From Gimesia sp. (GTDB taxonomy: Bacteria > Planctomycetota > Planctomycetia > Planctomycetales > Planctomycetaceae), in the NCBI RefSeq assembly GCF_040219335.1, contig NZ_JAVJSQ010000020.1:124001-188000 (forward strand): a stretch of 64,000 nucleotides of DNA, read 5' to 3'. The notes beneath the pieces are model-generated. The model ran no database searches. It was given only the letters and a program-made list of their open reading frames with translations, and was not told where the DNA came from. The translations under genes were made by a program, and so were the position numbers. Shown piece by piece: positions 1-64,000 of this stretch (the first letter of the stretch is position 1; each line of letters begins with the position of its first letter).

Positions 1-2
1 CA

Positions 3-2624
3 TTTCCCCCCGGGATCTTTGGAAATGCTTTTGCTGTCAAAGAGAAGCAAATCAAAGCCAATGTACGAATCAGTGTTGCCAGCGGTTCCTGGGACACCAA
101 GATCAGACTCCCCGCAGATAACACCTATGGAGATCAGGGTCTTTCAGAATCGGGTGGTTCTGGCGAAACGTATCACATGCAGATGTCCGGTCCTTATCAG
201 CAACAGGACCGTATTGTTGTGGTGGCGACACACAATAATCATGATCGTGAGGTTCGTATCATCGCCGTCGATAAGACAGGGAAAGAACACCGCACCTCAC
301 AGTCTGCCAATTCGAGTATCTCCCAGAATAGCTACTTTACATACCGAGCCTATTTTAAGAATCTCAAACTGGAAGATCTCGATTATTTCGAATTCCAGGC
401 ACGTCCTTATGAATTTATCGAGATTAATGACGTCCCCCTGAATCCCGTTGAAACAGCCTCCAAAACACCCCAAAAACCTCGAGTAAATAACACTGCAGAA
501 CGGGTCAAAGTCTCAGGCAAAATCCTGCTTGAAGATGGTTCTCCTGTTGAATCAAAGGGCCTCCTCCTGCACAGGAGCCCGGGTGTTTATGGTACAGTGG
601 GCTACTTTACAGACACCTTTGAAGGATTGTTCCCCGAGGGACCTCTGGTACTCTTTTATCATCCCAATCAATATGCCCCGGTTCGCCTGGATGTCGGGTC
701 CCTGAAAGCGGGCGTTTCCCGCAATGATTTGCAGATGATCCTCAAACCCGGACATGCACATCAACTCAAAATCCACAATGAGCAGGGGGAGCCGATCTCA
801 GGTGCAACCATTGTGATTCACCCAACCTGGGGGGGCTCAGCAGGTGGACCGAATTATCCCCTGCAGTCAGATGAGCAGGGAAACGTTCAACTGATCCATC
901 TGGCCGATACCTCGTATAATGTCAAAGTCTCAGCCCCCGGATACGAGCCCAGTCAGTCGAAGAAACTTCCCGTCAAAGCAGACGGCACCAGCACGATCAC
1001 GCTGAAAGCCAGCCAGAAAACGACGGGGCGGATTCTGGACGAAATGGGCCAGCCGGTCGAAGGCGTAAAACTCTACCTCAAGCATCAGTTTGGTGGCCAG
1101 CGTTCCCACGCTTATTCTGGATCCGGCAGAGGCACCTACTGGGGCAGCCCCTTAACAAAGACAGACGTGGATGGTCGATATGAACTGACAGAGATGACGT
1201 CAGGTGCCCAGTACCTGTTCATAATCGAGGCCCTCGATGGCCGGCGGGCGATCGTGCAGAGCATCCAGGCAGGACAGAATCAGGAATTTGTGATTCCCGA
1301 TCGGCGGGACCTGCGCATCACGTTTTCCAAAGACTTCATTGAAAAGTATTCCATTAAAAATGATTCGAAAGTCGCCGTTCGCCAGAGTGTCGTCTGTGTA
1401 CCAGAAGACAAGTCACGGTATACAGAATTGATTGGCGCGGATGTTCCCATCAAGGTCACGGAATCAAGAGGAACGGCCCTGCTCCCGGGGCTCGCCATCG
1501 ATCTTGACCCGGCAGGCAAACCTCAGAAAGTGGAAGTCATCCTGCAATATCACAAAGGGCCCAGGCAGGATGTGCAGATCAACCCGAATGGTGAGACCCA
1601 AGTGAATTTTGAGCTGGCCCAACGTGATTCCACGAAAGAAGAAACGACAGACGCCCAACCAGCGATTGAGAAAATCCCCGTTGTGATCGCGCAACATCTG
1701 ATGTTGCTCAACGGTCGGCAGCCGATCACCTGGGAGGAGTTGGACCGGCATTTTGCAAAGCTGAAAGATCCTGCAGCGGTACAGCCTGCCTTTTATTTCA
1801 CACGTGGTGCGCTGTCAGCTCAAAAAGCTGTCGTCAATTTAAATCCTCAGATTCGAAAACTACAGCAGAAATATCATTTTCGTGGTTCCAGCCAGGGGGC
1901 TCTTTCAGCTCGGGCTGATTATTACTATGACCACATCAAGACAGACGCAGACCTGCATCCTGATCCAGCTGATAAACTGACCGGACGGATTGTGGATCTC
2001 AATGGCAAACCAGTTGCCGATGCCGAAGTCGTTTTGATCACTTCCGTGCCCGAATCGATCTCTTATAAGACGTACGAGATGGCCCTCGTTCAGGGACGTA
2101 TTCGCAACCCGCTCGAGCACAGGATGACACGTTCAAATTCCCAGGGCGAGTTCACACTTTACCCGCCGGCAGGAGAGAAATATTATATCATGGCCCTGCA
2201 CCCGGAACAGGGTTTCAAATTTGACAGTAATGAATATTTTGCATCTCAAAATGAGCTCAAACTCCTGCATTGGTCGGGCCTCAAGGTCAATCTTGCCAAA
2301 GTGCCGGAAGAAACCCAGACCGTCAATCTAAGCACCCGCGTCGATGCCCGCGCGGGCTGGCCTGATATCTCCATCAATCAATATTGGAGCGACCTGCCCG
2401 CGGAGGCGCAGAAACAGCAGTTCGCCTATCACCATATACCTCCCATCAACCAGACACTGCTCTCTCGCAACTTTCATAACGAGGACGGAAGCAGCATTGG
2501 GCTGGCAGGCGTTTCAGTCAGCGTGTTACCAGAAGAAGTGCGCGAAATCAGCCTCGGTCCCCTTTCCCGCCAGCAGTCACAACAACTGGAATGGATGCGT
2601 AATCGCTCACGCGGTCGAAAGTAA
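3..2624 (+). CDS. Carboxypeptidase-regulatory-like repeat protein, 5' truncated
   Basis: The reading frame is open from base 3, so the gene begins outside the window; the first in-frame ATG (174-177 region) is internal. At least four beta-sandwich repeats of the carboxypeptidase regulatory type (G-x-(I/V)-x-D-x-x-G-x-P-V/I-x-x-A/V) are visible, around bases 510-560, 760-820, 1020-1080 and 1975-2040. An RPYEFIEI stretch near base 400 recalls the extracellular part of planctomycete M56/BlaR1-type sensor proteins, which often carry such repeats. That link is an inference, because the N-terminus that would hold a peptidase or membrane segment is missing. No membrane segment is visible in the part present. 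Probably secreted or periplasmic. Stop TAA at 2622-2624. Confidence 0.7.
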   Translation, partial: FPPGIFGNAFAVKEKQIKANVRISVASGSWDTKIRLPADNTYGDQGLSESGGSGETYHMQMSGPYQQQDRIVVVATHNNHDREVRIIAVDKTGKEHRTSQSANSSISQNSYFTYRAYFKNLKLEDLDYFEFQARPYEFIEINDVPLNPVETASKTPQKPRVNNTAERVKVSGKILLEDGSPVESKGLLLHRSPGVYGTVGYFTDTFEGLFPEGPLVLFYHPNQYAPVRLDVGSLKAGVSRNDLQMILKPGHAHQLKIHNEQGEPISGATIVIHPTWGGSAGGPNYPLQSDEQGNVQLIHLADTSYNVKVSAPGYEPSQSKKLPVKADGTSTITLKASQKTTGRILDEMGQPVEGVKLYLKHQFGGQRSHAYSGSGRGTYWGSPLTKTDVDGRYELTEMTSGAQYLFIIEALDGRRAIVQSIQAGQNQEFVIPDRRDLRITFSKDFIEKYSIKNDSKVAVRQSVVCVPEDKSRYTELIGADVPIKVTESRGTALLPGLAIDLDPAGKPQKVEVILQYHKGPRQDVQINPNGETQVNFELAQRDSTKEETTDAQPAIEKIPVVIAQHLMLLNGRQPITWEELDRHFAKLKDPAAVQPAFYFTRGALSAQKAVVNLNPQIRKLQQKYHFRGSSQGALSARADYYYDHIKTDADLHPDPADKLTGRIVDLNGKPVADAEVVLITSVPESISYKTYEMALVQGRIRNPLEHRMTRSNSQGEFTLYPPAGEKYYIMALHPEQGFKFDSNEYFASQNELKLLHWSGLKVNLAKVPEETQTVNLSTRVDARAGWPDISINQYWSDLPAEAQKQQFAYHHIPPINQTLLSRNFHNEDGSSIGLAGVSVSVLPEEVREISLGPLSRQQSQQLEWMRNRSRGRK

Positions 2625-2642
2625 TCCCTGAATACCGGCTTC

Positions 2643-2669
2643 GATGGCATCAATTATATTGAAGCCATC
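2643..2669 (+). terminator. Stem-loop after the repeat protein
   Basis: A 12-bp stem with one mismatch (GATGGCATCAAT / ATTGAAGCCATC) and a 3-base loop lies 18 bases after the stop codon. No T-run follows, so it may be a factor-dependent terminator or an mRNA 3'-end stabiliser. Confidence 0.4.
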
Positions 2670-2782
2670 TCGCGAGTAGAATATTGTTTACTGCAGTCGG
2701 TGCCCTTCAGCAGGGTACGGGTTAAGTGCTTCAACTGATTGTAATCACGCCACTCATTGCGATCGAACTCACAGGACTATCT

Positions 2783-3517
2783 ATGAACAAAAAACGTCTG
2801 CTCAGGAATCACCTGCTCTCTTTCAAACAATGTCCTCTGATCTGGGCCATGATAATCGTAGGTTGTTTTTCAATTCAGCCCGCTGAAGCAGAGGAATCAC
2901 AGCCAGCAAAGCAGTTCCAGAGAATCCTGTTTCTGGGGAACAGTATCACCCTGCATGGTCCTGCTCCCAAGATTGGCTGGAAGGGCAACTGGGGAATGGC
3001 GGCCAGCAGTCTCGAGAAAGACTACGTTCATCTGGTGACCAAAGCACTGACGAAGTCTCCGTCCGAAAAACCGCAAACGATGGTGAAAAACATCGCCACG
3101 TTTGAAAGAAACTATGCAGACTACAATCTCAAGGAACACCTGCAGGATGCGTTCTCATTCAAACCGGACCTGGTGATCCTCGCGATTGGTGAAAATGTTC
3201 CGCAGTTGAAATCAGATGCGGAACAGGCCCGCTTCAAAAGCAGTGTAGATGAACTGCTGAAACTGGTGCAGTCAGAGAGCCAGCCCACAATCATTGTCCG
3301 CAGCAGCTTCTGGTCTAATCCCGCCAAAGACAAGGCATTGAAAGCAGCCTGTGCGCAGGCCGGTGGCACCTTCGTCGATATCAGCAAACTGGGTAAGAAC
3401 GAAGAAAATTACGCCCGCGCGGAGCGAAAATTTGAACACGCAGGTGTCGCAGCCCATCCGGGCGACCAGGGAATGCAGGCGATCGCAGATCTCATCGTGA
3501 AAGCGGTGAAACCGTAG
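2783..3517 (+). CDS. Secreted SGNH/GDSL-family hydrolase
   Basis: A 244-residue protein predicted to be an exported esterase or acetylesterase-like enzyme of the SGNH fold. I start it at the ATG at 2783, which has an AGGA ribosome-binding site 7 bases upstream and gives a normal signal peptide (positively charged start, hydrophobic IIVGCFSIQ, AEA cleavage site). An upstream in-frame start at 2726 would bury that signal. Block I reads FLGNSITLHGP (Ser nucleophile in GNS rather than GDS), the block II glycine is in NWGMAAS, block III is IGEN, and the catalytic His is in AAHPGDQGM near the C-terminus. The substrate is not predictable; such enzymes often deacetylate polysaccharides. It ends just before a strong hairpin. 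Confidence 0.8.
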   Translation: MNKKRLLRNHLLSFKQCPLIWAMIIVGCFSIQPAEAEESQPAKQFQRILFLGNSITLHGPAPKIGWKGNWGMAASSLEKDYVHLVTKALTKSPSEKPQTMVKNIATFERNYADYNLKEHLQDAFSFKPDLVILAIGENVPQLKSDAEQARFKSSVDELLKLVQSESQPTIIVRSSFWSNPAKDKALKAACAQAGGTFVDISKLGKNEENYARAERKFEHAGVAAHPGDQGMQAIADLIVKAVKP

Positions 3518-3537
3518 AAAGCCCCTGGAAATGCAAA

Positions 3538-3564
3538 AGGCCTTCGTCAGAATGACGAAGGCCT
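3538..3564 (+). terminator. Terminator hairpin of the SGNH hydrolase gene
   Basis: Perfect 12-bp stem (AGGCCTTCGTCA / TGACGAAGGCCT) with a 3-base loop, 20 bases after the stop codon. Only a weak T-tract follows on the plus strand. Confidence 0.7.
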
Positions 3565-3578
3565 GTCATTTGTAAGCG

Positions 3579-3599
3579 ATTATCTCAAGAGGAGATAAT
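3579..3599 (-). terminator. Hairpin downstream of tRNA-Arg
   Basis: An 8-bp stem (ATTATCTC / GAGATAAT) with a 5-base loop immediately follows the tRNA in the minus direction. Probably its transcription end or processing element. Confidence 0.45.
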
Positions 3600-3602
3600 A
3601 AG

Positions 3603-3676
<74 letters not shown>

Positions 3677-3982
3677 CCGTCCCGATTGGGAAAGGGTATT
3701 TTAGCGAGCCCGTTCTCCGTTTTAAAGCGTTTCGGAAGCTGCATTTGAATCTTTTTGGCAGCTCATCCCCGGTTTTGGGAGTGGAATCGCTCCCACTGTA
3801 TGCTTTTTGACGGTTTTTCGGGCTCGAATCGAACCATTTGGCGATCAGCGCCTGTTGATATGAGACAGCTCTCAGGCAGGTCAGGTTCCCAGCCGCGCAA
3901 GAAAAAAGGCTCTGTTCCCTGGAAACAGAGCCTGGTCTCACTAAAAGTCGGGACTAATCTGAGAGGATTCTCAGCATCAACC
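3677..3982. other. Intergenic region, no gene seen
   Basis: About 300 bases between the tRNA and the small Gly/Tyr-rich gene. Apart from the minus-strand terminator at 3901-3933 I see no feature. The frames open through it on either strand lack a ribosome-binding site and resemble no family. Confidence 0.5.
3901..3933 (-). terminator. Rho-independent terminator of the Gly/Tyr/His-rich gene
   Basis: On the minus strand a 10-bp stem (AGGCTCTGTT / AACAGAGCCT) is followed directly by six T residues. It lies about 50 bases after the stop codon of the gene at 3983-4372. Confidence 0.8.
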
Positions 3983-4372
3983 TTAGTGATGGCCGTGATG
4001 GTGATGGCCACGATGTCCGTAACCGCCACGGTATCCGCTTCGGTACCCACCGCGATATCCGCCATAGTATCCGCCTCGGTAGCCGCTACCGCTGTAAATT
4101 CCGATTCCGAAGGACGGGCTGCTGTAGTAAAAGCCCCCCGATCCATAGCTGGGATAGGAATTATAGTAACCGCGATACCCGTAGCTGGGATAAGAATAAC
4201 CATATCCCCGATACCCGGAGTAACATCCGTGGCCTGCTTCAGCCTGTTGGGTCGGCATCAGTAAAAACGTACCGCCGAGTACCAGTCCCATACACAGTGC
4301 CAGCTTCAGTCCTTTACGCTTTTTGGGAGTAGCTGTTTCGCCTGCATCAACCGTATCTGTGCTCTTTTGCAT
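3983..4372 (-). CDS. Small Gly/Tyr-rich membrane or secreted protein with His tail
   Basis: A 129-residue protein of unknown function. I start at the ATG at 4372, preceded by AAGGAG at good spacing, rather than at upstream in-frame codons. After about 20 polar residues comes one hydrophobic segment (LALCMGLVLGGTFLLM) ending in AEA, a likely late signal peptide or anchor. The rest is low complexity: GYRGYGYSYPSYGYRGYY-type units, then GGYRGGYRSGYRGG, ending in HRGHHHHGHH. The His-rich tail could bind metal ions; the Gly/Tyr repeats resemble structural or adhesive proteins. Both ideas are inference from composition. A similar but shorter Gly/Tyr/Arg protein follows at 4862-5152 on the same strand. 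Confidence 0.7.
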   Translation of the reverse strand: MQKSTDTVDAGETATPKKRKGLKLALCMGLVLGGTFLLMPTQQAEAGHGCYSGYRGYGYSYPSYGYRGYYNSYPSYGSGGFYYSSPSFGIGIYSGSGYRGGYYGGYRGGYRSGYRGGYGHRGHHHHGHH

Positions 4373-4861
4373 CGTTTCGCTCCTTGGAAAAATGAACCAT
4401 GTGAGTGTCACAGACGAGTTGGAATCAGCATCCTCGCTGTTTGTCTGGCACTCGGTTGCAGAACGGTTGAGAATCCTTCACTCATTACATACTTGTCCGC
4501 CTGCTCTGATTCTGAAAATCGCTATAAGTGTGCCAAAATCCCAAACAATAACTGTCCACCCTTAACCTCTTTTTTTATTGGGACTTAGGAAATCAACAAT
4601 TTTTGGCACCAGTGGCGGATCGAAAAAAAGCGTCTCAGTCTTGCAACAGCCGAGATCAATCTGATGCCAGTCAGCCTGGATATTCCAGCAGAAACTGCCG
4701 ATCGAGTGGGTATAAAAAAACAAGCCTCCCATTCAAATGATCGGGCCGAACCAGATGAATGAAAGACTTGAGAATATTTGCCAATTTGAACCTGCTAGAC
4801 AGGAACCGGCCCGACAAGATCAGCTAAAACCTGATCAGGGCGGATCTATTATAAATATGGA
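4373..4861. other. Intergenic region, nothing recognised
   Basis: About 490 bases between the two small Gly/Tyr-rich genes. It contains the 8-bp inverted repeat TCGGGCCG/CGGCCCGA (about 4740 and 4808) and a CTGATC palindrome near 4830, which might end transcription from 4862. Neither has a T-run. No credible reading frame. Confidence 0.45.
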
Positions 4862-5152
4862 TTACCATCCATAATAGAAACCGAAACCGGGTGAGTAATA
4901 GCCGCCCCGGTAACCGCGGTATCCACGATAGTAACTACCATGGTTGTATCTGCGGTGATGTCGGCGGTAATGGTTTCGGTATCGATTGTAGGAACGTCGA
5001 TAATCCCGCCTTGCATGGCGGTAATTTCGCTCAAATTTACGATAACTTTTACGAGCCTGTTTCCAGGCAGGTGGCCTTGCCTCGGTTGTGTGTGTGGCCC
5101 CGATTAAAAATACACTACTCACGAGCAGGGCTACGGTCAGTGCACGTTTCAT
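4862..5152 (-). CDS. Small secreted Arg/Tyr/Gly-rich protein
   Basis: A 96-residue protein with a clear signal peptide (MKRALTVALLVSSVFLIGA, cleavage near THTTEA). The mature part begins with a very basic Arg/Tyr/His-rich block (RKSYRKFERNYRHARRDYRR) and ends in a Gly/Tyr-rich block (YYRGYRGYRGGYYSPGFG). AAGGAG sits about 9 bases before the ATG. Function unknown. The strong positive charge would suit binding to an acidic polymer, DNA or the cell wall, but this is inference. It is related in style to the gene at 3983-4372. Confidence 0.7.
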   Translation of the reverse strand: MKRALTVALLVSSVFLIGATHTTEARPPAWKQARKSYRKFERNYRHARRDYRRSYNRYRNHYRRHHRRYNHGSYYRGYRGYRGGYYSPGFGFYYGW

Positions 5153-5477
5153 GGTCTTGTCTCCTTGATAAGAACCCTGTTGTTGCCTGACTTCATCCCT
5201 GTTTGAATGAAACCAGAAGTCAAATAACTTTGACTGTCTTATCAGAGGGAAAACGCAATAGCTGTGCCATTTGCGTAGAATTTGCGGACCAATCGCCTAA
5301 ACCATGTCAGAGTTTTGGTTTAAAGAGAGTTTTTTACTCAAGTCGAAGCAGAGCCACTACTTGAAACTGTTGTAGAATTGAAAAAAGTGTGGTCGAAAAG
5401 AGAACAATTAAGCCGCCCACCGGCCAGTTTTGCTGATTGATGGGCGGACAACTCTTGTTCTCTGCAAGAACCTGCAT
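5153..5477. other. Intergenic region, nothing recognised
   Basis: About 325 AT-richer bases between the start of the small secreted gene and the stop of the fumarylacetoacetase-family gene, both on the minus strand. It should hold the promoter of the former. I could not identify a convincing -35/-10 pair or hairpin. Confidence 0.4.
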
Positions 5478-6410
5478 TTAAACAACAGGGTTTTGCAGGA
5501 CACCAATTCCTTCAATCTCGGCTTGCATCTCATCCCCATCTTTGAGGAATTTGTTTTTCGAGGCGCCAACGCCGCTCGGCGTTCCGGTGGAAATAACATC
5601 ACCCGGTTCCAGTTGTACAAAGCTGGAAATAAATTCAACGATCGCTGCTACGGAAAAGATCATCTCTGCGGTAGACGAATCCTGCTCCACCTCTCCGTTG
5701 ACGGTGAGTTTCATTTTGAGCTGCTGTGGATCTTCAATATCACAGGCCGGAGTGATACAGGGGCCCATCGGGCAGAAGGTATCATGCCACTTACCATGCA
5801 ACCAGTCGAAGAAACCGTCCTTTTCCCGCTGGGTCCGCTCCGGGTTGGGACGGAACTTGCGGTCGGAGATATCATTGATCACGGTATAGCCGGCCACGTA
5901 ATCGAGGGCCTCTGCTTCTGAGACTCCCTTGCAGGATTTTCCAATCACAATGCCCAGTTCCAGTTCCCAGTCAATATGATCGGGTGAGACAGAAGGAATT
6001 TTCACCGGCTGTCCCGGATGAGTGAGAGTCGTCAATGGAGGCTTCATGAACACATAGGGAAACGTCTTCTGGCGCTCCTCGGCTTTGCCGCCCCCTTCTT
6101 CAATGTGTTTTGAATAATTCCCAGCCAGAAGCAGCAGCTTGGAAGGTTCAGGTACGGGCACGAGCAACTGCACATCTTCCAGCATGATCGACATCGGAAA
6201 GAGTTCTTCATCCATGGACTGCTTCAACTGCTGCTCAATCACCAGGATCGTTTCCCGCTGTGCCCCCCCGGGAAGAAAGGGAATCAGTCCTTCAGATTCA
6301 TCAAGCTCGACGCCAGCCAGGTCAGCAGCAGCACTCAAGGGCAGAACGGAATCTTCTGTATAAAAACCGCAGGCAATCTGGTTATCTAACTGATAGCGAC
6401 ACAGTCTCAT
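5478..6410 (-). CDS. Fumarylacetoacetate hydrolase family protein
   Basis: A 310-residue enzyme of the FAH superfamily (hydrolases, decarboxylases and isomerases of 2-oxo or beta-diketo acids). An N-terminal cap region (1-85) is followed by the FAH domain. Metal-ligand acidic residues are visible as E149 and E151 (WELELG) and D180 (VINDISDR). The usual end motif GDVISTGTPSGVG is near residue 270. Family members include fumarylpyruvate hydrolase and 2-hydroxyhepta-diene-dioate isomerase; the exact substrate cannot be told. It lies 128 bases after the ABC fusion gene on the same strand, but I see no functional link. Confidence 0.88.
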   Translation of the reverse strand: MRLCRYQLDNQIACGFYTEDSVLPLSAAADLAGVELDESEGLIPFLPGGAQRETILVIEQQLKQSMDEELFPMSIMLEDVQLLVPVPEPSKLLLLAGNYSKHIEEGGGKAEERQKTFPYVFMKPPLTTLTHPGQPVKIPSVSPDHIDWELELGIVIGKSCKGVSEAEALDYVAGYTVINDISDRKFRPNPERTQREKDGFFDWLHGKWHDTFCPMGPCITPACDIEDPQQLKMKLTVNGEVEQDSSTAEMIFSVAAIVEFISSFVQLEPGDVISTGTPSGVGASKNKFLKDGDEMQAEIEGIGVLQNPVV

Positions 6411-6538
6411 GGTCTTTCAACTCCTGATCGGGATCTGCAAATCGGTGGGTCAGTCTTGAGGACAGTACGAATTCCTGAATGAGTCTCTCCCTGTTCATGC
6501 TAACGTCTGCGGCAGGAAAGACCAGTTTACAGGAACGT

Positions 6539-8791
6539 TTATGTTAGCTGCTTCTGAAATCTCTTTAAACTTACAGCCAGAATTACCACGCAACAGAGAC
6601 TGAGCCCGGTGACATAAGGGAGCAGATCCGCAATCCCCGCCCCCCGCAGAACAATGCCTCTTAAGATCTCCAGGAAATAAGTTACGGGAATGATAAAGGT
6701 AAACAGGTAAATCGGCAGCGGCATCTGGGAACGGGGGAACATGAATCCCGAAAGCAGCACTGAAGGCAGCATAATCAGAAACGCAAACTGCACCGCCTGC
6801 AACTGTGTCTGTGCGATGGTGGAGACCAGCATCCCCAGGCCGAGACCACAAATCAGGAACAGCAGCGAAAGTGTCAGCAGTTCCCACAGATTTCCGTGAA
6901 TCGGTACGCCGAACAGGAAGACCATCACTGTTAAAACAATCAGGGTTTCCACAAATCCGATCATCGCATAGGGAACCAGTTTCCCCAACATCAAACCGGA
7001 TTTGCTCACCGGCGTTACGAACAACTGCTCCAGGGTCCCTAGTTCCCGTTCGCGGACGATGGCAAATGAAGTCAGGAACAGAGTCACCAGTTGCAGAATA
7101 ATACCAACCAGACCAGGCACGAAGAAATGCGAGCTATCCAGGTCGGGGTTGTAGAGCAACCGCGGTCGGATCTCCACAGGCAGCGCAACCTTCCCTTCTG
7201 CATCACGGGAGGGCACGACATTCAGTGTTTCGGCTAACTGCTTGGTAATGCTGGTCGAATAATTAAACCCCAGCAGGCTGGAAGCATTGAGTGCCGTCGT
7301 GGCGACCTGGGAATCGCTGCCATCAATTAACACCTGAACCGAGACCTGCTCTCCCTTGAGCAGGCGATCGGAATAATCCGGCGGAATGACAACCCCCACC
7401 TTGGCCCTGCCAGACTCGAAGGCACGACGAAAGGCATCGTGATCATAAACGCGATCAATGATCATAAAGGTGCGGGTGTTCGCGAACGCCTCGCGGAGCT
7501 CGCGCGCACTGGAGCGACCGTCCAGATCAAAGATGACCGTCGGTATATTTTCAATCTGGGTGTCGATCGCAAACCCGAAGATCAGGGTCTGTAATACCGG
7601 GACGGCAAAGGCGAACAGCAGCGTCGATGGTTCCCGTCTGATATGAGAAAATTCCTTGACCAGAATGGCCCAGAAACCTGCCAGCATCTTCTGCCTGAAT
7701 TGGGGAGTCTGCTTACTGCGGGCTTTAGTATTACCGGGTGATTTCTCCGGAGCAAGTGGTGGCTCAGTCCGCGCGGCACTCGTCTCTGCCTGTGGTTCGG
7801 TTGCCTGCGTTGTAGTTCCCTCTGGTACAGCACTCGCGTGAGTGTCTCCGTCGCGATTCAATCCCTCCGCCCGACTCAGTGTCACAAACACATCTTCGAG
7901 TGAAGGTGTGATCGGCCGGACTTGAACGGTGCCCTGCGATTCTGGAATACGATTAATGAAATCATGTTCTGTCAGACTCTGATCCGCGAGCACGTGAATT
8001 GTTTGACCAAACAGAGTGGCGTCGTGCACCCCGTCCATTTCGCGATAAGTACCCAACCACGTCGCTGGGTGTGGAATATCGATTTCCCAGCGCGCCGATC
8101 CGGGGGGAGTCACGCTGGATAACTGTTTCAGCTCTTCCGGCTTTCCACAGACAATCAGTCGCGAATTATAAATATAGCCCACATCGCTGCAACGTTCGGC
8201 TTCATCCATGTAATGTGTGGTCACAAACAGGGTCACCCCCTGCCCCGCCAGTTCAAAGAGCAGGTCCCACAAATCGCGGCGGGCAACCGGGTCAATCCCG
8301 GCCGTCGGTTCATCCAGAAACAGCAATTCCGGTTCATGAATCAGAGCACAGCCCAGAGCCAGACGCTGCTTCCAGCCTCCGGATAAATTTCCCGCCAGCT
8401 GATCCAGGCGGTCGCCCAGAGAAGTCAGCTCAATGATCTCCTCAAACCGCTGTTCCAGTTTCTCGGGACTCAACCCGTAGATTCGACCGTAGAATTCGAT
8501 GTTCTCCCGGACGCTCAAGTCGGCGTAGAGACTGAAGCTTTGAGACATGTAGCCAATCCGGCGTTTGATCAGCTCGGCATCGGTGCTCACATCATAACCC
8601 AGAACCTGTGCACCGCCGCCCGTTGGTTCCAGAACGCCGCACAACATGCGGATGATCGTAGACTTACCGCTGCCATTGGGCCCCAGCAGACCGAAGATCG
8701 CTCCCCGTTCAACTTCAAAGCTCACCTGATCAACGGCCCGTAGAGTACCAAAGTCACGCGTCAGCTGATCAAGCTGAATCACCGAGTTCAT
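6539..8791 (-). CDS. ABC transporter fusion: ATPase plus ABC-2 type permease
   Basis: A 750-residue protein with both halves of an ABC-2 exporter in one chain. Residues 1-310 are the ATPase: Walker A GPNGSGKST (37-45), signature LSGGW (136-140), Walker B LLFLDE (156-161), H-loop His193. A charged linker (about 315-365, rich in Thr/Glu/Pro) leads to an ABC-2 permease (370-750) with one early membrane helix, a large extracytoplasmic region and a group of helices near the C-terminus. It overlaps the upstream adaptor gene by 4 bases (ATGA), so the two are translationally coupled. The layout resembles the YbhFSR/YhiH-type drug or lipid exporters, in which the permeases are usually separate. Substrate unknown. 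A homodimer would make a complete transporter. Confidence 0.9.
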   Translation of the reverse strand: MNSVIQLDQLTRDFGTLRAVDQVSFEVERGAIFGLLGPNGSGKSTIIRMLCGVLEPTGGGAQVLGYDVSTDAELIKRRIGYMSQSFSLYADLSVRENIEFYGRIYGLSPEKLEQRFEEIIELTSLGDRLDQLAGNLSGGWKQRLALGCALIHEPELLFLDEPTAGIDPVARRDLWDLLFELAGQGVTLFVTTHYMDEAERCSDVGYIYNSRLIVCGKPEELKQLSSVTPPGSARWEIDIPHPATWLGTYREMDGVHDATLFGQTIHVLADQSLTEHDFINRIPESQGTVQVRPITPSLEDVFVTLSRAEGLNRDGDTHASAVPEGTTTQATEPQAETSAARTEPPLAPEKSPGNTKARSKQTPQFRQKMLAGFWAILVKEFSHIRREPSTLLFAFAVPVLQTLIFGFAIDTQIENIPTVIFDLDGRSSARELREAFANTRTFMIIDRVYDHDAFRRAFESGRAKVGVVIPPDYSDRLLKGEQVSVQVLIDGSDSQVATTALNASSLLGFNYSTSITKQLAETLNVVPSRDAEGKVALPVEIRPRLLYNPDLDSSHFFVPGLVGIILQLVTLFLTSFAIVRERELGTLEQLFVTPVSKSGLMLGKLVPYAMIGFVETLIVLTVMVFLFGVPIHGNLWELLTLSLLFLICGLGLGMLVSTIAQTQLQAVQFAFLIMLPSVLLSGFMFPRSQMPLPIYLFTFIIPVTYFLEILRGIVLRGAGIADLLPYVTGLSLCCVVILAVSLKRFQKQLT

Positions 8792-9921
8792 GAGCGGTCT
8801 CCCCGTTGATCCAGCCAGACATCAGCCGCCATCCCGGGACGGAGCAGGCGTTCTTCATTCTGTAGCCTGACTTTCACACGAAAGACCTGCTTGGATCGCT
8901 CTTCGGGTGTCTGCACGTTGCGAGGTACGAACTCAGCCTGACGAGAAACGAATGAAATGACGCCTTCAAAGCTGCGATCCGGATAACTGTCGATGGTGAC
9001 CTTGACCCGCTGATCAATGCGAATATCCAGATGGTTTTCAGGAACGTAACAACGAACCCAGAGGTGATTCAGATCCAGTATGGAGATGACCGGCGCGTTG
9101 CTTCCCACCAGATCCCCCGGTTCCAGGTCGACTGCTTCGACGACCCCGTCCGCAGGCGAAATGATTTTCAGCTCGCTAATCTGCTTTTCAATTGCCTGCA
9201 GGTTTGCTTCTGTTTTTTTCACTGCTGCCGCCGCCTGTTCGATATCTTCCCGGCGACTTCCGTTTTTCATCAACTGCCAGGCATCCTCTGCCTGCTTCAG
9301 CTCTGCCCGTGCTGCGTCAATTTCCTCTTTGCGGGTCCCCTCTTTGAGCAGTTCCAGTGCTTGCTCCTTGACCGATTTTCTGGCGGCAGCCACCTGGAAT
9401 TCCGTATTGGCGGTATCCAGTTCGTCCTGAGAAGCTGTTTTTTCGGCAAACAGAGTTTCGATCCGAGACTGCTGCGCCTGCGCCAGTCGAAACTGGGCAT
9501 CGGCCAGTCTGAGTTCTGCGACGGCGGCTTCAATTTCCTGGGGACGTGGTCCATTCACCAGCTGTGTGAGATGCGCTTTGAGCTGATCGACCTTTGCTGC
9601 CGCTTCAGCGATTTCTTCCGGGCGAAAGCCGGCTACGAGTTTACTGTGATATGCTTTCGCTTCCGCCAGTGCCGCTTCGGCCTCGGCCTTTCGTTCCAGC
9701 AGATCGTAAGGCTCCAGTTCAATCAGCAGTTCTCCCCTGCTGACCTTTTGTCCCTCTTCGATAAGAACCTGCCTGACTCTCCCCCCCACTCTGGAACCGG
9801 GTCGAATATCATCCGCCTCAATGAACCCGGAGACCTTTAAGGGTTCATAGCGATTCTGGCTCATGACGAGGGCCAGGATCAGGATCACTCCCAATCCAAT
9901 CAGTCCCAGAATTTTCTTCAA
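8788..9921 (-). CDS. HlyD/EmrA-type membrane fusion (adaptor) protein
   Basis: A 377-residue periplasmic adaptor of the YbhG/YhiI type, partner of the ABC fusion with which it shares an ATGA overlap. One N-terminal membrane helix (KKILGLIGLGVILILALVM) is followed by a split biotinyl-lipoyl domain (VSGFIEADDIRPGSRVGGRV and IISPADGVVEAVDLEPGD), a long Ala/Glu-rich coiled-coil hairpin between them, and a beta-barrel. Start choice: a TTG at 9921 has AAGGA 7 bases upstream and puts the helix at the N-terminus. The longer in-frame TTG start at 10020 has no ribosome-binding site. No TolC-like outer membrane gene is adjacent. Confidence 0.88.
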   Translation of the reverse strand: MKKILGLIGLGVILILALVMSQNRYEPLKVSGFIEADDIRPGSRVGGRVRQVLIEEGQKVSRGELLIELEPYDLLERKAEAEAALAEAKAYHSKLVAGFRPEEIAEAAAKVDQLKAHLTQLVNGPRPQEIEAAVAELRLADAQFRLAQAQQSRIETLFAEKTASQDELDTANTEFQVAAARKSVKEQALELLKEGTRKEEIDAARAELKQAEDAWQLMKNGSRREDIEQAAAAVKKTEANLQAIEKQISELKIISPADGVVEAVDLEPGDLVGSNAPVISILDLNHLWVRCYVPENHLDIRIDQRVKVTIDSYPDRSFEGVISFVSRQAEFVPRNVQTPEERSKQVFRVKVRLQNEERLLRPGMAADVWLDQRGDRS

Positions 9922-10434
9922 TGGTCTATCCTTGTTTGAAAGTATGAACACGTCTGGCAGGTAGATCGCATTATATACATTTAAGTCCGATTCATCTTGC
10001 GGGCCTTTAGAGAATTCCAAAGGAACGCCGGGAATCGAATCAGTTCCCCTGTATCAATCATCACATCCGCATTTTCAACCATCACAGCTCGACAGGGTAG
10101 CAACCGCAGTGAGCTCCCTTGATGCTGCTTAAGAATCGGGCAGCTCTCGATGGTGACTGCGGGAGTTTGATGATTCAAAAAATAAATTCCTCTTAACACA
10201 CCATATCTTCAGTCGTCTTATCTCTTTTAATCTATTGAGGATAGAGCCTCAGGCAATGTTGTTTCTTCGGACGAAAACAGATTTGGCACATCATTCGCTT
10301 AAGTACCAAATCACAATAATCATCAAACAGAAACAATCCCTTAAACATGTGCCCTTATAAACCCGGGCGTTAAGAGTTTGTGCTCGTAACTGTTTGTTGA
10401 GCATGTTGTGGTTTTCGTTAAATAAGGAGAGATG
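9922..10434. other. Intergenic region between divergent genes
   Basis: About 510 AT-rich bases separate the adaptor gene (minus) from the orphan pseudopilin gene (plus), so promoters for both should lie here. A 7-bp inverted repeat GATTTGG/CCAAATC (10280-10312) is the only structure noted. Reading frames across it show no family features. Confidence 0.4.
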
Positions 10435-11037
10435 ATGAGAACATCATCATCTAAGAAAAGAGGAATGAGAAGAGGATTCACACTAATCGAATTGATGGTC
10501 GCTATCGCAACGATAGCTGTTTTGATCGCATTACTTTTACCAGAGATTCAGAAGGCACAGGATGCCTCCCTGCAAAGTAAACAGAAATCGGGCCCCTACT
10601 GGGTATACCGCGAATACGAATACGCGGGCGGCCCGGTAATCACCGAAATTTCGGGAACCTATAAACACTCCCTCCAGGAAATCCTGGACATGTACGCCAT
10701 CAACCTGAAAAAACAGCAGAAGGCTCATGCAGATGAACTGATGGCTGAAGAAACAGGTGAAGAGCCCGTTTCTGCCCCGAAAGTAGTTGCCCTGGCATCT
10801 GCTCCCACCAATGACATCACTGAAGTCAATGACACTGTGACACATGACCCTAATCTGGTCGAATACGATCACGTAGAGATGACCAAAGAAGAAAAGATAG
10901 ACAAAGCAAAACGCGCCTTGAAGAACTTTAAATATGATCTGTCTCAGAACACCGCCTCACTGGTTGCACGCCGGAATCTGACTGAAGCGATCGAATTGCT
11001 GAAGCGGGATCTGAAACGCCTGGAAGCAGAACCGTAA
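10435..11037 (+). CDS. Orphan type IV pilin-like (prepilin leader) protein
   Basis: A 200-residue protein with a type III prepilin signal, [20 protein letters not shown], cleaved by prepilin peptidase after Gly and followed by the hydrophobic assembly helix with the conserved Glu at +5. The rest is soluble, charged and Lys/Glu-rich, with a predicted coiled-coil end (about 150-200). It lacks the DUF1559 features of the other pseudopilins in this window. Of two ATGs three bases apart from one another, the second (10435) has better spacing from AAGGAG. Terminated by a strong hairpin and flanked by unrelated genes, so probably monocistronic. Role unknown; likely a minor pseudopilin. Confidence 0.78.
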
Positions 11038-11526
11038 GCCGGAATTTGTTTCCGCTATACAATGAAGACACTCTCCTGAAAACAGGTGGAGCTTGATTTG
11101 AGCGTCAAGTTTCACCTGTTTTTCTTTATTAATGGTCTGACTGCCGCGACTTACGAAGATCAATTATTTGTAGATCTTTCAAACTGGAAAAATGCGATCT
11201 TTTTTAGGAAAGTTGGTCTTGGCAGAAAAAATCAATCGCATTATAAATCCGCCTCTGCTGACTTCTGAATGAGTAAAACTCTCTCACTTCACTTTACTGA
11301 TCCAGGCCTTCAGCGGGACACGTCCCCACGTGTCATATCTCAAAACCTACCACCCCATCAAAATTGATTTTTTTCCATTCATCTTTCCTTGAATCAGCTT
11401 GGCTTTTCCAGGAACTGTGATGCGTCGACCGATGTTTTCGATCTCCGGATCAATTTCACATCGCCTCGATGGATCGCGCTCTGGCAAATGTGATTCTATT
11501 CAGAGATCGATAAAGGAGCACTTAAG
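11038..11526. other. Intergenic region
   Basis: About 490 bases between the orphan pseudopilin and the OmpA-like gene. It contains the terminator at 11080-11123 and, next to the OmpA-like gene, its ribosome-binding site AAAGGAG (11512-11518). A short frame at 11086-11268 overlaps the terminator and is not credible. Confidence 0.4.
11080..11123 (+). terminator. Rho-independent terminator of the orphan pseudopilin gene
   Basis: Stem AAACAGGTG / CACCTGTTT with an inner CTTGA/TCAAG pairing, followed by a T-run, 43 bases after the stop codon. Confidence 0.8.
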
Positions 11527-12363
11527 ATGCCCATCTTCGTACGGGTATGCCTGCTTAGCGCAGTAACTTTATTCAGCATCACTCAGGTCGGTTGCCATCG
11601 CGGGCCAAACGCGCAGGTACGGCAGAGCATGTATCGCTCACAGCAACTCTATGATCAGAACATGGAGTTGGCCATGCAGCGTGATCAGTTCCAGCAGTCT
11701 GCATCTCTGTTGCAGCAGGAACGCGATCAGTTGGCCATGCGGGCGCAGACGCTGGAATCGAACCTCAACATTGCTAATAAGCGGCTCGACAATCTGAATG
11801 CAGAGCGTTCAGAAATGCAACAGCGTTATGTCAGCCTCATGAAGCAGGCCAAAGGACAGCCCAGCCCACTGGATGGCGAAGCCACTCGTCGCTTCCAGGA
11901 ACTGGCTGATAAATATCCTGACTTCGAATTCGATCCACATACTGGCGTCAGTAAATTCCATTCTGACATCCTGTTTTCCTCAGGTAGCGATCAGCTTAAA
12001 CCTTCGGCCAGAGAGATCCTCGACCAGTTTGCAGCCATCATGAATGATGGGAATGCGAAACGTCTGAACGTTCTGGTTGTCGGTCATACCGATGACAAAC
12101 CGATCTCCAAAGCAGCCACACAGCGGCATCATCCGACCAACTGGCACCTGTCTACCAACCGAGCTAACTCAGTTGTCCTCTCACTCTCCAAGTTTGGAGT
12201 CAAGCAGGAACGCATGGGAGCCGCCGGTTACAGTATGTTCCAGCCGGTCGTACCGAATGCAAACGATTCCGCCCGGCAGAAAAACCGCCGTGTTGAGATC
12301 TTTGTACTCGCACCGGATGCAGTCGTAGCCGGCTGGGATCCAAACCCGACACTGTTGAATTAG
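11527..12363 (+). CDS. OmpA/MotB-family peptidoglycan-binding lipoprotein
   Basis: A 278-residue envelope protein. The signal sequence ends in a lipobox-like TQVGC (Cys23), so it is probably a lipoprotein. Residues about 35-110 form a Gln/Glu-rich coiled coil. Residues about 145-265 are an OmpA C-terminal domain with FSSGSDQLKPSAREIL, the VVGHTDDKPI loop, NWHLSTNRANSVV and the Asn/Arg motif RQKNRRVEIFVL that binds diaminopimelate in this family. It therefore probably ties an outer layer to peptidoglycan. AAAGGAG lies 9 bases before the ATG. Its TAG overlaps the TAA of the convergent gene at 12360-13961. Confidence 0.88.
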   Translation: MPIFVRVCLLSAVTLFSITQVGCHRGPNAQVRQSMYRSQQLYDQNMELAMQRDQFQQSASLLQQERDQLAMRAQTLESNLNIANKRLDNLNAERSEMQQRYVSLMKQAKGQPSPLDGEATRRFQELADKYPDFEFDPHTGVSKFHSDILFSSGSDQLKPSAREILDQFAAIMNDGNAKRLNVLVVGHTDDKPISKAATQRHHPTNWHLSTNRANSVVLSLSKFGVKQERMGAAGYSMFQPVVPNANDSARQKNRRVEIFVLAPDAVVAGWDPNPTLLN

Positions 12364-13961
12364 TCGGTGCCTTCCGACATCTCAAATCTCTGATGGCTTC
12401 CCGCTAATGGCTCACCATGCGTCTGGATGGTGAGCCAGCCGATGACTCCGCAAAGCAGCGGAACAGCTAAAGCAACTCCCACCCTGGTCCACATTTTAAT
12501 CGACCAGCGTGTATCTTCAGTCGGCCAGAAGACGCTTGGTAGAATCTGGTCCGTTTCCAGAACTCGTACGACCAGCATCGTGCAGAGCGCACCTGTGATC
12601 CAGAACGAGATCTGTACGACAAACACCGCCCGACTCTCCAGCCGTGGCAAATTACCACAAAAATCTCCTGCGAGCGACATCCAGAGTATCAGCAGGAACA
12701 GCCATTGTGCCCGACCCAGGTTTGATCTGGGAATGAGAGCCAGCTGATGCCGCCTCGCCTGACAAATTGCTGAGCCGACCGCAACCGAAAGCAGACTTCC
12801 CACGATTAGAAACCAGACCGTACCAGGAATCCCAGCATATTCATCAGGTATCCAGCCCGCCTCCTGCCAGCGAAACACATTTTTATGCAGGTTCTTCCAG
12901 GGTAATACGATCAGCAGAAAGATCAAACCGCTGAAGTTCATACCCCTGGATTCCACATCTTCCACAGGCGCTGCCAAAGCGATGACGGGCAGTGGTTGCC
13001 CATTCTCTCCCTGATCCGATCCCGCAGTGTTCTGTTGCCGTGCGAAAGTTAGTGCGCCCCAGCCAATCCCCGCCCCCATAATCAGCCCGAACAACTGCTC
13101 CATCCATTTCCAGTAATCCAGCCCCTGTAATGCGGGCCAGGCTCCGATGATCGACCACTGAGCTCTTCCCAGCATGTTCACAAAGTCCCCGAGCAGAAAG
13201 CCCAGCCCCCCAAACAGGAAGCCATAGCCACACCAGCGCAGAGCGGCTCGATTCTGTTGTTGACTGAGTTCATACAACAGAGCCAGCAAGACCCCCACAC
13301 AGCCGGCCCAGTTATCCCCGCGGGGCGGCGTCATGCGGAGTCCCAGCACGAGTGTCAGTAGAAAAAATCCGAGCAACCAGCCTGACGCCAGCCGCAGCAT
13401 AAAACCACAGGGAACGTGAAAGTCCGAACGCGTGTGGTAGAGCATCAAACTGACCAAAGCAGCAGACCCGGCAGCCACCCAGTCCACATCATAGGGGTTC
13501 CAGAGTTCGAACAGCCAGAAGGTCAAACCGCTGAAGTCCAGAGCCAGCCAGAAGAGCCACAGAAAAACCAACGGAACCGTAAAACGCTCCAGTTCGGATC
13601 GCTTCAGGGTGACCGACAGCGCCATTATTCCGGCACCAATGCCTCCCCAGAGTGCTCCAATCAGAAACAGGCTGGCGTAGCCATAGACGACATTCGGAAG
13701 TTCCATTCCCGCGGTATAGCCGATCACGCGGCCATAACTCATCTGCCCGCCGAACGACCAGCCAATCGCCCCAAGGAATGCCATCAGCGTAGCCCGCTGC
13801 CACCATTCGGGCCTGCGCGCAGTTAGACAGACGGCCAGAGCGACCAATGCTCCGGGGACCATCGCCCCGGCTTCATGTCCGTAATTCCCACGAAAGCCCC
13901 AGCCAACGGACATGGCCAGCGCGGGTAACAGAATCTGGCTGCAATGCTGCGCGGATCGCAT
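12360..13961 (-). CDS. Multi-pass membrane protein of unknown function
   Basis: A 533-residue integral membrane protein with about 12-14 hydrophobic helices. I do not recognise the family. The N-terminus contains SVGWGFRGNYGHEAGAM, a Gly/His-rich stretch between helices that may be functional; two Trp/Gly-rich loops (WNPYDVDW, PPRGDNWAGC) follow. The start at 13961 follows a G-rich ribosome-binding site and clears the upstream marC-like gene by 19 bases; the longer start at 14009 would overlap it. It lies in a minus-strand run after the sulfatase and marC-like genes. It could be a transporter or an enzyme in the membrane; there is no support for choosing. Confidence 0.7.
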   Translation of the reverse strand: MRSAQHCSQILLPALAMSVGWGFRGNYGHEAGAMVPGALVALAVCLTARRPEWWQRATLMAFLGAIGWSFGGQMSYGRVIGYTAGMELPNVVYGYASLFLIGALWGGIGAGIMALSVTLKRSELERFTVPLVFLWLFWLALDFSGLTFWLFELWNPYDVDWVAAGSAALVSLMLYHTRSDFHVPCGFMLRLASGWLLGFFLLTLVLGLRMTPPRGDNWAGCVGVLLALLYELSQQQNRAALRWCGYGFLFGGLGFLLGDFVNMLGRAQWSIIGAWPALQGLDYWKWMEQLFGLIMGAGIGWGALTFARQQNTAGSDQGENGQPLPVIALAAPVEDVESRGMNFSGLIFLLIVLPWKNLHKNVFRWQEAGWIPDEYAGIPGTVWFLIVGSLLSVAVGSAICQARRHQLALIPRSNLGRAQWLFLLILWMSLAGDFCGNLPRLESRAVFVVQISFWITGALCTMLVVRVLETDQILPSVFWPTEDTRWSIKMWTRVGVALAVPLLCGVIGWLTIQTHGEPLAGSHQRFEMSEGTD

Positions 13962-13980
13962 ACATCCCCCAAATCTCTGA

Positions 13981-14601
13981 TTACAGAGCAAAGTAGCTTT
14001 TGATTCCACTTAATACACTATCAACGGCCACTGATGCCAGAATGAGTCCACTGATCCGGCTCACAATACTCGCCCCGGCATCACCAATCGCTTTCTGAAT
14101 TGGTCCGGCCAGCAATAGAAAGCCGTAAGTGATGATCAGGACAGCCAGCATTGTGACCGTAGCGAGAAGCTGTTCACCCACATGAAACCGGTGATTGTCC
14201 GTGATCAGAACCACTGCCATCATTGCTCCGGGAGAGGCAATCGAAGGAATCGCCAGTGGAAAAACCGCTTTATTCTGGTGATAGTTGGCACGATTCGATT
14301 CTTCGATCTCTGACTCAGGTTTACTCTCGCCAAAAATCATCGTCAGCGCAAACAGAAACAGCACCAGTCCCCCGGCAATCTGAAATGCGGCGAGGGGAAT
14401 ATCCAACTGCTCCAGCAACAGTTGACCGCCGACAATAAATAGAATCAGCACGAGCGCCGCAGTAATAATGGCACGCAACGCGATTTTACGTTGCACCGCT
14501 CTGCTGGTCCCTGCAGTCACGGCGATAAAAACCGGAATACTCCCCACAGGATCGATAACCGCCCAGAGGTAGATAAAATCCTTGAGAATGTTTTCCCACA
14601 T
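13981..14601 (-). CDS. MarC (UPF0056) family integral membrane protein
   Basis: A 206-residue membrane protein with six predicted helices, the usual size for MarC. Family signatures are IDPVGSIPVF near the N-terminus and PLAIPSIASPGAMMAV after the third helix, and the end contains RISGLILASVAV. MarC proteins were once linked to multiple antibiotic resistance; their transport function is not established. It starts 36 bases after the sulfatase stop codon on the same strand and is followed closely by the unknown membrane protein. Confidence 0.9.
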   Translation of the reverse strand: MWENILKDFIYLWAVIDPVGSIPVFIAVTAGTSRAVQRKIALRAIITAALVLILFIVGGQLLLEQLDIPLAAFQIAGGLVLFLFALTMIFGESKPESEIEESNRANYHQNKAVFPLAIPSIASPGAMMAVVLITDNHRFHVGEQLLATVTMLAVLIITYGFLLLAGPIQKAIGDAGASIVSRISGLILASVAVDSVLSGIKSYFAL

Positions 14602-14637
14602 GAGACTCTGCTGTCTTTCCTGTTACCCGCACTTGAG

Positions 14638-16035
14638 TCAGTTATCCTGTTGATAGTGCGGGTTGGGCTCGGAAGGAATCGCCGCTTGGACCTGTTTCTG
14701 CCAGCGATGCAGTTCCCTGATGAGAGCTGCTGCTTTTTCCGGCTGGCTGTCAATCAGGTTCATCGTTTCGCCGATGTCACTGCGGGTGTTATAAAGTTCC
14801 CGATGCCCGTCTTCAAAAAACTCCAGCAGCTTCCATTCTCCCTGTCGAATGACTGAGACTGGCGTTGTACGAAATCGCTGCTGCATGCCCTGGTATTTTT
14901 GCAGATAAGCCGGAAAGTGCCAGAACAGAGACCGTTTTTTCAGGCTGCTTTGTGGATCTTTCAACAGGGGGACCAGACTTTCGCCGTCTAACTGGTAATC
15001 TTGTGGAACCGGAATCTCCGACAGATCCAGAAAAGTCGGGTAGAGATCCAGATTGATCACAGGTACTTCACTGGAACTCCCTGCCTGAGTCACACCAGGC
15101 CACTTGATAAGCAGCGGCACACGGATACCTCCCTCATACAACATACCCTTGGAACCACGGAGAGGTTTCATCGTGGTCGCGGGACCATAACCACCATTGT
15201 CTGAAGTGAAGACGACAACCGTGTTCTCTTCCAGCTTATGTTTTTTCAACGTCTGAAGAACACGACCGATACTGTCATCCATGCTTTTAATCATCGCCGC
15301 ATACGTTGCATGCTGATGCAGCTTGCCTGCAGGTTTGTCTTCAAAATGTTTCTTATATTCCTCTTTGGCCTGCAGCGGTGTGTGCACTGCATAATGTGTG
15401 AGGTAGAGGAAAAAAGGTGAGTCCACGTTATCCTTGATGAAACTGCAGGCTTCAGCGGTCAGTCGATCTGTCAGGTATTCCCCCGGATCTCCATTTGAGA
15501 GTTGCGAATTGCGATAGGGACTGAAGTAACCGCCCCGCGGACTGCCCGACTGATTCCCGGCGATATTCACCTGAAATCCCTGAGAACGCGGTGACTTGCC
15601 GAGATGCCACTTGCCAATGCTGGCACACTGGTAACCGGCCTGGGAAAGTGTCTCTGCAATCGTCACGAATCGATCTGCCAGTACGACATTATTTTTAGCT
15701 GGGATCAGCTTGCGATAGCGGTCATTACCGCGTGCCGGGTCACCGACTGTGTAAACGCCATGTCGGGGCGTGTATTGTCCCGACATCAGGCAGGCTCGAC
15801 TCGGTGCGCAATTCGGTGCTGCTGCATAAGCCGAGGAAAATCGCATTGATTCCTGTGCGAGCTGGTCAATATGCGGGGTTTCGTAGAAGTCACTGCCCAT
15901 GTAGCCGACGTCACGCCAGCCCAGGTCGTCGATGAAAAACAGGACAATGTTCGGTCTGTCAGGAGCAGCGGAGATTGGCGTATGCAGACCAGGCATCCAG
16001 CAGAACAGGCAGGCAAAAACCAGCGAGCGAAGCAT
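14638..16035 (-). CDS. Secreted sulfatase (type I, formylglycine dependent)
   Basis: A 465-residue arylsulfatase-family enzyme with a signal peptide (residues 1-23, cleavage near SAA). The activation motif CAPSR has Cys76, converted to formylglycine by a sulfatase-modifying enzyme, followed by GQYTPRHG. Metal-binding residues are visible in FFIDDLGW (Asp36, Asp37) and in VVFTSDNGG, and the basic site appears in IGKWHLG. Planctomycetes encode many such enzymes to desulfate algal polysaccharides, so a sulfated glycan substrate is likely. AAGGA lies 8 bases before the ATG. No glycoside hydrolase is adjacent, so it is not in an obvious polysaccharide-utilisation cluster. Confidence 0.93.
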   Translation of the reverse strand: MLRSLVFACLFCWMPGLHTPISAAPDRPNIVLFFIDDLGWRDVGYMGSDFYETPHIDQLAQESMRFSSAYAAAPNCAPSRACLMSGQYTPRHGVYTVGDPARGNDRYRKLIPAKNNVVLADRFVTIAETLSQAGYQCASIGKWHLGKSPRSQGFQVNIAGNQSGSPRGGYFSPYRNSQLSNGDPGEYLTDRLTAEACSFIKDNVDSPFFLYLTHYAVHTPLQAKEEYKKHFEDKPAGKLHQHATYAAMIKSMDDSIGRVLQTLKKHKLEENTVVVFTSDNGGYGPATTMKPLRGSKGMLYEGGIRVPLLIKWPGVTQAGSSSEVPVINLDLYPTFLDLSEIPVPQDYQLDGESLVPLLKDPQSSLKKRSLFWHFPAYLQKYQGMQQRFRTTPVSVIRQGEWKLLEFFEDGHRELYNTRSDIGETMNLIDSQPEKAAALIRELHRWQKQVQAAIPSEPNPHYQQDN

Positions 16036-16200
16036 CAGAATTCCTTCCCGGACGAAGATCGAAATGAATGGTTTTTCCTACGACGATGGTATAGGATTGA
16101 AGCAGATTCATTCTAAACCCCCGGCGAACGGATGTCATTCCTTTAGCTGGCAATTCGAGCCAGATATGGAATCACTCGCTTACAGCCTGAAGGAACCAGC

Positions 16201-17187
16201 ATGGTAGACAAGATCAAAGTCGGACAGATCGGTGTCGGACACCCTCACGCCGGCGGTAAAATGCAGGCCTTTCGCAAGTCAGCCGACTATGAAGTTGTAG
16301 GCGTTGTAGAACCCGATCCACAACTTCGCAAGTATGCAGAATCGACGGGCATTTACCAGGGGCTCCCGTTTCTGACGGAAGAGCAACTGCTCAATATCGA
16401 TGGTCTGCAGGCGGTCGCCGTGGAAACCGAGGTCCCCGACCTGTTGAATACTGCGGAAACCTGCATTCGGGCGGGCAAACACATCCATCTCGACAAACCG
16501 GCGGGACTTTCATTGCCCCACTTCAAACGAATTCTGGATCAGGCAGCCCAGAAACACCTGCTGCTGCAGATGGGTTATATGTATCGCTACAATCCCGGCG
16601 TGGTGCTGCTGCGAGATCTCCTGCAGAAAGGCTGGCTGGGTGAACCGTTTGAAGTACACACGGTCATCAGCAAGAAAATGGATTCTGCCAGTCGGACTAA
16701 ACTGGAACCCCAGCCGGGAGGAATGATGTTTGAACTGGGGTGCCATGTGATCGACCTGGTCGTTCAGATTCTGGGCCGCCCCGAAAACGTCACTGCGTTC
16801 TCACAGCATGCGTCCCAGATCGATGATCAACTGCAGGACAACATGCTGGCTGTGTTTCAATATCCCCGGGCACTGGCCACGGTGAAATCGAGCTGTAATG
16901 AAGTAGATGGTTTCAACCGACGCCACATTCTTGTCTGTGGTTCCGAAGGCACTTATCATCTGCAACCATTCGCACGACCGAAGGCAATACTGACTCTTGA
17001 GAAAGCCAAAGGCAAGTACAGAAAAGGGGCACAGGAAATCTCTTTCGACGGTTATACCCGTTATCAGGATGATGTAGCAGACATGGCTCGAATCATCCGA
17101 CGTGAAAAAGATATGGACTTTTCCTATCAACATGATCTCGACGTGCAGGAAACTGTGCTTAAATCAGCAAGTCTTCCGATCACCTGA
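16201..17187 (+). CDS. Gfo/Idh/MocA family oxidoreductase
   Basis: A 328-residue NAD(P)-dependent dehydrogenase. The N-terminal Rossmann fold begins VGQIGVGHPHAGG, a G-x-G-x-x-H form of the dinucleotide loop. The signature Lys is in HLDKPAG (about 99-105), a DKP variant of the common EKP. The C-terminal alpha/beta domain contains GGMMFELGCHVID, with the active-site His. Such enzymes oxidise or epimerise sugars or inositols; the substrate is unknown. AAGGA lies about 8 bases before the ATG. It converges with the LarA-like gene, with only 13 bases between the stop codons. Confidence 0.88.
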   Translation: MVDKIKVGQIGVGHPHAGGKMQAFRKSADYEVVGVVEPDPQLRKYAESTGIYQGLPFLTEEQLLNIDGLQAVAVETEVPDLLNTAETCIRAGKHIHLDKPAGLSLPHFKRILDQAAQKHLLLQMGYMYRYNPGVVLLRDLLQKGWLGEPFEVHTVISKKMDSASRTKLEPQPGGMMFELGCHVIDLVVQILGRPENVTAFSQHASQIDDQLQDNMLAVFQYPRALATVKSSCNEVDGFNRRHILVCGSEGTYHLQPFARPKAILTLEKAKGKYRKGAQEISFDGYTRYQDDVADMARIIRREKDMDFSYQHDLDVQETVLKSASLPIT

Positions 17188-17200
17188 TTTGAAAATCCAC

Positions 17201-18442
17201 TCAGTCCTGCTTGAGTTGCCCGTAGGTATGCTGCGCGGAAGCGATCACGGTGACTGTCTCGTCGGTCTGCAGCAGGCGGCGGATCTCTGCTTCATCCTCC
17301 AGAGGGATGATAAACAGATCTTCGACCCGGTCACTGTCCGCCTGGCTTAACAGACAGACCAGCGCCCAGTCACCCGCCAGCGCCAGTTGGGTCGCAGCTA
17401 CCAGATCCAACGGCAGTTTGTCGCGAAGTGGTTTGATGGCATCCAGTGGTTCATGACAACTGGCCAGCAACTGCATGCCCTCACCAAAGTCGGTGTCGAT
17501 TTGAGTCAGTAGCACAACGCGACCATCTTGCGTCACCAGATTGCGTGCCGTCTCAAGTACGCTTCCCAGCTGATTCCACTGGTGCCCCGCTGGTCCACTC
17601 TCTATGGCAACCAGGATCATCTCGGCTTTATATTCCGGCTCGACGCGCCAGACACGATCGAGCAGTTCCTTGCCTTTTCGAAATGCAGCTTCCAGGCTGC
17701 CAAAAATAATATCCGCAGCCTGTTGACCGCCGGCAGGAATGACCTGCAGACTGTATTGTAGTCCCAGCATCCAGCCCACTTCATCGATCAACTGCCGCAG
17801 GGGCCGACTGTCGGACGGAGTCAGCTCACGGTGCGACTGCCCTCGACTTCTAACGATCGCTTCCATTGAGGAGAAGCCGGGATACAGCGAACTGCCGCCC
17901 CCCGCATATCCGATGAGCGGATCGTAGCCGACTTTTTCGATCGGCAGAATAAAATCCGCTTCCAGCAGATGGCGGGAGAGGTAAATGCGTTCGCCTCCTG
18001 TCGACGTGCCCAGGTATCCGAGATCGTCTTGAGACTCAGGGTTGTGGACGACCCAATTCGCCTGTTGCTGCAACTCGTCTGATACCGAGTTCTGGAGTTC
18101 CGATGCCCCGCTCTCGGAATCAATGGCGGACTGTAGAATCGTCAGATCTTCGATTGAAATCCCGCATTTGGAAAGATACCCCCAGACAGCATTGATGATG
18201 GCCCCGGCTTCCGGTGCCTGCGGATCAACCAGGATGGTTATTTTATCTCCCGACACAATTGCCAGATTGAGAGGCGGGAGTTCCAGTGGGCTGTTCAATG
18301 CCTGCTGCATCTTCTGCTTCACATCAGACAATGGTTCGGGCGACTGATGGTAGCAGATGACTCTTTCGGACGGGATTTCACATTGGAAATCCCCAGTCTG
18401 ACCATATTTCAGTTCAATTTTGACAGTATCCGTGAGCGACAC
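17201..18442 (-). CDS. LarA-like (lactate racemase domain) protein lacking catalytic His
   Basis: A 413-residue protein resembling the nickel-dependent lactate racemase family. The first domain contains IVSGDKITILVDPQAP (63-78) where LarA has the conserved D-K-T-R loop. The second contains VGYDPLIGYAGGGSSLYPGF (171-190), matching the family's G-x-x-G-G-x-x-x-x-P-G stretch. Several residues needed for racemase activity are not visible: the Arg of the D-K-x-R loop, the His of the usual G-x-H-R motif (here LQSAIDSES) and the His before the G-x-x-G-G motif (here YDP). It may thus have another activity or be a binding protein. No larB, larC or larE lies nearby. The motif comparison is from memory. 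Confidence 0.65.
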   Translation of the reverse strand: MSLTDTVKIELKYGQTGDFQCEIPSERVICYHQSPEPLSDVKQKMQQALNSPLELPPLNLAIVSGDKITILVDPQAPEAGAIINAVWGYLSKCGISIEDLTILQSAIDSESGASELQNSVSDELQQQANWVVHNPESQDDLGYLGTSTGGERIYLSRHLLEADFILPIEKVGYDPLIGYAGGGSSLYPGFSSMEAIVRSRGQSHRELTPSDSRPLRQLIDEVGWMLGLQYSLQVIPAGGQQAADIIFGSLEAAFRKGKELLDRVWRVEPEYKAEMILVAIESGPAGHQWNQLGSVLETARNLVTQDGRVVLLTQIDTDFGEGMQLLASCHEPLDAIKPLRDKLPLDLVAATQLALAGDWALVCLLSQADSDRVEDLFIIPLEDEAEIRRLLQTDETVTVIASAQHTYGQLKQD

Positions 18443-18670
18443 AACTTGATCCTGACTGACGCAACAACACTGGCTGATCCGATATGACGCATCGAATCAG
18501 GGATTCTGGTTGTTGATTTAAGTGAAATCGGGTGACACACTGAAATGTTAGCGGTTTAGAGGTGATTTCTACAGGAATTGTGATCACAATATTAGAATAA
18601 CATTGCAGATTGCAGTTCAGAGACCCGACCAGTTTCTTGAACAGCGCCTGTTTTTTCCGGAAAGGTCATC

Positions 18671-19258
18671 ATGACAGAAGACGATCAATTAATGATTCGA
18701 ATTCAAAGTGGTGACCAGCGCGCCTTCGATGAGCTCGTGGAAAAATATCAGGGCCCCCTGATTGGTTTTTTTTTCCGAAACACCCGCGACTCCCAGCTCT
18801 CTGAAGACCTGTCCCAGGAAACGCTGCTGCGGGTCTACAACCAGTCGTGGGATTATCTGCCCCAGGGACGGTTCCGGGGCTGGATGTATCGAGTGGCCCG
18901 CAATCTGATGATCGACAGCATCCGCCGACAGTCGCATGATGCCCTGATCAAAGCATATACGGGAAAAAAACAGGACGAAGATGATTCCCTGAACCGACTG
19001 GCCAGCGAGGTCGTCTCGCCGGAAGAGAAGGCAAATATCAAGGAATTAGCGTTGATTGTAGATGAACTGCTGGGAACAATTCCTGAAGACCAGCGACTGA
19101 CCTTCACACTGCATCATTATTCCGAACTGACCCTGAATGAGGTCGCGGACGTCATGGAAACGAACCTGGCCACGGCCAAAAGCCGTCTGCGGCTGGCTCG
19201 CGAGAAACTGCGGGAAAAACTGAAACTGATGGGCGTCACTGGCCCACAACAAAATTAA
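18671..19258 (+). CDS. ECF-type RNA polymerase sigma factor
   Basis: A 195-residue sigma-70 family factor with regions 2 and 4 only. Region 2 (about 12-85) has FDELVEKYQGPLIGFFFRN, SEDLSQETLLRVY and GWMYRVARNLMIDSIRR. Region 4 (about 130-185) has the helix-turn-helix LTLNEVADVMETNLATAKSRLRLAREKL. There is no anti-sigma gene beside it. The next gene, 120 bases on in the same direction, is PspA-like, which hints at a role in envelope stress (inference). GGAAAGG precedes the ATG by about 7 bases. Confidence 0.92.
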   Translation: MTEDDQLMIRIQSGDQRAFDELVEKYQGPLIGFFFRNTRDSQLSEDLSQETLLRVYNQSWDYLPQGRFRGWMYRVARNLMIDSIRRQSHDALIKAYTGKKQDEDDSLNRLASEVVSPEEKANIKELALIVDELLGTIPEDQRLTFTLHHYSELTLNEVADVMETNLATAKSRLRLAREKLREKLKLMGVTGPQQN

Positions 19259-19378
19259 GAAATTTCGAACTTAAAAAAAGATATGAACCCACCGGCAACC
19301 GATTGCGTTGGTGTGAGCGGGCCTGGGAAATCGCATCCATTTTCATCAATTAACTGAAACAATACGGAGAAGAGGGGA

Positions 19379-19933
19379 ATGAGCTATTTCAGCCGGCTCA
19401 CTGATATTGTGACCTGTAATTTGACTCATCTGCTGGAAAACGCAGACGATCCCATTCAGGAAATCGAGCAGATCATAGCCGAAATGAAAGAAGGCCTCGC
19501 AGGCGCTAACCGCAGCGTGAAAACTGCGACCTCCAACGAACGGGCGATTCAACAGGATCTGGAAGAACATCAGCAGCAGATCTTTCAATGGAAAGAGGCA
19601 GCCAAGAATGCCCTGGCGCTGGGTGATGAAGCGGAAGCCCGCAACTCCCTGGTCCGAAAACAGGAGATCGAAGATCTCAAAGCCGGTCTGGAACAGCAGC
19701 ATCGGGCAGCAGTCGCAACCCGCGAACATTTGACAACCACGTTGCACGCCCTGGAAGCCAGACTGGCCGAAGCCCGACGTAAGCAGGTGGAACTGACACA
19801 GCAGGCGGGGATCAGCGACGCTCCCACCGAGGAAGCGACTGAGGCTCCGGAACCGGAATCGACGGTCACTCCCTCCCGCTCCGAGCAGATCGACTCAGAA
19901 CTGGCTGAATTAAAGCGGGAACTGGGACAATAA
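19379..19933 (+). CDS. PspA/IM30-family coiled-coil protein
   Basis: A 184-residue, highly charged helical protein of the phage-shock-protein A family. It begins MSYFSRLTDIVTCNLTHLLENADDPIQEIEQIIAEM, the typical amphipathic first helix followed by the D-P-x-x-x-I-x-x-x-I-x-x-M pattern. A long coiled coil fills residues 25-145, and the end is Glu/Pro/Thr-rich. It is shorter than E. coli PspA (about 220 residues), missing part of the last helices. Family members bind stressed inner membranes and keep the proton gradient. It follows the ECF sigma gene in the same direction, so it may be a target or co-regulated gene. Confidence 0.82.
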   Translation: MSYFSRLTDIVTCNLTHLLENADDPIQEIEQIIAEMKEGLAGANRSVKTATSNERAIQQDLEEHQQQIFQWKEAAKNALALGDEAEARNSLVRKQEIEDLKAGLEQQHRAAVATREHLTTTLHALEARLAEARRKQVELTQQAGISDAPTEEATEAPEPESTVTPSRSEQIDSELAELKRELGQ

Positions 19934-20379
19934 CAACACGCCCCGTCCGCTGGCCCGGATTCGCGTCAAACTCCTCGATTTCGACAGGCACCATAAATCC
20001 GGCATAACCAGTTGAACTGGTTAGATTTAGGATAACCGAACCACCTTCAATCTGGACAGATGGTTCGAATGAGAAATTGTTTCTGAAGAAACCGCCAATC
20101 AGCAAGAAGGTACTTGCAACAGACCGGTTCTCATTTAGAATAAAAATAGATAAATAAAGGGGTTCGGAAGGTTTCAGCCTTGAACCGTCACTATCAGCCA
20201 CGAGGCTGGAGCGACCGGTGCGGCTGGCATTATTCACCGAATCCGTATCTTCTTCGCCAAGGCATTCGTCTACCGTTTTTCAGGTTTAATCGGACTGAAA
20301 TTCCCGAGACAATTGTCCGATGACGAATAACACAACTTCATTTCTCAATTTACATCATTGATGTCGGAGTCGCGCCACC
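19934..20379. other. Long intergenic region with a possible minus-strand small gene or repeat
   Basis: About 445 bases between the PspA-like and HTH-linker genes. A minus-strand frame of 123 codons (20237 down to 19866) runs through it into the end of the PspA-like gene. Its translation has alternating hydrophobic stretches (SVASTFLLIGGFF, SVILNLTSSTGYAGFMVPVEI) that look more protein-like than a random frame. It has no clear ribosome-binding site and overlaps a real gene. It could be a small beta-rich protein, a decayed gene or a dispersed intergenic element; undecided. Confidence 0.3.
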
Positions 20380-21912
20380 ATGGCCAAAAAGTACCTGAAC
20401 CTCGAAGAAGCAGCAGCGCAGCTGGGCATGGAAACTGAAGAACTCAACCGCCTGCGGGAAGCGGGCGACATTAGAGGCTTTGCCGACCGGGGTGCATGGA
20501 AGTTCCGTCTGGAAGATATTGAAGAACTGGGGCGAACCCGGCAGGCAGATTCGGATCCCGCCATTCCCCTGTATACCGAAGATGCGGACCTGGAAGACGA
20601 CGACCTGTTCGATTCCGGAATTCTGGACGAAGAAGAAATCTCCGCAGAATCAGACAGTGTAATTGATGAAGACGAAGTCGGTGAGCAGGCGACTGTGATT
20701 CGAGGCAGTGTCCATGACGATGATGATGAGCCAGTTGAATTAAGCAGCTCTGACAGCGATGTTCGTTTAGTAGTCGACGAAGGCGATGATCTGCAACTCG
20801 ACAGCGAGCCCGAACTGGTAGCCGTCGGCGAAGACTCCGACAGTGATGTTCGCCTGACCGACGATTCGGGCATCGACATGAGCAGTGACAGCGATGTGAA
20901 GCTCGTAGATGCCGATGCGGAACAGGATGAGGAACTCATGGATCTGGATCTGGGAAGCGACAGCGATGTGAAACTCGTTGCTGACAACTCCAGCCCGATG
21001 GGTAGCGAAAGCGACGTCGCCCTGGTGGGCAATGACGACCTGGAACTGGTCAGCGACAGTGATGTCGCTCTGGTTTCAGATGAAGGCGACGATTCATCCA
21101 TCCTGGCCGAAGACAGTGGCATCTCACTGGCGTCGGACAGTGGTATCTCCCTGGCCGGTCCGCTGGACAGCGGGATTTCTCTCGAAGGTGCAGATGAAAG
21201 TGGGATCTCACTGGGGGGAGACGATGACAGTGGTCTCTCGCTGGCCGATGATGAAAGCGGCATCTCACTGGAAGACGATACAGGCAGCGATATCTCGATT
21301 ACAGCCGACAGTGGAATCTCGCTGGAGCCGTTCGATGCTGAAGAAACCAATCCTATGATGGCATCCGGCGCGAGCAAAGATGCGACCATGGAAATTCCCG
21401 CGCTGGATGATGACGATGACAGCAGCTTCGACCTGTCTGCCGATGATTCGAACGCGGATACCAGCGTACTGATGCTGGATGACGAAGGCAGTGCCGGTGG
21501 GTCTTCCGGATCCGTCATTCTGGACTCCGATGAAGATGGTGAATCCGGAATTTTTGATGAAGACGACGACTTCGCCAGCGACGACGGCATGTCGGATGTC
21601 TTTGATGAAGACGAAGATGACTTCGACGACATCTACGACGCTGACGACGACGACTTCGACGATTCATTCCAGAGTGGAGAAAGTCACGCCGAGTTTGTAG
21701 CGCCCGCTTCCTTTGCTGGTGGACGTGGTGCTGCGATGGCCGCTCCCGAACCGGAGTGGGGTGTTGGCACCTTCGTCGCTCTGGGCTTCTCAACCGTGCT
21801 GATGTGTCTGTGCGGCGTCATGATGTATGACCTGGTCCGCACGATGTGGCACTACGACGATCCGTCCACATTCAGCTCGACTCTGCTGGATACTTTCGGC
21901 GGCTTGTTCTAA
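20380..21912 (+). CDS. Excisionase/MerR-type HTH protein with acidic repeat linker and C-terminal membrane anchor
   Basis: A 510-residue protein in three parts. Residues 3-50 are a winged helix-turn-helix of the excisionase type (YLNLEEAAAQLGMETEELNR, then RGAWKFRLEDIEEL). Residues 60-440 are extremely acidic and repetitive: six S-D/E-S-D-V-x-L-V/T units between 124 and 233, then about eight D-S-G-I-S-L units between 245 and 315, then Asp/Glu runs. Residues 462-487 form one membrane helix (FVALGFSTVLMCLCGVMMY), followed by a short tail. The DNA-binding head would lie in the cytoplasm, tethered by a long flexible acidic arm. I do not know a characterised homologue. It could be a membrane-tethered regulator or a DNA-to-membrane anchor. 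A strong terminator follows. Confidence 0.8.
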   Translation: MAKKYLNLEEAAAQLGMETEELNRLREAGDIRGFADRGAWKFRLEDIEELGRTRQADSDPAIPLYTEDADLEDDDLFDSGILDEEEISAESDSVIDEDEVGEQATVIRGSVHDDDDEPVELSSSDSDVRLVVDEGDDLQLDSEPELVAVGEDSDSDVRLTDDSGIDMSSDSDVKLVDADAEQDEELMDLDLGSDSDVKLVADNSSPMGSESDVALVGNDDLELVSDSDVALVSDEGDDSSILAEDSGISLASDSGISLAGPLDSGISLEGADESGISLGGDDDSGLSLADDESGISLEDDTGSDISITADSGISLEPFDAEETNPMMASGASKDATMEIPALDDDDDSSFDLSADDSNADTSVLMLDDEGSAGGSSGSVILDSDEDGESGIFDEDDDFASDDGMSDVFDEDEDDFDDIYDADDDDFDDSFQSGESHAEFVAPASFAGGRGAAMAAPEPEWGVGTFVALGFSTVLMCLCGVMMYDLVRTMWHYDDPSTFSSTLLDTFGGLF

Positions 21913-21940
21913 ACTCGCAGTCGAACATTGATCTACATAT

Positions 21941-21978
21941 ACAGACCGCAGGTCACAGTTACCCTGCGGTCTGTTTTT
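21941..21978 (+). terminator. Rho-independent terminator of the HTH-linker gene
   Basis: Perfect 12-bp stem ACAGACCGCAGG / CCTGCGGTCTGT with a 10-base loop and a T-run, 29 bases after the stop codon. Confidence 0.9.
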
Positions 21979-22128
21979 ATGCGCAGTTGAAGCTGCAAAG
22001 ATGAAAAATTTCCCCCTTCTCAGGAGATCAATCTGGTCTGGGTGGGAATCAGGTCAGGCAGATCGATATAATCAGATCTGGTAAGTTTCAAATCGTATCA
22101 TTCGTTTTCAATACTATCTGGTGTTTTT

Positions 22129-23190
22129 ATGCTGAACTGCAAATCGCTGCTCGTATTTGTTCTCCTCGCTCAATTTTCCGTCTCCCCTGCCCTGGCACAG
22201 GAACGTGAGTTAACATATCGCGATCGACGTCCACAGGAATACAAGCTCACCGCACGGGCCAGCGAAATCGATCCGCGTGCCAAAGAACATCCGGAGATTG
22301 ACTACGTCTTCGAAGCCAAAGGGAAAGTTCAGGACCTGGAACACGCCGTGGTCGATACACGGAAAAAGCCACGGGGTAAACTGGTCATCTGGCTGATGGG
22401 ATATAACAGCCAGCTGTTTGATGGCCTCTCTAAATTAGGTTTTCACGCAATTCAGGTCCATTATGCAAACCGCTGGTTTTCTAAAGTCTGTCGCGAGAAT
22501 CCGGTTGGCGAGACCTGCCGGGGAAATGTGAGGCTGGAAGCTGCAACCGGCGAGGACTTTAGCGATCAGGTTTCCATCCCAAAGCCCGATGGTATGAAAG
22601 AGCGGGCACTCCAGTTCGTAAAATGGCTGGCGAAAAACAATCCCCAGGGAAAGTGGGACTATTACCTGACTCCCGACGGCAACGATCTGCGCTGGGATGA
22701 TGTGATCATGGCGGGAAGTTCGCATGGTTCCACCACCGCTGCCCGTTTTGCCAAGCATCAAAAGGTGAGCCGGGTCGTGATGTTCTGTGGTCCCCGCGAT
22801 CAGTATCAGAACTGGCAGTCCCTCCCCTCAGCAACTCCGACGAATCGATACTTTGGATTTTCCCATGTGCTGGACGGTGGTTGGACCGGCGACCATTACT
22901 GTCGTTCCTGGGAGCTGATTGGTCTCAATGAATACGGACCGATTGTCAACGTCGATCAGTCAAAGCCTCCTTATGAAAATACACGGCGGCTGATCACCGA
23001 CTTCGATGTCAAAAACAATACCCGCCGCGCCCACTCTTCCGTCGTACCTGGTGGCAGTGCTGGTAAGAATGCGAAAGGCCAGTACATCCACGAACCAGTC
23101 TGGCTGTACCTGTTTACGCAACCAGTCGACAAAGTTGGCAAGCCGGTCCCATTGGATCCGGGTTGTGAGAAAAACCAGCGTGACAGCTGA
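22129..23190 (+). CDS. Secreted alpha/beta hydrolase
   Basis: A 353-residue exported protein with a signal peptide (LLVFVLLAQFSVSPALA, residues 6-23). The alpha/beta-hydrolase nucleophile elbow is GSSHG (196-200, Ser198) after the strand DDVIMA, and an oxyanion-side strand KLVIWLMGYNS lies at 84-94. The catalytic Asp and His are less certain: candidates are Asp in VLDGGWTGDHY and His in RRAHSSVVPGG. It resembles the BPSS1187-like esterase group, a comparison from memory. The HAD gene follows 11 bases after the stop codon, so the two may be co-transcribed, though no shared pathway is evident. Confidence 0.72.
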   Translation: MLNCKSLLVFVLLAQFSVSPALAQERELTYRDRRPQEYKLTARASEIDPRAKEHPEIDYVFEAKGKVQDLEHAVVDTRKKPRGKLVIWLMGYNSQLFDGLSKLGFHAIQVHYANRWFSKVCRENPVGETCRGNVRLEAATGEDFSDQVSIPKPDGMKERALQFVKWLAKNNPQGKWDYYLTPDGNDLRWDDVIMAGSSHGSTTAARFAKHQKVSRVVMFCGPRDQYQNWQSLPSATPTNRYFGFSHVLDGGWTGDHYCRSWELIGLNEYGPIVNVDQSKPPYENTRRLITDFDVKNNTRRAHSSVVPGGSAGKNAKGQYIHEPVWLYLFTQPVDKVGKPVPLDPGCEKNQRDS

Positions 23191-23201
23191 GAGCTGAAGC
23201 C

Positions 23202-23810
23202 GTGATTAAGGCCGTTATTTTTGATCTGTATGGAACTCTGCTGGAACTCACGCAGGACCACAGACCTTTTTTACAAGTGGCGAAACACTGTACGTCGCTG
23301 AGTGTTCAGGCAGCCATTCACAAAGCACTGATCAATGATTGCCCTACCCTGAAAGCCTATGCCAGTCTGCTCCGGTTGAAGACACAACTCAACCTGGAGG
23401 GACTGGAACAGATCCTTGCTGATGACCTGCTCAAGGTGAGGCTCTTTCCGGATGTGCTCTCTGCATTAGAAAAACTTCAAAGCCAGCAGGTGAAAACTGC
23501 GGTCATCTCCAATTTAGCCACGCCTTACATCCGCCCCTTCGATGCGCACAATCTTCGCACTCACTTTGATGTTGTTCTCTTCTCATGTGAATGCGGTCTC
23601 TCCAAACCTGATCCTGCGATTTATCAACGGGCCATCCAGCAACTGATTTTAGCCCCTGAAGAAATCCTGATGGTTGGCGACAGCTATGCTTCAGATGTTC
23701 TCGGACCAGCGACAGCAGGCATCAAGGGCATTCATCTCGTGCGTTCGAGTGAAGACAGTTCTGCTACAGCTGTGATCTCTGGTTTGGAGTCACTGTTCGA
23801 TTTTATCTGA
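23202..23810 (+). CDS. HAD superfamily hydrolase
   Basis: A 202-residue phosphatase- or dehalogenase-type HAD protein starting at GTG. All four motifs are present: FDLYGTLL (nucleophile Asp, with Tyr as in haloacid dehalogenase-type members), VISNLATP (motif II), the Lys in CGLSKPDPAIY (motif III) and VGDSYASDVLGP (motif IV). The cap is small and helical (C1 type). It follows the alpha/beta hydrolase gene by 11 bases and converges with the methyltransferase gene (22 bases between stops). Confidence 0.88.
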   Translation: MIKAVIFDLYGTLLELTQDHRPFLQVAKHCTSLSVQAAIHKALINDCPTLKAYASLLRLKTQLNLEGLEQILADDLLKVRLFPDVLSALEKLQSQQVKTAVISNLATPYIRPFDAHNLRTHFDVVLFSCECGLSKPDPAIYQRAIQQLILAPEEILMVGDSYASDVLGPATAGIKGIHLVRSSEDSSATAVISGLESLFDFI

Positions 23811-23832
23811 CTGGAACTGCCCCATACGAAGC

Positions 23833-24657
23833 TCAACTCTGAGGTAAACGTCCCCAGACCTGCACGATGCGGGGTAAGCCGGTAACGGTTCGCTGGTCTG
23901 CAGCAAACGCATTGAGTTCATCCACGATCTGGTCAATTTCCTCAGAGGATGCCAGTCCGTCTGCCAGAACCGCATCGGCAATGTTCTCCATCGTCAAACC
24001 GTTGAGCAGTTTGACTTCACCAGTCAGCCCCGTAGGTTGCACGACTGATACCTGAATGGATTCCAGCCCGCAGTCCATGACAAGCACAGGCAATCGCTGC
24101 CCGATATGCGGATCACCGCCCCGGTTCTGAACGACGGTGCAATACAGTTCATAGAACCTGCGAAACGCACCAGTTTCCGGCCAGGCAAATGAGCCACTCA
24201 AGTCGATGTCCTCCAGCGCCAGGATTCCTCCCGGACGTAACTGGTTTAGAAAAGAACTGAGAACCGCTTCCGGATTGCTGAGATGAGTCAGCACAAAACG
24301 GGAATAAACGACATCATATTCCGGCGGGCCTGCAGCATCCCGCACATCGACCTGACGATATTCCAGGTTGGATAAACCCAGGTCACGTGCTTCCTCTTGC
24401 GCGACGGAGAGTTTGGTGGCATCAAGATCAATGCCGACAGCCCTACCCGCGGGAGCAATGCGGCAAGCCAGTTCGCGCGTCACATCTCCTCCGCCGCAAC
24501 CCACATCCAGACAATTTAGACCATCAACCAGCTCCAACCGATTCAAAAACGAGGAAGTGCTCTCCAACATGACACGCGACAGAACCCGTAATCGTTCCCG
24601 ACCAGGCAGACCACCTCGAATGGCATAATGTGGAGTCTCAGTCATCCGTGTATCCAT
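23833..24657 (-). CDS. Class I SAM-dependent methyltransferase
   Basis: A 274-residue methyltransferase of the UbiE/type-11 class. Motif I is LDVGCGGGDVT (about 49-59), the acidic residue after strand 2 is in AVGIDLDATKL, and post-motif residues VDVRDA and VYSRFVLTHLSNPEAVL follow. Substrate unknown. The start at 24657 is taken, but an ATG four codons in (24645) is equally possible; neither has a strong ribosome-binding site. Confidence 0.85.
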   Translation of the reverse strand: MDTRMTETPHYAIRGGLPGRERLRVLSRVMLESTSSFLNRLELVDGLNCLDVGCGGGDVTRELACRIAPAGRAVGIDLDATKLSVAQEEARDLGLSNLEYRQVDVRDAAGPPEYDVVYSRFVLTHLSNPEAVLSSFLNQLRPGGILALEDIDLSGSFAWPETGAFRRFYELYCTVVQNRGGDPHIGQRLPVLVMDCGLESIQVSVVQPTGLTGEVKLLNGLTMENIADAVLADGLASSEEIDQIVDELNAFAADQRTVTGLPRIVQVWGRLPQS

Positions 24658-25034
24658 CCACTATTGAATTAATTGGTGTGCATTCTTTTCGAATGCATGC
24701 TCTGCGACCTCAGCAAAATAACGTAAACCGTCGCCAGCGACCACCTTCTTTTTGAGAAGAGGGGGGGGGATCCGTGCCCAAAGATGACTCACAGCGAAAC
24801 TTCTAAGGTAAAAACCAGTAGAGCAAACGGTTAATTCCCACCAGCCAGTTACTTACATCAAATTCCCGGTACGCGCCACTTACAATCATGACGACTGAGA
24901 ATCAGAATACTCTGAGTTTATTCAGAAAATCAGAAAAAACTATGTAGTCTGCCTGCTTCATCTGGAATGTAGTTAGAAGGGGCCCTCTCCTATTGGATTT
25001 GAGACACTGAAGTAGATCATATACAGGCCTACTG
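24658..25034. other. Intergenic region with a nine-G tract
   Basis: About 375 bases between the divergent methyltransferase and sigma factor genes; promoters for both should lie here. A run of nine G residues occurs at 24761-24769. No gene or hairpin of note. Confidence 0.4.
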
Positions 25035-25562
25035 ATGAATGAAGTTATCGTCAACAATGAGTTCTTTCAGCTGCTGTTACAGCATCAGGGGCCCTTGCAC
25101 GCTTACGTACTTTCCCTGGTAGGTAATACTACTGATGCCCGAGATTTACTGCAGGACATCAATCAGTGTCTGCTCGAAAAACGGGACACCTTCACCCCGG
25201 ACAGTAATTTCCTGGCCTGGTCTCGCAAAGTTGCTTTTTACAAGATCCAGTCATACTGGCGTGACAAACACCGTAACCGCCTGCTGTTCGACGACGAGTT
25301 ACTCAACAGCATGTCCGAGACCATCGACAGCCTGCCCGATCTATATAACGAGCAGATCGAAGCCCTCAAATCTTGTATCAACCACCTGCCTGCTGACAAA
25401 CAGACCATGATGCAACAACGCTACGGGCAATTCATGCCTCTCAAACAAATTGCTGACTACTGGGGAAAATCGGAAAAAGCGATCAGCGTCATGCTCTTGC
25501 GGATACGCTTGCGGCTTCAGGATTGCATCCAGAAAACACTCTCTGCAAGGCCCCGCATCTGA
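25035..25562 (+). CDS. ECF-type sigma factor paired with FecR
   Basis: A 175-residue sigma-70 family factor. Region 2 has ARDLLQDINQCLLEK and SNFLAWSRKVAFYKIQSYWRDK; region 4 has a helix-turn-helix around LKQIADYWGKSEKAISVMLLRIR. It matches the style of planctomycete/verrucomicrobial sigma factors found next to FecR proteins. Its TGA overlaps the ATG of the FecR gene (TGATG at 25560-25564), so the two are translationally coupled, the usual arrangement for a sigma factor and its membrane regulator. Confidence 0.9.
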   Translation: MNEVIVNNEFFQLLLQHQGPLHAYVLSLVGNTTDARDLLQDINQCLLEKRDTFTPDSNFLAWSRKVAFYKIQSYWRDKHRNRLLFDDELLNSMSETIDSLPDLYNEQIEALKSCINHLPADKQTMMQQRYGQFMPLKQIADYWGKSEKAISVMLLRIRLRLQDCIQKTLSARPRI

Positions 25563-26929
25563 TGATCTCTGAAAACACTTCGAACTGGGAAGACCCCCTG
25601 CCCCGGCTGGTCGCTCTGTATTTCGATCAGCGACTGGATGAGTCCGAACTGCAGCAGTTGCAGACGCGACTGAAAACGGACCCGGATGCAAGAGTCTTTT
25701 TCGCTCAGTTTTCGATCCTGCAGACTCAGCTGGAATGGGTCTGCACCGACTCAGTCTCACCACGAGAAATGACTCATATTCCGGCCTCCTATCACGCCAG
25801 AGCGCGTAACTGGAATCTGATTCTCTATATCTCATGCTGTATCTGCCTGGCGATCGGCGGACTGTTTTTCATGTATCTGACAACTCCCGTCGCTCACGTT
25901 TATCCAACCGCTGACAGCCACTGGGAATCCGGTTTGATCGCAGATGAGGAAACGCTGCTTTCAGGTTCGCGCAGACAGCTGTCGAGAGGTGCCATAGAAA
26001 TTCGCTTCACTTCCGGATCGATCGTTAACCTGCAGGCACCAGCGCTGTTTACAATCCAGGGATCGAATGCGGTCTTTCTGGAAGCGGGAAAGCTGGTTGC
26101 CGACATCCCTGAAGCAGGACATGGCTTTACCGTGGAAACACAGTCCGGTCAGATTGTGGATCTTGGCACATCTTTTTCCGTAACCGTAGAGGCGGACCGA
26201 AACACGGAAGTCAAAGTCTATCGGGGTAAAGTCCAGGTCGCTGGTACAACAGATTCGCAAACTCCACTCGACCTGTCAGCCAACCACGCGGTGGAGATCG
26301 ACTCCATATCCAGGTCAATCCTGCCTCGGGACTATACCAGCAGCGATTTCATCCCACTGATTGCCCGCGATTACAGCGTAGACAGTTTCAGCGAAAATGT
26401 TGTGTTTCAGGAACAGTTTCCGGATCAGATCGCCCGGGGAGAGTTTCAGCTTCTTGAACGAGATGGCACAGTCTTTCTCTTTCCCGAACTGAGAGAGATC
26501 CAGCTCTACAATAACCTCAATGTCTCCATCAGCCAGCCTGGCAGCTACTGGTCCTACGAGCAGATAGAAACGGATACCGATTTCATCCCGCGGGGAATGA
26601 AAGTCGACTGCTACCGACTCTATTACGATCCAGCCAGCAACAAGAATGACATGCTGCCGGTAGAAGGCACGATTCACTTTCATCAGCCTGTGTTGGGAAT
26701 GATTACCACCAGAAACCGGCTGCTGGAAACCGACCACATTCTCAATCCCCTTTGCCAGGGAGGCAACTGCCCTCAGATTAAACACCAGGAAATCGAAACC
26801 CGAGTATCAGAGAATGGCAGCCGCCAGGACATCATTACACTCTCCGAAGACCGCAAAACGCTCAACTTCAAACTATTCACAGGTACAAACTACATCGATG
26901 AATTCAGGGTGCTGGTTGCAGCCCCCTAG
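25562..26929 (+). CDS. FecR-domain transmembrane anti-sigma/regulator protein
   Basis: A 455-residue single-pass membrane protein starting at the ATG that overlaps the sigma factor stop. The cytoplasmic head (about 1-80) contains LPRLVALYFDQRLDESELQQ, like the sigma-binding part of such proteins. One helix lies at about 85-110 (LILYISCCICLAIGGLFFMYL). The FecR domain spans about 130-255 (LSRGAIEIRFTSGSIVNLQA, then VDLGTSFSVTV and VKVYRGKVQV). The last 170 residues are an extracytoplasmic beta-rich region without the LamG domain commonly fused in planctomycetes. A DUF1559 pseudopilin and a small lipoprotein gene follow and may be the regulated genes. Confidence 0.88.
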   Translation: MISENTSNWEDPLPRLVALYFDQRLDESELQQLQTRLKTDPDARVFFAQFSILQTQLEWVCTDSVSPREMTHIPASYHARARNWNLILYISCCICLAIGGLFFMYLTTPVAHVYPTADSHWESGLIADEETLLSGSRRQLSRGAIEIRFTSGSIVNLQAPALFTIQGSNAVFLEAGKLVADIPEAGHGFTVETQSGQIVDLGTSFSVTVEADRNTEVKVYRGKVQVAGTTDSQTPLDLSANHAVEIDSISRSILPRDYTSSDFIPLIARDYSVDSFSENVVFQEQFPDQIARGEFQLLERDGTVFLFPELREIQLYNNLNVSISQPGSYWSYEQIETDTDFIPRGMKVDCYRLYYDPASNKNDMLPVEGTIHFHQPVLGMITTRNRLLETDHILNPLCQGGNCPQIKHQEIETRVSENGSRQDIITLSEDRKTLNFKLFTGTNYIDEFRVLVAAP

Positions 26930-27056
26930 CCTCTGCGCAATGCGCTTGTTTTCACAGTCATCCCGGGTCGGCTATATCCATATTTTCACCAGTGAGCTGA
27001 GACTGTGAATTGCCATACCGAGTTGTTATCTGCTTCATTATTCAAAGGAGTTTTTT

Positions 27057-28094
27057 ATGAAACCTGATCGTTCTGCTAAATACGTTCGAGGCTTCACATT
27101 AATTGAGTTACTCGTTGTAATCGCGATTATCGCAATTTTAATTGCCTTACTGCTGCCTGCAGTTCAACAGGCTCGCGAAGCGGCGCGGCGCTCGCAATGC
27201 AAAAACAATCTCAAACAGTTCGGTCTGGCGATGCACAACTATGCCGACACGCATGGTGTGCTGCCCTGCCTGAAGGGAGGCGCAGGGGGAGATGTATCCG
27301 GTGCAGGACTGTTAGACACCGGAACGGGCAACCGCAGCTGGATGAGCGGCATTGTCTTTCTGCTTCCCTTCCTCGACCAGGCACCTCTGTGGAACCAGAT
27401 CTCGAGTCTACCCGGTCAGGGAGGCCGACCGAATGATCCCAATTCGTTTCCCCAACCTCATCTGGCTCTCATGCTCTGCCCCTCCTCACCTGTGCCACCA
27501 CGTGCAGAAGGTGGACTGGCACCTCGCAGCTACTGCTTGAGCGTAGGGGACACCATCAATGACAACATCTCTTCCAAGAATCCCCGCGGGCCTTTTGGCT
27601 GGCTCTCTGACACCCGGATGCGTGATTTTCTGGATGGGACCAGCAATACCATTCTGATGGCAGAACGAGAACTGGGAGGCACCGGATCCTTTCTGGGGCG
27701 TGCTGCCGCTTCCATCTCCAACCTGGACACGAACCCCGCAGCCTGCCTGAGTACGATTTCAGGGAACACCTATAACGTCACCATGGACGGTCATCGGATG
27801 GGTCAGCGCTGGGCCATCGGATATCCGTTTTACTCCGGGATCACCACGGTACTTCCGCCGAACAGTCCTTCCTGCTCTTCGAGCGGACACCAGGGATGGG
27901 GCATCTATTCTGCCAGTAGCCTGCACACAGGTGGCTGCCACGTGTTGATGGGAGATGGTGCGGTACGCTTTGTCAGTGAAAATATCGATTCCGGTTTCCC
28001 CTCTGATCCACAGGTGACGACCGGTCCCAGCCCCTACGGTGTCTGGGGCGCATTGGGAACCATGAGTGGATCGGAAACCATTGGAGAGTTTTAA
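27057..28094 (+). CDS. DUF1559 pseudopilin (type IV prepilin leader)
   Basis: A 345-residue protein of the planctomycete DUF1559 family. It begins with a prepilin peptidase site [20 protein letters not shown] followed by the family's LLPAVQQAREAARRSQC and NNLKQFGLAMHNYADTHG. A C-terminal block (GGCHVLMGDGAVRFVSENID) gives the usual H-x-x-x-x-M-x-D-G-S/A-V-R-F end signature. AAAGGAG precedes the ATG by about 8 bases. Such proteins are thought to form pseudopilus-like structures; direct function is unknown. It lies 127 bases after the FecR gene and 37 bases before a small lipoprotein gene. Confidence 0.93.
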   Translation: MKPDRSAKYVRGFTLIELLVVIAIIAILIALLLPAVQQAREAARRSQCKNNLKQFGLAMHNYADTHGVLPCLKGGAGGDVSGAGLLDTGTGNRSWMSGIVFLLPFLDQAPLWNQISSLPGQGGRPNDPNSFPQPHLALMLCPSSPVPPRAEGGLAPRSYCLSVGDTINDNISSKNPRGPFGWLSDTRMRDFLDGTSNTILMAERELGGTGSFLGRAAASISNLDTNPAACLSTISGNTYNVTMDGHRMGQRWAIGYPFYSGITTVLPPNSPSCSSSGHQGWGIYSASSLHTGGCHVLMGDGAVRFVSENIDSGFPSDPQVTTGPSPYGVWGALGTMSGSETIGEF

Positions 28095-28131
28095 TCCTCT
28101 ACTCAATACAACAAACAGAAAGAATCGCCAT

Positions 28132-28302
28132 ATGAATCACATCTGGAAACAACTCCTACTCAGTCTTACCCTGCTCTGCGCTGCCGGCCTGACTACCGGT
28201 TGCAGTGATGACAGTGGCCCTGCTGATGCTCCGAAAGAAACGACCCCCGAACCAGGGGACACCACACTTCTGGAACAGAGCCTGCCCGGTCAGATTTCCT
28301 GA
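28132..28302 (+). CDS. Small lipoprotein accompanying the DUF1559 gene
   Basis: A 56-residue protein. The chosen ATG gives a signal peptide (HIWKQLLLSLTLLCAAG) with lipobox LTTGC, followed by a short Asp/Pro/Glu-rich tail. An in-frame upstream start at 28066 overlaps the DUF1559 gene and spoils the signal. Small lipoprotein genes of this kind often follow DUF1559 genes in planctomycetes (from general knowledge). A clear terminator follows, closing the sigma-FecR-DUF1559-lipoprotein run. Confidence 0.75.
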   Translation: MNHIWKQLLLSLTLLCAAGLTTGCSDDSGPADAPKETTPEPGDTTLLEQSLPGQIS

Positions 28303-28324
28303 CTACTGTTTCAGAATGCTCAAG

Positions 28325-28359
28325 ACGCCTGCCTGATTTTAATCCGGCGGGCGTTTTTT
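28325..28359 (+). terminator. Rho-independent terminator of the sigma-FecR-DUF1559-lipoprotein run
   Basis: Stem ACGCCTGCC / GGCGGGCGT with one mismatch, a 12-base loop and six T residues, 23 bases after the lipoprotein stop codon. Confidence 0.85.
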
Positions 28360-28455
28360 CCTGGAAGTAAGATCGCTGACCGGTTTATACAAGTCGGTAT
28401 GAGAGACCTGTAGAATTGGTGTGTCGCATTCAGAGCTGTCAAAGCAAGAAAGAGT

Positions 28456-30234
28456 TCAACCAGCGTGAGCTCTTGTTTGCGGCGGATTCTGTTCTTGAGA
28501 ATTGGAATTCTTTTCCTTACGAGTCAACTGCAGCACGAGAAACCCCTCTCCCCTGTATTTCAGAATTAATCGGATCGCTCCTTTGTAATGCTGTTTTAGA
28601 TAAGAGTCGATCAGTGGAACCTGTTTCTCGCGCGTGATCAAATACATTTGATCTGAATCGATTAACTCATCCATCGGCGACTGAATTTTGTAAGCACGCA
28701 GCTTCTCCTGAAAATGGGGAGATTGCTGCAGCCCATTCAAGAACAGAAACTTGAAATCCCTGATTTCGGATTGATTGTCATAGGGCAGAAAACTCTCAAT
28801 GGGAAGCATCCACATACTGACAAACACCTTCTCAGGCCAGCGTTGGTGCATTTCCGTCAGATTCTGTTTGAAACCAGCATTCCTGGCCACAAGATGATCT
28901 GACCACTTTTTCTGATCCCAGACCAGTAACGCACATCCCAGCAGCAGAATGACGACACCGATTTTAAACAGAACCCCTCGAGAGGGAGATTGCGTATCAG
29001 TTGTCACATTCCAACCGGTCTGATTCAGGAGCAACGTGAAATAGAAGGGAAGTGAAATCAGACAGGTCAAGACCCGCGAAGGCAATTTCAAATAAACGAT
29101 CAGCATGATCATTATCAGGACCACCCAGAATAGAGTCCATCTGATAATGGAACGTTGCCAGGACCGTCTCTGGTTCAGCCGATTGAAGACAATTGTAGCA
29201 TAAAGACAAATCAGGAAAACCGGATGCACGGCTGCATGTCGGGCCGAGTGAATCCAGGCTTTTTTTACCTGGGGAAATTCACTGAGCTTTAGAGCATCCG
29301 TTTTTTCTTTGAACTTCTGTAGTCGTTCCAGGCTGTATGTATCCTGATCGAGATAGACCCACTCCCGCAGCATCTGGTAATCCGTATTACTCCAGCCGAC
29401 TTCGTCGAAGATGGGTTTCGTCGTTTCTACATAAGGAATTTGCGTGTAGTTGATTAATAGAGCTGTTACAGAATGGTAAGGCAGAAAGACGCGCCACGCT
29501 TCATCCTGCTGGTAGTATTGGCGATCATAATATTGCCCCCCCAGCACTCCACAGATCGCAAGAGTTGCAGGCAGGAGATAAGGTTTCAGTTTATTGCTCC
29601 TGGCCATCTGCCATCCGATGACTATCAGAATTGGCAGACTTGCCAGACACAACATTTGCAGACTCGCATAACGAATCAGACTGGCATAAATCAGACAAGC
29701 GGCACCTTCCCATTTGAGCCAGGGAAGATGACTCCCTCGTTGATCCTGAAACAGGCTGACGATCACCAGTGACAGACCGGCCAGGCCGACCATAAATGCC
29801 GTCGTGGTGAATTGCAGATGAGCCAGAAAGTAAATCCCGACTCCCAGATAAAAAATCAGGTAGCTCAAAACCGAGAACTTGTTTCGGCTCAATAGCAGAA
29901 TGGCATACAACAACAACCAGTGCGCCAAAAACTGAGAAAGCAGCAGATAACTGCCGTACCATGGAACATCGGGAGCGACAGAGTAAAGCTGTTTCAGAGT
30001 GCTTCCCAATAGCACATTCGAATACAGCAGGTGCTCATCAGGCCCCTTGACCGTTCCGTATCCGGATGCAACCAGCGCCATAACAGGGTCGTCGTTGGTG
30101 TCATAAGTGGGCGTCATCAGCAGATGTGTCAACCCAAACAACAAGATCACAACACCTGCTGCGCAACGCGCCGGTGACTGGCAGTACCAGTTCAATAGAG
30201 TGGAGATTCTGGATTGTTCTTCCTGGGACGACAT
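28456..30234 (-). CDS. GT-C-like multi-pass membrane protein, paralogue A
   Basis: A 592-residue integral membrane protein with about 11-12 helices and a soluble C-terminal part. After the first helix an acidic motif TNDDPVMALVASGYG lies in the first outer loop, where GT-C glycosyltransferases keep their catalytic Asp. GPDEHLLYSN and VPWYGSYLLL follow. The end has a soluble domain with FLPYDNQSEI. I predict a polyprenyl-phosphate-sugar-dependent glycosyltransferase, by fold logic only; no family is recognised with certainty. It is clearly paralogous to the gene at 36850-38622 over its whole length, and the two bracket the amino-sugar cluster in opposite orientation. Confidence 0.7.
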   Translation of the reverse strand: MSSQEEQSRISTLLNWYCQSPARCAAGVVILLFGLTHLLMTPTYDTNDDPVMALVASGYGTVKGPDEHLLYSNVLLGSTLKQLYSVAPDVPWYGSYLLLSQFLAHWLLLYAILLLSRNKFSVLSYLIFYLGVGIYFLAHLQFTTTAFMVGLAGLSLVIVSLFQDQRGSHLPWLKWEGAACLIYASLIRYASLQMLCLASLPILIVIGWQMARSNKLKPYLLPATLAICGVLGGQYYDRQYYQQDEAWRVFLPYHSVTALLINYTQIPYVETTKPIFDEVGWSNTDYQMLREWVYLDQDTYSLERLQKFKEKTDALKLSEFPQVKKAWIHSARHAAVHPVFLICLYATIVFNRLNQRRSWQRSIIRWTLFWVVLIMIMLIVYLKLPSRVLTCLISLPFYFTLLLNQTGWNVTTDTQSPSRGVLFKIGVVILLLGCALLVWDQKKWSDHLVARNAGFKQNLTEMHQRWPEKVFVSMWMLPIESFLPYDNQSEIRDFKFLFLNGLQQSPHFQEKLRAYKIQSPMDELIDSDQMYLITREKQVPLIDSYLKQHYKGAIRLILKYRGEGFLVLQLTRKEKNSNSQEQNPPQTRAHAG

Positions 30235-30574
30235 CGGCTACCAGTCGAAAGTGAAATAGCGGGAATAACAGACAATATCCGATACAAAAGCAAAATATAT
30301 ACCAGTTCCACTGCGTCGGGTTATAACAATAATCCGGATTAGAGATCTCATGCATCCGCAAAGAACGCTGAAATCCTCTAGAAAAGCCCCCTCCAATAGC
30401 AGTAACCTCGTTAGTCTCACCGTTTCGAATTACGGGGACCCGGCGCTGAGCAAATGGCACTGTTGTTGCTATTACATAGTTCATATTTGACTCAGTTTCG
30501 CAAATCATGATCGGCCAAGATGATAATGCACCTGACCTCGTCAGGGGTGATGTACATAATTGGATACATTTTGT
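30235..30574. other. Divergent promoter region of the amino-sugar cluster
   Basis: About 340 bases between the start of GT-C-like paralogue A (minus) and the aminotransferase gene (plus). Both promoters should be here. I see no strong hairpin or repeat. Minus-strand frames through it show no protein-like features. Confidence 0.4.
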
Positions 30575-31786
30575 ATGGCGTCGTTAATCCCGTTCAACAA
30601 ACCGTTTTTTGCTGGTAAAGAACTGCATTATATTGCCCAGGCAGTCACGCTGGGAAATATCTCTGGAGATGGTGATTTTGCGCGGCGCTGTGTGGAGATT
30701 ATGCAACAGCGTTTCCACGTTCATAAGATCCTCCTCACACCGTCCTGTACGGCGGCCCTGGAGTTGTCAGCCATGCTGCTGGAGCTTCAACCTGGTGACG
30801 AAGTCATCATGCCATCCTATACTTTTGTTTCGACGGCCAACGCCTTCGCCCGCATGGGAGCGAAACCCGTGTTTGTCGATATCCGTCCCGATACGCTCAA
30901 CATGGATGAACGACTGGTCGAGGAAGCGATTACCGAAAAGACCAAAGCGATCGTCCCCGTGCATTATGCCGGCGTCGGTTGCGAAATGGATCTTATCCTG
31001 ACGATCGCCGACAAATATGGACTGCGTGTGATTGAAGATGCAGCGCAAGGCGTGAACGCCCAATACCAGAACCAGTATCTTGGTTCGCTGGGTGACCTGG
31101 GTTGCTACAGTTTCCATGAAACGAAAAACTTCATCTGTGGTGAAGGAGGCGCAATCTGCCTGAACTCAGAAGAGTTCGTCGACCGGGCACACGTTCTGCG
31201 CGATAAAGGAACCAATCGGCAGGCATTCTTCCAGGGACTCGTAGATAAATACACCTGGTGCGACATCGGTTCTTCCTTTGTATTAAGCGAATTGAACTGT
31301 GCGTTCCTCTATGCACAACTGGAAATGTTTGACGAGATCAATCAGAAACGTCAGCAGATCTATGAACTCTACAGGCAGAGCCTGCAACCACTCGAAGAAG
31401 CTCAGTTACTGCGTATGCCCCGGATTCCGGAAGACTGCGTCAGTAATCATCACATGTTTTACATTCTACTTCCCAGTAAAACGGTGCGGGATGGACTGCT
31501 GGCTCATTTAAAGGAGCAACAGATTCATGCCGTCTTCCATTACATTCCACTACACACTTCCCCCGTCGGACAGACATGGGGATATCGTGAGGGAGACTTG
31601 CCGGTTACGGAGCAATGTGCGGCGTGTTTACTGCGTCTTCCTTTCTACTATGAAATTACCCCTGAAGAACAGCAACTGGTCGTTTGCGAAATAGAAAAGT
31701 TTCTAACCAAAAATGTTTCTCAGTCCCTGTTGCCAGACAGTTTACAGTTGAAGACTGATTTTCAACGCCCTCTCGATACCCCTTAA
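30575..31786 (+). CDS. wecE: dTDP-4-amino-4,6-dideoxygalactose transaminase-like (WecE/RffA type)
   Basis: A 403-residue PLP-dependent sugar aminotransferase of the DegT/DnrJ/EryC1/StrS family. The sequence follows E. coli WecE closely along its length: IPFNKPFFAGKEL, LLTPSCTAALELSAMLL, GDEVIMPSYTFVSTANAF, VPVHYAGVGCEMD, VIEDAAQG (Asp155, PLP pyridine contact), SFHETKN (Lys184, Schiff base), DKGTNR and VDKYTWCDIGSS. WecE converts dTDP-4-keto-6-deoxyglucose to dTDP-4-amino-4,6-dideoxygalactose, using glutamate. I use the ATG at 30575; a TTG five codons earlier is possible, and neither has a good ribosome-binding site. The dTDP-glucose synthesis genes (rmlA/rmlB types) and an N-acetyltransferase are not in this window. 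Confidence 0.92.
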   Translation: MASLIPFNKPFFAGKELHYIAQAVTLGNISGDGDFARRCVEIMQQRFHVHKILLTPSCTAALELSAMLLELQPGDEVIMPSYTFVSTANAFARMGAKPVFVDIRPDTLNMDERLVEEAITEKTKAIVPVHYAGVGCEMDLILTIADKYGLRVIEDAAQGVNAQYQNQYLGSLGDLGCYSFHETKNFICGEGGAICLNSEEFVDRAHVLRDKGTNRQAFFQGLVDKYTWCDIGSSFVLSELNCAFLYAQLEMFDEINQKRQQIYELYRQSLQPLEEAQLLRMPRIPEDCVSNHHMFYILLPSKTVRDGLLAHLKEQQIHAVFHYIPLHTSPVGQTWGYREGDLPVTEQCAACLLRLPFYYEITPEEQQLVVCEIEKFLTKNVSQSLLPDSLQLKTDFQRPLDTP

Positions 31787-31794
31787 AAGTTACC

Positions 31795-31820
31795 GACAAT
31801 GAAAATCACTCTTCATTGTC
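31795..31820 (+). terminator. Stem-loop between wecE-like and glycosyltransferase genes
   Basis: Perfect 9-bp stem GACAATGAA / TTCATTGTC with an 8-base loop. No T-run follows, so it may be an mRNA stability or processing element inside the operon rather than a full terminator. Confidence 0.4.
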
Positions 31821-31850
31821 ATTCAAGTTTACATATTTCAGATTGATACG

Positions 31851-32816
31851 ATGAAAGTTTCTGTATCAAAATCAGGACCGCTAATCAGTGTCGTGACTCC
31901 GGTATACGGAGCACACGACCTGCTGGAAGAGCTTTATGCTCGCCTCATCCAGGCTTTATCCCAGATTACTGAAGATTATGAAATCATCATGGTCAATGAT
32001 GCCAGTCCCGATGATTCCTGGTGTCTGATCCAGCGGTTCGCAACACAGAATTCTCGACTTAAAGGAGTCAATTTATCGAGAAATTTTGGCCAGCATCATG
32101 CGATTACAGCCGGCCTGGAATTCGCCCGAGGGAAATGGGTTGTTGTCATGGATTGTGATCTGCAAGATCAACCTGAAGAAATCCCCAAGCTGTATCAAAC
32201 TGCTCAACAGGGATTTGATGTGGTAGTCGGGATTCGTCACACCAGACAGGACACCACAATCAAGAAGCTATGTTCTCGCTATTTTTACAAGGTATTTGCC
32301 TATTTCACCAATACCAGAATTGAACACCAGATAGGAAATTTCGGTATTTATTCGCGCAAGGTCATTCGGAGTATTTTGAAATTTAAGGAACAGACAAGAT
32401 CGTTTGGACTCTTTGTGATCTGGGCTGGTTTCCGCAGAATCGAGATCCCGATAGAACATGCAAAACGCCCCACCGGAAAGTCTACCTATAACTTCCCCCG
32501 TATGATCAGCCTGGCTTTCAACTCTATTATTGCCTACTCCAACAAGCTATTAATCCTCTTTGTCAAACTGGGATTTCTGCTGGCTGGTTTTTCGTTCCTG
32601 TTTACACTGTGGTTACTTTTCCGTTACGTCATCTGGGGAATTCCAGTTATTGGCTGGACCAGCTTAATCGTTTCCATATATTTGTCGACCGGATTGATGA
32701 TCATGGTTGTGGGAGCAGTAGGAATCTACATCGGAAAAATCTTCGATGAAGTCAAAGGCAGACCGCTCTACCTGATCGAGTCAACCACCTTCGAACTGGA
32801 TTCTGACGATGAATAA
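31851..32816 (+). CDS. Polyprenyl-phosphate glycosyltransferase, GT2 (DPM1/ArnC/GtrB type)
   Basis: A 321-residue enzyme predicted to transfer a sugar from a nucleotide to undecaprenyl phosphate on the cytoplasmic face. The GT-A domain (1-215) shows VVTPVYGAHDLLEEL, VNDASPDDSW, LSRNFGQHHAITAGLEFARG and the D-x-D motif MDCDLQDQPEE (Asp101, Asp103). Two membrane helices follow (about 233-260 and 270-298), exactly as in GtrB/ArnC proteins. It overlaps the next gene by 8 bases. Its sugar could be the amino-sugar made by the WecE-type enzyme (inference from context). Confidence 0.9.
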   Translation: MKVSVSKSGPLISVVTPVYGAHDLLEELYARLIQALSQITEDYEIIMVNDASPDDSWCLIQRFATQNSRLKGVNLSRNFGQHHAITAGLEFARGKWVVVMDCDLQDQPEEIPKLYQTAQQGFDVVVGIRHTRQDTTIKKLCSRYFYKVFAYFTNTRIEHQIGNFGIYSRKVIRSILKFKEQTRSFGLFVIWAGFRRIEIPIEHAKRPTGKSTYNFPRMISLAFNSIIAYSNKLLILFVKLGFLLAGFSFLFTLWLLFRYVIWGIPVIGWTSLIVSIYLSTGLMIMVVGAVGIYIGKIFDEVKGRPLYLIESTTFELDSDDE

Positions 32817-33954
32817 ACCTTTCAAGCTGGGATTTATCGGTGGTGGAATTAATTCCGCCGTCGGAACGACACATTTTATTGCCGCACAGATGGATGATCG
32901 TTTTCGAGTGAAAGCAGGCTGTTTCAGCCGAAATCCCGAAATCAATCGTCAAACCGCCGAACGATGGGGCGTTTCCCCGGAACGGAACTATGCGACTTTT
33001 GCTGAATTGCTGGAACAGGAACAAGGACGACTGGATGCAATTGTGGTTCTGACTCCCACTCCAGACCATGTCGAACCGGTCGTTCAGGCGTTTCGCCGAG
33101 GATACGCTGTGATCTGTGAAAAGTCTCTCGCCAGCAACATTGAAGACGCGTTAGTGATACGTCAGGCTCAACTGCAGCATGGCAACTTCCTGGCAGTGAC
33201 CTACAATTATACGGGCTATCCGATGCTGCGGGAGCTCAAATATCAGATCGATGAAGGCCTGTTAGGGGCCATTCAACAGATTCATATTGAAATGCCTCAG
33301 GAGGGTTATGCACGGCTGAACCGAGATGGAGAGCCTATGCTCCCCCAGGAATGGCGCCTGCATGATGCCGAACTTCCCACCCTTTCTCTGGACCTGGGTG
33401 GCCATGTCCACAATATCATCGACTTCCTTTCAGGAAAGAACCCACAGAAACTGGTGGCACTCCAGAGTAGTCAGGGACGGTTCAGCCAGGTCATAGATAA
33501 TTTGCTTTGCGTTGCCGAATACACGGGGGGACTCACGTGTAACATCTGGTACAGTAAATGTGCACTGGGCTATCGCAACGGGTTGCGTGTTCGTGTATTT
33601 GGGGAACGGGGCGCGGCTGAATGGCTGCAGATGGAGCCGGAGTATTTAATCTGCCATGACCATAAGGGGCACAAAACCATTCTGGATCGGGCAAGTGTTG
33701 ATACAGGAATAGCGCATCTGGCCCGGTATAACCGCTTCAAGTCAGGTCATCCAGCCGGTTTTCTTGAAGCATTCGGAAATCTTTACTGGGATATCGCGGA
33801 CAGTCTGCAACAGTTTCAACAGACTGGGACCCAACAGAATATGGAATACGTGTTTGAAACCGGACATGCACTGGAGGGGTTGGTCATGTTTGACGCGATG
33901 TCTCGGTCGTCAGAATCAAATCAATGGGTCTCTGTCATCGTTCCAGAGAAATAA
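32809..33954 (+). CDS. Gfo/Idh/MocA family oxidoreductase in the amino-sugar cluster
   Basis: A 381-residue NAD(P)-dependent sugar dehydrogenase-like protein. The Rossmann loop is GFIGGGINSAVGTTHF (Gly-rich, with an insertion), the EKP-type motif is ICEKSLASN (EKS variant), and the substrate domain has LDLGGHVHNIIDFL with the likely catalytic His. It overlaps the genes on both sides (8 bases before; TAATG with the next one), so it belongs to the same operon. It may oxidise or epimerise the sugar or its acceptor. Confidence 0.85.
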   Translation: MNKPFKLGFIGGGINSAVGTTHFIAAQMDDRFRVKAGCFSRNPEINRQTAERWGVSPERNYATFAELLEQEQGRLDAIVVLTPTPDHVEPVVQAFRRGYAVICEKSLASNIEDALVIRQAQLQHGNFLAVTYNYTGYPMLRELKYQIDEGLLGAIQQIHIEMPQEGYARLNRDGEPMLPQEWRLHDAELPTLSLDLGGHVHNIIDFLSGKNPQKLVALQSSQGRFSQVIDNLLCVAEYTGGLTCNIWYSKCALGYRNGLRVRVFGERGAAEWLQMEPEYLICHDHKGHKTILDRASVDTGIAHLARYNRFKSGHPAGFLEAFGNLYWDIADSLQQFQQTGTQQNMEYVFETGHALEGLVMFDAMSRSSESNQWVSVIVPEK

Positions 33955-35048
33955 TGAGTGCCATGAGTATTGAACTAACGCTCGACAGTTATCCGGATGA
34001 TCCCGAAAAAATTGCATTCTGCACTGATTTTCTGGAGGGTAAATCCCCGCGATATCTATTGGGGCGTAATCAGTGGGCACAAAGTATCAGTCGTCATCTC
34101 AATGTTGCTGGATTTATTGATGAGTATTGTCACGAGAGTGAATTTCTCGGGAAACCTGTACTCTCGTTAGATGAAGTACCAGATAACGGAATTGTTGTTT
34201 CGACAGTCGTGGGAATTTTGCCATTGACGGTCGCTCTAAAATTATCGGAACGAAACATCCGCCATATTGATTACTTTGCATTTCGCAGGTACTCGGGCCT
34301 TACCTTGGAGCCAGTGTTGTTCTGGGATGAATTCATCACAGATTATTCGCGACATCAGGAAAAATATGAGAAGGTTTATTGTTGTCTGAAAGATCAGCAA
34401 TCTAGAACGATATACGAAAACCTGATCAATTTCCGTCTGTCCGGCGATCTATCATACATGGATGGATTTGAAGATCGACAGCACCAGCAATACTTTGAAG
34501 ACTTTCTCAATCTGAAAAACCAGGGGGAAGTCTTTCTTGACGTCGGCTGTTTCGACGGCTTGACCAGTCTGGAATTTATTAAACGCTGTCCTGAATATGC
34601 CGGCATTCATATTTTTGAACCTGAACCTGGGAATCTAAAGGTCGTTCGGAAGAATCTGGCTGACTACCCGCGTATTGTTTTTCATGACTGTGGGTTATCT
34701 GATCACAGCCAGACCTTGCGATTTTCTGCTGATGGATCCTCTTCCCGTGTGAGCGATCAGGGAGAGTTGCAGATTCAGGTAGAACGTCTGGATGACGTCA
34801 TAAAGGGGCCCGGTTCCTTCATCAAAATGGATATTGAGGGTGCTGAAATTGAGGCTCTTCGAGGGGCACGACATACAATTCTTGAGCATCATCCGAAACT
34901 GGCAATCTGTGTTTACCATCGTGCTGACGACTTCTGGAAAATCCCTGAAACGGTATTCTCGATCCGAGATGATTATGATCTCTACCTGAGGCATTACACC
35001 GAAGGAGTCACTGAAACCGTCATGTTTTTTATTCCTGCTGGGAATTGA
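33954..35048 (+). CDS. FkbM-family methyltransferase with N-terminal Rossmann-like domain
   Basis: A 364-residue protein. The start ATG overlaps the preceding TAA (TAATG), indicating coupled translation; an ATG at 33963 is an alternative. Residues about 25-125 have the look of a PglD-type nucleotide/sugar-binding domain (GFIDEYCHESEFLGKPVL, then IVVSTVVG). Residues about 190-355 are a FkbM-type SAM methyltransferase: EVFLDVGCFDGLTSLEFI, IHIFEPEPGN and the signature FIKMDIEGAEIEALRGA. These enzymes usually O-methylate sugars or polyketides. By context the target would be a sugar in the lipid-linked product. Confidence 0.85.
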   Translation: MSAMSIELTLDSYPDDPEKIAFCTDFLEGKSPRYLLGRNQWAQSISRHLNVAGFIDEYCHESEFLGKPVLSLDEVPDNGIVVSTVVGILPLTVALKLSERNIRHIDYFAFRRYSGLTLEPVLFWDEFITDYSRHQEKYEKVYCCLKDQQSRTIYENLINFRLSGDLSYMDGFEDRQHQQYFEDFLNLKNQGEVFLDVGCFDGLTSLEFIKRCPEYAGIHIFEPEPGNLKVVRKNLADYPRIVFHDCGLSDHSQTLRFSADGSSSRVSDQGELQIQVERLDDVIKGPGSFIKMDIEGAEIEALRGARHTILEHHPKLAICVYHRADDFWKIPETVFSIRDDYDLYLRHYTEGVTETVMFFIPAGN

Positions 35049-35049
35049 G

Positions 35050-36234
35050 ATGCCCGTTAAAAAACGACTGTTAATTGCTGGAGGTGGATACGCAGAAATC
35101 CCTCTGATCCTGGCAGCTAAAAGACTGGGATTTCATGTCATCACCAGCGGTAACCGTGCAGATGACCTGGGACATCGCCATGCTGATGAAATCCATCTGG
35201 AAGACTTTTCCAATAAGAACGCCATGTTACAACTGGCACGCTCGCTGGAAATCGATGCGATCTGCGCTTCCTGCAACGATTTTTCTGCTCTGACTGCAGC
35301 CTACATTGCCGAACAAATGCAGTTACCAGGTCATGATCCTTATGAAACTGCAGTTTTGATTCATCATAAAGACCTCTATCGTGAATTCGCACAGGAAAAT
35401 CAGATACCCACTCCGCGGGCGGCCGGTTTCGAATCCATCCAGCAAGCATTGGATCAGTTGGATTTGTTTCAGTTTCCGGTAATGATTAAACCCGTTGATC
35501 TCACCGGGGGAAAAGGTATCACCAAGCTCGAACGAATCGATAATGCCAGAACTGTCCTAGAACAGGCATTCCAGATCTCACGCGCCAAACGGATCGTGAT
35601 CGAGGAATTTATGGAAGGAAGTCGACATGGTTTTTCCAGTTTTCTGCGCGACGGTCGGGTTGTGTTCTGCTTTCAGGATAACGAACACTATTTTCAGAAT
35701 CCGTATCTGGTCTCGGCTGCTTCGACGCCAGCCATTGTCCCTGCAACAACGGAAGCAACTCTCTGTCAACAGGCCGAGCACATGGCCAGCCTGCTCAATT
35801 TGAAAACGGGAATATTTCACATTCAGTATATCCTCCACCAGGGAGAACCCGTCATCATTGAAATCTGCCGGAGGGCACCTGGGGATTTATATATTCAGTT
35901 TGTTCAGCATGCGACGGGAATTAACTATGCTGAATTCATTATTCGCGCGGCAACCGGACTGGATTGTGGAGGAATAAACCAGAAAGAACCTACTGGTTAT
36001 TTTACCCGTCACTGTATTATGCCATCCCGCAACGGTTTGATTGAAGATGTGATCTATGCCCCTGAAATTCGCGATCAGATTATCGACCAGATGCTCTGGT
36101 GGGAACGTGGCGAACAGATCGATCAGTTTCTGGTTCAAAAACAGGGAATTGTATTTTTGCAATTCGAATCGCTTCAGGAAATGTTGACCAGAACAGAAGT
36201 ATTGCCAGAACTGATTCGAGTTGAAATGAAGTAG
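35050..36234 (+). CDS. ATP-grasp ligase in the amino-sugar cluster
   Basis: A 394-residue ATP-grasp enzyme of the carbamoyl-phosphate-synthase-like type. The N-terminal Rossmann-like domain (1-105) begins RLLIAGGGYAEIPLILAAKRLG. The ATP-grasp core shows FPVMIKPVDLTGGKGI (142-157), IVIEEFMEGSRHGFS and the magnesium site VIIEICRRAPGD near residue 275. Such enzymes join a carboxylate to an amine through an acyl phosphate. A natural hypothesis is amide formation between an amino acid or other acid and the amino group installed by the WecE-type enzyme. One base separates it from the preceding stop codon. Confidence 0.88.
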   Translation: MPVKKRLLIAGGGYAEIPLILAAKRLGFHVITSGNRADDLGHRHADEIHLEDFSNKNAMLQLARSLEIDAICASCNDFSALTAAYIAEQMQLPGHDPYETAVLIHHKDLYREFAQENQIPTPRAAGFESIQQALDQLDLFQFPVMIKPVDLTGGKGITKLERIDNARTVLEQAFQISRAKRIVIEEFMEGSRHGFSSFLRDGRVVFCFQDNEHYFQNPYLVSAASTPAIVPATTEATLCQQAEHMASLLNLKTGIFHIQYILHQGEPVIIEICRRAPGDLYIQFVQHATGINYAEFIIRAATGLDCGGINQKEPTGYFTRHCIMPSRNGLIEDVIYAPEIRDQIIDQMLWWERGEQIDQFLVQKQGIVFLQFESLQEMLTRTEVLPELIRVEMK

Positions 36235-36265
36235 CAAGTTAACCCCAAGAGATGAAACCAGATCT

Positions 36266-36679
36266 ATGAATCATTTCTTTATTCTAGGAACGATTTTTTT
36301 TACCGTATACGGCCAGCTCATCCTCAAGTGGCGGATCGGCAGATACGGTGACTTACCAGACAGTCTCTCGGACCGAATCCAGTTTCTGTTTCGACTTTTA
36401 CTTGACGGATATATTTTGAGTGGTTTCATCGCTGCTTTTATCGCATCCTTATTCTGGATGGCGGCGATGACGAAATTTCCGTTAAGCTATGCCTATCCGT
36501 TTATGAGCCTGGCATTTGTTCTGGTAATGTTCCTCAGTGCCTTTTTTTTCAATGAACCGGTTACGCTGGCCAAAACACTGGGTCTGGCGCTGATTGTGAC
36601 GGGAATTATCATCGGCAGTCAGGGAGTGACATCTGATAAAACAGATACTCCTTCATCTTCACTCTCTGCAAAGGACTAA
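36266..36679 (+). CDS. Small EamA/EmrE-like membrane protein (ArnE/ArnF-like)
   Basis: A 137-residue protein with four predicted helices and a short polar tail. It has the features of the small multidrug resistance/EamA group: an N-terminal helix with a polar residue (FTVYGQLILKWRIGRYG) and a last pair of helices (PLSYAYPFMSLAFVLVMFLS, LGLALIVTGIIIGSQG). ArnE/ArnF, which flip undecaprenyl-phosphate-aminoarabinose, have this size and pattern, including the G-Q-x-x-x-K motif. By context I predict a flippase subunit for a lipid-linked sugar. It follows the ATP-grasp gene by 31 bases. Confidence 0.78.
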   Translation: MNHFFILGTIFFTVYGQLILKWRIGRYGDLPDSLSDRIQFLFRLLLDGYILSGFIAAFIASLFWMAAMTKFPLSYAYPFMSLAFVLVMFLSAFFFNEPVTLAKTLGLALIVTGIIIGSQGVTSDKTDTPSSSLSAKD

Positions 36680-36696
36680 TTCCAGTTCAACAAACA

Positions 36697-36729
36697 AAAA
36701 AAGGGCGGCAGATCTAAAATCAACCACCA
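36697..36729 (-). terminator. Degenerate copy of the minus-strand terminator at 38840-38873
   Basis: The bases AAAAAAAGGGCGGCAGATCT...ATCAACCACC match the terminator after the Cys-rich gene at most positions, including the A-run that reads as a T-run on the minus strand. No minus-strand gene ends here, so it looks like a relic copy or a bidirectional element after the small membrane protein gene. Confidence 0.45.
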
Positions 36730-36849
36730 GTATGCGGGCTGTTTTCTATTCAATCTCTGACCGGTGTTTACAAACGGGTACATATTTTGCTGTCAGCAAT
36801 CAAAACAGTATGTTTATGTTCCAAAATTCTACAGCACAGCTGAGTATCA

Positions 36850-38622
36850 ATGTCTACTCATGTTATCAAAACAGGAATGATGAGAGTGATTAACTGGTGT
36901 TACAAATCCACAGGGATCTGGACACTCGGAATTACAATTTGTCTGTTTGCAGTAACATTACTTCTGATTACTCCAGTCTATGACCAGCCAGATGACCCTA
37001 CTATGGCTCTGGTTGCATCAGGCTATGGAAATGTAGATGGACCGGATGAACATTTAATCTATTCCAATGTGCTGATTGGGTTGATTTTAAAGCAATTATA
37101 TCTGACAGCGCCACTTGTGCCTTGGTACGGAGGCTATTTACTTTTGATTCAATTTCTGGCCCACTGGATACTGCTTTATGCCTTGCTACTGCTGAATCGC
37201 GATTATCGCTGTGTTCTGGGTTACCTGCTTTTTTACCTGGTGGTGGGTGTCTACCTTCTGACGCATATTCAGTTCACGACGTCTGCATTTCTAATTGGGA
37301 TGGCCGGCCTGGCGGTAATACTAGTGAGTCTGTTTCTGGACTTAGCAGGATCCCACTGCCGCTGGCTGAAGTGGCTGGGGGCTTTGTGCCTGATCATCTC
37401 CAGCCTGATTCGATTTACCTCATTTCAAATGTTGGTTCTGGCCAGTGTGCCATTAGTTCTGGCTTGTGTATTTCATTATTTCAAAGTGATTAAATTAAAA
37501 GCGTATCTGGTTCCTGCAGTTGTAGCCATCATCGGAGTATCAAGCTGTAAAATGTATGATACACACTACTATCAGCAGGATGATGACTGGCGAAACTTCA
37601 TTCAATATCATGTTGCAGTTGCTCAAGTGAGTAACAATGTCCTTGTTCCATATACAGAAGAAACCAGGCAAGTTTTTGATAATGCGGGTTGGAGCTATGC
37701 CGACTATCTGATGATTCGTGACTTTAATTATCTTGATTCAGAAACGTTCAGTTCAGCAAACCTAAGAAGATTTGACAAACAAAAGAATGCTACTAATCTG
37801 CGGAAGCACCCTCAAGTTTTGCAGGCTCGCGTGAATGCATTTAAGAATTTATTTACCAATTCAGTTTCAGTGATCTCTCTCATTGCGGCCATCTTCTTTG
37901 CGTCTCTTAACCGGAAAAACTGCTGGCAACGATCTATCGTCAAGTGGCTGCTGATGTGGAGTGCTCTGATCATGTTAGGGTTGATAATCTACAAGAAATT
38001 ACCAGAACGAGTATTTATACCTTTAACTGCGTTACCATTTTACCTGTCCCTATTGCTAAACCTTCCCGATCTTTCCTCGCAGATAAAAAATCAGAAATTC
38101 AAAAAGCATTTTGTATTTCGGACGGGAGTCCTGCTTCTTTTCCTTGCTGCAACAGCCTCTGCCTGGGGACAGGTAAAACGATCAGACCTGATGGTGATGG
38201 GAAATATCAGATTTAAGAATGATTTAAAAAATCTGCAAGGGAGTTGGCCAGACAAAGTGTTCCTCGCGCAGTGCAGATTTCCAGTTGATTTATTTCTGCC
38301 CCTCGATAACCAGTCGGAAATTCAGGGAATGAAGTGGCTGTACTTGACAGGGAGGCAGAAATCACCTTTGTTTCAACAGAAAATGAAAGAGTATGGAATT
38401 CATTCAGCTTATACAGAACTATATGAAACAGATCGTCTCTACTTAATAATGCTTCCCAGATTTATTCCTCTGTTCGAATCCTATCTCAAACAGCATTACG
38501 ACGTTGATCTGGAATTCAAAAATGTTTACTCGGGAGGACATTTTCAAGTTTATCGTGTCAGTACCTCTGAAAGAGATAAGAACACGAATAATGAAATGGA
38601 GCACTCCGCGATTAAAGAGTAA
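36850..38622 (+). CDS. GT-C-like multi-pass membrane protein, paralogue B
   Basis: A 590-residue integral membrane protein, paralogous to the gene at 28456-30234 end to end: QPDDPTMALVASGYG in the first outer loop, GPDEHLIYSN, VPWYGGYLLL, LLKQLY-type spacing, YYQQDDDWR and the C-terminal FLPLDNQSEI. About 11-12 helices then a soluble end. The acidic first loop suggests a GT-C glycosyltransferase that takes a sugar from a polyprenyl carrier outside the membrane. Codon use is slightly more AT-rich than in neighbouring genes. It ends the amino-sugar block; a 170-base gap separates it from the small transporter gene. Confidence 0.7.
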   Translation: MSTHVIKTGMMRVINWCYKSTGIWTLGITICLFAVTLLLITPVYDQPDDPTMALVASGYGNVDGPDEHLIYSNVLIGLILKQLYLTAPLVPWYGGYLLLIQFLAHWILLYALLLLNRDYRCVLGYLLFYLVVGVYLLTHIQFTTSAFLIGMAGLAVILVSLFLDLAGSHCRWLKWLGALCLIISSLIRFTSFQMLVLASVPLVLACVFHYFKVIKLKAYLVPAVVAIIGVSSCKMYDTHYYQQDDDWRNFIQYHVAVAQVSNNVLVPYTEETRQVFDNAGWSYADYLMIRDFNYLDSETFSSANLRRFDKQKNATNLRKHPQVLQARVNAFKNLFTNSVSVISLIAAIFFASLNRKNCWQRSIVKWLLMWSALIMLGLIIYKKLPERVFIPLTALPFYLSLLLNLPDLSSQIKNQKFKKHFVFRTGVLLLFLAATASAWGQVKRSDLMVMGNIRFKNDLKNLQGSWPDKVFLAQCRFPVDLFLPLDNQSEIQGMKWLYLTGRQKSPLFQQKMKEYGIHSAYTELYETDRLYLIMLPRFIPLFESYLKQHYDVDLEFKNVYSGGHFQVYRVSTSERDKNTNNEMEHSAIKE

Positions 38623-38924
38623 CTACCGGGATGTGGTTTTCGGAAGTGATCGTTATTAAATCGGCTGACATCGATAGGCAGACAAAACGTCCCGCGTCCA
38701 CAACATCTATGGAGAGATCAGAAATGGGGGGGGGTTAGCATGCCACCGCTGCTGACCTGCGTGTGGCTCACAGCTACCTGATCATTCACCTCCAATGATT
38801 AAATTTGAAGTCTATGCCTTGCTGGCGAGGCCCACAACGAAAAAAAGGGCGGCTGATCTGAGATCAACCGCCCTCTCGCAGTTTCCATTTTCAGTTGCTG
38901 AAAATTCTTCTGGCGTCTCGTTTA
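38623..38924. other. Intergenic region with a nine-G tract
   Basis: About 300 bases between convergent genes. It contains nine G residues at 38726-38734 and the minus-strand terminator at 38840-38873. No gene seen. Confidence 0.4.
38840..38873 (-). terminator. Rho-independent terminator of the Cys-rich protein gene
   Basis: On the minus strand, stem GGGCGG...TGATC / GATCA...CCGCCC is followed by seven T residues, about 50 bases after the stop codon. Confidence 0.88.
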
Positions 38925-40304
38925 CTAGTTGCTACAAGTCTTCGGCTCTGGTGCAGTGCAGGTCTTGGGTGCCGGAGCCGTACAGGTTGGCTGCGGGCAG
39001 CAGACGGGCACTTTACGACAGACCTGTCGCGGTACACAACGTGTCTTGGTTACACAGACGGTACGTGGAACACATTTGGTCCGGGTAACATACCGTGTGC
39101 AGCAGACCTGCTCACAGGTTGTGTAAGGAACTTTGCGAGTACAGGTTTTTTGCTCATAGGTGCAGGTTGTGTAAGGAACCTTGCGGGTCCGACACTCTTC
39201 AACCATGGTGCAAGTGGTGTAAGGAACCTGTTTCGTTACGCATTCTTCCTTCCAGCAGCAGGTGGTGTAAGGCACTTTGCGTGTCCGGCATTCACGTACC
39301 ATTTTGCAGGTTGTGTAAGGAACCTTCTTGGTCCGTGTTTCGCACTCGTAACGCACGCAGGTGTAAGGCACCTTACGGGTAACGCAGCAGGGAACTCGCT
39401 CACATACGGTGTAAGGAACCCGCTCGGTTACACATTCGCGTTTGTAAGTTGTGCAGCAGACTTTCTTGGTGACCGTCTTGGGGCACCAGATTCGTCGGCA
39501 GACTGTAGTGCCGGGGCACTGTACTTTCACTGTTTTGCAGCAACCGGGTTTGTAGACAGGGCAGCATGAGCTGCAGTCATATTCCCAGGTTCCTGGCTCA
39601 CAGACACATTTTTCTACAACCGGACCGGGGCAGTGTTCGGTAACCGTCTTCCATTCACCACAGCAGACTTCAACGTCGTGCCAGGTGTGGACAGGCTTGC
39701 AAACAGTGCGACAGACATCGCGGTAGCAGGTCTTGTAATTCGTTTTGTAGATCGTGCTGCAGACTTCACGGTAGTGAGTCTCGCAGATCGGACGTCTGAC
39801 GGTGTAGCAGACATCTCGGTAACAGGTGTTGTAAACCGGCTTGCAGACTGTGTAGCAGACGTCCCGGTAGCAGGTATTGTATACCGGGCGGCGGCGTTTA
39901 CAGGTCACAGTACGATAGCAGGTCTTGTAAACGGGACGGCAGACTTTGTAGCAGACATCCCGGTAACAGGTGTTGTAGACCGGTTTGCAGACCGTGTAGC
40001 ATTCATCACGGTAGCAGGTCTTGTAAACATTCTTAGTGTATTGAACGGGAACTTTTTCGCAGATCGTATCGTACACTGTCTTCTGACAGGTATAGTTCTG
40101 CTTTTCCCAAACGGTTTCAGTGACGGTTTTATAGCAGGTACTTGAGCACTCTTTGGCAGCACAGTAATCACCACAAGAAGTACATGCTTCTGTAGGACAA
40201 CACTTATATCTGCCTGCTCCCAGGTAACCTGCCTGGGCTTGCTCCCCAAAGCAGGCCATAATCAAAGCGGCCGCCAGAAGGGGAATCCAGGTTGCGTGTT
40301 TCAT
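38925..40304 (-). CDS. Cysteine-rich repeat envelope protein (planctomycete YTV type)
   Basis: A 459-residue exported protein with a signal peptide (WIPLLAAALIMACFGEQAQA) and very many cysteines. The N-terminal half repeats units such as CYRDVCYTVCKPVYNT (at least eight copies between about residues 95 and 205); the C-terminal half repeats RTRKVPYTTC-type units. This matches the planctomycete Cys-rich 'YTV' proteins associated with the disulfide-bonded cell wall or envelope, so a structural envelope role is likely. AGAGGA precedes the ATG. It is transcribed alone, with its own terminator, and has a 378-base upstream region. Confidence 0.88.
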   Translation of the reverse strand: MKHATWIPLLAAALIMACFGEQAQAGYLGAGRYKCCPTEACTSCGDYCAAKECSSTCYKTVTETVWEKQNYTCQKTVYDTICEKVPVQYTKNVYKTCYRDECYTVCKPVYNTCYRDVCYKVCRPVYKTCYRTVTCKRRRPVYNTCYRDVCYTVCKPVYNTCYRDVCYTVRRPICETHYREVCSTIYKTNYKTCYRDVCRTVCKPVHTWHDVEVCCGEWKTVTEHCPGPVVEKCVCEPGTWEYDCSSCCPVYKPGCCKTVKVQCPGTTVCRRIWCPKTVTKKVCCTTYKRECVTERVPYTVCERVPCCVTRKVPYTCVRYECETRTKKVPYTTCKMVRECRTRKVPYTTCCWKEECVTKQVPYTTCTMVEECRTRKVPYTTCTYEQKTCTRKVPYTTCEQVCCTRYVTRTKCVPRTVCVTKTRCVPRQVCRKVPVCCPQPTCTAPAPKTCTAPEPKTCSN

Positions 40305-40682
40305 TGGTCTATTCCTCTATTTGTAATTTCAGCAAACAAAATTGAAATCTGGAAACAGTTAGAATCTACTTCGTCAACTGAAACAGCCCGCCTTCACTGA
40401 GACCACCACTTCTCCACAACTTACTGCACAACCCCTTCTACTGAGTCACGATAAACCATTCGATCAATACAATCGATACCCGTCAGGATACGTTACATCC
40501 CTTCAGTGACTCCGGGGCGAGGATCCCTGGCGGGAAAAATGACCTAAATCTTCTCCTGACAATCTTTAAAAGTGATCGAAGAGAGTCTTTATAGACTCGA
40601 TGAATGCGAGACAGCCTGTTATCCTCAACAGACCGGACGCGTCTTTGCATCATTAGTTCAATAGATAAAGTGAGAGATTTAC
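40305..40682. other. Divergent promoter region
   Basis: About 380 bases between the Cys-rich gene (minus) and the isomerase gene (plus). Promoters for both are expected. No repeat, hairpin or small gene was convincing. Confidence 0.4.
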
Positions 40683-41504
40683 ATGAAGTTTGCCATTTGT
40701 CAGGAAATGTTTGTCGATTGGGAGTGGGAAAAACAATGCGATCTGATCGCGGAGATTGGTTATACGGGCATCGAGCTGGCACCTTTTGCTTTTGCCGATC
40801 ATCCATCGAAAATTACTCAAGAAGAGCGGGCCTCCCTCAAGAAAACAGCTGAGGACCGCGGGCTCCAAATCTTTGGGCTGCACTGGCTTCTGGCAAAAAC
40901 CGAAGGTCTGCATCTGACCACTGCTGACTCCGAAGTACGCAAAAACACTGCCGCTTACCTGGTTGAGTTAGGGAACCTTTGTGCCGATCTGGGTGGAGAC
41001 CTGATGGTCTTCGGTTCTCCATTCCAGCGCAACATCGAAGAAGGCATGTCGCGCGAACAGGCTTATCAAAATGCAGCGGAAGTTTTCCGCAACTGTCTGC
41101 CGGCGATCGACGAACGCGGGGTTCGCATCTGCATGGAACCGCTGACAACCAAAGAAACGGATTTCGTGAATACCTGCGCGGAAGCCATCGAGTTAATCGA
41201 CATGGTCGGCGCGGACAACTTTGTTCTGCATCAGGATGTCAAAGCCATGGCCGGCGCAGAAACAGAATCGATTCCGGAACTGATTCACAAGTACGCTTCG
41301 CGGACGGGGCACTTCCATGTGAATGACACCAACCTGCTCGGACCTGGAATGGGAGAGACCGACTACCATCCGATCTTCAAAGCGCTGAAAGAAACGAAGT
41401 ACCCGGGATGGATTTCAGTTGAAGTGTTCGACTACAAACCGGGCAGCGAACACATCGCGCGCGAAAGTTTTCGTTACATGAAAGAGGTCTGGGAAAGCGT
41501 CTGA
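40683..41504 (+). CDS. Sugar phosphate isomerase/epimerase (xylose-isomerase-like TIM barrel)
   Basis: A 273-residue TIM-barrel enzyme of the AP endonuclease 2 fold. Metal-ligand residues are visible in order: Glu in ICMEPLTT (about 151), Asp in LHQDVKAM (about 183), His in GHFHVND (about 210) and Glu in ISVEVFDY (about 248). An early GYTGIELAPF strand holds the first active-site Glu. Family members isomerise or epimerise sugars, hydroxypyruvate or inositol derivatives; the substrate is unknown. GAGA precedes the ATG weakly. A long two-level hairpin follows. Confidence 0.87.
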   Translation: MKFAICQEMFVDWEWEKQCDLIAEIGYTGIELAPFAFADHPSKITQEERASLKKTAEDRGLQIFGLHWLLAKTEGLHLTTADSEVRKNTAAYLVELGNLCADLGGDLMVFGSPFQRNIEEGMSREQAYQNAAEVFRNCLPAIDERGVRICMEPLTTKETDFVNTCAEAIELIDMVGADNFVLHQDVKAMAGAETESIPELIHKYASRTGHFHVNDTNLLGPGMGETDYHPIFKALKETKYPGWISVEVFDYKPGSEHIARESFRYMKEVWESV

Positions 41505-42061
41505 TAGACTCAAAACAAGCGATCGGGCAAATTTTTTTTTGAAAACGTGAAAATATTTCCGACCCTTTTTTCGCGTTGTTTTGCCAGACAAACGAGACTC
41601 TATAAACATGCAGTTTAAGCATGTCAACTGAGAAACAAAAAACAGAAGAGATCGTTTTCAGTCTATAATAATAGAGCGAAATCGATCTCTTGTTTTTTAT
41701 CAAGCCTGTAAAACGCGTCTCATCCTGTTTCTATTTTTCAGCGATTCGTTTTTAAACGCTAAGCACATCGCAGTTTACAACAAGCTGGAAAAAGGCTTTT
41801 CATATCAGAATTGGCTTGCAGAATTTTACGAAATATTTACGATGATGCCCAACAATTAGATGTAAGTCCTTAGTGTGTAATGAGTGTCAATTAAAAATGT
41901 GTTTTGATTGAATTTACACACACCAATTAAGGGGGATGAACATCGGAGTTTGTCAAGGTTGACAGACTCACTTCTTATTCGTTGTGGCAGACCTTTGCCG
42001 ACTTATAGCCCGGAGCCAGCGGCAAGGCAGCCCTCGTTTAACTCTCAAAGGAGGATTTGCG
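41505..42061. other. Long AT-rich intergenic region before the histone-like gene
   Basis: About 555 bases. It contains the terminator at 41646-41699 and, further on, the inverted repeat GTGTGTAA/TTACACAC (41873-41880, 41914-41921), which may be an operator or part of a long 5' untranslated region. The last 20 bases hold a very strong ribosome-binding site (AAAGGAGGA). Confidence 0.4.
41646..41699 (+). terminator. Two-level hairpin terminator after the isomerase gene
   Basis: Outer stem AAGAGATCG / CGATCTCTT encloses an inner hairpin TCTAT-AATA-ATAGA, and a TGTTTTTT tract follows. It lies 142 bases after the stop codon. Confidence 0.7.
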
Positions 42062-42304
42062 GTGGCAAAGAAAAAGGCAAAGAAAGCAGCACCTAAGAAA
42101 GCAGTAAAGAAAGCTGCTCCAAAGAAAAAAGCAGCCCCTAAAAAGAAAGCAGTGAAGAAAGCTGCTCCTAAGAAGAAAGCTGCTCCCAAGAAAAAAGCTG
42201 CTGCTAAAAAGAAAGCCGCCCCAAAGAAAAAGGCAGCTGCAAAGAAAAAAGCAGTGAAGAAAAAAGCTGCTCCCAAGAAAAAGGCCGCTAAAAAGAAGAA
42301 GTAA
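42062..42304 (+). CDS. Histone-H1-like Lys/Ala/Pro repeat protein
   Basis: An 80-residue protein made almost only of Lys, Ala and Pro with a few Val, in units such as KKAAPKK(K)A. The GTG start at 42062 has AAAGGAGGA 6 bases upstream, one of the strongest ribosome-binding sites in the window; an in-frame start at 41984 is less likely. The composition matches bacterial H1-like proteins (HctB/AlgP C-terminal type), which bind and compact DNA without sequence preference. It has no folded domain. Planctomycetes have condensed nucleoids, so a nucleoid role is plausible (inference). It has its own terminator. Confidence 0.82.
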   Translation: MAKKKAKKAAPKKAVKKAAPKKKAAPKKKAVKKAAPKKKAAPKKKAAAKKKAAPKKKAAAKKKAVKKKAAPKKKAAKKKK

Positions 42305-42348
42305 TTCTTCTGCACTTAGCAGCTGGAAACAACAAGCCATAACGAGTA

Positions 42349-42377
42349 AGAAGCGATCGTTTTTTTCGATCGCTTCT
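42349..42377 (+). terminator. Terminator of the histone-like gene
   Basis: Perfect 11-bp stem AGAAGCGATCG / CGATCGCTTCT with a seven-T loop, 45 bases after the stop codon. Confidence 0.7.
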
Positions 42378-42562
42378 TCTATTTCCCCCCTGAGTATTTC
42401 ACACCTCTTTCTCAGCAGAATCTCACCTGGATTCTTCTCCATATGGAATATATTCATGTGTGCACTATTTGGTCACATATGCTGTGTCTCTGCCTGCAGT
42501 TAACGTTACAATAGTTAGCCAATACGTTTGCCCCAACTCTGCAGTCTGAAAGCAAACCGGCC

Positions 42563-44464
42563 TTGAACAGCTCCCGCAAAGTGACCTCTGTCAAACCCAG
42601 GCGCAAATTATGGCGGACCCGGTTGAAACTGGCGCGCAACGTCCTGCCATTTGCTCCCCGCATTTCGTATGCGGAGGTCATTCCAGATTCAGCCATTGAT
42701 GGCGACCTCCAACACTGGGGTGAGGTCATCTTTTTGTCAGACCTGGTCGCCGTTCTGCATCGTGATGGAACCATCACGCGCAGAGCGCATCACATTGCCA
42801 GCCTGCACGCCAACGAGTCGTTGTCTCAATGGGACGAAGTCTTTCGATTTTATGATCGCCAGACAGCACTGCATAAAATTCAGACCGCGAAAGTATACCT
42901 GCCTGATGGCAGTCAGAGAAAAGCCCGCAAGGTGGTTCAACCGTACGGACAGATCGCCGTTCAATTTTATCCTCTGCGTCCCGGGGTGACTGTTGAGTTG
43001 GACGAGCAACAGGACTTCTTCACCCCGGACCGGATCTCAGCCTGCATGTGGGGCCAGGAGTACCTGCGATATTCGATTCCCTGCCAAAGACTGCGCTGCA
43101 CGATTGCCGTCGCGGAACCATTCAACTTGCAGTATGAATTACATCAGACGAATCAGGAACCACGCTCCTGGAAACAGGGAACCTATCAAGTCTATCAATG
43201 GGATCTGCAGGCATTACCTGGATATGAAACTGACGACGCCACACCTCACCCGCGAGACGTCCTACCCTGGGTCGACTTTACCACACTGACCGACTGGGAA
43301 CCGATCGCGAAGTTCTATCGACAGGACCTTGAGCCGCCATCCAAAATCCCGGTTCAGATTCAAAAGCTGTCAGAGAATCTGACGCGTGAATCAGAAACGA
43401 CTGAAGATATAATTTACGCCCTCTACAAGTATGCCTCTGATGATGTCCGCTATGGCAGACATCCCAATGAACTGTCCCTGGAAAAAACCAGGGAGGTCGG
43501 TTCGATGCTGGAGGATATGCGCGGAGACTGCAAAGACAAATCGTCGTTACTCGTCTCCCTGCTCAGGCACCAGGGAATTGAAGCCGAGGTCGCAGTTCTG
43601 CTGACACGCGCGAATGGAACAATCCCCTTTCTGCCTGGAGCTCACATCGATCATGCGATAGTCTGCGTTACCGATGAGCAGGGAGTCAGACTCTGGCTCG
43701 ATCCGGCCGGCGGCCCGATGACTTTCAAAGATCTGCCTTATAATGACCAGGGCATGCAGGCACTGTTGTTGAATCTACCAGCGGGAGAACTGACCACCAT
43801 TCCCTGCGGCGGACCGGAATCTCATCAGGTACATCGGCAATGCGAGGGGAAACTGTCCGAAGACTGCAGCTACGAGTTCGGCACCAATGTCTCAACGACA
43901 GGTGACACCGCCATGGAATTCCGTCTTCGCTACATCAACCGCAACGAAGAATATCAGAGCCTGACTCTGGAGCGGGAACTCGCGTCTTCTCTGACGGGAG
44001 CCCGCATCGATGCTCCTCTGTTTCAAAATCTGACAGATCTCTCGCAGCCGGTCACCTACTCCTGCAAAATGACACTCGATCAGTGGGCGCGCAAAATTGA
44101 AGACATCATTCTATTCCGGGTTCCCTGGATCGGGGCGATGCACACGGTGGCCCTCGTCAATGTGCAGAAACGCAACTCGGCTCTGCAAGCTCCCTTGCCA
44201 ATCCGCTTCTCCGACCAGCACTGGATCGAACTCCCCCCTGGTTATCAAGGTTACGGACTGCCTTACGAACAACGATTTGAATGCGAATGGGGCCGCTACG
44301 AAACCTCCATCTATGAGGAAGATTCTCAACTGATCTGCCACCGACAGGTAGATCATTTGGGAGGCATCATCCGTGAGGAGCAGTATCTGGAATTCAAACA
44401 ATACTGGGAACAGTGTACCCGCGCGGATGCCCTGGATGTCGTGCTCATGAAAAAGCCAGACTGA
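42563..44464 (+). CDS. DUF3857/transglutaminase-like protein
   Basis: A 633-residue protein with an N-terminal beta-rich DUF3857-type domain (about 40-250) and a transglutaminase-like domain (about 270-400). The catalytic triad is intact: Cys323 in RGDCKDKSSLLVSLLR, His364 in HIDHAIV and Asp380 in WLDPAGG. The C-terminal 200 residues are beta-rich, as in DUF3858-type ends. No signal peptide or membrane helix is obvious. The frame contains no ATG before the first domain; TTG at 42563 is used here, and other TTG or GTG codons downstream are possible, so the start is uncertain. Substrate unknown; relatives act as proteases or cross-linking enzymes. Confidence 0.78.
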   Translation: MNSSRKVTSVKPRRKLWRTRLKLARNVLPFAPRISYAEVIPDSAIDGDLQHWGEVIFLSDLVAVLHRDGTITRRAHHIASLHANESLSQWDEVFRFYDRQTALHKIQTAKVYLPDGSQRKARKVVQPYGQIAVQFYPLRPGVTVELDEQQDFFTPDRISACMWGQEYLRYSIPCQRLRCTIAVAEPFNLQYELHQTNQEPRSWKQGTYQVYQWDLQALPGYETDDATPHPRDVLPWVDFTTLTDWEPIAKFYRQDLEPPSKIPVQIQKLSENLTRESETTEDIIYALYKYASDDVRYGRHPNELSLEKTREVGSMLEDMRGDCKDKSSLLVSLLRHQGIEAEVAVLLTRANGTIPFLPGAHIDHAIVCVTDEQGVRLWLDPAGGPMTFKDLPYNDQGMQALLLNLPAGELTTIPCGGPESHQVHRQCEGKLSEDCSYEFGTNVSTTGDTAMEFRLRYINRNEEYQSLTLERELASSLTGARIDAPLFQNLTDLSQPVTYSCKMTLDQWARKIEDIILFRVPWIGAMHTVALVNVQKRNSALQAPLPIRFSDQHWIELPPGYQGYGLPYEQRFECEWGRYETSIYEEDSQLICHRQVDHLGGIIREEQYLEFKQYWEQCTRADALDVVLMKKPD

Positions 44465-44668
44465 ACATACACACAAGCATTCATTGATCTGTTCGTGGCT
44501 AGAAAAGTGCCAGAAAAAGTCAACGACTTTCTGAACATGGAATCCAGAAATGGTGTCAGTCCGTCACAATGAGCCTATTCTCTCATGGGTAACCTGTTAA
44601 AATAGAGATTAGGAGAGGGGAGGCTTTCGACTCTGGAGAAATCCAAATCTGGGAAAGCCCAGCCCAAA

Positions 44669-46066
44669 ATGAATGCTCCATCCTCAACGAATATAGAAAG
44701 TGGAAACTCCTTGGCGGATCCTAAACGAGAAGAACTACAAGTCAAAGCGAAACGAGCCATCCTGGTCTCGGTTATCTCTCCTTCGAGTCATATCAATAAA
44801 GAGCAGGCCCTGGATGAATTAAAGGGGCTGGTCGAAACAGCGGGTGTGAAGGTCGTAGGCACTCTGGTACAGAGTCGCGAAAACCCTCATCCGGGGACCT
44901 GCCTCGGGAAAGGGAAACTGGCTGAGCTGAAATCAATGGTCAAACCCGTTGATGCCGAACTGATCATCTTTGATAACAATCTGTCCCCTTCCCAGGGACG
45001 TAATATTGAAGAAGAGACTGGTACGATTATTGTGGATCGCAGCGAGTTGATCCTCGATATTTTCGCGACCCACGCCAAAACCTATGAGGCCAAACTGCAG
45101 GTCGAGTTGGCGCAGCTGCTCTATTTCCGTCCCCGTCTGAAACGCTTGTGGACCCACCTCGAGCGTATCGAAGGGGGTGTGGGTGCCGGCCGTGGTCCTG
45201 GTGAAAAGCAGCTGGAAACCGACCGTCGACTGTTGGATAAACGCGTCGCTGAATTGAAGCGTAAACTGTCCGAAGTTGAAAAGCGTCGCGAGCGCACCGT
45301 TTCCAATCGATTCCAGCAACTCACAGTCTCGCTGGTTGGATATACCAACGCAGGGAAAAGTACGCTGATGAATGCACTCACTGGCGCGGATGTCTACATC
45401 GCGGACCAGTTGTTTGCCACGCTGGATACCCGTACGCGGCGCTGGGAACTTCCGCACTGGGGAGAGATCCTGCTCAGCGATACGGTTGGATTCGTCCGTA
45501 ACCTGCCTCACCATCTGGTGGCCTCATTCAAGTCAACTCTCGAAGAAGCTCGGCAGGCTGACCTGCTGTTGCATGTGGTTGACAGCAGCAATCCGGAAGT
45601 GGAGCATCACATCAAAACCGTTAACGGAGTGCTTGAAGAAATCGGTATCGACTACTCGAACGCACTGCTGGTATTCAATAAAAGCGATAAGGTGGAAGAC
45701 CGCTCCAAGCTCGATGTCCTCCGGCTGAAATACGAGAATGCAATCACCGTCAGCGCGGTATCAGGTGAAGGGCTGGATCGTCTCTCCCAGGCAGTCATTG
45801 ATCGGCTGGGATCCGGTTATGTCATTGTCGAAATCGAAACCCCCGTCGGAAATGGTAAACTGCTCTCTCAACTCGAAGAGCATTCGCTGATCCTCTCACG
45901 AGAGTATTCCAGCAACGACACCCGCGTTACCTACCGAGCCCGGATTGCACGTCGTTTCCTCCCCGTGCTGAAGAGCAGCGAAGACACCGAAATCCGGATT
46001 CATGATGATGGGGACCAGGGAGCCCCGAATCGGCTACAGCACGAAGAATCCATCCACGAGGTTTAG
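44669..46066 (+). CDS. hflX: HflX, ribosome-associated GTPase
   Basis: A 465-residue GTPase that splits or rescues stalled ribosomes in this family. The N-terminal HflX domain (about 30-200) has PHPGTCLGKGKLAEL, IIFDNNLSPSQGRN and the glycine-rich GGVGAGRGPGEKQLETDRR. The G domain shows G1 GYTNAGKST, G2/G3 DTVGFVRNLPHHLVASFKSTL, G4 NKSD and G5 SAVSGEG. The C-terminal extension to 465 is slightly long. It stands alone: no hfq or hflKC is adjacent. Confidence 0.96.
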   Translation: MNAPSSTNIESGNSLADPKREELQVKAKRAILVSVISPSSHINKEQALDELKGLVETAGVKVVGTLVQSRENPHPGTCLGKGKLAELKSMVKPVDAELIIFDNNLSPSQGRNIEEETGTIIVDRSELILDIFATHAKTYEAKLQVELAQLLYFRPRLKRLWTHLERIEGGVGAGRGPGEKQLETDRRLLDKRVAELKRKLSEVEKRRERTVSNRFQQLTVSLVGYTNAGKSTLMNALTGADVYIADQLFATLDTRTRRWELPHWGEILLSDTVGFVRNLPHHLVASFKSTLEEARQADLLLHVVDSSNPEVEHHIKTVNGVLEEIGIDYSNALLVFNKSDKVEDRSKLDVLRLKYENAITVSAVSGEGLDRLSQAVIDRLGSGYVIVEIETPVGNGKLLSQLEEHSLILSREYSSNDTRVTYRARIARRFLPVLKSSEDTEIRIHDDGDQGAPNRLQHEESIHEV

Positions 46067-46293
46067 TTTCCTGACGCGTATGCTGTTCAGGCAGGACGGC
46101 TCAGTCAATCTTTCCGTCGGCTGGCGACAGTCATTGCAATCGGTCTGGCGGGCAGGTTATCATCGATAGAAGGGCGTGTCATCGACAGTCGGAAAGTTTC
46201 TCCTTCCGGTCTGCATGCTCCCCCTTGACCGTTCTGATTTTGACCTTCCCCTGCGACTGACTTCCTGAGAGAAACTGACGAAACTCATACGCG

Positions 46294-48480
46294 ATGAAAA
46301 AACGATGGATCTATGGCGTCATCATTTTCCTGTGTCTCACATCGATTGGCCTGGCCATCGACTGGTGGACCGCTCTGCCTGAAGGCGAACAGGCAACCTA
46401 CGTCGGTCGTCAGACCTGCTTCGAGTGTCATCAGCAACAGGCAGAAGAGTGGAAAGAATCTGACCACGATCTGGCGATGAACCCAGCGACTCCCAAGTTC
46501 GTTCTCGGCGACTTCGATAACACCGAGCTCGAACACTTTGGGATCACCTCCCGCATGTCCCGGCAGGGCGACAAATACTATGTTACCACCCAGGGACCTG
46601 ATGGCGAGATGTCCCGCTTTGAGGTCAAGTACGTCATTGGCGTGCACCCCCTGCAACAGTATCTGGCAGAACTCGAACGCGGCAAGATTCAGGTCCTGCC
46701 GGTAACCTGGGATACGGAACTCAAACGGTGGTACTACGCCAGCCCGGATGAACCTTTCGGCCCGGAAGACCCGCTGCACTGGACCGGCTCCGCTCAGAAC
46801 TGGAACCACATGTGCGCGGAATGTCACACCACGAACTGGGCAAAGAATTATGATATCGCCACCGACACCCATCATTACTCCTTCTCCGAGATGCGTGTCA
46901 GCTGCGAAGCCTGTCATGGTCCTGGATCGATTCACGTGAAACTTGCCAACTCGCATTCGCTGTTCTGGGATCGTCGCTATGGCTATGGCCTGGCGAAACT
47001 CAAAGGTGAAGACGCGACCGCACAGCTGGAGAGCTGTGCTCCCTGCCATTCTCATCGGCGGCATGTCTCACCCGGTCATACTCCCCTCGACCGCTTCCAT
47101 GATCATTACGCTCTCTCACTGCTGGAAGATCACCTCTATCATCCCGATGGTCAGATTGATGAGGAAGTCTACGTCTTTGGATCCTTCACTCAGAGCAAGA
47201 TGTATCGCAAGGGAGTTCGTTGCACAGACTGCCATAATCCGCATTCACTGAAATTGAAATTCGAGGGAAACAAACTCTGCACCCAGTGCCACCTCGAGGC
47301 CAAGTATGACGTGCCCGGTCATCACCACCACAAGGTTGGCAGTAAGGGAGCTGCCTGCGTGGAGTGCCACATGCCGACCAAGACCTACATGGGAGTCGAC
47401 CCTCGCCGGGATCACAGTCTGAGAATTCCCCGCCCCGATCTTTCAGTCAAACTGGGAACCCCCAACGCCTGCAACCAATGTCATACGAAAGCGGACGAGA
47501 CGCCGAAGTGGGCTGCGAAGAAGGTCGATGAATGGTACGGTCCCAAGCGGCGCGACGACCCGCACTATGGTGAGATCCTGGCAGCAGGTCAGGCTGGCAA
47601 TCCGGATGCAGAACGCGCGCTGATCAAGTTGACCCGCGAAAAAGAAGTCGGTCCCATCGTTCGGGCAACTGCTGTCTCCCTGCTGGCCTCCCGATACGAT
47701 ACCCCCGAAAGTCGCAAGGTTGTCGAGCGGTCTCTGAAGTCAAATGAAGAGCTGGTCCGGATGGCGGCGCTGCGTGGATTCGAAGGCTGGAACCCACGTT
47801 CTGAAGCTGAAGCCAGCCGGGTGGGTAAGCTGCTCGCGGAAGGACTGACGGACGACTCGCGCGGAGTCCGGACGGAAGTCGCCCGGATTCTGTCTTCGCT
47901 GCCCATCATGCCCAACACGGATTCGAACCGGAAGGCACTCGAGCGGGCACTCAAAGATTATAAGAAAAACCTGCTGACCGATGGTGACCAGTCGGGCTCT
48001 CACATGAGCCTGGGGATCCTGTATGCCAATGAGGGTGACCTGAAGAAAGCGGAAGCCGAGTTCCGTCTGGCCATCAAACTGGCACCTGCTGTAGCGGGAG
48101 CCCGATCCAATCTGGCCCAGTTACTGGAACAACAGGGGCGCACTCAGGAGGCGCAGGAACTCAGATCTGAAGAGGTCAAATTGCTGGCTCGCGATGCCCG
48201 TCTGCTTCCGGACAATGCCCTGCTCCAGTACCGGGTGGGCCTGCTCTACTACCTGCTGGGTCGGGAGGACGAGGCGGCTTCAGCCCTGGAGAAAGCCTGT
48301 GAACTGGAACCGCAGTCCGCCGACTTCCGGTTGATGCTGACTCTGCTTTACGAGAAACAGCAGAAGTGGGAGCAGGCACTGGACTCGGTCAAACAGTTGA
48401 TTCAGCTGCAACCAGAGAACCCCACCTTCCGCCAGATCCAGATGAACCTCCAGCAAAAAGCAAACCCGCAAGGCAAGTGA
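46294..48480 (+). CDS. Octaheme cytochrome c fused to HEAT/TPR repeats
   Basis: A 728-residue exported protein. A signal anchor (IYGVIIFLCLTSIGLAIDWW) is followed by eight C-x-x-C-H haem sites: CFECH (42), CAECH, CEACH, CAPCH, CTDCH, CTQCH, CVECH and CNQCH (about 394). Several extra His residues can act as distal ligands. Residues about 430-545 are HEAT-like (repeated R-A-T-A-V/A-S-L-L patterns), and 565-720 are TPR units (SLGILYANEGDLKKAEAEFRLAIKLAP). Such cytochrome-TPR fusions are frequent in planctomycetes. It probably moves electrons in the periplasm, in a protein complex built by the repeats. Reductase activity is not predictable. Confidence 0.9.
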   Translation: MKKRWIYGVIIFLCLTSIGLAIDWWTALPEGEQATYVGRQTCFECHQQQAEEWKESDHDLAMNPATPKFVLGDFDNTELEHFGITSRMSRQGDKYYVTTQGPDGEMSRFEVKYVIGVHPLQQYLAELERGKIQVLPVTWDTELKRWYYASPDEPFGPEDPLHWTGSAQNWNHMCAECHTTNWAKNYDIATDTHHYSFSEMRVSCEACHGPGSIHVKLANSHSLFWDRRYGYGLAKLKGEDATAQLESCAPCHSHRRHVSPGHTPLDRFHDHYALSLLEDHLYHPDGQIDEEVYVFGSFTQSKMYRKGVRCTDCHNPHSLKLKFEGNKLCTQCHLEAKYDVPGHHHHKVGSKGAACVECHMPTKTYMGVDPRRDHSLRIPRPDLSVKLGTPNACNQCHTKADETPKWAAKKVDEWYGPKRRDDPHYGEILAAGQAGNPDAERALIKLTREKEVGPIVRATAVSLLASRYDTPESRKVVERSLKSNEELVRMAALRGFEGWNPRSEAEASRVGKLLAEGLTDDSRGVRTEVARILSSLPIMPNTDSNRKALERALKDYKKNLLTDGDQSGSHMSLGILYANEGDLKKAEAEFRLAIKLAPAVAGARSNLAQLLEQQGRTQEAQELRSEEVKLLARDARLLPDNALLQYRVGLLYYLLGREDEAASALEKACELEPQSADFRLMLTLLYEKQQKWEQALDSVKQLIQLQPENPTFRQIQMNLQQKANPQGK

Positions 48481-48493
48481 ATACCTTACGGGT
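48464..48493 (+). terminator. Weak hairpin at the end of the octaheme gene
   Basis: Stem ACCCGCAAGG / CCTTACGGGT with one mismatch overlaps the stop codon and lies between convergent genes. A short GTCTGTT tract follows. Confidence 0.4.
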
Positions 48494-48526
48494 CTGTTGA
48501 GTTTCACATGATTCTGAACTCAGCGA

Positions 48527-49534
48527 TCAGGCCGACTTGCGGAGCACTCCTGTAATCCGCTCGAAGGTATCATTCGAATCGAAGGGAATCACAATCTGAC
48601 CGGACTGTTCGGTCTTGAGTTTGATCTCTACCTGGGCTCCCAGAATTTCCCGCAGTTGCTGCTGCAGGTCAATCAGGTGATTCGTCATCTGGGGAGCATC
48701 GGCGGGTTGCTTCGGTTTGGGATTCTCAAAGGGAACGGTGTCAGCCTCACCTTTGAGGATCTTCCGCACCTCTGCTTCAGTCTTTCGGACCGAGAGGGAC
48801 TCGGACTGAATCTGCTCACAGAGGGCGACCTGTTTATCGTTATCCAGGCTCAACAGGGTCCGGGCATGACCGGCTGAGATCTTCTCTGCCTGGAGAGCCT
48901 GCTTGACGGGTTCCGCCAGATCAAGCAAGCGGATCATGTTGTTGACGGTCGAACGGTCCAGACTCAATCGCTGTGCGAGCTGCTCGATCGTACTGTCGAA
49001 CTGGCTCAGATAGTTTTTGAAGGCCTGGGCCTTTTCGAGTACATTCAAATCTTTTCGCTTGAGGTTCTCCTCGATCGCGACTTCACAGACTTCGCGTTCT
49101 TCCAGATGGAGCACCCGGCAGGGAACCGTTTTCAGTCCCGCTTCACGGGCTGCCTTCAAACGGCGTTCCCCGGCGATCAGCTGATAGGCACCATCGAACG
49201 GACGGACCAGCAGCGGTTGCAGAATACCGTGTTGACGGATACTGCCTTCGAGTTCCTTGAGGGAGTCAGCTGCGAAATCCTGACGAGGCTGATATGGATT
49301 CCGTTCGATCAGATCAATGTCGATCTGGTCGGAGGACTCAACTGGTGCCGGCTTCTCTTGCGAGTCTGCACCAGCACCGTCCTGATTATTTTCTGCATCT
49401 GGTTCTCCCCCACGTCCCAGCAAGGCGTTCAAACCACGGCCTAACCGTCGACGAGGGACCCCAGGATTTTCTGATTGCTCAGCTGCTGGATCAGCTGGAT
49501 TCTGGTTTTGATCTTTCTGATTATGATCTTCCAT
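48527..49534 (-). CDS. parB: ParB/Spo0J chromosome partition protein
   Basis: A 335-residue ParB. The N-terminal ParA-contacting motif RRRLGRGLNALLG is at 28-40. The CTP-binding N-domain has NPYQPRQDF (79-87), QHGILQPLLV and GERRLKAAR (122-130), with EENLKRKDLN (155-164). The helix-turn-helix is TIEQLAQRLSLDRSTVNNMIRLL (182-204) and reads parS. The C-terminal dimer domain ends the protein. No parA lies next to it. Instead a large glycosyltransferase gene is upstream, and two parS-like sites are present at 49658-49681 and 50550-50565. Confidence 0.95.
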   Translation of the reverse strand: MEDHNQKDQNQNPADPAAEQSENPGVPRRRLGRGLNALLGRGGEPDAENNQDGAGADSQEKPAPVESSDQIDIDLIERNPYQPRQDFAADSLKELEGSIRQHGILQPLLVRPFDGAYQLIAGERRLKAAREAGLKTVPCRVLHLEEREVCEVAIEENLKRKDLNVLEKAQAFKNYLSQFDSTIEQLAQRLSLDRSTVNNMIRLLDLAEPVKQALQAEKISAGHARTLLSLDNDKQVALCEQIQSESLSVRKTEAEVRKILKGEADTVPFENPKPKQPADAPQMTNHLIDLQQQLREILGAQVEIKLKTEQSGQIVIPFDSNDTFERITGVLRKSA

Positions 49535-49657
49535 GACCTTCTTCTCTTATACTTAAACTGCCTGACAAAAACGGGAGATTGAAACGTGGCGCGGGATTTT
49601 ATTTCGAATGGCTATTTGAAGCAAGAGGGCTTTGCGGCAGAGCTGCCTTCCCCCGGG

Positions 49658-49681
49658 CAGGTGTTCCACGTGGAACACCTG
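49658..49681. other. parS site (24-bp perfect palindrome)
   Basis: A perfect palindrome with the 16-bp core TGTTCCACGTGGAACA (49662-49677), a well-known form of the ParB-binding centromere site, extended by CAGG/CCTG flanks. It lies in the 158-base gap upstream of parB. ParB would load here as a CTP-dependent clamp. Confidence 0.9.
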
Positions 49682-49692
49682 TGTTACCACGC

Positions 49693-51510
49693 TTACCGGA
49701 CACGGTAAAGGCGGACCGATTCCTTCGTAGATTTAGCTGGCAGCTGAGCCTGATTCAGTCGGACCAGCAAGCTGGGATCATACTCGTAGGACTGGACCAG
49801 ATCGAGTCGATCTTGAGCCAGATCGAATTGCTTCACAAACTCGAGGTCACGCTCCGCGTGTGGTCCCGCGAGCAAGTAGACGGGCATCTGGGGTGGAAGT
49901 GATTCCAGAAACTGGAAGTCAGCTACCGGACCGGTCAGCTGATGACCCTCTGCTTTCAGATTGAAGAACAACCCAGGCTCGGCATAGATGTAAAGAATCG
50001 CTTCATCCGAATTGGCGTGTTCCTGCCGGAGATCTGCCAGCAACTGACGGGATATCGACGCCAGTCCGTTTCGAGGTTGCCAAGCAGGAACCGACCAGGG
50101 TAACGCGATCAGAATCACCAGGAGGGCGGCTCCCACTAGAGAGAAGGCGGTGATGATACGCGCGGATGGGATGCGGATCTCACCGGGTCTCGACAAGAGT
50201 TCGCAGAGGGAGCAGTCTGCTCGTGCTTCGAGCCAACCCACCAAAGCAGCGGTACCTAACCAGGCAGAGATCATCCAGGGAATCGTCAGACGAGGATAAG
50301 AGTGGTAGAGCGGCGTGGCCAGAAGCAGACCACAGAACCAGGCCGCCAGTAACCAGGCTGCCAGCGATCGGGCCAGGTCTTTCGAGTCAACACGGGAATC
50401 GGCAGCTTTCAGAGAATCCGATCGTTGTCCTGACATACAGAACAGTTGCAGCAGAATTCCGATAACAGCCAGGGCGGCGAGGACTGGAGTGATCCCTACT
50501 AACCAGCCCCCCAGTAAGGGGAGTCCTGCCAGGCAACCAACCAGCACCGTGTTCCACGTGGAACGCCTACCTTCCTCATTCTTGTTTTCATTTCCGAAGT
50601 GAGTTGTACTACAGCAACCGACATGGAGTGCCAGCAGGCATCCTACCAGACAGACCAGCCCGAGGCTGATCGCTCCGAAAGGTCCCTCGAGCAAACGCAG
50701 GTTGAGGAGTTGCCGCGTACAGGAATCGAACCAGCCCGAGAAGCCGACAACATACCGGCTATGATTGGCAGCGACGACGGAATAGCCTCCCCACTTCTGT
50801 AGACCGATCAATACCGGCGACCAGACAACCACAGCCGTCAGAGTAAAGACGACAGCGCGTGACAGGTAGCTGGTGAGAGGGAGACGATCACGGCAGTAGA
50901 TCCAGAGCCAGGGAACGATTCCAGAAAAGCCGATGGCCAGCGGGAGCCAGCCGTTGTACTTGACCGACCACCCCAGGCCGATGGTGACACCAGCCAGTAC
51001 CGGCCACTTCCAATCGAGCGAGAGCCAGCTCCGCCAGATAAGGTAGACGCTGAGCAGCAGAAAGAATCCGAGTGCAACGTCTGTCAGCGCGGTTCGCGTG
51101 TAGAGCAGATGCAGGTCACTGCCTCCCGCCAGGAGTGCTGCCACCAGTCCGGCGGAAGAACCAAACCAGGCACGAGCCACCCACCAGATCAAGAGCACAG
51201 TCATGACGCCCAATAGCAGTGAGGGGAGAAACACACCCCAGACACCACTGCCCAGAAAGATCATGGACCACTCGATCAGAAACGGTAACAGAGGCGGCGC
51301 GTAAAAATAGCGGCCTGGATACTCGGCCCCCTGCTCTGCAGAGAACCAGAGGTTGGATGCATAGACGCCTTCATCGAAATGCTCGACAGCCACCTCGGAG
51401 AAGAACATCACCCGTGCCAGACAGGCGACCAGCAGAACGATCCCCAGCAGGATCAGCTCCAGTCGGGAGTATGTGGCGGAGGGCTCTGCTGTCGGTTTAG
51501 GAGAAGGCAC
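49693..51510 (-). CDS. GT39-type glycosyltransferase (ArnT/PMT-like membrane protein)
   Basis: A 605-residue multi-pass membrane glycosyltransferase with about 11-12 helices and a C-terminal soluble domain. The first outer loop has EHFDEGVYASN, the acidic catalytic motif of the GT39/ArnT superfamily, and a second motif TRTALTDVALGF follows. Substrate: a polyprenyl-phosphate sugar is expected as donor. The start is GTG at 51510 with AAAGG 6 bases upstream. A second parS-like site is embedded in the gene at 50550-50565. The stop codon is 11 bases from the end of the 24-bp parS palindrome. Confidence 0.85.
   Translation of the reverse strand: MPSPKPTAEPSATYSRLELILLGIVLLVACLARVMFFSEVAVEHFDEGVYASNLWFSAEQGAEYPGRYFYAPPLLPFLIEWSMIFLGSGVWGVFLPSLLLGVMTVLLIWWVARAWFGSSAGLVAALLAGGSDLHLLYTRTALTDVALGFFLLLSVYLIWRSWLSLDWKWPVLAGVTIGLGWSVKYNGWLPLAIGFSGIVPWLWIYCRDRLPLTSYLSRAVVFTLTAVVVWSPVLIGLQKWGGYSVVAANHSRYVVGFSGWFDSCTRQLLNLRLLEGPFGAISLGLVCLVGCLLALHVGCCSTTHFGNENKNEEGRRSTWNTVLVGCLAGLPLLGGWLVGITPVLAALAVIGILLQLFCMSGQRSDSLKAADSRVDSKDLARSLAAWLLAAWFCGLLLATPLYHSYPRLTIPWMISAWLGTAALVGWLEARADCSLCELLSRPGEIRIPSARIITAFSLVGAALLVILIALPWSVPAWQPRNGLASISRQLLADLRQEHANSDEAILYIYAEPGLFFNLKAEGHQLTGPVADFQFLESLPPQMPVYLLAGPHAERDLEFVKQFDLAQDRLDLVQSYEYDPSLLVRLNQAQLPAKSTKESVRLYRVR
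50550..50565. other. Second parS-like site, inside the GT39 gene
   Basis: TGTTCCACGTGGAACG matches the 16-bp parS core at 15 positions, only the last base differing. It lies about 880 bases from the intergenic parS, within coding sequence, as parS sites often do. Confidence 0.75.
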
Positions 51511-51797
51511 ATCGAACCTTTATGAAAATGGTGACCAGTGATATCAGTCCAAGTCACCAAATTCTACAGGAAGCAGGTCGCTTTGCCTATGAAACCGAGC
51601 AGCCCGTCAATTATCATTAACAGAGGCAGGAATCCGATCAGACAGAGGTCTGGCCAGATTTGCCGTATTGGTATTTTGCCCCACAGGCCTACAATTCAAA
51701 TAGCGAGCTGATGATAATTCTGTCGTGACGACAGAATGGTCTGCATGCGATCCTCATACTTCAACAGAACATTTGAAAGAAAAGCGAGATTAAGCAG

Positions 51798-52115
51798 ATG
51801 AGTACTCCATCCAGTCTGTACGATGAAGCAGTCAAAACTTACGAGAGTGGGGACGTGGAACAGGCGGTCGAGAAACTGAAGGAAGTGCTGGCTCAGGATG
51901 AAAATTACGTTCTGGCTCACTCAGCCTCCGCGGTCTATTACCAGAAGCTGGGAAAGTTTGATGAGGCCATCGAGCATGCCAAGAAGGTCACCGAACTGGA
52001 ACCGGAAGACAACTTTTCCTACCTGCAGCTCTCCGTAATCTGTCAGCGATGTGGACGCATCGCGGAAGCAGAAGATGCCCTGGCCAAAGCCCACTCCATG
52101 GGACAGAAGAAATAG
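51798..52115 (+). CDS. Small TPR-repeat protein
   Basis: A 105-residue cytoplasmic protein made of about three TPR units (YDEAVKTYESGDVEQAVEKLKEVL, then SASAVYYQKLGKFDEAIEHAKKVTEL, then SVICQRCGRIAEAEDALAKAHSMG). It serves protein-protein contact; the partner is unknown. No signal peptide. A bidirectional terminator separates it from the convergent lipoprotein gene. Confidence 0.85.
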   Translation: MSTPSSLYDEAVKTYESGDVEQAVEKLKEVLAQDENYVLAHSASAVYYQKLGKFDEAIEHAKKVTELEPEDNFSYLQLSVICQRCGRIAEAEDALAKAHSMGQKK

Positions 52116-52144
52116 TCGCGACGACTTCAGCACGACGAAAACAA

Positions 52145-52180
52145 AACAAGCTCTCATCGGTTGACCGGTGAGAGCTTGTT
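52145..52180. terminator. Bidirectional terminator hairpin
   Basis: Stem AACAAGCTCTCA / TGAGAGCTTGTT with an inner CGG/CCG pairing lies between convergent genes at 51798-52115 and 52203-53051. Confidence 0.82.
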
Positions 52181-52202
52181 GCATTTGGGAATCAACGTTT
52201 TG

Positions 52203-53051
52203 CTATTCCTGGATCACCCGGAACGGCGAGTCGGATTCGGTTGCTGACGCCGGTTCAATTGTCTCGGCAGACATCTGCTGGAACGGGTTCTCCTCAGCAG
52301 GTTCTTCGGTTACCATCGCTGGCTGCTCTCCAAAGGAGATTCGTGCAGGCTCAGCTGGCGTGAGCTGTTTTCGTGAACGAGGCTCTTCTCGGCTGGCGGT
52401 CTGAATCTGTGGGCTGCTTTCCAGACGAGCCACTCTTAGTGAAGAGGTTGCCTGGAAGGTACGACCATCCTGAGATTTCATTCTCACCAGCAGTGTCAGA
52501 TCCTCGCTGGCGGGGGCACTTTGCCAGGGGAGCTCAAAGCGAAAGCCCGAACCAGCAAAACCTGAATACCAGTGAGAGCGGACTTCCTGGCTGTCAAATT
52601 TCCAGATCCCGACGCGACGCTGATTCTCGGGTTGATTCAGATCGACCAGTTCCAGTTCCAGATCGGCGGGCAGTTTGACGGTTTCGCCATCCACATCGTG
52701 TGGTGTAATGACAGTGGTCCAGAGTTCGTCCCCCGGCTTGCTGTCGAGATCAACTCCCCCGGTCAGCAGGCTGTTGACTTTGACGCCCGTCACCCGAAAC
52801 AGTGTCTTGGACTGCTCGGGCAGCAGGCCACCGTTGGACGATTTGGCCAGCTGCTTCTGCATAGACTCAGACTGCTCGCGGGCAGACTGCAGGGCCTGCT
52901 GAGATTCTTTGAGATCTCGCTGCAGAGCAAAAATATTGTCTTCCTGGTCGCGCAATCGCGCCTCTAGAAGATCCGTGTTGCCACGACCTCCACACCCGAA
53001 AAGGGTGAGAATCAACATCAACGACATCCATGTCGTAAGGTATTGCTTCAT
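52203..53051 (-). CDS. Coiled-coil lipoprotein
   Basis: A 282-residue lipoprotein with lipobox LTLFGC (Cys20). Residues 25-75 form a coiled coil (LEARLRDQEDNIFALQRDLKESQQ). Residues about 80-210 are a beta-rich domain (FRVTGVKVNSLLTGGVDLD, then DELWTTVITPHDVDG), and the tail is Pro/Glu-rich. I do not recognise the family. It follows the clpP pair on the minus strand by 56 bases and may be co-transcribed. Confidence 0.75.
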   Translation of the reverse strand: MKQYLTTWMSLMLILTLFGCGGRGNTDLLEARLRDQEDNIFALQRDLKESQQALQSAREQSESMQKQLAKSSNGGLLPEQSKTLFRVTGVKVNSLLTGGVDLDSKPGDELWTTVITPHDVDGETVKLPADLELELVDLNQPENQRRVGIWKFDSQEVRSHWYSGFAGSGFRFELPWQSAPASEDLTLLVRMKSQDGRTFQATSSLRVARLESSPQIQTASREEPRSRKQLTPAEPARISFGEQPAMVTEEPAEENPFQQMSAETIEPASATESDSPFRVIQE

Positions 53052-53107
53052 TGGAAATCAATTAAAACAGAAGATCCCTCTTCTGTCTCCTCTTGTCAGA
53101 GTTAAAA

Positions 53108-53713
53108 CTATTCTTTGGTTCCGGGCAGATCGAGGTGCTCGAGCACGTTGTCGATCAGTCCGTAGGCTTTGGCTTCCTGGGAATCCATGAAGTTATCCCG
53201 GTCTGTATCCTGCTCGATTTTCTCGAGTGTCTGACCGGTATGATGCAGCAGAATCTCGTTCAGACGCCGCTTCATTTTCAGAACTTCTTTGGCATGAATT
53301 TCCAGATCGGTAGCCGTACCCTGCATCCCGGCGAGCGGCTGGTGAATCATAATGCGGCTGTTGGGCAGTGCGTTGCGTTTGCCCGGAGCACCGGCTGTCA
53401 GCAGCAGAGCCCCCATACTGGCGGCCTGCCCGATACAGTATGTGGCCACGTCACAAGAGATGTATTGCATCGTATCGTAGATGGCCATCCCGGCAGTGAC
53501 TGAGCCACCCGGAGAGTTGATGTAAAAATGGATGTCTGCTTCAGGATCATCAAACTGCAGAAACAGCAGCTGAGCCACCAGGCTCTGAGCCACCTGATCG
53601 TTGACCTGAGACCCCATCATAATGATACGATCCTGCAGGAGACGACTATAGATATCCATGGCCCGTTCATCGCGGCCATTCTTTTCGATCACATAAGGTG
53701 TTAGGACCGTCAT
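53108..53713 (-). CDS. clpP: ClpP protease subunit, paralogue 1
   Basis: A 201-residue ATP-dependent protease subunit with the full catalytic triad: Ser99 (GQAASMGA), His124 (IMIHQP) and Asp173 (DTDRDNFM). It has the N-terminal loop and the handle helix of ClpP. It lies 72 bases downstream of paralogue 2 in the same direction. Two ClpPs side by side may form mixed rings, as in some other bacteria; whether they do here cannot be seen. clpX is not in the window. Confidence 0.95.
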
Positions 53714-53785
53714 GTATAACTCACTTCAATTGATGGTAGATTGATGTTGGATCGTCATGGGGCAGCATGTCTGCCGACGTCTATG

Positions 53786-54418
53786 CTATTTCTTGTCTTT
53801 GTCTTTATCGCTGGTATCCCGGACCAGAACTTCATCGACCAGACCATATTCGACCGAATCGGCTGAAGAAAGGAAGCGGTCACGAGAAGTGTCCTGCGCA
53901 ATTTTTTCAATACTCTGACCGGTGTGGCCAGCCAGAATTTTATTCAATACCTCACGGGTATCGAGAATGTCTTTGGCCTGAATTTCAATGTCAGAAACCT
54001 GACCACCGACTTCCCCGAAAGGCTGGTGAATCATCATTTTGGCGTGCGGCAGAATGTAACGCTTCCCCTTCTGTCCCCCGGCAACCAGGATCGCTCCACC
54101 ACTGGCAGCCAGACCAACACAATAGGTGGCGACATCACATTCGATGAACTGCATCGTGTCATAAATGGCCATCGTGGATGTCACTGAACCACCGGGTGAG
54201 TTGACATAAAGATGGATGTCCTGGTGACGATTTTCAGATTGCAGATAGAGCAGTTTCATCACGATCAGATTCGCACTGGCATCATTAATGACGCTGTCCA
54301 GAAAGATGATCCGGTTGTCCAGCAGAAGGTCACCAATGCCCATCTGGCGCTGCTGGGAATAGCTTCTGGCACGTTGATTCGCCTGAGTCGGCATCTGCCC
54401 TGATAAGGGATCGAACAT
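53786..54418 (-). CDS. clpP: ClpP protease subunit, paralogue 2
   Basis: A 210-residue ClpP with Ser106 (GLAASGGA), His131 (MMIHQP) and Asp180 (DTSRDRFL). Compared with paralogue 1 it has a Gln/Arg-rich N-terminus (about 25 residues longer), AASGG in place of AASMG at the nucleophile, and a Lys/Asp-rich end. It is the first gene of the minus-strand run clpP2-clpP1-lipoprotein. Confidence 0.95.
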   Translation of the reverse strand: MFDPLSGQMPTQANQRARSYSQQRQMGIGDLLLDNRIIFLDSVINDASANLIVMKLLYLQSENRHQDIHLYVNSPGGSVTSTMAIYDTMQFIECDVATYCVGLAASGGAILVAGGQKGKRYILPHAKMMIHQPFGEVGGQVSDIEIQAKDILDTREVLNKILAGHTGQSIEKIAQDTSRDRFLSSADSVEYGLVDEVLVRDTSDKDKDKK

Positions 54419-54898
54419 GATTGTATCCTGAGATGTAATAGTATGCTTTAGTGAATCGTGACGAGGTTAATTCTAGTTAACGCTCACATCTGTTTGAACC
54501 AACGACTATCGCTGCTGCTGGAGAACCCGTCAAGTTGCAGCCCGTTATTTTCTCTGGCTCGAAGCGGCTGAGACACTCCCCTGTCTGATCCTCAGGCAGG
54601 CGCACAGTCACTCCTATTTTCGTTTCTGAGTTTATATTGTTCCTTATCCGATTTCCCCTTGTTTCGTCAAGAGACGTTATGCGGAGATCCACCTGACGGA
54701 CAGTGCTTTAACACAAGCGCCGCTCTCTTATGAAAAGCTTAGGGACACACTCCATATGCAAAAAGTGTACAGGACAACAGATTGTATTCCACCACGTAAA
54801 AAAACACCAGAGACCATAGAATCTCTGGTGCAATGAGTATAAATCGAACGGAGCGCAGTCAGTCGACATTCAGAAAAATCGCCAGTCCCCCTGTTTTA
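54419..54898. other. Intergenic region
   Basis: About 480 bases between the clpP pair and the last DUF1559 gene. It contains the terminator at 54799-54831 and must hold the clpP promoter. No gene is supported. Confidence 0.4.
54799..54831 (-). terminator. Rho-independent terminator of the DUF1559 gene cluster
   Basis: On the minus strand, stem CACCAGAGA / TCTCTGGTG with an 8-base loop is followed by seven T residues. The stem is the same as that of the terminator at 57178-57212. Confidence 0.88.
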
Positions 54899-55945
54899 TC
54901 AGAATCCAGATTTGGCGACCACATCCTGACCGTGCCTTAAACCAGCAGGTGTCAGCAGGCGGGCATACACTCGGGGATCCATCTTCGGTGACAACGATCT
55001 TCCACTTCCGTCACACAAAATAACATTCACAGCACCACTGGGGTGATTCGAGCTGGGGCGCCAGGCTTGCCCTTCCCCGGCGGAATGGTTCGCATCGATT
55101 CGCGAATCAGAGTGGTCGGTTTTCAAATTGAAATCAGCCGGCAACTTCAGAGAGGGGCCAGTCAGAATCCCTTCCACGTCGACTCCAAATCCCAGGTCGC
55201 CGGTATAGATTGAGGACCACTTCCCGGCCTGCAGATTCTCCGAGAGCATCAGTGTCTGCGTCAGTCCATCAGCTGCTGCGATATAATCGAGCGACATGCC
55301 GGACTTCCAGGGGCGCCAGAATACTCCCGAGGCAAACTTGACGGGCAGGTCTGTGTCATTGTCGGGATCAGCATCAAATCCCCCATCTGGACTGTCCACA
55401 ACGTGAGACGTATCTGCTGCGGAATTGTAATGGGATGTCACATATCCGATGTTCGCACAATAAGAGAGCCCGCCAGATTTCACCGTATCAGAATCATCCG
55501 GGCAGACAAAGACCGGAATTTGAGCCGCATTGAATCGATCGAGATCTGCTTTCGCATGCTGTTGCGCCGCGGACGTCTCCCCCGCCGCGACATAAGCGGC
55601 CAGTTCCCAGCGTTGATAAAAGGCGACCTGATCCAGGTAAGGCAGGATCATCACAAACAGCGACATATCGTCATTGCCAGCATTCTTGCCAGGTCCATTC
55701 ATCTGGTTGGGACTGACCAGCGGGGGCAGATGCGCGTTCGCCTCAGAAGAATAGTTGATCGCAGCCAGACCGACGTTTCTCAAATTATTAAGACAGGATA
55801 ATCTTTTGGAACTATTTCTTGTCCTCTGAATCGCGGAGAGACTGAGTGATCCCAGCAGCGTGATCACGGCCAGTGTGATTAACAGTTCGACCCAGGTAAA
55901 TCCCCACCGCTGGCAGATCTCATTTTTTCGTTTCCCGCTCTGCAT
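54899..55945 (-). CDS. DUF1559 pseudopilin, third of three in tandem
   Basis: A 348-residue paralogue of the next two genes. The leader is unusual: WG|FTWVELLITLAVITLLGSL, with Trp where the consensus has Leu, though the Glu at +5 is kept. The body has [54 protein letters not shown] and the end [21 protein letters not shown]. It lies 58 bases after the second paralogue on the minus strand. Confidence 0.92.
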   Translation of the reverse strand: MQSGKRKNEICQRWGFTWVELLITLAVITLLGSLSLSAIQRTRNSSKRLSCLNNLRNVGLAAINYSSEANAHLPPLVSPNQMNGPGKNAGNDDMSLFVMILPYLDQVAFYQRWELAAYVAAGETSAAQQHAKADLDRFNAAQIPVFVCPDDSDTVKSGGLSYCANIGYVTSHYNSAADTSHVVDSPDGGFDADPDNDTDLPVKFASGVFWRPWKSGMSLDYIAAADGLTQTLMLSENLQAGKWSSIYTGDLGFGVDVEGILTGPSLKLPADFNLKTDHSDSRIDANHSAGEGQAWRPSSNHPSGAVNVILCDGSGRSLSPKMDPRVYARLLTPAGLRHGQDVVAKSGF

Positions 55946-56003
55946 TTCACACTCTCGATTCCCGATTTGATCAGCTCATATCAGATTGGATTTGGACTCC
56001 CGA

Positions 56004-57065
56004 TCAGAAGGACTTTTCGTCCAGCTCTGCCTGGCCGTTTGGTTGTCCCGCTGGAGTGATGAGTCGGGCATAGATTCCTGGATCAATATCAGGGCTCAGC
56101 GATCTTCCACTGCCATCACAGAAAATCACATTCACTACACCACCGGGGTGATTTGAACTGGGCCGCCAGGCCTGACTTTTTTTAGCGCCGGTCTGGGATC
56201 CAATGCTTGAGTCCGTCGAGGTTGTGGCATTCTCGAGAGTGAAATCCGTTGGCAGTGTGAGTCGAGTTGTGCCGCTGGAATACATGCCCTGCATGTCGAT
56301 GCCAAAACCGAGACTGCCGGTATCGGTGGATGACCAGTTGCCCGCCTGCAGATTTTCTGAGAGCATCAGTGTCTGTCTCAGACCATCTCCTTTCTGGGAG
56401 ATGAAGTCGAGTGACATACGAGATGTATAAGGTCGCCAGAAAACTCCGGTAGCAAATTTCACCGGGATGTCTGCTGTTGTCTTGATGTCGCCATCCAGCC
56501 CGCCGTCGGCACTGTCGGGACGGTGCGCTCTGTCAGTCGCAGTATTATAATGAGAGGTTACATAACCCACATTCGCGACATAAGAGAGTGCCCCCTGTTC
56601 TGTGTTCGCCGCGTCGTCAGGGCAGGTGAAGACGGGGAAACGTGTCGCATTCAGATTCGTCAGTAACGAAACCGCTTCTGCATTCATCGTGGCACTGGAA
56701 GCCTGACTGGCGGTCTCATCCCAGCGCTGGCGAAAACCGACGTTATCCAGGAAAGGCAGAATCGTCGTGCACCAGGTGAGGTCGTCGTGCGTCGCCTGTG
56801 GATTGGGGGCATCCTCGGTAGAAACGCTCATATTCGGATCCACCAGCAGCGGCAGTTCCGCATTTGCTCCGGAGGAGAAGTTAACGACAGCCAGGCCCAC
56901 GTTTCGCATATTATTCAGGCAGGCTAATTTCCTGGAGGGAGCCCGGGCGCTTTCTACAGCGGGCAGAGTCAGTGCCACCAGGATTACAATAATCACGATC
57001 ACCACAATTAATTCGGTCAGCGAGAAACCACTTCGCTCCGGTCGTTTTGTTTTTTGAATCTGCAT
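56004..57065 (-). CDS. DUF1559 pseudopilin, second of three in tandem
   Basis: A 353-residue pseudopilin with leader SG|FSLTELIVVIVIIVILVAL. The start is the ATG at 57065, which has a ribosome-binding site; a TTG at 57092 is in frame but less likely. Strong sequence match to its neighbours: [58 protein letters not shown] and [21 protein letters not shown]. Confidence 0.93.
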   Translation of the reverse strand: MQIQKTKRPERSGFSLTELIVVIVIIVILVALTLPAVESARAPSRKLACLNNMRNVGLAVVNFSSGANAELPLLVDPNMSVSTEDAPNPQATHDDLTWCTTILPFLDNVGFRQRWDETASQASSATMNAEAVSLLTNLNATRFPVFTCPDDAANTEQGALSYVANVGYVTSHYNTATDRAHRPDSADGGLDGDIKTTADIPVKFATGVFWRPYTSRMSLDFISQKGDGLRQTLMLSENLQAGNWSSTDTGSLGFGIDMQGMYSSGTTRLTLPTDFTLENATTSTDSSIGSQTGAKKSQAWRPSSNHPGGVVNVIFCDGSGRSLSPDIDPGIYARLITPAGQPNGQAELDEKSF

Positions 57066-57177
57066 GCGAGTGCCCCTTGAAAGAAATGACAAAGAGAGGT
57101 GTCTCGTGCGTTTCTAACGCCCAGAAGGAAACAGACGAACAGAAAGCACGCGCCCATACAGTATGCGGTCGAGATAT

Positions 57178-57212
57178 GAAAAAAGCACCAGAGACCCGCT
57201 GATCTCTGGTGC
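57178..57212 (-). terminator. Terminator after the first DUF1559 gene
   Basis: On the minus strand, perfect 10-bp stem GCACCAGAGA / TCTCTGGTGC with an 8-base loop is followed by a T-rich tract, about 65 bases after the stop codon at 57275. Confidence 0.85.
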
Positions 57213-57274
57213 CCGTTTGTTTGAACCGATTTGAGAAAATGACTCAAATGATGGTTGCAGGATCAGTCTTCAGA

Positions 57275-58366
57275 TTAGAAGGATGCTCCATCAACAACAG
57301 CCTGACCATAACGCAGACCAGCAGGTGTCAGCAGACGAGCGTAAACGCCAGCGTCCATCTGTGGTGTCAGTGATTTTCCACTGCCGTCACAGAAGACAAC
57401 GTTCACAGCACCACTGGGGTGGTTAGAGCTGGGACGCCAGGCCTGTGATTTGGCGGCAGTCAGGTTGGAACCGATGCGTGAATCGGTACCGCTGGTTGTG
57501 TTAACCAGGTTGAAACCGGAGGGCAGAGCCAGAGTGGTTGCACCACTGGAGTAGACACCTTGCAGGTCGACACCAAATCCGAGACTGCCTGTATCCTGGC
57601 TGGACCAGTTACCAGCCTGCAGGTTTTCGCTCAGCATCAGGGTCTGAGTCAGACCGTCGGCAGCTGAGATGAAGTCCAGAGACATACGTGAGGTGTGAGG
57701 ACGCCAGAAGACGCCGGAAGCGAATTTGACAGGAATATCAGCAGTCGTCATCGCATCACCGTCCATACCACCATCGCCGGCCGGGTGATGTCCTACACCG
57801 GTCGAAGAGTCATAACCAACGCCGGCAGCGTTGTAGTTCGCAGTCACATAACCAATGTTAACGGCATAGGACAGTGCAGCCTGATCCGTACTGAACTGGT
57901 CATCCGGGCAAGTGAAAACCGGAAAACGATTGTTGTTCAGGGCAACGAAAGCATTGTAGTTGGCGTTTGAAGTACCACCAGTTGAGGCGTCTGAAATAAC
58001 GCTGGCCAACTGATCCCATCGTTGACGGAAACCGACATTGTCGAGGAACGGCAGAATCGTCGTGCACCAGGACAGGTTGTCAAATCCGGCGTTCGCATTA
58101 GGAGCAGCGGTTGTGCTGACGGCAACGTTGGGATCGACGAGCAGCGGCAGCTGTGAGTTAGCGCCTGAAGAGAAGTTGACCACAGCCAGGCCGACGTTCC
58201 GCATGTTATTCAGGCAGGACACTTTCCGTGCAGCGGCACGGGCACTCTGGATCGCCGGCAGTGTCAGCGAGACCAGGATACCGATGATGGTGATGACCAC
58301 CAGCAGTTCGATCAGCGTAAACCCTTTACGCTTTTGCAGTTTTTGTTTTACTCTAAGAGTATGCAT
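57275..58366 (-). CDS. DUF1559 pseudopilin, first of three in tandem
   Basis: A 363-residue pseudopilin with a consensus leader [21 protein letters not shown]. The ATG at 58366 is chosen because GAGGAG lies 7 bases upstream; in-frame codons at 58372 and 58381 are too close to it or upstream. The body carries the DUF1559 features and the end [21 protein letters not shown]. It follows the giant GspK-like gene by 290 bases. Confidence 0.94.
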
Positions 58367-58655
58367 TGTCATTCTCCTCACTAAGAATACGGTTCAAACT
58401 GATTATATATTACTTGTTTACAAGTAGCAAAAACAAACTCTAATTCGACGTGTTTTGACAGGAATCCGACGCTTCTCCGGCTTTAACCTGCCTGATCGGA
58501 ACAGACGTTGTAAACATCCACCCCTGTTGACTTTACCCAGTGGCCCGCAACCGAAGTTGTTCACTCAGGTAACATGGCTTTCCCCCTCCCAGTTGTGTCA
58601 GATTTATCAATTATACCCACTTGCCCAGTTGGACAAGCCGGGTAAAACGGTCGTT

Positions 58656-61600
58656 TTATTGTTGAATCGTGTGACGGTAACGAATCAGGTTTTTCCAGTG
58701 GTCAAATTTACCCGTGCTGGGTTCAAATGCCTGCTCTGCCCGCGTCCGATCGATGACGAAGAAGCCCCGATAGTCAGGCTGGTTCGCGGTCCGAGCCGGA
58801 TCAAAGGGTGACAGTCGCCCCCCGATCTGCACCGGACTGCCATACGTCGTGGTTCCTGCACCAGAGGCTTCGAAGTAAGCGACTGACATGAAGACCACAA
58901 ACGTGTTACTCCGTGTTGTCGTGTTCGCAGCAATCTTGGATAACAGACGATTACGCGTATGGAAGTCAACTTTGTTTGTGGCAGCAACTGTCCCCAGGTG
59001 CTCGCCTCCCGTAGCAACTTCAAACAGTAGTCTGGGGTTGTAATTCGTTGAGCTGAAATCAGCTGGCAGACTACGATAGATCGTATTTTCACGCAGATTC
59101 CGAACAGCTGTCTGATCCCCCCCCGTTGGAATGTTTCTCTGGAGACTGCGGAAGGGAACCGCCTGTTCGTTGACCACCTTGGGATTCCCTGGAATACGGG
59201 GTTCACTCCCAGCAAGACCAGGTATGCCATAGCAAATAGGATCTCGAGAATTCTGGAACTGCTCCCACCAGTTAGCACCACCCAGGTGCGGTGCAGCCAG
59301 TGGTGGGTTCCGATCATTGATCGCCAGATTCAGTAAAAAGGCATCGGAATCATCCAGCAACGCAGCCAGGACTGAAGGATGCCGGATTGTATTCAGGTTG
59401 ATGCGTCCTGGCACGCGAGGATCTGCCAGCGGATTTCCCAGTTGCAGGTGAGCTCGTGTCGGAACCTCGACAAATTCGAGTAGTCGATACCAGCGGTTGT
59501 CATCAGTTGCAACACCATCATCGGGGCCACTCGGATCCAAAAATTTCTGTATTCCAGCGAATTTAACATCGTCATTTTTAATTGCACTAACGGACGTATC
59601 AGTTCTGGTCTGCCACCCATTTTCTGTTGCCAAGTCACGGGTTACACGATTGGGGCCGATAACTGGAATCGAGAAGAGTTCGACCACTGAGGCAAAATCA
59701 CGGTCAAAGTGGGGTTGCCAAACATCAAATCGTGGGTGATCGTCAGAAAAGGCCCAGCCACGTTCCGCAGCGTTGTCCGGAGTCGAGTCGCCGTCATCAT
59801 CGAACGTCGCGATCCCTGGCAACCCATCAGGGCCCAGATCACCGGCCCCGGTATTGGAGTTGGTCGTTCCTACTGTGTTGGCACGGTAACCTGTCCCAGA
59901 ACTACCTGCTGCGTGAGATCCCTGCCCGATACCACGAGCGTAGAGCGGCTGAGACCGTTCATAACTTTGCAGTTGATTTAACTGAGTTTGAATTTGCGTG
60001 CTCATATCCGATTCCTGCAACGCGAACTCATTCATTATCGCAGAAACGACCATACTGTCGACTTCCACCCATGGGTTATCTTCGTCAGCAGCAGTATTGA
60101 AGGCTGGAGTGTCTCGCCCCAGATGAGCACGCCTCATCAGACGTACAACAAAGGTTAGTGTGTCAAATTCTTCTCCTGAAGAAGGTACAGTATTAGAGCC
60201 ATTCAGAAAATCACCACGATTGGCTAATGGAGTAACAATGTCGTTTTCACTAGTCAACCTGAAGTCACTGGCATCATCATCGGTAATCAAATCCGTCGCG
60301 GGACTCGAAGTGTCTCGGGGGACAATAATTGAGAAGGTTGGCGCACCTCCAGAGAAATTGGGATCAACGCGGAGAAAACTCTTACGGGGCATCCCTGACA
60401 TCGGGTCTATGTTTTCACTATCTCCCGCGGAACGAATACTATAAATACCTCCTCCGGGAACGGTGCCGCTACGAAGGGTTAATCTTCTTTTATGTGAATC
60501 ATCAAAACCACCAGCAAGTTCGGCAGGTACATCATCAAGCCAGTCATTTCCGTGCCCCAAACCATCAAGATCAGCATAGTCTTCGGGTGCGGTTTGAACT
60601 TTAGGCTCCAAACGAATCTGCCAGGCATCATTGGCAAAACTAACGGTACGGGTGCTCGCATTTCGCAGCTCGATGTAAGAGAAGTATCGATCTTTTTCGT
60701 CATCGTAGTCGGTCGCATCATGATTGACTGGATTTGACGAAGAGTCCTCGACCCGGGGCGCTTTGATCGCCAGAAATTCGCTGAGCGTCAATTTCTGTGC
60801 TTCGACACCAAACACCTCCGCACGATCACCACCCTCATCTGTGTAAGGGTTATCATCTAGACTCCAACCATCAGATAAATTGGTGTCATATTCGAAGCGT
60901 GTGATTACATCATCAGGATCAAGAGCATCAACCAGATTGACAGCAAACTGAGCCATTTCTCTGAGCTGTGAAGGCGTGTAAGGAGTCGCATTTAGGGTGT
61001 ATTGAGTTGAGTCACTTCCGCCACCAAACGTGTAGAGCATAACATAGTAATCACGTGCCATCCGCTGACGGTCATAACGAGCCCAGATCTCCTGGTTGTT
61101 TGCCAGAGACATCGAATTTTCGGCTTGAGGAGGGTAGGATGGCAATACCGCAGGATTACCTCGCCATTCAGTGGATGGTGTAGTTCTATAAAGAATCTTC
61201 GAAGCAGGGAGCGCATCTAGTTGACCATTCCCGTTCAGATCTTCTCCCGGGTCAAGAGTACCATCATCATCAACATCTTCACCAGGATGTGGAGTCAAGG
61301 GACGAGTCGTCACTGTACGTCCTGTACCTGTATCCTCGAAAACTAAAAGCTCGTTAACATTCAACCTCATCTGCAATTTAGCGGTATCATCTGAGTTAGA
61401 ATTGATATTTAGCAATGCACGTAACTCGCGTCTAAAGGGATCTACTGTGGCAGATGGAAAAGTAGGTGGAAACAGCGTACCACCAGCAGACTCCCAGTTA
61501 CGCAAACTGGGTACAGCAGACATACCGAACTGCTTGCGGTCCCAACTCATCGTGGTGAATTTTTTACGAATCTGATTACCACGTTTATTGATGGTTGCTG

Positions 61601-63686
61601 CCCGGCCAAAGTTGAACGGCAGCAGGTTTTCCAGGCGGGAGTTGACGCCCGTGTCATCCTGGTCGGTCTGGCTCATATGCAGAAAGGCCAGATCGTCGGG
61701 GGTGAAAGGTTCATCATAGGGGCGTTGTACCTTTTCCATATCGACGGTAATTTCATCAGCATCGTCCATCAGGACGCCGAAGCTCGCTGAGGAATCGGCG
61801 ACGGAATCCTTGAAGAAGGTCAGTCCGCTGTTGTAACGGATGCCGCCGGCAATCTCGAAATCCTGATAGCCTTTCCAGCCGTTATAGCCTACCAGAGCCT
61901 GACGGTAGCTCGCACCGGTTTTGTTGACTCTCCCCGAACCATTGAAAGCCAGGGGATGCATGAAGGAATGCACGTTCGCCCGGTTGCCCGCCAGGGATCC
62001 ACTGAGGACGCCCCCTTCGTAACGGTTGGCGTTATCATCGACCAGGGTCTGTCCGGCTCGCGGGAAGGCGACCACGGGGGACCCGCTGGCATCAACGATG
62101 TAAATATTGTCTGTGGGATTGGTGCGGAGTGCATCGTACATCCGGTTGGGTTCGCCCCAGCGACCGGCGTAGAGGTCGATGACATCACTCTGAGTTCCAT
62201 TGGCGATCGGACTGGGTGCAGTGAATTCGGGCCGTCCGAAGTTCAGGAAGAAGTATTCCATGTTCGATACTTCACGCCAGTCCCGGGTGTTTTCATACGC
62301 CGTCTGGAAGTCGCCTGCCCCCGCATAAGCACGAGGTGAAGCGATAGCACCATGTGGGTAAGGATAGCCACCGAAGAACAGACGATGCTGCTGGAAGACG
62401 TCGGCTGCTGAGGCGGATGATTTCAAATCGCCGCCTGAGGTTTCCAGTTCCGGACGGGCATTGAGTACCCACTGGGGATTGACTTCCCCGGGTGAGGAGA
62501 GCCCCATGTTGGACCGGGAGAGGAACAGATACTTGTCGGTATAGATCGAGCTGTGCTCGCCAAAGAAATTATTACTGGGAGTGTAGTTCAGATCGATATC
62601 GCCGGGGCGTCGCATGTTGCCGGCCGTATTCAGGTTGACCAGGCCGTCCATATCGTAAACGGTAAACGAGAACAGCGGCAGAATATATTTGGTTGGATCG
62701 CTGGGACTCTGAATCGGCGGAAAGTCGAGGTCCATCCAGATCCCTTCCAGCAGACCGTCGCTGTCGTTGTCGACATCAAGTTCGACGACCGGAGCTCCGA
62801 GGTTGAAGGAATTCGTGAAGATCCCCAGTTCGCCATGAGTGGTCGCATTCCCACCGGGATTCGTCAGCGGCTGAAAAGGGAACGAGCTCGTGAATCGAGG
62901 TGTCGTCGTAATAGTGCCATCAGGGGCCACGAAAACATGGCTGGGATGCGGACGTAAAACCATTCTTGTTGTTTCTTGTTCAGGAAGAACAGAACCATCA
63001 TTCTCATACCAGTCATTGACATGAACACCAGTATTACTATTTCGTAAAAACTGTGGCCTGAGGAAAGACGGAATGACAACCCGACTCCAATTCCCGTTTA
63101 AAAGCGTGTACCCGTCGTAAGCCAGGAACAGGTTATTGATATCGGGAGCCGTGTAATCGACGTCCGGCTTCGGAAAAGTGGCCGTATCTGGATATGTAAC
63201 TCCATTGTAAGCGGTGGGGCTCAGATTGATATTTTTGAATACGGCATTGTCAGGGGTCGTATTATAATCCTGGTCAACCGCCACGATCCCAGAGGTATCC
63301 ATGATGACGTTAATTCCCTCCCCATTAAACGGGTGTAGGTCAGAACCAAACATGTTAGTCAACATGGAATACCGATTGATTGTTTCCTCTGTTAATCCGG
63401 TCGCCAATGCACTGTTGTAAAGTCCATTCTCGGGGCCTTTGACGAGTTGTTCCAGACCCCAGTTGAACAGAACATCGGCATCGAGGCCGGGGTCGGCTTC
63501 GTTGAGCGAGGCTTCTGTGAAGTACTGCGCGCTCCGCTCTTCCTGGGCTGCGAAGGTGTAGAAGACTACCCCGAGCAGGGAGAGCATCGCCAACAGGGCG
63601 ATCACGACCAGCAACGTCGATCCGCGTCGGGACCGGTTCAGCTGAGTCTCATTGTTCTGTTTTTGTTTAAGCTTCATGGGTTTCAT
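58656..63686 (-). CDS. Giant GspK/PilX-like pseudopilin protein
   Basis: A 1,676-residue protein, far longer than GspK (about 330 residues). The ATG at 63686 has GGGAGG 7 bases upstream; a TTG at 63710 is less likely. The N-terminus has a pilin-like helix after a basic leader (RRGSTLLVVIALLAMLSLLGVVFYTFA) without the Glu at +5, as in GspK. GspK-type motifs are VNLNTAGN (about 335) and GRINLNTI (about 1428). Calcium-binding-like acidic loops occur at about 304-324 (DNDSDGLLEGIWMDLD), 800-825 (two D-x-D/N-x-G-x-L-D units) and 1294-1309 (DDDGDSTPD). It probably caps a pseudopilus or is exported through it. The gene upstream encodes a GspJ-like protein. Confidence 0.82.
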   Translation of the reverse strand: MKPMKLKQKQNNETQLNRSRRGSTLLVVIALLAMLSLLGVVFYTFAAQEERSAQYFTEASLNEADPGLDADVLFNWGLEQLVKGPENGLYNSALATGLTEETINRYSMLTNMFGSDLHPFNGEGINVIMDTSGIVAVDQDYNTTPDNAVFKNINLSPTAYNGVTYPDTATFPKPDVDYTAPDINNLFLAYDGYTLLNGNWSRVVIPSFLRPQFLRNSNTGVHVNDWYENDGSVLPEQETTRMVLRPHPSHVFVAPDGTITTTPRFTSSFPFQPLTNPGGNATTHGELGIFTNSFNLGAPVVELDVDNDSDGLLEGIWMDLDFPPIQSPSDPTKYILPLFSFTVYDMDGLVNLNTAGNMRRPGDIDLNYTPSNNFFGEHSSIYTDKYLFLSRSNMGLSSPGEVNPQWVLNARPELETSGGDLKSSASAADVFQQHRLFFGGYPYPHGAIASPRAYAGAGDFQTAYENTRDWREVSNMEYFFLNFGRPEFTAPSPIANGTQSDVIDLYAGRWGEPNRMYDALRTNPTDNIYIVDASGSPVVAFPRAGQTLVDDNANRYEGGVLSGSLAGNRANVHSFMHPLAFNGSGRVNKTGASYRQALVGYNGWKGYQDFEIAGGIRYNSGLTFFKDSVADSSASFGVLMDDADEITVDMEKVQRPYDEPFTPDDLAFLHMSQTDQDDTGVNSRLENLLPFNFGRAATINKRGNQIRKKFTTMSWDRKQFGMSAVPSLRNWESAGGTLFPPTFPSATVDPFRRELRALLNINSNSDDTAKLQMRLNVNELLVFEDTGTGRTVTTRPLTPHPGEDVDDDGTLDPGEDLNGNGQLDALPASKILYRTTPSTEWRGNPAVLPSYPPQAENSMSLANNQEIWARYDRQRMARDYYVMLYTFGGGSDSTQYTLNATPYTPSQLREMAQFAVNLVDALDPDDVITRFEYDTNLSDGWSLDDNPYTDEGGDRAEVFGVEAQKLTLSEFLAIKAPRVEDSSSNPVNHDATDYDDEKDRYFSYIELRNASTRTVSFANDAWQIRLEPKVQTAPEDYADLDGLGHGNDWLDDVPAELAGGFDDSHKRRLTLRSGTVPGGGIYSIRSAGDSENIDPMSGMPRKSFLRVDPNFSGGAPTFSIIVPRDTSSPATDLITDDDASDFRLTSENDIVTPLANRGDFLNGSNTVPSSGEEFDTLTFVVRLMRRAHLGRDTPAFNTAADEDNPWVEVDSMVVSAIMNEFALQESDMSTQIQTQLNQLQSYERSQPLYARGIGQGSHAAGSSGTGYRANTVGTTNSNTGAGDLGPDGLPGIATFDDDGDSTPDNAAERGWAFSDDHPRFDVWQPHFDRDFASVVELFSIPVIGPNRVTRDLATENGWQTRTDTSVSAIKNDDVKFAGIQKFLDPSGPDDGVATDDNRWYRLLEFVEVPTRAHLQLGNPLADPRVPGRINLNTIRHPSVLAALLDDSDAFLLNLAINDRNPPLAAPHLGGANWWEQFQNSRDPICYGIPGLAGSEPRIPGNPKVVNEQAVPFRSLQRNIPTGGDQTAVRNLRENTIYRSLPADFSSTNYNPRLLFEVATGGEHLGTVAATNKVDFHTRNRLLSKIAANTTTRSNTFVVFMSVAYFEASGAGTTTYGSPVQIGGRLSPFDPARTANQPDYRGFFVIDRTRAEQAFEPSTGKFDHWKNLIRYRHTIQQ

Positions 63687-63764
63687 CTCAAAACCTCCCA
63701 AAGTGACCAAAGGCCGTGGCCCGGATTCGGCACATTGGGGAAATTGCCTGCTGAGTTGTGTCTG

Positions 63765-64000
63765 TTAACCTTCACCCTTATTCCGCAACGGCTGAATGAG
63801 GGTCATCTGCCTGAGCTGTCCACTGGATTGATCTTCGTAGCGAATTTCGATGCGAATCGATGTCAGGGGAGCAGCCCTGGGAACTGGTGTCTGGTTAGCC
63901 AGATCGTAAACGGGAACCTGGGGCGCAACAGCGGAAACTGTTGAATCGGACAACATCGGATAAGGTGGATCCTGATCGCCACCACTGGAGACGGCCCGAA
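63765..64000 (-). CDS. GspJ/PulJ-like pseudopilin, C-terminal part (truncated by window edge)
   Basis: The frame is open to the last base of the window on the minus strand, so only about the last 78 codons are present. The end contains LTSIRIEIRYEDQSSGQLRQMTLIQPL, a beta-strand pair typical of the C-terminus of GspJ/PulJ-type proteins. It is followed by the GspK-like gene after a 78-base gap, the usual GspJ-GspK order. The N-terminal prepilin leader would lie beyond the window. Confidence 0.6.
   Translation of the reverse strand, partial: RAVSSGGDQDPPYPMLSDSTVSAVAPQVPVYDLANQTPVPRAAPLTSIRIEIRYEDQSSGQLRQMTLIQPLRNKGEG

Follow-up and report, generated by a model that had tools for sequence, protein, structure and literature searches.

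The locus analysed here, an eight-gene cluster within a 64,000-nucleotide stretch of a Gimesia sp. contig (the window), raises the question of which sugar its products assemble, and whether they do so through the Arn-like pathway that a preliminary description had proposed. We think it probable that the cluster makes an N-acylated Fuc4N (4-amino-4,6-dideoxy-D-galactose) and adds this to an extracytoplasmic acceptor.

Gene content and genomic slot

An ORF check of the window returned all eight ORFs within positions 28456–38622 (Table 1), and profile searches identified the DegT/WecE, GT2, Gfo/Idh/MocA, FkbM, ATP-grasp and EamA/ArnF-like (small membrane protein) families, with the two flanking membrane proteins giving no Pfam match at E 0.5. 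The gene set of the preliminary description is thereby borne out, as are the spacings of 8, 1, 1 and 31 bases that it gave: recomputation yields a gap of 64 between wecE and gt2, an overlap of 8 between gt2 and gfo, an overlap of 1 between gfo and fkbM with an ATGA start at 33954 (31 with the mechanical ORF), and gaps of 1, 31 and 170 for fkbM–grasp, grasp–arnF and arnF–gtcB, respectively. The aminotransferase probably starts at ATG 30575 and not at TTG 30560.

Table 1. Features of the island and of the edges of its slot, in window positions.
Feature	Position	Strand	Basis
gtcA, candidate GT-C glycosyltransferase with several membrane spans, divergent from the operon	28456..30234	-	No Pfam or NCBIfam match above cut-off
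WecE-type dTDP-4-keto-6-deoxyglucose 4-aminotransferase	30575..31786	+	NF008687, TIGR02379 above cut-off; mechanical ORF from TTG 30560
GT2 with C-terminal membrane segments, GtrB/ArnC-type polyprenyl-phosphate glycosyltransferase	31851..32816	+	Full-length GtrB/ArnC matches
Gfo/Idh/MocA oxidoreductase, putative acid or sugar tailoring	32809..33954	+	PF01408, PF22725, PF02894 above cut-off
FkbM-type methyltransferase with extra N-terminal domain	33954..35048	+	PF05050 46.1 (cut-off 22.7), TIGR01444 76.2 (cut-off 37.7); mechanical ORF from 33924
ATP-grasp ligase, proposed carboxylate-amine ligase acylating a 4-amino sugar	35050..36234	+	PF02786 44.3 (cut-off 19.8); PF01071, PF13535, PF02655 above cut-off
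Small SMR/EamA membrane protein, ArnE/F-like flippase candidate	36266..36679	+	PF00892 33.2 (cut-off 28.2)
gtcB, second GT-C-like membrane protein, gtcA paralogue	36850..38622	+	46–48% identity to gtcA
YTV-repeat protein, genus-conserved anchor at one slot edge, outside the pathway	38925..40304	-	Conservation in genus
DUF1559 prepilin-like protein, other slot edge, outside the pathway	27057..28094	+	PF07596

The cluster is an accessory island. Of the 17 genomes of the genus, 16, counting that of the island, carry the YTV-repeat anchor gene at 91% identity or more, and in these 16 the slot is full in two, variant in one and a remnant in one. The DUF1559 gene at the other edge is 99–100% identical, and in the same position, in relatives G022 and G012, and the slot carries integrase-domain ORFs in two relatives. 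Related genomes retain WecE, a GT2 and a GT-C and differ in the acyl module, which may be a NeuD/VioB protein (183, cut-off 161) with WbqC, a different ATP-grasp protein with a PglD_N/hexapeptide protein, or a WecD-like GNAT whose best match of 92–93 bits lies below the cut-off of 219.

The two flanking membrane proteins, gtcA and gtcB, are paralogues. Genome G063 has a single GT-C, nearer to gtcA (82%), so that the gtcA copy is kept alone there, and in G022 and G012 gtcA is reduced to remnants, with a 94% identical copy of gtcB in G022. A PDB sequence search with the GT-C-like proteins gave no match at E 0.1, an AlphaFold model built from four sequences reached a pLDDT of 40.5, too low to assign a fold, and a DD motif in the first loop is invariant across 11 aligned GT-C-like sequences. 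At the level of the order, the ATP-grasp protein (E <= 1e-30) occurs in seven genomes, four of which give no GT-C-like match (E <= 1e-8). Of 13 genomes that do give a GT-C-like match, in some cases to a fragment, 10 are without an ATP-grasp match. These counts contradict a fixed eight-gene set. That the whole set, or its core, turns up again in several phyla is more than chance.

Sugar supply and lipid-carrier enzymes

The aminotransferase scores 582 bits against NF008687 (cut-off 375) and 546 bits against TIGR02379 (cut-off 434.85), and shares 53% identity with E. coli WecE across 376 amino acids. RmlA (502 bits, cut-off 361) and RmlB (477 bits, cut-off 365) are encoded in the same genome. 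As judged from these sequence matches, the sugar built by the island would most likely be Fuc4N.

The GT2 matches the sequences of the solved structures of GtrB sll0501 (206 bits) and ArnC (165 bits) over its full length, GtrB being the best-scoring solved structure ahead of ArnC. It is 30% identical to E. coli ArnC and, at 186 bits against a cut-off of 529 for the ArnC equivalog, homologous only. With hydrophobic segments at 226–290, it appears to be a polyprenyl-phosphate GT2 with C-terminal membrane helices of the type found in three-component systems. For the small membrane protein, too, the relation to ArnF (60 bits, cut-off 99) and ArnE (40 bits, cut-off 92) is one of homology only. It is present in 11 of 50 ATP-grasp loci and has no match at E 1e-3 in four variant loci (L105, L109, L111 and L112), and is therefore no fixed part of the system.

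These results sustain the WecE-type aminotransferase, the 4-amino sugar and the polyprenyl-phosphate-type GT2 of the preliminary description, and its ArnE/F-like protein as a flippase candidate only. Where it assigned two helices to the GT2 and four to the ArnF-like protein, a simple hydropathy scan gives three strong segments in each, so that the helix counts are provisional.

The ATP-grasp ligase and its partners

The Pfam domain of the ATP-grasp protein and its conserved core residues (K107, K147, E185, E212, R274 and R275, invariant in 27 aligned sequences) place it in the ATP-grasp superfamily, and among its relatives of solved structure are 4dim, carbamoyl-phosphate synthase and two L-amino acid ligases, BL00235 and BacD. 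Its family occurs in ten phyla, as read from record titles, many of the records being metagenome bins. A phylum search gave matches in 2 of 392 genomes, with four candidates per genome scored where shown, and two further searches scored four or five candidates, so that absence in any of the three is weak evidence.

A 4-amino-sugar aminotransferase lies within eight ORFs of the ligase in 38 of 50 loci (35 model-confirmed WecE and three DesI-like) and in 7 of 10 new loci (one WecE and six DesI-like). WecE accounts for 29 of the 346 ORFs at most four positions from the ligase, versus 7 of 335 in the outer parts of the same loci. The remaining 12 of the 50 loci have no WecE or DesI-like aminotransferase within eight ORFs, some of their contigs being short. 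In two Selenomonad loci the ligase occurs apart from WecE, in one case within a lipid A operon. The preliminary description had named homologues scattered without co-occurrence as grounds for abandoning its proposal; with WecE and the ATP-grasp protein together in 35 of 50 loci, this pair does not show such scatter, and the ATP-grasp ligase of that description does accompany 4-amino-sugar aminotransferases. From this co-occurrence and from the module swaps we infer that ligation would take place at the C4 amine. Among the open-licence PMC papers listed in our searches we found none in which the ligase is paired with WecE or Fuc4N.

The partners that might supply the acid vary. In some loci Gfo is replaced by an SDR, or by a radical SAM protein with an aldehyde dehydrogenase, and the ligase is retained. 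DAHP synthases of at least three lineages occur in 9 of the 50 ligase loci, always within four ORFs and on the same strand, and the acid may therefore derive from the shikimate pathway. There is no DAHP synthase in the window, and a scan of 122 unlabelled neighbours of at least 140 amino acids on the ligase strand yielded no further shikimate genes among the 25 of 91 families that the result covers. In the island itself, the four closest solved structures to the Gfo protein are named merely as oxidoreductases. The domain matches of the FkbM protein, together with its predicted fold (pLDDT 91.4, Foldseek match to 2py6 across the whole length), place it among the FkbM methyltransferases. The idea that its N-terminal domain is a PglD_N-like sugar-binding domain is not supported, as five N-terminal pieces gave no Pfam match at E 1 and the window's piece alone gave no PDB sequence match. 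The substrate of FkbM and Gfo could also be the sugar instead of the acid.

Tentatively, and as a possibility that we do not favour strongly, these enzymes may belong to a family of sugar N-acyl ligases that is widespread and has moved horizontally. Its members would join acids of shikimate origin, in many cases O-methylated, to dTDP-Fuc4N or dTDP-Qui4N at the C4 amine, and the partners that make the acid would be exchangeable (Gfo, SDR, radical SAM plus aldehyde dehydrogenase, DAHP synthase). If so, they would constitute an unrecognised route by which bacterial surface sugars are capped with cyclic or aromatic acids, and the adjoining DAHP synthases would point to a possible metabolic source of the acid.

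Proposed pathway, known systems and rival readings

In the pathway that we propose, dTDP-4-keto-6-deoxyglucose would come from RmlA and RmlB, whose genes lie outside the island, and the WecE-type aminotransferase would convert it into dTDP-Fuc4N. A carboxylic acid, possibly of shikimate-pathway origin, would be made ready in O-methylated form by Gfo and FkbM and then coupled to the C4 amine by the ATP-grasp ligase, which would stand in for a WecD acetyltransferase. The GtrB/ArnC-like GT2 would then load the sugar onto polyprenyl phosphate, the ArnE/F-like protein would flip the lipid-linked sugar, and gtcA and/or gtcB would pass it on to a glycan or glycolipid of the cell surface. Curated models, or homology along the full length, underlie the enzyme families that we assign to dTDP-sugar formation, amination and lipid loading. 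Around these we infer the rest: the acid itself, whether acylation or loading comes first, the flipping, the GT-C transfer and its acceptor. If the pathway is right, N-acylation of 4-amino sugars would be a swappable step on the way to bacterial glycans, open to ATP-driven ligation as well as to acetyltransferases; the ligase family could help to predict where surface glycans bear unusual amide-linked acids, and the island would offer a concrete start on surface-glycan variation in a planctomycete genus.

Three-component systems (GtrA/GtrB/Gtr and GT136 pentofuranose), as described in excerpts of PMC11127046, combine a synthase of polyprenyl-phosphate sugars, a flippase, which in the Glc/Gal prototypes is of the SMR type, and a GT-C transferase in the membrane, and are variable in a serotype-like manner, as is the island. 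The island has the same component types, its flippase and GT-C being candidates only, and adds a WecE-made amino sugar, an oxidoreductase, a methyltransferase and an ATP-grasp ligase. By analogy, such a system (GT2, SMR-like flippase, GT-C-like protein), fed by dTDP-Fuc4N and with Gfo, FkbM and ATP-grasp at the N-acylation step, would be a better frame than Arn. The Fuc4NAc branch of enterobacterial common antigen (RffH/RffG, WecE, WecD, WecF) also has dTDP-Fuc4N made by WecE, and four related ligase loci carry GT56 (WecF-family) transferases, three of which score 269–397 against WecF models, below the cut-off of 457. The island differs in having an ATP-grasp module for WecD and a polyprenyl-phosphate-type GT2 instead of WecF, neither WecD nor WecF having a match among the window ORFs. 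The ATP-grasp carboxylate-amine ligases 4dim, BL00235, BacD and PylC, among the solved or curated relatives, share the ATP-grasp domain with the island ligase, whose proposed acceptor is instead a 4-amino sugar and whose family has its own neighbourhood. An 'ATP-grasp amino acyl ligase' has likewise been predicted within the surface-polysaccharide loci of CA_C2195; these have other partner genes, and the excerpt of PMC4000134 that describes them mentions neither WecE nor an aminotransferase.

Arn-like modification of lipid A, with a 4-amino sugar on undecaprenyl phosphate moved to lipid A by the GT-C proteins, strikes us as distinctly unlikely. The island does resemble ArnBCADTEF in its ArnC-like GT2 for a lipid carrier, its ArnE/F-like protein and its logic of flipping and GT-C transfer; LpxC is encoded in the genome (262 bits), lipid A therefore being likely present, and in locus L068 a ligase relative sits within a lipid A operon. 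The aminotransferase, however, scores 220 bits against the ArnB cut-off of 631 and passes both WecE models, a WecE standing in the place of ArnB; E. coli ArnA, ArnD and ArnT have no phmmer match at E < 0.05 among window ORFs of at least 90 amino acids; and the top solved GT2 is GtrB. On the ArnB score and the absence of ArnA, ArnD and ArnT from the window we reject Arn membership, which leaves the lipid-carrier logic of the 'Arn-like' pathway standing and its identity not.

More room, though still on the doubtful side, must be given to a reading in which what the ATP-grasp enzyme joins to Fuc4N is an ordinary amino acid, the sugar ring is the target of oxidation by Gfo and O-methylation by FkbM, and the DAHP synthases serve another step. 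The relationship to BL00235 and BacD speaks for it, as do known amino-acyl groups on amino-dideoxy sugars, such as the N-acetylalanyl group on Qui3N (excerpt of PMC3210612), whereas several DAHP synthase lineages adjoin the ligase, and the replacement of Gfo with retention of the ligase is better fitted by variable acid-making. We give very little credence to the island being a generic polysaccharide neighbourhood, an ordinary recombination hot spot in which nothing ties the ligase specifically to the 4-amino group. Unrelated modules do gather in surface-polysaccharide clusters, and the slot is variable, with integrase-domain ORFs in two relatives, but the ligase is paired with a C4 aminotransferase, WecE or DesI-like, in most of the original and new loci, and WecE is enriched in its immediate vicinity.

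Gene products of the window cluster

All eight open reading frames that the preliminary description had placed at 28456-38622 are present (see the table), and the intergenic spacing given there is borne out provided that the ATGA at 33954 is taken as the fkbM start. The gene names used here serve as labels. The cluster has a G+C content of 46.0% vs 52.1% for the remaining window. Its aminotransferase scores above the cut-offs of both WecE models (582 vs 375 and 546 vs 434.85), is the sole product of the cluster above an equivalog-level cut-off and shares 53% identity with E. coli WecE over 376 residues; it scores far under the ArnB cut-off (220 bits vs 631). RmlA and RmlB, required for the dTDP-sugar, are encoded elsewhere in the genome, as is LpxC. 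The GT2 aligns along its length with the solved-structure sequences of GtrB sll0501 (206 bits) and ArnC (165 bits), and the ArnF-like protein is an ArnE/F homologue scoring under the cut-offs for both ArnE and ArnF. The ATP-grasp protein (the ligase) exceeds the cut-offs of four Pfam ATP-grasp families, and its profile matches, among solved structures, 4dim at E 9e-41; its weaker matches include carbamoyl-phosphate synthase, L-amino acid ligase BL00235 and BacD. The predicted model of the FkbM protein (pLDDT 91.4) matches 2py6 over its entire length, its N-terminal domain having no Pfam match, and the four solved structures nearest to the Gfo protein are annotated only as oxidoreductases.

Features of the window and of ligase or related loci (L-handles)
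Feature	Location	Strand
gtcA (candidate GT-C)	window 28456-30234	minus
wecE, gt2, gfo, fkbM, grasp, arnF, gtcB, in this order	window	plus
Sigma-70-like protein overlapping FecR-like protein, immediately 5' of the slot	window 25035-26929	
YTV-repeat protein, cysteine-rich, near-identical genus-wide	window 38925-40304	minus
Phage-integrase-domain ORFs in the slot of two relatives	L158:6247-7455; L159:2583-3782	
Ligase, two-ORF split radical SAM, aldehyde dehydrogenase, between LpxA and LpxI-like gene (Selenomonadaceae bin)	L068:7594-14642	
Near-ligase proteins of one family, 769-787 aa	L024:7597-9960; L040:12315-14666; L065:5439-7748	
DAHP synthase, then two transketolase halves, close to the ligase	L064:4127-6849	
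DAHP synthase, class II	L027, L031, L032, L058	
DAHP synthase, AroFGH type	L064, L066	
DAHP synthase, type I-beta	L067, L070	
Related DAHP synthase with chorismate-mutase part	L069	

A variable slot and its exchanged modules

The YTV gene, which marks one edge of the slot, occurs at 91% identity or above (91-100%) in 16 of the 17 genus genomes, the window's own included, the anchor match in the seventeenth (G078) being merely 42%. Among these 16 genomes the slot holds the full cluster in two (the window's own and G063), a variant in one (G022) and a gtcA remnant in one (G012), and the cluster is absent from the slot in ten; G027 carries it at a different site, its slot being without it. In the other two of the 16 (G065 and G106, with contig ends close by) the slot contains ORFs with phage-integrase domains, which makes the site on the 3' side of the YTV gene a possible integration hot spot. 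Of the two GT-C genes, G063 has a gtcA-like copy alone and G022 has gtcB, which suggests that the window cluster is a composite of two versions.

In G022 the proteins flanking the slot are 88-100% identical to those of the window, and the slot encodes WecE (91%), GtcB (94%), an HTTM protein, a WbqC-family protein, a gtcA remnant, an ArnC-like GT2 different from that of the window (ArnC model, 194 vs 529) and a NeuD/VioB-type acetyltransferase (TIGR03570, 183 vs 161). Outside its slot, G106 combines a GT-C protein, WecE (80%), an HTTM protein and a PglD_N/hexapeptide protein with a GT2 of 32% identity to ours and a different, carbamoyl-phosphate-synthase-like ATP-grasp protein (204 vs 218). G105 and G049 group a distant GT-C (25%), a GT2 (ArnC model in G105, 200 vs 529) and WecE (573 vs 375 in G105; 56% identity in G049), adjoined on the opposite strand by a convergent GNAT for which WecD is the top-scoring named family (92-93 bits, under the cut-off of 219). 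From this gene content, the parts common to the variants are WecE, GT2 and the candidate GT-C. The variable part occupies the position at which an N-acyl group would be introduced, and this is the main reason for assigning the ligase to the amine. An ArnF-like protein was not found in these four variant loci (E 1e-3, segments of at least 60 aa), which counts against a fixed flippase. The component families are all known; the combination, probably of the three-component glycosylation kind, is a new variant, and no report linking the ligase to WecE or Fuc4N was found in the open-licence literature searched.

Distribution and neighbours of the ligase

Within the order, 7 of 150 genomes contain the ligase (E <= 1e-30) and 13 contain the GT-C family, in some cases just as fragments (E <= 1e-8); three (G000, G027 and G063) have both, and the pairing is hence not obligate. 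A phylum scan, mostly with four candidates scored per genome, found the ligase in 2 of 392 genomes, and a pattern scan of a species-genome collection, built on a 7-sequence alignment, gave 48 loci. Four duplicate contigs (L042, L054, L056, L059) and L071, with too little ligase, were dropped, and adding the window and six loci found in relatives to the remaining 43 gave the 50 counted. The ligase tree covers ten phyla (as labelled in records, many of metagenome bins). The window, G063, G027 and L024 form one supported group (98/96) and the remaining planctomycete copies (L020; L021-L023) fall outside it, a split suggestive of repeated transfer.

Neighbours were labelled by best phmmer match (E limit 1e-8 where window genes and 1e-5 where neighbour probes were matched), and therefore weak family members are counted too. 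Within eight ORFs of the ligase, a WecE-type aminotransferase (threshold 300 bits) is found in 35 of the 50 loci, all 35 matched by WecE models at E <= 1e-112; three loci have another DegT enzyme, with DesI as best model but under its cut-off (266-289 vs 650), and 12 have neither. Over the same distance we found GT2 (28/50), FkbM (27), Gfo (22), Gfo with FkbM (19), ArnF-like proteins (11), one radical SAM family (11), DAHP synthase (9), SDR (8) and a second Gfo type (6). The 769-787 aa family is found where FkbM is absent in L024 and L040 and adjoins FkbM in L065; the L040 member, the only one scanned, has GT2 and radical SAM domains. The ligase stretch of L068 is part of a lipid A operon, with WecE absent within eight ORFs.

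Replication searches centred on two further genomes (covering 395 and 369 genomes, mostly with 4-5 candidates scored) gave 12 loci besides the two starting ones, 10 of them new once duplicates, recognised by their gene order and the length of the contig (L183 = L039, L184 = L048), were removed; eight of the ten ligases are more divergent (136-206 bits against that of the window). WecE is present in one (616 bits), a DesI-like aminotransferase in six (best model DesI, 252-476 bits, below the cut-off of 650) and neither nearby in three (L181, L187, L190). Gfo, FkbM and ligase recur together in L180, L186 and L190.

DAHP synthases and a possible source of the acid

Each of the nine DAHP synthases is encoded 1-4 ORFs away from the ligase and on its strand. 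NCBIfam scoring covered five, the remaining four being labelled via phmmer to these: L064 and L067 are above a DAHP synthase cut-off, L027 is slightly below (601 vs 615; Pfam 631 vs 27), and L058 (405 vs 615) and L069 (167 vs 335) are far under. DAHP synthase accounts for 9 of 346 ORFs within four of the ligase vs 0 of 335 farther out in the same loci (Fisher P 0.004), and for nine in 50 loci P = 2.5e-6 under a generous null of three per 2000 genes, assuming independent loci. Because some of these loci are mutually related, the number of independent events, estimated from the tree, may be about five. One new locus, L180, also has a DAHP synthase, and the set of Gfo, FkbM, ligase and WecE seen in the window recurs in L031, L058 and L180, all DAHP synthase loci. 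In FK506, FkbM methylates a shikimate-derived ring. The transketolase halves of L064 could supply erythrose-4-phosphate.
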